Below, one piece after another: positions 1 through 24,870 of a stretch of 24,870 nucleotides of DNA. Each line of letters starts with the position of its first letter. The stretch's first letter is position 1. Under the pieces are notes generated by a model. It had not been told where the DNA came from. It ran no database searches and saw nothing but the letters and a program-made list of their open reading frames with translations. A program made the position numbers and the translations under genes. This stretch comes from a virus, in IMG/VR virus record IMGVR_UViG_3300025141_000701, positions 1-24,870 of that record; one strand, 5' to 3'.

Positions 1-102
1 AATAGCGCCGTGCTTGAGCCGGCCATAAGTGCTGTTTGTTGCTACTCGCTTAGCTAGCTCAAGTGTGCGCTGGGTCTTTTTGCTTGTATTTGTGATAAGC
101 AT
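1..102 (-). CDS. Partial CDS (N-terminus, 34 codons, runs off left edge); possible cytidine/deoxycytidylate deaminase-type protein
   Basis: An open frame starts at ATG 102 and runs to the window edge without a stop. The visible product starts MLITNTSKKTQ and continues through LELAKRVATNSTYGRLKHGAI. The pattern of an amphipathic helix, then Ser-Thr-x-x-x-x-x-x-HGA-hydrophobic, resembles the N-terminus of phage dCMP/cytidine deaminase-family proteins. In that family the zinc-binding HxE and PCxxC motifs lie further on, here outside the window, so the assignment is inference. No good ribosome binding site stands before ATG 102. An AGGA 7 nt upstream of another ATG (108-106) opens a different frame that stops after 18 codons, so the start is not certain. 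A sigma70-like promoter ends nine bases upstream. Confidence 0.45.
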   Translation of the reverse strand, partial: MLITNTSKKTQRTLELAKRVATNSTYGRLKHGAI

Positions 103-108
103 GCTTTC

Positions 109-137
109 ATTATAGCATCCTGCGGATCCAAAGGCAA
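109..137 (-). promoter_or_regulatory. Sigma70-type promoter, extended -10, before the left-edge gene
   Basis: On the minus strand TTGCCT (137-132) is followed by a 17-nt spacer and a perfect TATAAT (114-109), preceded by TGC to give the extended -10 form TGnTATAAT. The -35 matches consensus at four of six bases. The expected start of transcription (about 102) coincides with the ATG of the partial gene, implying a leaderless message or a later true start. Confidence 0.6.
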
Positions 138-155
138 GGAAATTATTCGCAGCGC

Positions 156-761
156 TTATACGGCACAGAAACCCTGAACCACCCAATCGGTGCGGTCGGG
201 GGTGGCTACACACGTTATATCAACACGATCGCCTTCTGCGGCGGTGCCGCCGACAAATGTAATTACATGGCTGCCTATTGTTATTCCGCTTGCCGCGGCA
301 TCGCCGGCGACGACTGTGCCAACAAGAGTATCACCACCAGCACCCCTTACAACAGTTACGCTTGCAGAGTCTGACGAGGTAATAATAATTGAGATGTGCC
401 AACCAACTAGGACGATCGCCTCTTCCTCGCTGTCCGCGCTTGGTAAAGTAATTGCAAAACCACTTTCGCTATCGCCTTGTGTTAGACTAAATGTCGCTCC
501 CGAATAAGGAAGAGCCGTCGCGACGTCGCTCAAATTCAAGGCGTCGTCAACGTCGATAATTCTTTTTCTATACCCAAATCCGCCTCCAACGGAGACGTCA
601 GTGGCGCCATCATGAATTCTTGCTACTTCATATCCATCATATTGTTTAAATACGAGGTCTTCGCCGTCGGCCTGAAGTTTTATGATAATATCGCCGTCGC
701 GATCGAGGCCAAGTTTACCATGGATTCGGCCTTCTGAAATGTCTTTATCGTAACGAGCCAT
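156..761 (-). CDS. Putative virion decoration/head-fibre-like protein (201 aa)
   Basis: I do not recognise a named family. The 201-aa product is rich in Gly, Ala, Ser, Thr, Val and Asp with alternating hydrophobic residues, as in all-beta phage surface proteins. Residues 1-65 hold a segment with DGDIIIKLQ. The rest looks like a beta module with ITLPSA, VTVVRGAGGDTLVG, GSHVITFVGG and a closing D.WVVQGFCAV. That layout (LTQGDSGS..ITLP.. then a Trp-containing last strand) recurs in phage capsid decoration and fibre proteins. The 193-aa gene at 20971-21552 shares ITLP, a GD-I/M-IIK segment and a late Trp strand, so the two may be paralogs. There is no clear SD before ATG 761, and a late-promoter-like motif ends three bases upstream. 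It lies just after early replication genes but appears to be a late gene. Confidence 0.6.
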   Translation of the reverse strand: MARYDKDISEGRIHGKLGLDRDGDIIIKLQADGEDLVFKQYDGYEVARIHDGATDVSVGGGFGYRKRIIDVDDALNLSDVATALPYSGATFSLTQGDSESGFAITLPSADSEEEAIVLVGWHISIIITSSDSASVTVVRGAGGDTLVGTVVAGDAAASGITIGSHVITFVGGTAAEGDRVDITCVATPDRTDWVVQGFCAV

Positions 762-764
762 ATA

Positions 765-773
765 ATAAATAGT
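765..773 (-). promoter_or_regulatory. Late-promoter-like motif ACTATTTAT before the 201-aa gene
   Basis: The minus strand reads ACTATTTAT, one of seven occurrences of ACTA(A/T)TTA(T/C) in gaps ahead of structural genes. Only three bases separate it from the ATG, so if it is a -10-type element the message would be leaderless or start inside the gene. The promoter role is inferred from recurrence. Confidence 0.45.
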
Positions 774-778
774 TTAAT

Positions 779-916
779 TTACTTTCCTTGTCCGCGGTAT
801 TTCTTTTTATACAACTTTGATCTTTTGTTGTGTGGAAATTTTGACCAACGGCCGTTGCCCTGGCTAGTCTTCTTGTAAGATAAGCGATTACTTTTTACAT
901 TCTTTTTTGTTGCCAT
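779..916 (-). CDS. Small basic protein, 45 aa, ending in YRGQGK
   Basis: This short gene starts at ATG 916, sharing one base with the TAA of the 73-aa gene upstream (TAATG), and stops at TAA 781-779. The 45-aa product begins MATKKNVKSNRLSYKKTSQG, continues NGRWSKFPHNKRSKLYKKKY and ends RGQGK. It has about 15 Lys/Arg and no acidic residue, consistent with nucleic-acid or virion binding. Small proteins with KKTSQG near the middle and a YRGQG end are, as I recall, widespread in marine T4-like phages without known function. The coupled start and that pattern argue for a real gene. Confidence 0.7.
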   Translation of the reverse strand: MATKKNVKSNRLSYKKTSQGNGRWSKFPHNKRSKLYKKKYRGQGK

Positions 917-1137
917 TATTCTTCCTCTTCTTTTTCTCGTTCAACCTGAAAAAATACAATTGTTCGCATTCCTTTGTATCTCATAGGAATCTTTTTTCTT
1001 ACTTTTCTCGCATGTTTTTGAGGTATGTTGTGTATTTCTATGACTTTTCCGCCATCGTCAGTGCCGGATCTATACTTATATTTTTTACTCAACGGATATT
1101 CTTTTTTAAGCTCTTTAATGATATCTTTTATTTTCAT
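916..1137 (-). CDS. Hypothetical small protein, 73 aa, charged
   Basis: The start ATG (1137-1135) overlaps the TGA of uvsX as ATGA, a typical translational coupling, and the stop touches the next small gene. The product begins MKIKDIIKELKKEYPLSKKY, has a basic middle (KHARKVRKKIPMRYKGMR), a short beta-like segment TIVFFQVE and an acidic tail KEEEE. There is no Cys, membrane segment or recognisable domain. Placement directly after uvsX and before a basic 45-aa gene suggests the early or middle replication-recombination operon, but no function can be given. Confidence 0.65.
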   Translation of the reverse strand: MKIKDIIKELKKEYPLSKKYKYRSGTDDGGKVIEIHNIPQKHARKVRKKIPMRYKGMRTIVFFQVEREKEEEE

Positions 1138-2264
1138 GGATATTGCTCAGGCTCTGTGTTATCAACATCATAAAAATCTGCTGCTTTGCCTTCACGTTTA
1201 TCAAATTTAAGAACAATCTCTTGTTCCATTAATTCTACAACTCTATTATAGAATTTTTCATCTTTAAGTTTTTCGGGCCAATTTTTAGCTTGAAATTTTT
1301 CAGATGTTTTATCATCATAGTGTAAAGTAAACCAAGCGCCGGCGTTTGTTAAATATTCTGATGACTTAATTGCTTCAAGCCAGCTTTCCTTGTCCATAAT
1401 GTGAATATCTTCGCCGCCCCAAAGAATCTTAAAAGAGCATTCTCTTCCTTGAGTTCCAAAGCGGCTTTTTTCGATCTTTGCCCGCACTTCTGTTCCGATG
1501 CGGAAGCCCTTATCATCATAGATGAAACTTGCCTTTCCTTTCCTCGCTGTGAGCCACACACGCAGCGAATAGGCGTAAGCTAGGGCCTTACCCCCCGGAG
1601 TGAAATAAGGCGTTGTCATGGCCTCTGAGGGCCTTCTAGTGATGTTCGTTTTAAGTTGGTTTAGGATCAGTAAAGTCGCCTTTTTGTTGGCGATCGGCTG
1701 AACCAGCTTTGCCATGCCTTTTGAAAGGATGCGAGGCTTTACAGCCATCGTTGATAGTGGGTTGAAGTCGCTCTCAATGTCACTAACTGAAGGTGTCATA
1801 GCCATGCTATCCCATATAAATAGCATTTTATTATCGTTATTGGCTAATAGGTTCTCAATTGTTTCCAAGACAAACTCAACCGATTGCGCCTGAATATATA
1901 ACAGATTTTCTAAGTCACAACCCCCGCTTTCCAAAAAGCGTGGGTCAATAGCACTTTCAGAATCAAAGTAAATTACATCAATGCCCATTTTTTGAGCATT
2001 TGCAGCAACCTGTGCTGCCATATAAGATTTACCCGTTGCTTCTAGGCCAGCGATCTCACTGATTTTGCTAACGGGGATACCACCCCACTTGCCACGACGA
2101 ACGATACCGTCTAGCCACTTCGAACCAGTCGGAATAAATTCGTTAACTTCAGTTGGGTTCTCGTCTTTTAAAGAAAACGCAACATTTGCGCCGGCCGACT
2201 TGTTAATCAGCTTTTTCATATCGGCGATGCTTAATCGCCCACTCGTTTTATTTATTTTTGCCAT
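1134..2264 (-). CDS. uvsX: UvsX/RecA-family recombinase (376 aa)
   Basis: This is an ATP-dependent strand-exchange protein of the RecA/UvsX family, which coats single-stranded DNA for recombination-dependent replication and repair. Walker A is GLEATGKS (residues 73-80). The following YFDSESAIDP (99-108) matches the RecA stretch carrying the catalytic Glu (E103 here). Walker B is MLFIWDS with D152. NQLKTNITRRP and the FTPGGKAL segment correspond to the DNA-binding L2 region and its flank. Length is close to T4 UvsX (about 390 aa). The start at ATG 2264 is supported by AGAGG five to six bases upstream. It lies 48 bases after the gp32-like gene, with a strong hairpin between them that should lower its expression relative to gp32, and it overlaps the next gene by four bases. 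The family call is secure. Confidence 0.95.
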   Translation of the reverse strand: MAKINKTSGRLSIADMKKLINKSAGANVAFSLKDENPTEVNEFIPTGSKWLDGIVRRGKWGGIPVSKISEIAGLEATGKSYMAAQVAANAQKMGIDVIYFDSESAIDPRFLESGGCDLENLLYIQAQSVEFVLETIENLLANNDNKMLFIWDSMAMTPSVSDIESDFNPLSTMAVKPRILSKGMAKLVQPIANKKATLLILNQLKTNITRRPSEAMTTPYFTPGGKALAYAYSLRVWLTARKGKASFIYDDKGFRIGTEVRAKIEKSRFGTQGRECSFKILWGGEDIHIMDKESWLEAIKSSEYLTNAGAWFTLHYDDKTSEKFQAKNWPEKLKDEKFYNRVVELMEQEIVLKFDKREGKAADFYDVDNTEPEQYP

Positions 2265-2273
2265 AAATACCTC

Positions 2274-2306
2274 TAAAAGTAAAGGGGGGGACCGAAGTCC
2301 CCCCCC
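2274..2306 (-). terminator. Rho-independent terminator (UUCG loop) between gp32 and uvsX
   Basis: On the minus strand a nine-base stem GGGGGGGAC pairs with GTCCCCCCC around a TTCG loop closed by C-G (2305-2284), followed by TTTACTTTT (2283-2275). It lies after the gp32 stop and before the uvsX SD. The interrupted T-tract suggests partial termination, allowing much gp32 and less UvsX. Confidence 0.8.
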
Positions 2307-2312
2307 ACAAGC

Positions 2313-3038
2313 CTAACTTGCTAGCAATTCGGTGAATGCCTTATCTACTGTATTTTCTGTATTGTACTTTTCAACGTCGTCGTTTCCCTCGCCGTCAGCA
2401 AGGTATTCGTCAAGCATTTCCTTGACTTCCTGCGACGTCTTGCGAGGAAAGATTGCAGTAAAATCAATCTCAGTGTTAATAAACTCCTTCGCAAGCTCAC
2501 GATCTTCAGTAAGAGCCGAAGAGCGCCGGCGCGGCTCAAGATCCGTGCTTGGGAACATTGCTCCCGACTTCTTACCATATCGAAGGGTAAGGTCGGTGCC
2601 AGTCTCCGGATCAGTAATATCGCCATAATCCGGATTCAAGACGAGGCCCAGCAGCTTCTCATAAACTGTCTTGCTATAGCCCCAGAGTCGAACGCCCTGG
2701 TCCTCTTCGCCGCGAACGATCACGGGCGAGAAGAAGCGCTGCTTTGCCATCAGCTTCTTCGCCAATTCACGGGACTCGTCAGAGCCATCCTCCCAAAGCT
2801 TACGAACAAAGGTGTCCAAAGGACAATCCTCGCCAAAATTACGCTTTGGGCTCAAGAAACCGGGCTTGTCGCCAAGGTTGTAATGGAACCAAAACTCCCT
2901 AAAGGGATCGCCATCTGCATCTGGAACAATTCGGATAGTCTGTTCGCCATCCTGCGGCTTCCAGAACCACCGCTTACCATTGCCATTGCCTTGTAGAGCA
3001 ACTTGCTTTTGTTTCATTTTCTTCAAATCTAATGCCAT
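2313..3038 (-). CDS. 32: gp32-like single-stranded DNA-binding protein (241 aa)
   Basis: A T4 gp32-type SSB protects single-stranded DNA at the fork and works with UvsX and the polymerase. The product starts MALDLKKMKQKQ (LAST-like basic N-terminus). It then has RWFWKPQDGEQTIRIVPD, matching the conserved FW.P..GEQ.IRI.P entry to the core, then FREFWFHYNLG and RFFSPVIVRG, and an acidic C-terminus (DGEGNDDVEKYNTE) as expected for partner binding. It has one Cys (EDCPLD), so the zinc site of T4 gp32 (His plus three Cys) is absent. The frame is open to 3104, but ATG 3038 is chosen because AAGGAG sits ten bases upstream; the longer version would start inside the promoter-leader. It is followed by a terminator hairpin and then uvsX. 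Confidence 0.9.
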   Translation of the reverse strand: MALDLKKMKQKQVALQGNGNGKRWFWKPQDGEQTIRIVPDADGDPFREFWFHYNLGDKPGFLSPKRNFGEDCPLDTFVRKLWEDGSDESRELAKKLMAKQRFFSPVIVRGEEDQGVRLWGYSKTVYEKLLGLVLNPDYGDITDPETGTDLTLRYGKKSGAMFPSTDLEPRRRSSALTEDRELAKEFINTEIDFTAIFPRKTSQEVKEMLDEYLADGEGNDDVEKYNTENTVDKAFTELLAS

Positions 3039-3062
3039 AATGTTTTTTCTCCTTAAATTATA

Positions 3063-3083
3063 GGCTGGGTCATTTTCCCAGCC
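3063..3083 (-). promoter_or_regulatory. 5'-leader hairpin of the gp32 mRNA (possible autoregulatory site)
   Basis: On the minus strand GGCTGGG and CCCAGCC form a perfect seven-base stem around the loop AAAATGA. Transcripts from the promoter at 3120-3093 should begin about three bases before it, so the hairpin would sit at the very 5' end. The remaining leader (TATAATTTAAGGAGAAAAAA...) is A/T-rich and unstructured through the SD. T4 gene 32 mRNA has the same arrangement, a 5'-terminal structure (pseudoknot) that nucleates gp32 binding over an unstructured SD region. Similar function here is inference. Confidence 0.6.
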
Positions 3084-3092
3084 CGCACTATA

Positions 3093-3120
3093 AGTATACC
3101 TCATTCTGAGCGATTGTCAA
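3093..3120 (-). promoter_or_regulatory. Sigma70-type promoter for gp32
   Basis: TTGACA (3120-3115, perfect -35), a 16-nt spacer and TATACT (3098-3093, five of six -10 matches) lie in the last codons of the tubulin-like gene. The predicted start near 3086 gives a leader of about 48 nt with a 5'-terminal hairpin. This would give gp32 and uvsX their own early transcript, in addition to read-through from the polymerase promoter. Confidence 0.8.
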
Positions 3121-3955
3121 CCATTTTTTCACCCTGAATGAAGTTTGTGTGAGCTTCGATATATGCAAAATCTTCTTCATATGTCGTCGCTGTTATATCA
3201 TATGATACATTAGTAAACGCAGATTGTCCAGCTTTTTTTATCCGTTTGCTTATTTTGTTTAAAAGATTTTTTTCTTCATTTAGTGTTTGTTCGCCAAAAG
3301 CAAAATAAAAGTGTTTTTCTCGTATGTTTTCAATATTATAAAAATATTTTTCATTGTCTTCTGTTGTACTGTATATGCCAAGTGTAGAAATTCTATTAAT
3401 TTCATGTGGTGGCGATATATTGCTCATAATAAAATCGCTATTTTTAAGATAATTTAACATGTGAAAAGAATTAGCAATTAATGAATTAATTTTGTCACGA
3501 TATTCCACAATTGATAAATTACCTAAAATTTCAGCAACATTAAAATCATCAATTAATATAATTCGCTTAAACAGCCCAGATCTAGCATATTGCTGTAAAA
3601 CGCCAAACACAACTCTTTCATGAGCCTTTTCTTTTTCGCCAAGTAAATCAAAATTTGGCCGAACATATACAACATTTATTTTTAAATGTTTAAATTGTTC
3701 TAAAGTAGCTAAAATAGAGCTACTTATAGTTTCGACGCCGCCGCAAAAAAAGAATATTTCTTCTTTAACCTTTTCAACCAACGATGGAAATTGCGGCGTT
3801 TTATCTTCGGCCTCTTCTACGACCTTTGAGGCCGGTAAAGCATAGCAATTTTTGCCCGTTAAGCCAACGTCAATATAAAAAACGTCATATTGCGGATGTA
3901 CAGACAATTTTTTTGCGACGGCGCGGCCGACTTGGCCAAAACCAATTATATTCAT
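3101..3955 (-). CDS. Divergent tubulin/FtsZ-superfamily-like protein (284 aa), putative
   Basis: No standard name is recognised. Residues 2-16 (NIIGFGQVGRAVAKK) form a glycine-rich beta-alpha start followed by VFYIDV (25-30), like strands 1-2 of FtsZ. IFFFCGGVETISSS (67-80) sits where FtsZ has its VFI.AG.GGGTGTG tubulin signature. NVVYVRPNFDLLGEKEK (94-110) matches the following VVTKPF.FEG.KR segment. RIILIDDFNVAEIL (131-144) matches TLI.IPND.LL. REKHFYFAFG (212-221), then a helix, then a YDIT..YEEDFAYIEAHT strand pair, match the C-terminal activation domain. Signature glycines and the catalytic NxDxxD loop are not kept (NISPPHE at 179-185), so ordinary GTPase activity is doubtful. The ATG overlaps the polymerase stop by four bases (ATGA). 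The fold call is inference from motif order; an unrelated Rossmann-like protein is the alternative. Confidence 0.5.
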   Translation of the reverse strand: MNIIGFGQVGRAVAKKLSVHPQYDVFYIDVGLTGKNCYALPASKVVEEAEDKTPQFPSLVEKVKEEIFFFCGGVETISSSILATLEQFKHLKINVVYVRPNFDLLGEKEKAHERVVFGVLQQYARSGLFKRIILIDDFNVAEILGNLSIVEYRDKINSLIANSFHMLNYLKNSDFIMSNISPPHEINRISTLGIYSTTEDNEKYFYNIENIREKHFYFAFGEQTLNEEKNLLNKISKRIKKAGQSAFTNVSYDITATTYEEDFAYIEAHTNFIQGEKMVDNRSE

Positions 3956-5130
3956 TCTGTTTTATTCATATTGCCAAAGTTTTTACCAATCGACGTTGAA
4001 ACTTTATAAGTACCTAAATCTGTATTTGAAAATGTTTCTACAATTTGATTAAAAAGGCTGCGTTCTTCTTTTGCCAAATCAATTACCAACGAATCATGGA
4101 CTACAAAAGCTATATATGACCTAGAGTCTTTAAGTAAATCATGAACTTTAATCACTTGTCGTAAAACCATATCTGCTGTTGTACTCTGAATCAAATAATT
4201 CAAAGCATGAAATTCGTCCGCTTCGATCTTCCTGCCAAATGGCGTTGTAACTATTTTACCATCCCAGTATTTTTCTTTAATGCTTGTTTTGTCATAGGCT
4301 TTATTCGCCAAATAATCTTTAGAGCCCGGATTATACAACCAAGCGAAGATACGCTCTTTGGCTTCTTCGCGCGATTGCATGCCGGCAAACACATTTTTGG
4401 CGTTCCATTCGTGTATATCTTCTTTTGGCTGTTCTTTTCCGCACAAGGCTAAAAGCGTCCTTAGCTCGGCTGCGTTGAAATCCAACTCTACATAGAGATC
4501 GTTGTTTGGCTCCAATATAGGACGATATTCCTTTTTAAGCGTTAAAACGGGAAAAGACTTTGGCTCTGTTGTCAGCCTGCCTGTTTTTGTCCCAAAAATA
4601 TTATATTTAATCCGCTTTTCTGCTTTTTGAAGTCGTTTCAAAAAATTTCTAGTTGCAAGCTGATGGCTTAAGTGGCTTAATTTGTTTATTTTTAAATTTA
4701 AAGGTCTATTTTTTATATCTTCAACAACTTTTGTAAGTTGCAATAAAAAATCATAATTTTCAGGTTTTTCGTGGTTATCCAAAACATGTTTGGTTATTTG
4801 ATTTTTGATTTCATAAAAATTTAACAAAAAATGTTCTGGCACCAAATCATAAAAACAATGCTCATTTAAATTAATTTTTGCTTGTTTAAAAGAATTTAAA
4901 AATGCGCGCATCTTTTGGCTGGTGGCTTTCCACTCGCTTTTAAGATTTTTTGGACAAACTGCATCAAGCGGGTTGCCGGCACAATATAAGCTTGCATATT
5001 CTATTTCATGTGGCAAATTTTCACAATAGCCCCAAGTCCCAGAAAGCCCTTGAGGTAAATCTTTATGAATTTTTTCTTGAAAATAGATTTTTTTACACTT
5101 AGATTTGTTGTCCAACACTTGAAAAAACAT
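3952..5130 (-). CDS. Short family A DNA polymerase, polymerase domain only (392 aa)
   Basis: This is a template-directed DNA polymerase of the Pol I family. TGRLTTEP (183-190) matches the thumb-palm motif TGRLSS.P. Motif A is DFNAAELR with catalytic D217. EDIHEWNAKNVF (237-248) matches DIH..TA..VF. The O-helix REEAKERIFAWLY gives R254, K258, F262 and Y266 at exactly the Pol I spacing (R754/K758/F762/Y766). NYLIQSTTADMV (311-322) matches NAP.QGTAADI. Motif C is VHDS with D346 but Ser where Pol I has Glu. Residues 1-150 hold no recognisable 3'-5' exonuclease (no DxE or YxxxD set), so proofreading must come from another gene or be missing. RM378 has such a split polymerase, as I recall. The start at ATG 5130 follows the previous stop directly (TAAATG) with AGGA seven bases upstream. 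A perfect sigma70 promoter precedes it. Confidence 0.88.
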   Translation of the reverse strand: MFFQVLDNKSKCKKIYFQEKIHKDLPQGLSGTWGYCENLPHEIEYASLYCAGNPLDAVCPKNLKSEWKATSQKMRAFLNSFKQAKINLNEHCFYDLVPEHFLLNFYEIKNQITKHVLDNHEKPENYDFLLQLTKVVEDIKNRPLNLKINKLSHLSHQLATRNFLKRLQKAEKRIKYNIFGTKTGRLTTEPKSFPVLTLKKEYRPILEPNNDLYVELDFNAAELRTLLALCGKEQPKEDIHEWNAKNVFAGMQSREEAKERIFAWLYNPGSKDYLANKAYDKTSIKEKYWDGKIVTTPFGRKIEADEFHALNYLIQSTTADMVLRQVIKVHDLLKDSRSYIAFVVHDSLVIDLAKEERSLFNQIVETFSNTDLGTYKVSTSIGKNFGNMNKTE

Positions 5131-6636
5131 TTAAGTTCCTATTAGGCCTGGAATCATTATAATATTTTCTTCTCTAACTGTCAACCTTTTATCAAAATCT
5201 GCCGCTCCTAAACCAAGCGGGCCTAAAGCATATTCGACATACTGAAGGGCCGCGGAGGTTAATTTTTTGTCTTCATTTTTCAGCGCCAACAAATATATAT
5301 GATGTGCTTTGGTGGCTATTTTTTTTAATTGTTTAAAGCCAAGCGGCCGGCCTTTTTCTATATTTCTAATTTCAGCATACCACCTCATCCACTTTTTTTC
5401 CAAAGTTTTTTCGTTCAAGGGGCTTCTTTTGATGTAAACAATAGATGAGCCAGCAGTTTTTGAATAAGTTGGGTTTTTTGCAAGAAATTTAAGATACATT
5501 TCCTTGATGGTTGTAGCAAAACTAGAATCTTTAGCTCTGAAATTATTATAATTTGCATAAGGAACGAAAAGTTGAGAATAAACTTCTCTAATATTCACTT
5601 TATTAAATTGGGCTGCGCAGTCCTTCGGAGTTGTGCATGGGCCAGCAAGGCCCGGGGCTTTCGTTGTCATATATGGCAACTGCCATTTGCTAATATATGG
5701 CCACATTTTATCAGATGTTATATCTGCAATTGCTCGCCATGGAATATTTGGATCAATTTTAAATCCATGCATTGTCAAAACATACTTAAAAAAATCAAAA
5801 TTCGGATCTTCATAAAATTGAATTTTTTCTCGGTCTGATGTAAGATCGGCATCAAATAAATCATAAACAAGCCCGCTGCTATATGGCGTAGTAAGTTTAC
5901 TTTCCATAAAACCAGAAAATGTTATAACATTTCCCGTTCCTTCTAAAAATCGTTTAAGCAATTCATAAAAATCTTCAATGTCGGCCAAATCTCCGCTGTT
6001 TTCATAAGCGCTCAACTTTTCTACTAAAAAACTTTCATAAATTTCATTTAAATTTTGCACAAACAAGTCGTTTCTTCTATCGTATCCTTTAACTATTTTA
6101 ATTTCTTTTATTAAACTATTTTTATTTATAAGACGAGTTTGAAAAAACGCACTCGCATCCATCCAGGCGGCCACAATAAAAAGTGGAATTGTTTCTCGCC
6201 CAGAGTCGCCCAGTAGCGCCTTAATACTTGCCAACATCGGAGAATCTTTTTTCCACCACTCGGGAATAGGCTCACATCCAATTTCCTCAGTTTCGTCGCC
6301 GAGACCAAGAAATTCCTTTAAAAGCTCATCGGTCAAGGGGTTATTTTCGACGCTAGCCACAAGGCCATGTAAACTTATTTTACCATAAAGTGGGCTGTGA
6401 TACCAAATATCAATTGTATTTTTCTGAAAGTCATTAAACACTTTTTTAAAATTTATTCGGCCCTGAAACATTTTTTTTGTAGAAGAGGAGTTAGTTGCAC
6501 TAGAAATTTCCCCAAATTTTTCTAAAATTTGTTGTTTCACAAATTCTTGCTTCGAAATTATGGCTTCTTTAGTTTCCTCTAGCTCTTCTTCAAGCTCCGC
6601 TAAATTAAATTCAATTTCTAAATTTGTTGATGCCAT
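5131..6636 (-). CDS. Unrecognised structural/baseplate-region protein (501 aa)
   Basis: I do not recognise a family. The N-terminus (about 5-45) is strongly acidic and helical (LAELEEELEETKEAI), probably a coiled coil. The rest is mixed alpha/beta with many aromatic residues (IDIWYHSPLYGK, EPIPEWWKK, DPNIPWRAIADITSDKMWPY) and the C-terminus ends IIMIPGLIGT. There is no signal peptide or transmembrane helix. Its ATG follows the stop of the 1122-aa gene directly (TAAATG) and no promoter lies between, so it should be made with it. Context suggests a baseplate or hub component of similar abundance. Its last codons contain the promoter for the downstream polymerase. Confidence 0.75.
   Translation of the reverse strand: MASTNLEIEFNLAELEEELEETKEAIISKQEFVKQQILEKFGEISSATNSSSTKKMFQGRINFKKVFNDFQKNTIDIWYHSPLYGKISLHGLVASVENNPLTDELLKEFLGLGDETEEIGCEPIPEWWKKDSPMLASIKALLGDSGRETIPLFIVAAWMDASAFFQTRLINKNSLIKEIKIVKGYDRRNDLFVQNLNEIYESFLVEKLSAYENSGDLADIEDFYELLKRFLEGTGNVITFSGFMESKLTTPYSSGLVYDLFDADLTSDREKIQFYEDPNFDFFKYVLTMHGFKIDPNIPWRAIADITSDKMWPYISKWQLPYMTTKAPGLAGPCTTPKDCAAQFNKVNIREVYSQLFVPYANYNNFRAKDSSFATTIKEMYLKFLAKNPTYSKTAGSSIVYIKRSPLNEKTLEKKWMRWYAEIRNIEKGRPLGFKQLKKIATKAHHIYLLALKNEDKKLTSAALQYVEYALGPLGLGAADFDKRLTVREENIIMIPGLIGT
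5156..5184 (-). promoter_or_regulatory. Perfect-consensus sigma70 promoter ahead of the DNA polymerase
   Basis: The minus strand reads TTGACA (5184-5179), 17 bases, then TATAAT (5161-5156), identical to the bacterial vegetative consensus in both boxes and spacing. The predicted start is near 5149, giving a leader of about 19 nt that contains the AGGA SD for the polymerase ATG at 5130. It overlaps the 3' end of the structural gene upstream and marks the switch from late to replication genes. Confidence 0.9.
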
Positions 6637-9600
6637 TTACTTTGCCTTCTTTTTCTTCAGGGCCGCGGCCTTCTTAGCCTTCTTCTCTGCCTTGGCCGCG
6701 GCTTTTGCCTTTGCCTTTGCCTGCCGGGCTAGCTGTTTTTGGTGCTTTTTAAGCTTTTTTTGAAAAGTCTTCTTGGTGTCGGCTTCGCGCTTTGCGGCGG
6801 CGGCGTCGGATGCCTTCTTCTCAGCCGGCGACAACTTATCGTAATATTCCTGTTCCTCTTTCATGGCCGCGGCGGTCTTCTTGTCGACCTTTGCCGCGAA
6901 TTCGGCGGCTGCCTCGTCGGCCTCTACTTTCTTAGTCGCATCTTTCATCGCCCATTTCTTCGGATTTTGCAGCCTATCAAACTGCTCATCAGCGGTGCCC
7001 CTATTATTTGCGGATTCGGCCTTATATGCGTTGACATCGCCGACTGGACTGCAGACGGCAAGCGCGGGATGAAAATCTTGTCCGCTTGGGCATTTACACT
7101 GCTTATTCTTTTTATCCCAGGTGCCGCCTAGGCCGGAACAATCGTATTCCCGTAGGGCGCCCAGTTCCTTCTTAAATTCTCTAGCCGAACTAAAATATAA
7201 TTCCGCCATTCTCTGATCGCCGTATATTAAATTCTGAGTTATATATTTTATAATATCGTGTTTTGCAGAAATTCCAAATTTAGCTTTTTTGCCCTTTAAA
7301 ATTTCTTCTTGTTTTGCCGATTTAGATTTATCAAAATTATGACCCATATTCACGCCGTGTACAGAAGTTGTATATTCTCCCATGGAAATAACATCAGTCA
7401 AAGAATCAATTCTATAATATCCGCGGATCCCGGGATCATCGACATCACTAATCCCCAAAGGATTATGTGAAATAACAAAATAAGCGCCCTTATCATAAAG
7501 ATTGTTCCCAATCATTGTTGGGCTAGCTTGATATGGTTGCTTTAAAAATTTTGCAGCACTATCAACCAAAGTATCAAGCCACAAAGCGGTGCGTAGGCCA
7601 GAATTGTCCAAATAACTAAAATCTATTGTTTTAAGAATTCCGCGGTCTTCGCCGACGACCAAATGATACATTCCATCTCGATGATCTTTCCACCTGTTAA
7701 AATTCCGTTCACCCATGCTTTGTAACATGGGTGTAACAGCCTCGGTGTCGCCACCAGTTGGAGTGGCAAATTGCCTATAGTATAATAACGAAGTAGCTTG
7801 GTCACTTTGCTCTTTTTTTACTTCAACGGCGAGGTCGGCCATGGCTTTTCCGGCTGCCACAGCCGCCGTCGCAGACGTCGGATCTGCTGCCAAATCTCCA
7901 AAAAGGCCCTCCGCCTTGCCTTTCTTAGACTTCGCCCACTTTTCAGTAACTTGATACGGCTCTCTTACAATAGACCCAAAATTTGTTTTAGAGCCCATCA
8001 GAGCGCGAGGTACCAAATCATATATTACACTATTCATAAAATCGCCGAAAGCCCATTGGCCGCGGTCAACAGACTCAACGTGCTTATAAAACCATTCTTT
8101 AAAAACGCTCACTTCAATTAAAATATCACCAAGATTAACCCAAAGCTCCTCATCCAAAGAGCGAATAATTATATTGCCAAGAGCAACTGATGGCTGGTAC
8201 CGGCGCTTCCAGCCGGCGACCTCATAAACTGCTGAAATCAAAGCTCTTAAGGGAAAAAATAAAAAATTACCAAAACTGCGATGCCGCTGCTCTAGGCCAC
8301 CGGCTTCGGCGGCATGGCCGCAATTTGTCAAAGCACACAATAGCGCATGCACTCTAGTTTTTAACTCTTCTTTAAAGTCTATTTTACTATTTTCAGGATC
8401 GTTCCCCGTTAAAAGGTTTAAAATGTATCTTCCGGCGGTGTTCTTTCTTTTTAGCACACTTTCAAACTCTTTTACAACTTCGCTCAACTCAAACTCTGAA
8501 TATTTTATAGCACTGACGTTGCTCTTATCAAAAAACTTCTGCCTATCCTTGCGACTAAGACCCGCCACCGGCATCTTGAGTTTTTTAAGACTAGATTCGA
8601 TACGCTTCTTTGAGCGAAGCGCGGTGACTTCAGTTTGTAAGGCAAACGATGGTTTGACGGTGCTCAGCCCTTCGGGGAGACTACGAAAACTAATTTTAAA
8701 AAGTTGACGTTCGTGTGCAATTATTTCTAATAAAACATTTTGGAGCGCCAGAGCAGTTGCTTTTTTTACCGCATTGATTTTTTTATTTAAATCTATTCCT
8801 TTTTGCCGCTTTTCCCGCTTTAATTCTTCTATTGTTGCATCTTCTAGCTCTCTCATCTCAGCAGATAATGATTCTCTTCTAACTTTTTGTACACCAGCAC
8901 AATCACTAAAAAAGTTATCAACAAATTCTGATTCTAGTTTTAATGCTTTTAATTCTTCCATAGCGGCGGCAAGAGTTGCTTTGCCGAGCGCCGCTGAACT
9001 AACTTTTGTAAAATCTGCTATTTCAAGAATATCATTTTTTTCTTTGTCGGCGTGGGCATCAAATTCAGGAGAGCCTTGATAGCTTACAGATAAGTTAATT
9101 TCGCCATTTTCGCCAAATTTAAAGTCATGTTTTGTCCATCTTATTTTAAAAACTTTTCTTTCTTCTTTTTGAAACACCTGTCTTATATCGAAGGGTATCA
9201 ATTCATCTGGCGTATCCTTTTTAAAGCGCCAGCCATATTCAACATACAAATTTTCTTCCAAATCTTCAATTCTTTTAAGCCCGTCACACTTAGTTTTTTG
9301 ACCTTGTGGAATTATTAATTTAAGATAGTCTTTTCTGTTCAAAGCGCGCACGAAATCAGTAGGATGCCCCTCAGTGAAAGCTTTCATGCTGCTAAAATAA
9401 AAGTCAGCATTAAAGAAAAAAGAATGACTCTTGCCCCAAGCAGGGAATTTTCTTTCAACTTTCAATGATTTAATACCAGCAGAGCCAATTCTGGCGAATT
9501 TATTGTTTAAAATAAACTCTTCGTCTACAAATTCTTTAAAAACAATGGGCTTTTCCTGCCATGGATTTTTATTTTTAGTCCCTTCGTTGGTTGGTCTTCT

Positions 9601-10005
9601 TGTTTTCGTAAAAAATCTTATATAGGGGATTAGCGCGGCTTGTTGGGGCGGCGTCATATTCATTAAAAACTCTATGTACCTTAATCGCGGATTTGTAACC
9701 AGCCCAAATTGTCCAGCTTGGACAACTGCGCCGGCGACATAATTCGCAGTGGCAGACAACCAAGAGTCGGGCGTAACCAAAGGAAGGCCGCCTTCAAATT
9801 TATTTTTATGTTTTGGGTGAAAAAAAATAAGCTTTCCGTGCGCATGTTTAAATGATTCGCTTACTTTGTGGTCCTTCCGGTCTCCATAAATCAATTCTCT
9901 AAAACCGTCATTTTCAGGCTCATATATTTGTCCCAATAACATATCAGTTAGCCAACTCTGCGGTGACAAATTCTGTGGTAAAAAGAAGTTAACTTTCTTA
10001 GCCAT
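6637..10005 (-). CDS. Large baseplate/hub-type virion protein (1122 aa)
   Basis: This is the largest gene in the window, in the baseplate section after a LysM protein. About residues 165-210 contain VDEEFILNNKFARIGSAGIK, then an aromatic strand set (SFFFNADFYFSS), a pattern I associate with large baseplate proteins of marine myoviruses; the exact family is not certain. Residues about 355-450 are helical and charged (likely coiled coil). A four-Cys cluster, C956-x13-C970-x-C972-x12-C985, looks like a small disulfide or EGF-like knot, unusual in a cytoplasmically assembled virion protein. About 1050-1122 is a very basic Lys/Ala tail (AKAKAAAKAEKKAKKAAA), partly coded by TTTGCC repeats (6704-6721, plus strand). 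The start at 10005 is three bases from the previous stop. T4 hub functions (gp27/gp5) or a wedge protein are possible; I cannot choose. Confidence 0.7.
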   Translation of the reverse strand: MAKKVNFFLPQNLSPQSWLTDMLLGQIYEPENDGFRELIYGDRKDHKVSESFKHAHGKLIFFHPKHKNKFEGGLPLVTPDSWLSATANYVAGAVVQAGQFGLVTNPRLRYIEFLMNMTPPQQAALIPYIRFFTKTRRPTNEGTKNKNPWQEKPIVFKEFVDEEFILNNKFARIGSAGIKSLKVERKFPAWGKSHSFFFNADFYFSSMKAFTEGHPTDFVRALNRKDYLKLIIPQGQKTKCDGLKRIEDLEENLYVEYGWRFKKDTPDELIPFDIRQVFQKEERKVFKIRWTKHDFKFGENGEINLSVSYQGSPEFDAHADKEKNDILEIADFTKVSSAALGKATLAAAMEELKALKLESEFVDNFFSDCAGVQKVRRESLSAEMRELEDATIEELKREKRQKGIDLNKKINAVKKATALALQNVLLEIIAHERQLFKISFRSLPEGLSTVKPSFALQTEVTALRSKKRIESSLKKLKMPVAGLSRKDRQKFFDKSNVSAIKYSEFELSEVVKEFESVLKRKNTAGRYILNLLTGNDPENSKIDFKEELKTRVHALLCALTNCGHAAEAGGLEQRHRSFGNFLFFPLRALISAVYEVAGWKRRYQPSVALGNIIIRSLDEELWVNLGDILIEVSVFKEWFYKHVESVDRGQWAFGDFMNSVIYDLVPRALMGSKTNFGSIVREPYQVTEKWAKSKKGKAEGLFGDLAADPTSATAAVAAGKAMADLAVEVKKEQSDQATSLLYYRQFATPTGGDTEAVTPMLQSMGERNFNRWKDHRDGMYHLVVGEDRGILKTIDFSYLDNSGLRTALWLDTLVDSAAKFLKQPYQASPTMIGNNLYDKGAYFVISHNPLGISDVDDPGIRGYYRIDSLTDVISMGEYTTSVHGVNMGHNFDKSKSAKQEEILKGKKAKFGISAKHDIIKYITQNLIYGDQRMAELYFSSAREFKKELGALREYDCSGLGGTWDKKNKQCKCPSGQDFHPALAVCSPVGDVNAYKAESANNRGTADEQFDRLQNPKKWAMKDATKKVEADEAAAEFAAKVDKKTAAAMKEEQEYYDKLSPAEKKASDAAAAKREADTKKTFQKKLKKHQKQLARQAKAKAKAAAKAEKKAKKAAALKKKKAK

Positions 10006-10007
10006 TT

Positions 10008-10355
10008 TTAAAGTCCATACATTTTTAAAACATCATTTAATGGCAAAGGAATTTTTACTAAATCGCCAACTTTAACATGTTGTTCTGTTGGCTTTTTGTT
10101 GAACCAAGCAATAACCCACCAATATTTTGAATCGCCGTAATGTTGGTGCGCCAACTTGTAATAGTGATCCCCAAATTTCCAAATATGGTTAGAAAAAGTC
10201 AATAATTTTATTTCCTCAAACGTTGGATAGTCCATTTCTTGTGTTTCATAATGACGAATTAAATCTCTATCTCCATATCTAGATATAAATTCTTTTTTAT
10301 AATCCGGATCATCATTAACAAGAATATTTAAATTTTTATACCTTGATGTTGCCAT
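10008..10355 (-). CDS. LysM-domain baseplate protein, gp53-like (115 aa)
   Basis: The product has a short N-terminal part (SRYKNLNILVNDDPDYKKEF, then ISRYGDRDLIRHYETQEMDY) and a C-terminal LysM-like domain from about residue 55 to 112. That domain runs IWKFGDHYYKLAHQHYGD, SKYWWVIAWFN and VKVGDLVKIPLP, which is the order 'starts, kLA...yGd..yWwvI...N, v..G..l.iP'. LysM-type domains are found in T4 gp53 (baseplate wedge) and in many small myovirus baseplate proteins, where they bind hub or tube components rather than peptidoglycan. It sits 14 bases after the 294-aa gene and two bases before the 1122-aa gene. The family call is good; equating it with gp53 is inference. Confidence 0.75.
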   Translation of the reverse strand: MATSRYKNLNILVNDDPDYKKEFISRYGDRDLIRHYETQEMDYPTFEEIKLLTFSNHIWKFGDHYYKLAHQHYGDSKYWWVIAWFNKKPTEQHVKVGDLVKIPLPLNDVLKMYGL

Positions 10356-10369
10356 TTTTTTCCACCAAA

Positions 10370-11254
10370 TTATGAGCCCAACAATGAAGCTTCATTATAT
10401 TCATCTCCCAGGCCGATGCCAGAATCAGCTTTAGCGGACTCTTCGTGCCTTTGTAGTCGGACATTATAGGGAAAATTATTATTTCCAAAAAATTCCCCCT
10501 CGGCCGCGGAATTATTCCAGCCAATTGTTGATTCGTGCAACGGACTAAACGAAATATTAAAGCCAATCGCCCTAGGAAATAAAAAACCAGATGTGCTATC
10601 TTTACTTATTATAACGCCCTTTTCCCTAATGCCAAAATCACTTGTAAAGCTAGTAATATATCCAAGCAAGCCCTTCGCGGGATTTGTATGATTTATAAGC
10701 AAATTGGCAAACTTAATTCTTGCCAAAGGAGGGCTATCAAGAACTCTTTGCCCAGTTCCTTGTAACACTTCATAGCCTGGGTATAAATTTTTAACAAGCA
10801 TATTCAACTTTTTTAGATTTTCATTAGCATCCTCTTTACCAAAACACGGAATCATTAATCCCAAAGTTATTGTTCTTGTTGTATTACTATAAGTTGGAAT
10901 TGGGTCTGCTCGGCCAAAAGCCAGGGTCGTATTCCATTGTGGTGTATAATTATCACTAAATGCTGTAACATAAGCTGGAAAACTTAATCTTTGAAACTTT
11001 CCATGCTTTCCAAGCAGGCCGGCGGTTGTTGGAAAAGTAAAATGAATATCTGAAAAGTCTAAACTATTTCTAACAGCTACTTCGCCCGTATCTGCTGTTT
11101 TGAGCGTCGGATCTGGCTCTGGGGCTGCGGCGCCGGCGGTTGCTGCATTAACATCGATGCCGCCCAGTGTGCGGCTTTGCCATTTTTCAAATGATCTCGT
11201 CCACCTTTTAGCTGTGGTGGCGGCACTTGTGACTTTATCGAATAAATCTACCAT
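10370..11254 (-). CDS. Putative baseplate / tube-junction protein (294 aa)
   Basis: The N-terminus (about 1-45) is helical and Ala/Thr-rich (AATTAKRWTRSFEKWQS). From about 80 a beta domain reads FQRLSFPAYVTAFSDNYTPQW, then LAFGRADPIPTYSNTTRTITLGLMI, then a helix ENLKKLNMLVKNLYPGYE. The order 'yGR.DPI..y.NT.RtI.l....' followed by a helix before LYP recurs, as I recall, in marine myovirus baseplate genes next to LysM proteins. It may act at the tube-baseplate junction (the T4 gp48/gp54 role), but I see no direct match to those. RBS: GAGGT twelve bases upstream of ATG 11254. It lies 22 bases after the tape measure gene. Confidence 0.65.
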   Translation of the reverse strand: MVDLFDKVTSAATTAKRWTRSFEKWQSRTLGGIDVNAATAGAAAPEPDPTLKTADTGEVAVRNSLDFSDIHFTFPTTAGLLGKHGKFQRLSFPAYVTAFSDNYTPQWNTTLAFGRADPIPTYSNTTRTITLGLMIPCFGKEDANENLKKLNMLVKNLYPGYEVLQGTGQRVLDSPPLARIKFANLLINHTNPAKGLLGYITSFTSDFGIREKGVIISKDSTSGFLFPRAIGFNISFSPLHESTIGWNNSAAEGEFFGNNNFPYNVRLQRHEESAKADSGIGLGDEYNEASLLGS

Positions 11255-11276
11255 TATTTTTTTCTACCTCTTTTCA

Positions 11277-12704
11277 CTAATACCATTTGCGATGGCTATT
11301 CGCCACAATCGCCGCAGTTTGTTGATCATTAATTGTATGTAATTTGTTAAGTGTTCCGCCAAGAATTCCTCCAAGCTTATCCAAACTTTTCTTAAAATCA
11401 GAGCCTTCTAGTTTCTCGCTTAATGCAGATGAAATAGCTTCCGACGAATCTTCAACTGCTTTTGTGACCAAACTAACCACCCCTTGGCCAGTGGCTTGGC
11501 CAGCTTCCTTCAAAAGCGCGACCATTTGCGACTGTGGAATTCCGGCGGCGCCCATCAGAGCCATTCCCCCGCCCTTACCCGGCAGAAGCTTTTGTGCTGC
11601 GCCGAAGGCCTGGGGTATTGTTGTCATTCTGCGAGCCAGCATGCGCTCTTGGCCGACGCCCATACCGCCGAATGCACCTTGGCCGCCGGCCATGGAGCCC
11701 GGTTTAAAATTCATAAATTTTCGAATAGTACTGGCATCAAAATTGGCCGCCTTAAAAGCGCTCATATATGCACGCTGTACACGAGGTGTGGCCGATCTAA
11801 TTCGTGGTGCAACTTTTTGAATCGACCTAGCAAGATAATCCATCCTTTCGGGGTAGTCCATTGACGAAGCCTTTACTGCATCAAAACTGCCGCCCAGTGA
11901 AGTAAGGACCGCGTTTAATTGAGCGCCGGCCTCTTGGGCTGAGCCAATATCCTCAAACTTCTTAAGAGTGCCCATAAGGCCCTGCATCGACATGCCCATT
12001 GAGCGGGCTCGCCGCTGGAAAGTTAAAGCTTGGCGTGTCGCCTCTGCATTATCAAGAATATCAAAAAATTCACCTGCGCCGCTGGCCATGTCCTTAAAAA
12101 CTCTAGCCACGTCTTGCCCAGTTTTTACAGCAAAATTAGTCATCGTCCTTCCGGTTGTGCTTATTTCTCGCCTTGTCATGCCCATGGTCGTATCAAAAGT
12201 ATTAATTACATCTGTTGTATCGGTGATCCCCACCCCTAATCTTCGCCATATCAAAGTTTGATCAGTAAGATCCATGTGGCTTTGTTTAAACCCCTTGCGC
12301 ACGCGAGAAGCCAAATTTGTTGATAGCCTGTTATATTCGTCATTTACTTGGCTTATATCATACCCCAACTCAACAACTCTAAGACTATATTTAACCAATT
12401 GATTAAATGTTGCAGATTGTGCTTTGGTGTTGCTAGCAAATGCCGCATTATTTTTTGACAACGCGACATTGAGCCTATCAATTTCTACTATAAGGCCGCC
12501 ATACTTGTCTTTTGCAGCTTTTTCACCCGACTTGTCCTTGGACGCGGCTTTCGACGGCGGTTTCCAGTTGCGCAAGTGTTTCTCCGCGACCGCTTTGTCG
12601 GCTGGGTCGGTTATTCTGCCCATGGCCGAGCGCAAATCAGCCTTGGTGACGCCGGATTTGCGGGAAAGCGCAAGAAACTCTGCGAATGGTGGTGATGCTG
12701 CCAT
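11277..12704 (-). CDS. Tail tape measure protein (475 aa)
   Basis: It follows the gp26-type gene and its frame-shifted extension, the usual site of the tape measure gene. The middle (about 225-330) has the pattern MGMSMQGLMGTLKKFEDIGS, AQEAGAQLNAVLTSLGGSFD, then a DYPERMDYLARSI helix. This matches the recurring phage tape-measure block 'F.t...A...a.rLNa.lGg......l...dp.er...ir'. The product is mostly helical, with a basic Lys/Ala-rich N-terminal stretch (about 45-68) and a Gly/Met/Ala-rich segment (about 340-405). At the usual 0.15 nm per residue, 475 aa would set a tail near 70 nm, somewhat shorter than T4's. The start at ATG 12704 has AGAGGTAAG just upstream and a late-promoter-like motif 18 bases upstream. 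Confidence 0.78.
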   Translation of the reverse strand: MAASPPFAEFLALSRKSGVTKADLRSAMGRITDPADKAVAEKHLRNWKPPSKAASKDKSGEKAAKDKYGGLIVEIDRLNVALSKNNAAFASNTKAQSATFNQLVKYSLRVVELGYDISQVNDEYNRLSTNLASRVRKGFKQSHMDLTDQTLIWRRLGVGITDTTDVINTFDTTMGMTRREISTTGRTMTNFAVKTGQDVARVFKDMASGAGEFFDILDNAEATRQALTFQRRARSMGMSMQGLMGTLKKFEDIGSAQEAGAQLNAVLTSLGGSFDAVKASSMDYPERMDYLARSIQKVAPRIRSATPRVQRAYMSAFKAANFDASTIRKFMNFKPGSMAGGQGAFGGMGVGQERMLARRMTTIPQAFGAAQKLLPGKGGGMALMGAAGIPQSQMVALLKEAGQATGQGVVSLVTKAVEDSSEAISSALSEKLEGSDFKKSLDKLGGILGGTLNKLHTINDQQTAAIVANSHRKWY

Positions 12705-12722
12705 TTAACTTACCTCTGTTCT

Positions 12723-12731
12723 ATAAATAGT
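12723..12731 (-). promoter_or_regulatory. Late-promoter-like motif ACTATTTAT before the tape measure gene
   Basis: The minus strand reads AAACTATTTATAGAAC. The motif ends 18 bases before ATG 12704 with the SD AGAGGT between, a geometry that fits a short-leader late promoter. The flanking CTATAAATAG on the plus strand resembles the T4 late box, but it points away from any gene. Confidence 0.5.
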
Positions 12732-12745
12732 TTTCAGTGGTAAAA

Positions 12746-12913
12746 TTAACTATCTTCTTTATTTGCATCTTCAAAAAATTTAATCATGCGACGAAAAAAC
12801 CAGTCGCGCAATTTAATTGGAAGGGCGTAGAGTTCAAAGAAGTTCCAGTTGCCCTTTTGTTTCATGAAAAAGAACAACTCATACACACTATCAATATAAC
12901 CCTTCGTCAGGCC
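12746..12913 (-). CDS. C-terminal extension of the gp26-type protein in the +1 frame (frameshifted or separate small chaperone-like product)
   Basis: An open frame overlapping the end of the gp26-like gene in the +1 (or -2) frame encodes GLTKGYIDSVYELFFF, MKQKGNWNFFELYALPIKLR and DWFFRRMIKFFEDANKEDS. The pattern 'Y...vyel.f..k..gnw.f.El..LPi.lR.WF..r' is that of small gp51/tail-chaperone-like domains after gp26-type proteins. The only ATG starts for this frame (13006, 12982) lie in out-of-frame gp26 coding sequence without an SD, so independent initiation there is unlikely; GTG 12886-12884 after GAAGGG is possible. A single-base shift between 12920 and 12893 would fuse it to the 273-aa protein, giving about 321 aa. 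A sequencing indel would produce the same picture. Confidence 0.65.
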   Translation of the reverse strand, partial: GLTKGYIDSVYELFFFMKQKGNWNFFELYALPIKLRDWFFRRMIKFFEDANKEDS

Positions 12914-13712
12914 AAAAAAAGTCGCCTGCGATAGGCACGTTCCCCTTGTTTGCGTGCTCACACTCAGAACACGGAAATTCATATGTAAAATCAATATCAG
13001 GAACAACCTGAGTATATTTTCTTTTTACATGCAAAGAATCTGCGATTGGAAGCTTAGAAACAAAATCGCCGATAACCAACACGCTTTCGTTGCCATCAAC
13101 TGAAACAATTAATTGGCGAAGCCTATCTGATGCCGGCGTTTCTGGTAAATTGTGTTCTGATTTTTGTTTTGCTCTTTCTTCTATTTTCTTTTCGTCCTCG
13201 CTGGTCATAAATTTAAGCTCTACAGAGGCCGCAGTTCGCGGCAGCTTAATAATAAAAGTTCCTTTGTCAGTAAACTGAATGTCTTCATATTTTACCTCTT
13301 TTGGACCAACGTTTTCAAGGTCAACGACGTGTTCATTTTGTTTAAAACACGACTCGCACACTACTTGAATTTTATAATCGGGTCCGTAAGCATTCTTCCT
13401 GGCGTTTATTACAACGGCACTCTTGTCGCCCGGTAACAAGGTGTTTACTTTCACTTTTTTTACAAGCAAACTTTCAATAAGCTTGTCCATGGTCGTACCC
13501 TGTTTTGCATAAGCCTCAGAAATTAATATATCCTCTTCCTTTGTGGTCATAAAACCAACTTCAATTTCTTCAACGTTGTGAAGCGGGTGGTCTTTTGGAT
13601 AAAACTTGCCAGCGGAAGGTAATTTAACTAAATCTACTGGTGGTGCATATTGATAATTTGGTTGTGTTGGTGTTTCTGGAATTTTTTGCTTAACTCTGTT
13701 CTTGTTTCTCAT
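12891..13712 (-). CDS. gp26-type baseplate hub/assembly protein with zinc ribbon (273 aa)
   Basis: The product belongs to the T4-type 'base plate protein' group represented by gp26. It opens with VDLVKLPSAGKFYPKDHPL (26-44), has EVGFMTTKEEDILIS (51-65) and LLPGDKSAVVINARKNAYG (92-110). Two CxxC pairs (C119/C122 and C248/C251) would form a zinc ribbon. In T4 such proteins help build the hub and may act as assembly chaperones rather than stay in the virion. The start at ATG 13712 has AGAGGGA directly upstream. The frame ends FFWPDEGLY-stop, while the neighbouring frame continues with a conserved-looking segment. It lies between a tube-like gene and the tape measure, the slot of tail assembly chaperones in many phages. 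Confidence 0.75.
   Translation of the reverse strand: MRNKNRVKQKIPETPTQPNYQYAPPVDLVKLPSAGKFYPKDHPLHNVEEIEVGFMTTKEEDILISEAYAKQGTTMDKLIESLLVKKVKVNTLLPGDKSAVVINARKNAYGPDYKIQVVCESCFKQNEHVVDLENVGPKEVKYEDIQFTDKGTFIIKLPRTAASVELKFMTSEDEKKIEERAKQKSEHNLPETPASDRLRQLIVSVDGNESVLVIGDFVSKLPIADSLHVKRKYTQVVPDIDFTYEFPCSECEHANKGNVPIAGDFFWPDEGLY
12914..12920 (-). other. T7 homopolymer, candidate slippery site
   Basis: On the minus strand GAC TTT TTT TGG (zero frame, Asp-Phe-Phe-Trp) contains seven consecutive T. Slipping by +1 or -2 gives TTT TTT GGC in the frame of the extension. A second candidate is GGG-T at 12902-12899, where +1 gives Asp-Glu-Gly-Tyr-Ile-Asp. Either reading joins the two frames. Confidence 0.5.
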
Positions 13713-13720
13713 CTTCCCTC

Positions 13721-14245
13721 TTATTTCTTATGATAAATTAACTCGGCCCAATCATATATTACCGTAATTCCGATATTTATTAAATCTTCTGTGCCATAAC
13801 TTAATTCACTGGGTTTAACATCAGATATAAATGCACCATGTAATTTCCACTCTTCGTAAATTTCACCTTCTGGGGTTAATGTTTGAATTGCTACTCGCCC
13901 AAGCGATTTCATTAAATCTGATTTGTTTAAATCTTTTAATTTAGTTTCATCAATATTGTCTGGGTTGTCATACGAGCGTTCTAATAATTTTCGCATCACT
14001 AAAACACTTATGGTCTCTTCCACTTCTCTTGAAAATATTTCTTTTATTGCAAAATTTATTGGATTCCATTTAATTTCCGTTGGATGATTAAAATAATGAT
14101 TTAATAATTTATAAGGTGTTGTTGTTATAGTATAAGACGGACGGGATACATTAACTATATAAGCAACAGGAAAATCATTTATCTTTAAATAAAATCTAAA
14201 TGATTGCTGTGCTTGTGTTTCAATTAAGCGGTTATTGGTTAGCAT
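13721..14245 (-). CDS. Second tail-tube-like protein (174 aa)
   Basis: This product follows the tail tube protein and is the same size and layout. SFRFYLKINDFPVAYIVNVS corresponds to KFILTFGDIPAWVVKTAGRP, RPSYTI to the next strand, YFNHPTEIKWNPINFAIKEI to TFKFPGRVEYNDIQIALVDP, and EIYEEWKLHGAFISDVKPSELSYG to VEKWTLHNAWVKEVNYDDVG. Both end with a strand before a Tyr-Asp pair. I infer a diverged tube paralog, probably at the tube's baseplate end or another specialised ring. The start at ATG 14245 lacks a clear SD. It lies 14 bases after the tube gene and 8 bases before the gp26-type gene. Confidence 0.75.
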   Translation of the reverse strand: MLTNNRLIETQAQQSFRFYLKINDFPVAYIVNVSRPSYTITTTPYKLLNHYFNHPTEIKWNPINFAIKEIFSREVEETISVLVMRKLLERSYDNPDNIDETKLKDLNKSDLMKSLGRVAIQTLTPEGEIYEEWKLHGAFISDVKPSELSYGTEDLINIGITVIYDWAELIYHKK

Positions 14246-14259
14246 TCTACTAGTAATTA

Positions 14260-14808
14260 TTACTCAGCGGAAAAAACTTCATGGGTGGCATAATCATATG
14301 ACAGCGTAACCGTAATGCTCATTAACTCTTCGCTATCATAACCAACATCATCATAATTAACCTCTTTTACCCAAGCATTATGAAGAGTCCACTTTTCAAC
14401 ATCTGCGCCGGCCGAATCAATAGTTTTAACAGCTATGTTGCCCTTTGTCGCATCAATTGATTTTAGCTTAGAGGGACTAATTTTCCACCCCTGGTTCTGC
14501 ATCGTCCAGTCTGACGGAGGAACATAACCAGCGTCTTGAAACATCTTAAACATTACTGAAGCAACATCAGGGTCAATAGGATCAACTAATGCAATTTGAA
14601 TATCATTATATTCGACGCGGCCAGGAAATTTAAAAGTGTGAGCTAAAAATTGATGTGTCGCGCCGGCCGTAAGGCTCAAATTTGGCCGGCCCGCAGTTTT
14701 AACAACCCACGCCGGAATATCACCAAAAGTTAAAATAAATTTAAATTTACGCTTTGGTTCAATATTTGGCGATTGCCATTGAGGTAACGGGGATGCTTGT
14801 TTTGCCAT
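14260..14808 (-). CDS. 19: Tail tube protein, gp19-like (182 aa)
   Basis: This is a T4 gp19-type tube subunit, forming the hexameric rings of the inner tail tube inside the sheath. FKFILTFGDIPAWVVKTAGRPNL (about 22-44) is the typical opening strand pair, followed by FKFPGRVEYNDIQIALVDPI (about 59-78), and the C-terminal WTLHNAWVKEVNYDDVGYDS, then a strand TVTLSYDYA. 'L..aWv..v....ldy.sde...i.v.l.YD.a' is the hallmark of this family. Length is close to T4 gp19 (163 aa). It directly follows the sheath gene, as in T4, with AGGAG upstream of ATG 14808 and a late-promoter-like motif in the gap. Confidence 0.9.
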   Translation of the reverse strand: MAKQASPLPQWQSPNIEPKRKFKFILTFGDIPAWVVKTAGRPNLSLTAGATHQFLAHTFKFPGRVEYNDIQIALVDPIDPDVASVMFKMFQDAGYVPPSDWTMQNQGWKISPSKLKSIDATKGNIAVKTIDSAGADVEKWTLHNAWVKEVNYDDVGYDSEELMSITVTLSYDYATHEVFSAE

Positions 14809-14831
14809 TGGTTATTCTCCTAACTCTCCTA

Positions 14832-14840
14832 ATAATTAGT
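14832..14840 (-). promoter_or_regulatory. Late-promoter-like motif ACTAATTAT before the tail tube gene
   Basis: The minus strand reads AAGACTAATTATTAGGAGAG, with the motif ending 23 bases before ATG 14808. It would give the tube gene its own start downstream of the sheath, useful for a protein needed in many copies. Confidence 0.5.
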
Positions 14841-14841
14841 C

Positions 14842-17832
14842 TTAATCCTCAAATGCTGCTCCAGTATTTGTGATAATAAAGTCGACTGCGATAAATTCAA
14901 TTGATCGGGCAGGCTTTAAGAAAATCTTTGCATACATAATATTGCGATCAACCAAATCATCAGTTGTGGTAGTCTTATCTAACACCAGCTTATAATCAGT
15001 TAAGCCAAATCTTGCTTTAACGTCGGCCAAAAATGGCTCAGCGCGGCCGATGAACCTATCCCACGTTTCTTGAACGTTTGGCTCAAATAGAATATCTGAG
15101 GAAATTGTGGCAATGCCCTTCTTAACATAAAGCAACAATCTACGCACGTTAATCCTGTCGAGCGCACTTCTTGTAACCTGAAGAGTCTTTTGGCCGAAAA
15201 TTACGATACCCTCATTTGGGAAAGAAGCAATTGGATTAATATTTGCCTCATACAGCTTATCTCGTTCTTTAGAAGTAAGCTTTTGTGTTACATTAATAAC
15301 TGGTAAGCCAGCTACGCCGCTTGATAGGCCGCCGCGGTTGAAGCCCGCAGGGGCAAACCATGGCGCACGGACTCTATCAGTATAGGACATTGCTCCAATC
15401 GCCGCTACTGAAGGCGGCATAAAGACTACGTTGCCATTAACAGTATCTCTTATTTGAACCCACGGATAATAAGCACAGGCATAGCTAGAGTTTAGGCCGC
15501 GGCCTTTAAGATTAGTAATTGTAGTCGCGACAGTACCATAAACTTTTCCAGCATTGCCTTCAGCTTCCGGTCTAAAGTCGCCCTTAAGGTCGATTACCGC
15601 CATAGCATCGGCTCTCGCTTCAGCAGTTTCAATCATGTGAGTTGTTAGGCCCTCATGATAAATGCCGGGCATTGCAATTAAGTTAAATTCAGCAAACTCT
15701 GGATCTCTACAAATATCAACCGCTTCTTTTACACTATTAAAAGCATAATTGCTTAGCTGTGTTTTATCTTCAAGCAACGTCGTTCTGAATTGATCTTTTT
15801 CTTTAACATCTAGGCCATCTGAACCACCATACAGCAAAGCCGTGAATGAATAAATTTCTTCATCCAAAATATCTTTGTAAGAGCCACCAGATCCAGTGCT
15901 GTTGAGCGCTTTGCCGGCCGGCCTGGAGCCCGGTGACCAATAATAATCACCAGAGCCTGAAATAATTTCGTCAAGTGAAAATGCCCACGAATGCTCTGTG
16001 AAATTTGTAGTTGCACTAAACTGGTCTAGGCCGCTGGCCTTGTTTTTAACAAGATCCACAATGTCTTCGTTAAATCTACCGTTTGTTTTTGTTTTACCCG
16101 TGTAAGCGCCGAAATACGCTAACTTATTACTTGAAAGGCCCTCTTGAGAGGCTGATATACGAGCAGGAACTCGCGGGAACAAAAACTTCATGTACTTGGC
16201 CATTGAACCTGAAACAGAGCCCGATCCGCCATTTTTTATAATACCGGTGGCATAGGCATTTGGCGTCGCGCCGGTAGTGTTGCCAATTACTGGGCTTGCC
16301 GCGGCAGCCTCGTTGAAAGAAGCCGAAAAACTACCGGTAGTTACCCCGGCGATGTTGACGGCCGTATACTTAAGCGGACCAAAAGTACCAAAAGGCAGAA
16401 ATTCCGAATTGTTTGAGGCGTCAGCGCCGACTTGTATACGAACATATTTAGATCTGTTTGAATGCTCACCTTCGGGTCTCAAAACTCTCTCACCCTCGTC
16501 AAATCTAACATATCGAGTGCCAACTTTTCTACCAACATAGTTAATAGAATCCGGGTTTAAATTACAATTGCTAAATCTTTCCAAAACAACTGGTGATTTA
16601 TCTGTATCTTTGAGCCTTCTTACTAAAATATCAAAGCTGCCCCATTTATCAAAATCATCCTTTGAGTATTTAATATTCGTAATAGAAACTTTAAGATTAT
16701 TTTGTGCCCATTCGCCATGGTCGAGTGCATGAAATTTAAATAATTTTGTCATGTTGGCGGGGGCATAGCTCGCACTGGCAGCGCCGCCGGCAATATCTTG
16801 TGAGAAAAACCACCCCGTTTGAGGATTTCCATTGGCATCTTTCGCTTGAACATATGGAGTTTGCCTTGTGCCGTGTTCGCCGGTGGCGCCGCACTTCAAA
16901 CCCAAGATGACGCCCATATATGTGGCGGATCCCGGGGCCGCGGTGCCGATTGAACCAGTAACTATGTCGTAGGTTTCAAGGCCGTTGTCATCCGGGTCGG
17001 CAGGCCAGGCAGACATAGTTACAAAACTCGTACCATTAATCTGATGTAGCAAAGTGTTCTCATATGTTTCACCAAGCCAATACACTTCTTGACCCGCGGT
17101 GGGAGTAATGCTAGTGTTAGTTAGCACAGGGTTTGTATTAAAAACTTTTCTAATATAATTTTTATGAGTTGAGCCTAAATTAAAAGTAATTCTCTTTTCA
17201 GTATTGCCGCTTTTAATTAATGCCGTAAAATTACCACTAGAATCTGAGCGCATTAAATTAGCCGCACCTGAAAGGTCTGTGACTGCAGTTCCTGCCAAAT
17301 CACTTCCAACTAAAGCCATCGAGCCTGAATTAATATACCAAGTGGCCGCCAAAGAGCCGGTTGCAGTGGCCGCCTGTTGTACTGTGCCAAAGCCGTTGCC
17401 GCTAAATACCCACAAGCCATAAGCTCCACCGCCATTGTTGGTGCCAGGATAGGATGTGGCCAAAGCATTTGTTGTTTTCCAGCCGGCTTCGCCGCCGCTG
17501 GTCTTGTTAGTGTGTTCTTTCCCAAGAAGCCTAACAACATTAATTGTTGCCGAATTCTTTAACCAAGCTTGCGCGGCATATGCAGCATAAGTTGGTGCTT
17601 GCTCCCCAGCATGTCGCCAAGGATCTGAAGCTACTCCGCCGTGTTGCGGCTCACCAAACACTTCAACAAAATCTGCAAAGGAATCTACTTGAACAGGTCT
17701 CATAGCTGGCCCACGCAATGTTCGACCAACAACAAGGGGGCCTATCTCTCTCGGCTCACGGGGTAACTGAGAATTGTCTATTTCATTTAAAAAAATTCCC
17801 GGTGAAACAAATCTAAACTTCTTCGCGCTCAT
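14842..17832 (-). CDS. 18: Tail sheath protein, gp18-like (996 aa)
   Basis: This is the contractile sheath subunit that surrounds the tube and shortens to drive DNA injection. The N-terminus FVSPGIFLNEIDNSQ, then GPLVVGRTLRGPAMRPVQVDS and FADFVEVFGEP, is the standard sheath opening. The C-terminus is highly conserved: INVRRLLLYVKKGIATISSD, FEPNVQETWDRF, PFLADVKARFGL and FLKPARSIEFIAVDFIITNT, close in order to T4 gp18. At 996 aa it is much longer than T4 gp18 (659). The extra residues appear to lie in the middle (about 100-600), which is Gly/Ser/Thr/Ala-rich and probably forms additional surface beta domains. The start at ATG 17832 has AGGAG eight to nine bases upstream; a late-promoter-like motif lies 30 bases upstream. 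Confidence 0.95.
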   Translation of the reverse strand: MSAKKFRFVSPGIFLNEIDNSQLPREPREIGPLVVGRTLRGPAMRPVQVDSFADFVEVFGEPQHGGVASDPWRHAGEQAPTYAAYAAQAWLKNSATINVVRLLGKEHTNKTSGGEAGWKTTNALATSYPGTNNGGGAYGLWVFSGNGFGTVQQAATATGSLAATWYINSGSMALVGSDLAGTAVTDLSGAANLMRSDSSGNFTALIKSGNTEKRITFNLGSTHKNYIRKVFNTNPVLTNTSITPTAGQEVYWLGETYENTLLHQINGTSFVTMSAWPADPDDNGLETYDIVTGSIGTAAPGSATYMGVILGLKCGATGEHGTRQTPYVQAKDANGNPQTGWFFSQDIAGGAASASYAPANMTKLFKFHALDHGEWAQNNLKVSITNIKYSKDDFDKWGSFDILVRRLKDTDKSPVVLERFSNCNLNPDSINYVGRKVGTRYVRFDEGERVLRPEGEHSNRSKYVRIQVGADASNNSEFLPFGTFGPLKYTAVNIAGVTTGSFSASFNEAAAASPVIGNTTGATPNAYATGIIKNGGSGSVSGSMAKYMKFLFPRVPARISASQEGLSSNKLAYFGAYTGKTKTNGRFNEDIVDLVKNKASGLDQFSATTNFTEHSWAFSLDEIISGSGDYYWSPGSRPAGKALNSTGSGGSYKDILDEEIYSFTALLYGGSDGLDVKEKDQFRTTLLEDKTQLSNYAFNSVKEAVDICRDPEFAEFNLIAMPGIYHEGLTTHMIETAEARADAMAVIDLKGDFRPEAEGNAGKVYGTVATTITNLKGRGLNSSYACAYYPWVQIRDTVNGNVVFMPPSVAAIGAMSYTDRVRAPWFAPAGFNRGGLSSGVAGLPVINVTQKLTSKERDKLYEANINPIASFPNEGIVIFGQKTLQVTRSALDRINVRRLLLYVKKGIATISSDILFEPNVQETWDRFIGRAEPFLADVKARFGLTDYKLVLDKTTTTDDLVDRNIMYAKIFLKPARSIEFIAVDFIITNTGAAFED

Positions 17833-17862
17833 ATTTATAATTCTCCTGCTCTCTTATACATA

Positions 17863-17871
17863 GTAAATAGT
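17863..17871 (-). promoter_or_regulatory. Late-promoter-like motif ACTATTTAC before the tail sheath gene
   Basis: The minus strand reads ATTACTATTTACTATG in the 60-base gap between the gp15-like gene and the sheath, ending 30 bases before ATG 17832. Confidence 0.5.
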
Positions 17872-17892
17872 AATTTCAAAGGTAAAACCCCT

Positions 17893-18780
17893 CTAAGAAT
17901 CAAACGGAAAAGATTCTTTGTGTCTGGGGCGAAGCGGTTCTTTTTCTTTGTCGTCTTCGATGCCATATTCATTTATATCGCCTAAAACAATCCTTTCGCG
18001 CTGAAATTTAAGTTCTACAGGGCCTTCGCGTATAACCATTTTTGGAGTACTTTGATTTTTATCTGATCCCACAAGAAACCCCAAAACTTTGATTGTTATT
18101 GTTGTTTCGTACTTCTTTTCGTCTTCAGCTAAGCTTGAAACGTTGTTGTCTAAAGCATAATTATCTTCAAGAAAAGCCTCATACGAATAACCATCTTTTT
18201 CTAAAACAAATTGGTTAATGCCGCCGGCGAGGACCATAAATGGCTGCATTACCTCGTTCATTTGTTGCTGATAATCAGTTCGAACATTAAGCGTATACGC
18301 CAAATCGTAATACACTGGCATTGGTGCAGTTATTGTTTGGTATACAATTTTTTGATTAGGAATTTTTCTCCCAAAAGAGTCTTTCCATGGAAAATTCTTT
18401 TGCCCGTAAACATCTATACTATCAGCGTTTCTAAAATCTTTAGTTTTTTCTTGATTTATTCGTCTGTGGATTTTAAATGCACCCCTACGATAGTCTTGAA
18501 CCGGGAATACATTACCCGGGATTGGGCGCTGAGTGACGGCCGTCTTGCTTACGGAGGTTCTTTCAACCGAAATCATTGGAAAAACTAAAGCCTCTGAAAA
18601 CGTGGCCCTTCTTCTTTCTCTCTGTGCTGCTCGCTCGGCAGTCAACCACAAAACAGGAACTTTTTTCCACCCTTCGTTTGTAGTCGCATGGAGATCTAAA
18701 ACATTATCAACCCAATCAAAAACCGCAGAATCAATGGTTTCAAAAGTAGATGGCTTTAATGTCTTTATTCTACTTGGCAT
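17893..18780 (-). CDS. 15: Tail completion/sheath stabiliser protein, gp15-like (295 aa)
   Basis: T4 gp15 caps the finished tail and links it to the neck. The diagnostic stretch is PMPVYYDLAYTLNVRTDYQQ followed by QMNEVMQPFM. It matches the gp15 pattern 'P.Pi.m.Yel.i.tRyedd..Qi.eqilpyF'. Upstream, VPVLWLTAERAAQRERRR and FPMISVERTSVSK match the 'VPi.Y...e......' and '..LP.i.v....' parts. Length is near T4 gp15 (272). The C-terminus is charged and probably flexible (about 265-295). Its ATG 18780 overlaps the previous gene by 11 bases, with GGAAGGG upstream, so translation is coupled. Order 13-14-15 is as in T4. Confidence 0.85.
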   Translation of the reverse strand: MPSRIKTLKPSTFETIDSAVFDWVDNVLDLHATTNEGWKKVPVLWLTAERAAQRERRRATFSEALVFPMISVERTSVSKTAVTQRPIPGNVFPVQDYRRGAFKIHRRINQEKTKDFRNADSIDVYGQKNFPWKDSFGRKIPNQKIVYQTITAPMPVYYDLAYTLNVRTDYQQQMNEVMQPFMVLAGGINQFVLEKDGYSYEAFLEDNYALDNNVSSLAEDEKKYETTITIKVLGFLVGSDKNQSTPKMVIREGPVELKFQRERIVLGDINEYGIEDDKEKEPLRPRHKESFPFDS

Positions 18781-19267
18781 TGAACTTACCCTTCCTTGCT
18801 CTTACACACTTGGCGGCAATTTCATATTTTGTATCAGATTGACCAAAAAGCTGGTGTGGTTCATCAAGCGTAACGATTTCATAAAATATATTACCATATA
18901 AAATAAAATCACCCTCTCTTACAAAAAGATCCTGATCTTCTGTTAACCTTCTTTTGTGAAAATGAACAGTTAAAGAGGACTTTTTATCTACACCAAATTT
19001 GCCAGTTTCGGTGGTTAACCCTTCCCAAGCAATAAGTGCATAAACTCTAACGGGCGGCAAAAATGTTTTTTCAATAGCCTCGCCATAAACTTCATGAAAA
19101 TTTGTATGTTTCGCACTTATTGGATAATATAATATTGTTTGGCCCACAACTCTTTCAACAATTTCATTACTTATCTGTTTAATTAGGTCTTTTTCTTTTT
19201 TGCCAATAAACAGCGGCGGCGGCGGTGCAGCGGGTTGTGACCAATTATCTTTTTTTTCATTTGACAT
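18770..19267 (-). CDS. 14: Neck protein / head completion protein, gp14-like (165 aa)
   Basis: T4 gp13 and gp14 together form the collar that closes the DNA-filled head and receives the tail. The product starts with a Pro-rich segment (AAPPPPLFIGKKEKD). Then comes a beta domain with VVGQTILYYPISAKHTNFHE, SLTVHFHKRRL, REGDFILYGNIFYEIVTLDE and TKYEIAAKCVRARKG. 'v.f....l.e.....GD.i.....lfei......' followed by a last strand is the gp14 pattern. It is shorter than T4 gp14 (256 aa). The gene begins five bases after the gp13-like stop. The call rests partly on the conserved 13-14-15 order. Confidence 0.75.
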   Translation of the reverse strand: MSNEKKDNWSQPAAPPPPLFIGKKEKDLIKQISNEIVERVVGQTILYYPISAKHTNFHEVYGEAIEKTFLPPVRVYALIAWEGLTTETGKFGVDKKSSLTVHFHKRRLTEDQDLFVREGDFILYGNIFYEIVTLDEPHQLFGQSDTKYEIAAKCVRARKGKFNAK

Positions 19268-19272
19268 TTATT

Positions 19273-20526
19273 TTATCCCACAAAAATCGGCAAAGGGACA
19301 GCTCCTTGTGTTTTGGTAGCACTTTCAGCAACTGCCGCATCTCTTTCCGCCAACTTAGCATATGTCAATTCGTCAAGAACAGTTTTAAGCTCTTCTCTTA
19401 AATCTTTTTGTTCTGTTTGCCCCTGGCTTACCAAATCACCGCCGTTTAAAGAAAGCGACTCCCCCGGAATTGGAATTGAGCCTCCAAACTTACTTCTTAC
19501 ATATCCCAGCATCTCTTTGCTGAGTGCCAGCGCAAATCTTCGAATCCACTGTTTTCCTATGCTGTTAATATTTTCATATGGAACATTTGCGAAAGGAAGA
19601 GTGTTCATGTTATTTACGCCCTCTGCTCCATTTTTTCGATCTGAATATTCTTCCCACGCATCCTTCTTAACTGTGAACTGAACCCAAAATTTTTCATCTG
19701 TTGAAAAGCCAGATGGTGTAGGATAAAGTCTTATTTTATTGTTATGAATTTCATAAGAATAGTTTGAAATTCTAGTACTAATACTGTCTTCATAATTCAT
19801 CGCTTGTAATTTATTCTGCCATGTTGGAATAACTTCAAATGTTGAATCATCAGCATATTGTCCATAAGTTGACATATTGCCAATTACATTTAATCCACCA
19901 TAAAATGCATAAAAGCGCCACTGCGCTCTAGAAGTCACATAATAAACTCTTTTAATTGTAATTCTATTATTTCCAATTGTATCGGTACCGTCAAAAGAAC
20001 TAACCGAACTTGAAATAAGTCCTTGTAAGTCGTAATCCTGCTGATTTGCAACAGCAGCAAATGAACCTGAATAAAGGGCCAGGGCGCCGCCGGCGGCGGC
20101 GTCGGCGGCCACTCCCTCGCCTGCTCGTCGCGAATATTGAAATGTATATCTTGGATATTTTAAAGAAACGCTTGAAATGGTGGAAGAGCTTGAAACTTCA
20201 CCATCATGATCAAAAGAAGCCGTTGTGTTTCCTAGCAAATCGCCTAGTGAATTTTTAGCTTGATGGATATTAACCAAATAGGAATATTCTAAACACGCCT
20301 CTTCGTATGCTGCATAAACATTCCCGGCGGTTATTTCAATATCCAATACATCGCCGCCCAATTTCTTATAAACATAAGAAACTTGTTCGGCCGCACCACT
20401 TAAAAAATTTGTATTAGATACATAAATTCCATATGGAAGTGCGGCGCTCACCAAAGAGGTTGAGCCGGTCGCTGTTAGCACAATCTCGCTTGTTGTGCTT
20501 GTTGGTGTTAAAGTTGGTCTTGCCAT
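19273..20526 (-). CDS. 13: Neck protein, gp13-like (417 aa)
   Basis: This is a head-completion/collar protein of the T4 gp13 type. Supporting features are the mid-protein YEVHNN-like SYEIHNNKIRLYPTPSG, WVQFTVKKDAW, and the C-terminal helix block ENINSIGKQWIRRFALALSK, EMLGYVRSKF, PIPGESLSLNGGDLVSQGQT and LREELKTVLDEL, ending LPIFVG. 'W...ya.al.ke.lG..r.kf...piPG...slnG..l...g..e...L..el' with a short FxxG end is the family signature. It is longer than T4 gp13 (309 aa); the extra length seems to be a Ser/Gly/Ala-rich insert (about 90-160). The start at ATG 20526 has AGGAG seven to eight bases upstream and a late-promoter-like motif before it. Confidence 0.85.
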   Translation of the reverse strand: MARPTLTPTSTTSEIVLTATGSTSLVSAALPYGIYVSNTNFLSGAAEQVSYVYKKLGGDVLDIEITAGNVYAAYEEACLEYSYLVNIHQAKNSLGDLLGNTTASFDHDGEVSSSSTISSVSLKYPRYTFQYSRRAGEGVAADAAAGGALALYSGSFAAVANQQDYDLQGLISSSVSSFDGTDTIGNNRITIKRVYYVTSRAQWRFYAFYGGLNVIGNMSTYGQYADDSTFEVIPTWQNKLQAMNYEDSISTRISNYSYEIHNNKIRLYPTPSGFSTDEKFWVQFTVKKDAWEEYSDRKNGAEGVNNMNTLPFANVPYENINSIGKQWIRRFALALSKEMLGYVRSKFGGSIPIPGESLSLNGGDLVSQGQTEQKDLREELKTVLDELTYAKLAERDAAVAESATKTQGAVPLPIFVG

Positions 20527-20546
20527 TAACTAATTCTCCTGCCATG

Positions 20547-20555
20547 GTAATTAGT
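20547..20555 (-). promoter_or_regulatory. Late-promoter-like motif ACTAATTAC before the gp13-like gene
   Basis: The minus strand reads CTCAACTAATTACCATGG, ending 20 bases before ATG 20526, in the 52-base gap after the small Lys/Pro/Ala-rich gene. It would start the 13-14-15 unit. Confidence 0.5.
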
Positions 20556-20578
20556 TGAGCGGCAACAAAAAAGATTGC

Positions 20579-20857
20579 TTAAGTGGTTTTGTGCTTTGTT
20601 GTTTTTCTTTTTATAGCCCTTTGTCTTTTTTTAACAACTGGCTTTGCCTTTGGTTTTGGCTTTGCCTTTGGTTTTGCCTTTGGTTCAACAACTTCTTCGG
20701 GCTTTGCCGCTTCTAAAGTTGGTGTCTCACTAATTATTGCAACAACTTCGGGTTGCAACTCCTCTGCCTTTACTTCCCCAGAAAAAGGGCCATATTTCAT
20801 ACCAAATTTATTACCAAATTTTTGAAGATATTTTTTAATTCTTCTTTTCTTTCCCAT
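20579..20857 (-). CDS. Small Lys/Pro/Ala-rich basic protein (92 aa)
   Basis: The function is unknown. The N-terminus MGKKRRIKKYLQKFGNKFGM is basic and aromatic. The middle (about 28-57) is acidic (VKAEELQPEVVAIISE). The C-terminal third is a KPKAKP repeat tract followed by KKRQRAIKRKTTKHKTT. Small proteins starting MGKKRR with spaced KF pairs occur, as I recall, near head genes in marine T4-like phages. DNA binding in the head or a core/internal protein is plausible but unproven. AGGAG lies six to seven bases before ATG 20857. A terminator precedes the gene and a late-promoter-like motif follows it, so it may be separately transcribed; no strong promoter was seen in its own upstream gap (20858-20910). 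Confidence 0.75.
   Translation of the reverse strand: MGKKRRIKKYLQKFGNKFGMKYGPFSGEVKAEELQPEVVAIISETPTLEAAKPEEVVEPKAKPKAKPKPKAKPVVKKRQRAIKRKTTKHKTT
20640..20685. repeat. 18-bp tandem repeat coding the KPKAKP tract
   Basis: The plus strand shows GGCTTTGCCTTTGGTTTT twice in a row (20640-20657, 20658-20675) and then a partial third copy (GCCTTTGGTT). It encodes the Lys-Pro/Lys-Ala repeat of the small basic protein and could change length by slippage. Confidence 0.85.
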
Positions 20858-20881
20858 AACGAACTCCTATAATATTCCAAT

Positions 20882-20895
20882 ATAACATATGTTAT
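20882..20895. repeat. 14-bp perfect palindrome upstream of the 92-aa gene
   Basis: ATAACATATGTTAT is its own reverse complement and lies between the terminator at 20911-20940 and the 92-aa gene. It could be an operator or a weak hairpin; A/T-rich sequence makes chance plausible. Confidence 0.35.
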
Positions 20896-20910
20896 TCAAC
20901 CGTTAAACAT

Positions 20911-20940
20911 AAAAAACCCCACCTTCCGAAGAAGGTGGGG
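20911..20940 (-). terminator. Rho-independent terminator (UUCG loop) after the 193-aa gene
   Basis: On the minus strand CCCCACCTTC pairs perfectly with GAAGGTGGGG around a C(TTCG)G loop (20940-20917), followed by six T (20916-20911). It lies 31 bases after the stop of the 193-aa gene and before the 92-aa gene. Confidence 0.93.
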
Positions 20941-20970
20941 TTTACTCTAACTACTTTAATAATTTAATTA

Positions 20971-21552
20971 TTAAGAAGAAGCTGCAGCTTCTACCTTGCT
21001 TTCGTCGCCGTCAGCATCAAATTGTGTACACATCCACTCCGACGAGTCTATGCAAACACAACGAACAAGTTTTATTGCACCAGCGATAGCTGACTCGGCG
21101 CCGCTGCCGTCACCACCATTGATTGCAACTGACGCCGGGGTGTCGGTTCTAAGTTCATAACCCGTAGTCAGGAGTTCGGACAACCACACTATAGTGCCGG
21201 GAGTTGGTGTCGGCAAAGTAATAATATTATTTGCCCCTCCCGAAGTTACCGTAACAAAGGATGTGCCATCGGCAATAAGGCCGGTGGTCGCCCCGTCTGA
21301 GGTGGCTGTCCTAGCTGTTGCAATATGCTGAAGGCCTTTGGCCCCAGAGATAATAGTGCCGGCGCCCATCGCCAACTCCCTCTTCAAATTTTCTAATAAT
21401 GCCTCGACTCTCGCGAGGCCTATCCTTTTAGTGCCCATAGTTAAAAACCCTCCCTTTATAATCATGTCCCCGCATTGGTCTATTTCAGCAATACTGGGGG
21501 GTAGCTCAAAGTCTACCCGATAACTAAGTTGTGAATGAGAATTCTCATTCAC
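20971..21552 (-). CDS. Putative head decoration/fibre-like virion protein (193 aa)
   Basis: I do not recognise a named family. After an N-terminal helix region (LARVEALLENLKREL, about 45-60) the protein becomes a beta module rich in Thr, Gly, Ala and Ser: FVTVTSGGANNIITLPTPTP, GTIVWLSELLTTGYELRT, PASVAINGGDGSGAES, then CVCIDSSEWMCTQFDADGDE. This resembles capsid decoration or head-fibre modules, and its place right after the major capsid protein as a separate unit fits a high-copy head protein. The longest frame starts at GTG 21552, inside a palindrome and with a stop just upstream. ATG 21438 (residue 39) has a very strong SD (GGGAGGG, nine bases upstream) and is a serious alternative. Flanked by terminators on both sides. 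Confidence 0.65.
   Translation of the reverse strand: MNENSHSQLSYRVDFELPPSIAEIDQCGDMIIKGGFLTMGTKRIGLARVEALLENLKRELAMGAGTIISGAKGLQHIATARTATSDGATTGLIADGTSFVTVTSGGANNIITLPTPTPGTIVWLSELLTTGYELRTDTPASVAINGGDGSGAESAIAGAIKLVRCVCIDSSEWMCTQFDADGDESKVEAAASS
21531..21552. repeat. 22-bp perfect palindrome at the start of the 193-aa gene
   Basis: GTGAATGAGAA is followed directly by its reverse complement TTCTCATTCAC. As RNA it could fold as a nine-base stem with an AATT loop, covering the GTG start codon; as DNA it could be an operator. It abuts the late-promoter-like motif at 21555-21563. Confidence 0.7.
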
Positions 21553-21554
21553 CT

Positions 21555-21563
21555 ATAAATAGT
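21555..21563 (-). promoter_or_regulatory. Late-promoter-like motif ACTATTTAT before the 193-aa gene
   Basis: The minus strand reads GTGGACTATTTATAGGTG between the capsid-gene terminator and the palindrome. It ends two bases before GTG 21552 and 116 bases before the alternative start ATG 21438. Confidence 0.5.
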
Positions 21564-21570
21564 CCACCAT

Positions 21571-21601
21571 AAAAGAAAACCCCCGCTCCGAAGAGCGGGG
21601 G
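21571..21601 (-). terminator. Rho-independent terminator (UUCG loop) after the major capsid gene
   Basis: On the minus strand CCCCCGCTC pairs perfectly with GAGCGGGGG around a C(TTCG)G loop (21601-21580), followed by TTTTCTTTT (21579-21571). It ends the scaffold-capsid transcript 30 bases after the stop codon. Confidence 0.93.
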
Positions 21602-21631
21602 CCGGAAATTAATCCTTTTTAGTCAATTGAC

Positions 21632-23386
21632 TTAGCTAGTTGCACCAGCCTCACCAATCAGACCACGTACAACGACAACGCCGTACATATCAGGACGAAC
21701 CATCTTCTTCGCATAGCGAGTCATGACACCCTTACGGGGCACGAAATCGTCTGGTCCAAAGATAGTAGGCGTAACCTGCAGCGGAACATAAGGAGCATAC
21801 ACATAGCCACTCTCAAGGAAGCTATTGCCCTTACGACCAACAAGGATAACGTTTCTTGGGAAGTAAGGATCAACATAAATATCCCACTTCTTATTAACGC
21901 TACCAGTCTTGACTGCGCCGGCAGTTCCCTTATCACCATCAACCGCAACCGAAGCACGGAAGCCAGAAGTCATCTCAAGGATGCTGGCAACTTCGGGCGA
22001 AGTAACGATGAAGTTAGCCCCGCCACGCAAGGTCTTACGATGAATCTGAGCAGAAACGTCATTGACCGTCTCTAACAAAGTCTCATACCATTCGCTAACC
22101 GTACCGGTGAAGTCTGGAGCAGCCGAAGATGCACCAACTTCCGCACCAGTAGTTCTATTAACAAACAGACCCGGTGAGCGCGACCAGTAATACGTACCAG
22201 CCGTTGCGCCGTGCACAAGATCGCTAAGAACTTCGCGATCAATCTCTAGAGCAATTTGCTCTGAAAGAATGCCAGTAAGCTCAACCTCCGCATCCAAGTT
22301 ATGGTATGCGTTGAGGTCTTGACCCAATTCTGGTGACCACTTAGCCTTAAGCTTCTTGGTGATTGCAGTGACGCTGACCGAATCAACCTTGATGTCGATC
22401 TCTGGAATCTTAGTTTGATTCTCAAGATCCCACAAGCTAGCGCCAACAACACCGCCCAAGGCTCGCTCGCCAATGTTGTCAAAATTGTCAGCAATTGGGT
22501 AATTAATTGCACGAACGCCAGACGATGCAGTAATTGAAGCTCCAAGTGTACCATGGGAAACACCAGATCGAGCCTTGAAAACCGCAATACCCTTATAAGC
22601 CGTTGAGCTTGGCAAGTTATTAGCCGAAGATGTAGACTTCTGAGTCAGGCGACGGACAAGTGAGCCCGACGTAGGATCGGCATTCGCGTCGGTCATAGAT
22701 ACCGCAATCAAATTGTCCACGTTCATATTTGATAAGTCCGCAGAGCCAGTCCACGTAACGACCGCGACGGCCGAACCAGAAAGGTCTGGATCATAACGAC
22801 AAGCCTTGGCTAACTCAGCGCCGTAAGAACCACTACCCGGCATGGTGCCGGTATGTGATAGAGTAAAAGTAATCGCTGCAAACGAAGCTGTAGGCGAACT
22901 AAAGCCGTTGTTAAGGCTGTAGAACCCCTTAGACGTGTTGTCGCCTGCCGAAGCGCTGGTTAAGCTGACACCGCCGGTGACCTGTTGACCAACGACGCCT
23001 CCGCCATACAGTGAATCATTTGCTGCGTAGCCCAGTTTGGCACTATTGCCGGCAACTTGGAAATCCAAGAAGAAGATGAGGCCCGAAGGCAAGCTCATCG
23101 GTTGAACTGAAACCAGTTCGTTGGCGATTAGACCGCCGAATACACGACGAACAATCGGAAACGCGACGGACGCAAAGCCCTCGACGTCGCCGCCTGCCAT
23201 CGTAGAAGCCTCACGAAGAAGCTCTTTTGCTTGATTCTCTAAGAGACAAGCCATACTATTTTTTTGATTATCGTTCTCGATGCCCTCTAAAAGGCCAGTG
23301 CGTTCCCACTTGCTAAGTAGTGCGGCGCCTTCTTTCGTTAGATCTCGTTGAACAATATTTTCTGTTAAACGTTGTACAATTGACAT
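21632..23386 (-). CDS. 23: Major capsid protein, gp23-like (584 aa)
   Basis: The T4 gp23-type subunit forms the head hexamers. The N-terminal prodomain leads to LLREASTMAGGDVEGF, matching the T4 region LTE|AEIGGD, so prohead protease should cut after E59. Then IVRRVFGGLIANELVSVQPM and SLPSGLIFFLDFQVAG match the conserved 'vrr..p.LIa.div.VQPM..PtG.iFa' stretch. The middle contains YYWSRSPGLFVN and GGANFIVTSPEVASILEM; the end has NVILVGRKGNSFLESGYVYA and PYVPL, then FVPRKGVMTRYAKKMVRPDMYG, all family hallmarks. The frame is open to 23416, but ATG 23386 is preceded by AGGAGG nine bases upstream and avoids overlap with the scaffold gene. T4 gp23 is 521 aa. The gene is closed by a strong terminator. 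Confidence 0.95.
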   Translation of the reverse strand: MSIVQRLTENIVQRDLTKEGAALLSKWERTGLLEGIENDNQKNSMACLLENQAKELLREASTMAGGDVEGFASVAFPIVRRVFGGLIANELVSVQPMSLPSGLIFFLDFQVAGNSAKLGYAANDSLYGGGVVGQQVTGGVSLTSASAGDNTSKGFYSLNNGFSSPTASFAAITFTLSHTGTMPGSGSYGAELAKACRYDPDLSGSAVAVVTWTGSADLSNMNVDNLIAVSMTDANADPTSGSLVRRLTQKSTSSANNLPSSTAYKGIAVFKARSGVSHGTLGASITASSGVRAINYPIADNFDNIGERALGGVVGASLWDLENQTKIPEIDIKVDSVSVTAITKKLKAKWSPELGQDLNAYHNLDAEVELTGILSEQIALEIDREVLSDLVHGATAGTYYWSRSPGLFVNRTTGAEVGASSAAPDFTGTVSEWYETLLETVNDVSAQIHRKTLRGGANFIVTSPEVASILEMTSGFRASVAVDGDKGTAGAVKTGSVNKKWDIYVDPYFPRNVILVGRKGNSFLESGYVYAPYVPLQVTPTIFGPDDFVPRKGVMTRYAKKMVRPDMYGVVVVRGLIGEAGATS

Positions 23387-23405
23387 GTTGTAATCCTCCT
23401 TTTGG

Positions 23406-24365
23406 TTAATTGTCAATTCCTGCCAAACGCTTCATGCGTTCGGCAAAATCATTTTCTTGCCTCTCCGCTGGATCCCGCTTTTTGCGGGAGTGGAGAAGAA
23501 TAGAAGACGAAGTTCGCTTACTTACTACTTCGCTAAGTGATTTTGATTTCTCTTTATGAGAAATGCCCACCGTGCTCTGAAGTGTTTCATAGACAATCTT
23601 CGCTTGCTCCAAAGAGCTAACCTCACTAATAGATTCGGCAATTTGTTTTTTCTGCCGCTCATTTAAAGAGTCATCCATTAAAGCGCGATTCATATAATGA
23701 AGTTTGCCGCTTGTTAGCTGCGCTTCATCAAATTTTTCTTTAATTTTTTTAGCTGTGTTAATTAATTCGTTCTTTGTTTCGTTAAGTTTTTTAAACTTAT
23801 TTTTTAGTTCTTTATTTTCTTTCTTTAGTTTTTCGTTCTTTTCTTCTAACTCATCATTATATCTACTGATGGCCGCTGCAATTTCTGCAATATTTTCATT
23901 ATCGTTTTCATAATCTGTCACGGGCCGCATTTGGCCATTGGCGAAGCCGCCGTCAGGCTGCATTTTATAATCAAATTTAAGTGCTTCTGCTAATTTTTCT
24001 AAATCAGCCTCTTCTAGTTCAACCGGCTCATCATCTTCGCCCTCTTCTAAGCTTTCTTTATCTTCGGAAACTATTGTAACATCGTCTTTTGCCAAGTCAA
24101 GATGCTCCAAACTATGTAAATCAATTTCTAAAATTTGATCATCTTCGACTTCTAGGTGAAAAGCCTCTGGAAGTTGTGAATCTAAATCCATGGCCAGCGC
24201 AGCGTCTGCGTCGGTTTCTTCTGGAGTATCTTGCTCCAAAAGCCTCTCAACAGTTTCTTTAATTTGATTTGAATATTGTTCTACAACAACTTGTTCTGCG
24301 CTCTTGATTGCGGCGTCGCGAAGGGATGCTGCATCGACGATTGCCTGCTCTAACATAGATGACAT
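23406..24365 (-). CDS. 22: Prohead core scaffolding protein, gp22-like (319 aa)
   Basis: The scaffold shapes the prohead and is then degraded by the prohead protease. The product is acidic in the first half (EDKESLEEGEDDEPVELEEA, about 101-120). It has a long charged coiled coil at about 168-217 (DELEEKNEKLKKENKELKNK and on), followed by SGKLHYMNRALMDDSLNERQ and a basic C-terminus ending RMKRLAGIDN. This layout and the short C-terminal 'R...LAG' tail, thought to contact the capsid protein, are typical of gp22-type scaffolds. T4 gp22 is 269 aa. It immediately precedes the major capsid gene, as in T4. The start at ATG 24365 has GGGAG about eight bases upstream; a late-promoter-like motif is in the gap before it. 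The protease (gp21) is not in the window. Confidence 0.88.
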   Translation of the reverse strand: MSSMLEQAIVDAASLRDAAIKSAEQVVVEQYSNQIKETVERLLEQDTPEETDADAALAMDLDSQLPEAFHLEVEDDQILEIDLHSLEHLDLAKDDVTIVSEDKESLEEGEDDEPVELEEADLEKLAEALKFDYKMQPDGGFANGQMRPVTDYENDNENIAEIAAAISRYNDELEEKNEKLKKENKELKNKFKKLNETKNELINTAKKIKEKFDEAQLTSGKLHYMNRALMDDSLNERQKKQIAESISEVSSLEQAKIVYETLQSTVGISHKEKSKSLSEVVSKRTSSSILLHSRKKRDPAERQENDFAERMKRLAGIDN

Positions 24366-24395
24366 TGAAAACTCTCCCGATATAACTAGCTATCA

Positions 24396-24404
24396 ATAAT
24401 TAGT
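24396..24404 (-). promoter_or_regulatory. Late-promoter-like motif ACTAATTAT before the scaffold gene
   Basis: The minus strand reads CTAACTAATTATTGATAGC, ending 30 bases before ATG 24365, in the 59-base gap upstream of the scaffold-capsid unit. Confidence 0.5.
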
Positions 24405-24424
24405 TAGTAAAAAAGTAAAATGAC

Positions 24425-24658
24425 TTACGGGGTTGGAGGGTTGTTCGGGATTGTATAACCATTCTCTATTAACCACTCATCGACATTAAATTCAGGCCAT
24501 CGAGTTTGTATTGAAATTACAGTATTTAACGGCGACGTATGTCCCCAATCTCCACGCACGATATATCGTTTGGTGCCCTTATAAACTAGAGTTCCTTCTC
24601 CACTAGCCAAAGCTTCAGTTTGGACATAATAAGTTATAGACTGTGGGCGGGTTGACAT
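24425..24658 (-). CDS. Hypothetical small protein (77 aa)
   Basis: The product starts MSTRPQSITYYVQTEALASG, has a beta-like EGTLVYKGTKRYIVRGDWG, then SPLNTVISIQTRWPEFNVDE, and ends ENGYTIPNNPPTP. There is no Cys, signal peptide or membrane segment. It has the look of a small beta-rich virion or fibre-associated protein, but no family is recognised. AGGA lies eight bases before ATG 24658, and the gene starts ten bases after the stop of the LamG-like gene, so they are probably co-transcribed. Confidence 0.7.
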   Translation of the reverse strand: MSTRPQSITYYVQTEALASGEGTLVYKGTKRYIVRGDWGHTSPLNTVISIQTRWPEFNVDEWLIENGYTIPNNPPTP

Positions 24659-24668
24659 TTATTAATTC

Positions 24669-24870
24669 CTATTTAAGTGCTGCGCCGTTGCCAACATTCC
24701 ATCGGTCAAGCATCGCAGCAGATAAACGGCTCATTTCTCCAGTAGTGAGGTCTCTCATAATAGCGACCATACAGCCAATAGAACCTTTGAGATGCCCACT
24801 ATTATCAGAGTTTCTTTTTCCCAAATAAAATGTTTTATTGCTCGCGAAAGCGGTGGTCATGTTGGTGGTG
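24669..24870 (-). CDS. Partial CDS (C-terminus): LamG/concanavalin-like virion protein
   Basis: The frame is open from the right edge; upstream codons before the first visible Met read Thr-Thr-Asn, so the true start is probably outside the window. The visible C-terminus contains FYLGKRNSDNSGHLKGSIG, then CMVAIMRDLTTGEMSRLSAA and MLDRWNVGN. 'FyiGkR......f.GsI....i..r.Lt..Ei..l' is the typical last strand and helix of LamG/concanavalin-type beta-sandwich domains, common in phage fibre and decoration proteins that bind sugars. Its position just before the scaffold and capsid genes suggests a virion surface protein. The domain call rests on a short end only. Confidence 0.6.
   Translation of the reverse strand, partial: TTNMTTAFASNKTFYLGKRNSDNSGHLKGSIGCMVAIMRDLTTGEMSRLSAAMLDRWNVGNGAALK

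What the first reader, a model, noticed from the sequence alone, without database searches (positions are those of the whole stretch)
3101..3955. A tubulin/FtsZ-like protein with degraded GTPase signature in a T4-type replication module
The 284-aa product follows the order of FtsZ/tubulin elements through both domains: glycine-rich N-terminal strand-loop, a 'FFFCGGVETISSS' loop at the GGGTGTG position, 'VVYVRPNFDLLGEKEK', 'RIILIDDFNVAEIL', a long helix, and a C-terminal activation-type domain. The signature glycines and the catalytic acidic residues of the T7 loop appear lost (NISPPHE). Phage tubulins (PhuZ, TubZ) are known from other phages, but one placed in overlap between a DNA polymerase and gp32 in a T4-type phage would be unusual. 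If real, it may be a non-polymerising or partner-dependent member tied to replication.
Basis: partly seen in the sequence, partly recalled or inferred. Interest (0 to 1): 0.78.

Follow-up and report, generated by a model that had tools for sequence, protein, structure and literature searches.

The report
Tubulin-fold protein in a phage replisome operon
A large group of uncultivated ocean phages related to T4 carries, fixed between its DNA polymerase and its single-strand DNA-binding protein, a shrunken relative of tubulin and FtsZ that no database names; its GTP-binding motifs have decayed several times, which suggests that a cytoskeletal protein has become a part of the DNA copying machinery.

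Summary
The gene is real. It lies on the minus strand (3955..3101, 284 aa) and overlaps the family A polymerase stop by 4 nt. It does not overlap gp32, which most likely starts at 3038 behind AAGGAG. Pfam, PHROGs and PDB sequence searches do not identify it. It is not an isolated oddity: all 77 IMG/VR loci (contigs up to 184 kb) with a relative of the polymerase and enough downstream sequence encode it (64 directly adjacent), followed by gp32, UvsX, exonuclease and DnaB helicase. Seven long contigs show no T4-type clamp and no family B polymerase. The T1 and T4 loops are recognisable in most members, but key residues were lost several times, including in the window's clade; FtsZ helices H8/H9 and the NxDxxD T7 motif are missing. 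Selection is purifying, and distances track the polymerase best (r 0.82). Best reading: a new, compact family of the tubulin superfamily acting as a replisome accessory scaffold. The fold is near certain; the role is inferred.

The parts
3101..3955 (-). TubL: 284-aa tubulin/FtsZ-fold protein (provisional name)
   Evidence: ORF; AF2 pLDDT 87.3 pTM 0.87; FtsZ/CetZ/TubZ/tubulin structural matches over residues 1-278; purifying selection
3920..3943 (-). T1-like glycine loop, residues 5-12 (GFGQVGRA; family GxGxAGCx)
   Evidence: family alignment A7: G5 59/60, G7 57/60, G10 59/60
3716..3739 (-). T4-like phosphate loop, residues 73-80 (GVETISSS; family GxGx(I/V)SGA, FtsZ GGGTGTGA), degraded here
   Evidence: G73 54/60, G75 49/60, S78 48/60, G79 49/60; window has E75 and S79
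3443..3511 (-). predicted central helix H7, residues 149-171, with conserved N157 (3485-3487) at the guanine-contact position by alignment to FtsZ
   Evidence: DSSP of the model; N157 57/60; hhalign aligns SIxxYxxKIN with FtsZ SLLDAFGAAND
3383..3442 (-). T7-region linker, residues 172-191; no NxDxxD, helices H8/H9 not predicted; acid at 185 in 46/60
3952..5130 (-). family A DNA polymerase, 392 aa, 4-nt ATGA overlap with TubL
   Evidence: PF00476 E 8e-18, phrog_17
2313..3038 (-). gp32-type single-strand DNA-binding protein (probable true start 3038)
   Evidence: PF08804 E 2e-13; start by homology and Shine-Dalgarno
1134..2264 (-). UvsX/RecA-type recombinase
   Evidence: PF00154 E 7.5e-32; phrog_97
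3093..3120 (-). sigma70-type promoter-like site (TTGACA-16-TATACT) in the 3' end of TubL, probably for gp32
   Evidence: 11 of 12 matches; aligned in relatives, also where the reading frame there differs
3063..3084 (-). conserved stem-loop between TubL and gp32
   Evidence: folds and paired changes in relatives

Best explanation
TubL is a compact, divergent family of the tubulin/FtsZ superfamily that has become a fixed part of the replication module of a large group of marine far-T4-type phages. Its gene overlaps that of the family A polymerase, so the two are probably translated together, and it most likely works as a replisome accessory: a tubulin-fold scaffold that binds the polymerase, and perhaps gp32, and helps load or hold it on DNA in phages where no sliding clamp was found. 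In most members a remnant nucleotide pocket may regulate it; in the window's clade the pocket is degraded, so there it should act as a pseudo-enzyme, not as a GTP-driven dynamic filament. Shown: the gene, its conservation, its position, the decay of motifs. Predicted with high confidence: the fold (about 0.97). Inferred: coupling to replication (about 0.75) and the accessory/scaffold role as opposed to a filament (about 0.5).
For: Fold: AF2 pLDDT 87.3, pTM 0.87; Foldseek top 50 all FtsZ/TubZ, best E 2.7e-11; VIA-align CetZ 3zid Z 24.1, rmsd 2.9 over 253 residues, FtsZ about 22, TubZ 22, tubulin about 21, spanning 1-278. Profile alignment with FtsZ runs in register through T1, T4, T6 and H7. 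Role: 77/77 polymerase loci with enough downstream sequence have TubL, 64 within 40 nt, then gp32 and UvsX; exonuclease, DnaB helicase and RNR follow; one copy per contig in seven contigs of 101-184 kb; no PF02916 clamp and no PolB in them, with T4 as positive control. Distance correlation TubL-PolA r 0.82, TubL-gp32 0.72, PolA-gp32 0.67. Pocket residues lost repeatedly (27 of 60 lack at least one of nine; at least 4 changes forced by supported branches) while dN/dS stays low.
Against: Gene position does not prove contact with the polymerase. Characterised members of the superfamily generally polymerise, and 33 of 60 members keep all nine pocket residues checked, which would fit a nucleotide-driven filament. 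A divergent clamp below Pfam detection cannot be excluded, and the contigs are not known to be complete. Only one of the five AF2 models was highly confident (the others 65-73). By sequence alone the C-terminal half shows no FtsZ similarity. The distance correlation also reflects shared ancestry.
Confidence: 0.55

Rival explanations
1. TubL is a cytoskeletal protein: it assembles into filaments, by a non-canonical or partner-driven mechanism, that position or segregate replicating phage DNA, like PhuZ or TubZ, and sits in the replication operon only for timing.
For: Tubulin-superfamily fold over both domains; phosphate-loop glycines and the H7 Asn kept in most members; known phage tubulins centre phage DNA (PMC4244570).
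Against: No NxDxxD T7 motif, predicted loss of H8 and H9, and repeated loss of pocket residues without loss of the gene. No sequence kinship to PhuZ beyond a 32-residue T1 match. Tightest evolutionary tie is to the polymerase.
Confidence: 0.25
2. TubL is a decoy that targets the host: a degraded FtsZ mimic that caps or poisons host FtsZ filaments and blocks division during infection.
For: FtsZ-like fold with decayed catalytic parts; phages often block FtsZ (general knowledge).
Against: Fixed position between polymerase and gp32 and a one-to-one association with PolA; no FtsZ similarity by sequence in the C-terminal half.
Confidence: 0.1
3. It is an ordinary Rossmann NAD(P)-binding protein and the tubulin resemblance is superficial.
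For: Best weak sequence hits are TrkA_N and KtrA-type NAD-binding domains (TrkA_N E 5e-4 in one member); the shallow first model also matched dehydrogenases.
Against: These hits cover only the N-terminal part. The deep-alignment model matches FtsZ/CetZ/TubZ/tubulin over 252-274 residues with Z above 20, including the C-terminal domain that Rossmann enzymes lack.
Confidence: 0.03

Closest known systems
CetZ / FtsZ (archaeal and bacterial tubulin superfamily)
   Same: Best structural matches over both domains (Z 21-24); T1, T4, T6, H7 order conserved.
   Different: About 272 core residues; no H8/H9 predicted, no T7 NxDxxD, T4 loop GxGxxSGA and often degraded; below Pfam Tubulin cut-off; phage replication operon.
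PhuZ (phiKZ-like jumbo phages)
   Same: Phage-encoded tubulin-superfamily fold; T1 region weakly alignable.
   Different: No full-length sequence similarity; PhuZ centres the phage nucleus as dynamic filaments and is absent from a third of its phage family (PMC10299810), whereas TubL was found in 77/77 loci and sits beside PolA.
TubZ (plasmid and phage partition systems)
   Same: Structural match Z about 22.
   Different: TubZ works with TubR and a centromere (general knowledge); TubL's neighbours are replisome genes.
FtsZl1/FtsZl2 families (Makarova and Koonin 2010, PMC2875224)
   Same: Divergent tubulin-superfamily families; FtsZl1 also lacks recognisable T6-H7 elements.
   Different: Those keep T1/T4 motifs and are cellular; FtsZl1 lies next to membrane-remodelling genes; phages are not mentioned there.

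Membership tests
Tubulin/FtsZ superfamily | Two-domain fold: nucleotide-binding domain, long central helix H7, C-terminal activation domain | tested here: met
   AF2 pLDDT 87 and matches spanning 1-278, Z 20.6-24; predicted, not solved
Tubulin/FtsZ superfamily | T4 signature (G/A)GGTG(S/T)G | tested here: not met
   Window GVETISSS; family consensus GxGx(I/V)SGA
Tubulin/FtsZ superfamily | T7 catalytic motif NxDxxD followed by H8 | tested here: not met
   SNISPPHEINR; no helix between H7 and the next strand; one acid (185) is D/E in 46/60
Tubulin/FtsZ superfamily | Pfam PF00091 above gathering score | tested here: not met
   13/60 members hit weakly, best E 0.0073, none over the cut-off in the records scanned
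Tubulin/FtsZ superfamily | Nucleotide-dependent polymerisation and GTPase | not testable with these tools
   needs purified protein
PhuZ family | Full-length sequence homology to phiKZ PhuZ | tested here: not met
   BLASTP no significant match; profile match 32 residues only
TubZ partition system | Linked tubR/tubC and partition role | not tested
   not searched specifically; neighbours seen are polymerase, gp32, UvsX
Far-T4 phages (host genome) | gp23 capsid clade near RM378 | tested here: inconclusive
   Window capsid matches Mel-JY01 and Flavobacterium immuto phages (36-37%, 95-97% covered) and RM378 (43% over 59%) among the best; no tree was built; RM378 lacks TubL

The most novel reading that the evidence does not exclude
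A tubulin-superfamily protein has been recruited as a stoichiometric replisome subunit (polymerase holder or loader in place of the clamp system) in a major group of uncultivated phages: a non-cytoskeletal, in places pseudo-enzymatic, tubulin that works in DNA synthesis.
Probability: 0.3. Interest if true: 0.92.

Novelty: new variant of a known kind. Interest (0 to 1): 0.74.

Why it matters
Known phage tubulins (PhuZ, TubZ) are dispensable or lineage-restricted filaments that move DNA. Here a tubulin-fold protein is a universal, single-copy neighbour of the replicative polymerase in an abundant, uncultivated phage group predicted to infect mainly Flavobacteriales (PMC13037479, PMC7198788). If it acts in the replisome, it would be a new use of one of the oldest cytoskeletal folds and would help explain how these phages replicate without a detected clamp. 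The natural series of members with intact and decayed nucleotide pockets makes the role of nucleotide directly testable.

Tried and rejected
Pfam, PHROGs and PDB sequence searches with single sequences and profiles gave only weak Rossmann-type or chance hits. The first AF2 model with six close relatives was poor in the C-terminal half (mean pLDDT 53) and its matches were mixed between FtsZ and dehydrogenases; I did not rely on it. Annotated phage records gave no relative with six TubL queries beyond chance hits (the Vibrio GR11A hit is a short stretch of a 585-aa protein). Two scans of GTDB genomes found none. RM378, the Flavobacterium immuto phage and Mel-JY01 have no TubL by profile search. 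Papers on far-T4 phages and virioplankton polA do not mention tubulin or FtsZ. PhuZ was not among the 50 VIA-align rows shown; that is not evidence against kinship.

Full report
What is there. The finding's coordinates hold a 284-aa ORF on the minus strand, 3955 down to 3101. Its ATG overlaps the stop of a family A DNA polymerase gene (3952-5130) by four bases; the polymerase is identified by PF00476 (E 8e-18) and the downstream genes by PF08804/gp32 and RecA/UvsX. The apparent overlap with gp32 is not real: relatives start gp32 at MALDxKK, and in the window that ATG is at 3038, behind AAGGAGAAAAAACATT, leaving a 62-nt gap.

Is it a gene, and how common. Relatives were found in IMG/VR at 47-71% identity, then at 33-38%. 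A profile of the neighbouring polymerase found at least 493 places that encode a relative, of which the best 80 were fetched. In all 77 loci with at least 1 kb beyond the polymerase, or with the gene itself in view, a member of the family is encoded downstream on the same strand; in 64 it starts within 40 nt of the polymerase stop, mostly overlapping it. The three remaining loci end too soon. In 13 loci another ORF is inserted between the two genes. gp32 and UvsX follow, then (in L012 and L037) a 5'-3' exonuclease and a DnaB-type helicase, with dCMP deaminase or ribonucleotide reductase nearby. Seven contigs of 101-184 kb have exactly one copy each. dN/dS is 0.16-0.26 for the window against its nearest relatives and 0.09-0.25 elsewhere, somewhat above the polymerase's 0.03-0.18.

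Fold. No sequence library names the protein. With six close relatives AF2 gave a poor C-terminal half. With 30 relatives down to 33% identity it gave pLDDT 87.3 and pTM 0.87, with only the last ten residues below 50. Foldseek against the PDB lists FtsZ and TubZ only in the first 50 rows (E 2.7e-11 to 1.1e-9). VIA-align gives CetZ Z 24.1 (rmsd 2.9 over 253), FtsZ about 22, TubZ 22 and eukaryotic tubulin about 21, over model residues 1-278. Among predicted viral structures the best hits are an FtsZ of an uncultured Caudovirales phage, a phage 'cell division protein' and tubulin-like proteins, all at 10-12% identity, so no near relative is in that library. Independent of structure, hhalign of the 60-member family against nine FtsZ aligns residues 1-165 in register (T1, T4, the T6 Asn, and SIxxYxxKIN with FtsZ SLLDAFGAAND) with score 31.6; 100 column shuffles reached at most 26.4; the C-terminal half shows nothing by sequence. 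This is weak support alone, but agrees with the model.

Anatomy against FtsZ. By the order of predicted elements, the strands and helices S1-H1-S2-H2-S4-H4-S5-H5-S6-H6-H7 and S7-S8-H10-S9-S10 can be assigned (my mapping; no coordinates were available to superpose). Helices H8 and H9 have no counterpart, and the S2-S4 region that carries the T3 loop is shorter. T1 is GxGxAGCxI (G5, G7, G10 in 57-59 of 60). The T4 loop is GxGx(I/V)SGA instead of GGGTGTGA. N157 in H7 (57/60) aligns with the FtsZ Asn-Asp pair near the guanine site. N137 (53/60) matches the T6 Asn. The T7 stretch lacks NxDxxD; position 185 is acidic in 46/60. 33 of 60 members keep all nine pocket residues checked; 27 have lost at least one, and supported branches of the tree force at least four changes. 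The window's clade (window, L009, L010, L011; 100/98 support) has E75 and lacks N137; the window also has S79. Two long-branch members, L112 and L126, have lost nearly everything, yet the gene stays in place.

Context of the phage. The capsid is most like those of Microcystis phage Mel-JY01, the Flavobacterium immuto phages and RM378, i.e. the far-T4 neighbourhood (Roux et al. 2015, PMC4360716); I built no tree. Far-T4 phages have been linked to Bacteroidetes/Flavobacteriales hosts (PMC7198788, PMC13037479). The seven long contigs have no hit to the T4-type clamp family PF02916 and none to family B polymerase, while T4 itself hits both, and all have a DnaB-type helicase. RM378, the only isolated far-T4 phage named in those papers, has a family B polymerase hit and no TubL. 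The papers I could read do not mention a tubulin or FtsZ in far-T4 phages or beside virioplankton polA.

What it probably does. A gene that is always between polymerase and SSB, nearly always touches or overlaps the polymerase gene, tracks the polymerase in evolution (Mantel r 0.82, more than polymerase with gp32, 0.67) and tolerates loss of its nucleotide pocket is best explained as a protein partner in the replisome, with the tubulin fold as scaffold. In T7, thioredoxin serves a family A polymerase in that way (general knowledge); here no clamp was found, so a processivity or loading role is a natural guess. These last steps are inference. The main rival is a filament that positions replicating DNA, as PhuZ does; intact-pocket members keep that open. 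A host-FtsZ decoy is less likely. A plain Rossmann enzyme is excluded by the model.

Novelty. The fold is known; the family is not named in any library searched, is the most compact superfamily member I know of (about 272 core residues), and its setting is new to me. I file it as a new variant of a known kind: it fits the superfamily by fold, but fails the T4, T7 and Pfam criteria, so it should not be called an FtsZ, PhuZ or TubZ.

Noticed in passing
window 3093-3120 (-), and relatives aligned: A near-consensus sigma70-type promoter (TTGACA-16-TATACT) lies at the 3' end of the TubL gene, so that the VDNRSE tail encodes its -35 box; the promoter DNA is kept in relatives whose reading frame there is shifted or ended earlier. 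It probably drives gp32 on its own.
   Followed up: partly
window 3063-3084 (-), relatives: A stem-loop (GGGCTGGG-loop-CCCAGCC) with paired changes in relatives (GGTTGGG/CCCAACC; GGCAGG/CCTGTC in L033) stands just before the gp32 Shine-Dalgarno; it could be an operator for gp32 autoregulation, as in T4, but of different make.
   Followed up: partly
window 3952-5130 (-): The polymerase ORF has only 392 aa; no separate proofreading exonuclease was seen next to it, and RM378 by contrast carries a family B polymerase hit.
   Followed up: partly
L070 1466-3388; L112 5696-6778; L083 1197-1505; L090 5678-6253: In 13 loci an extra ORF is inserted exactly between PolA and TubL: MopE/VWA-like 641 aa, DUF5661/phosphatase-like 361 aa, or unknown proteins of 103-202 aa.
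   Followed up: partly
L112 7210-8025 and L126 5682-6530: Two very divergent TubL members have lost almost all nucleotide-pocket residues while keeping the gene position.
   Followed up: no
window 5131-6636 and 6637-10005 (-): Two large proteins (501 and 1122 aa) directly upstream of the polymerase are conserved in synteny in the relatives but match no Pfam family; the next gene (10008-10355) resembles a baseplate wedge subunit, so structural genes abut the replication module.
   Followed up: partly
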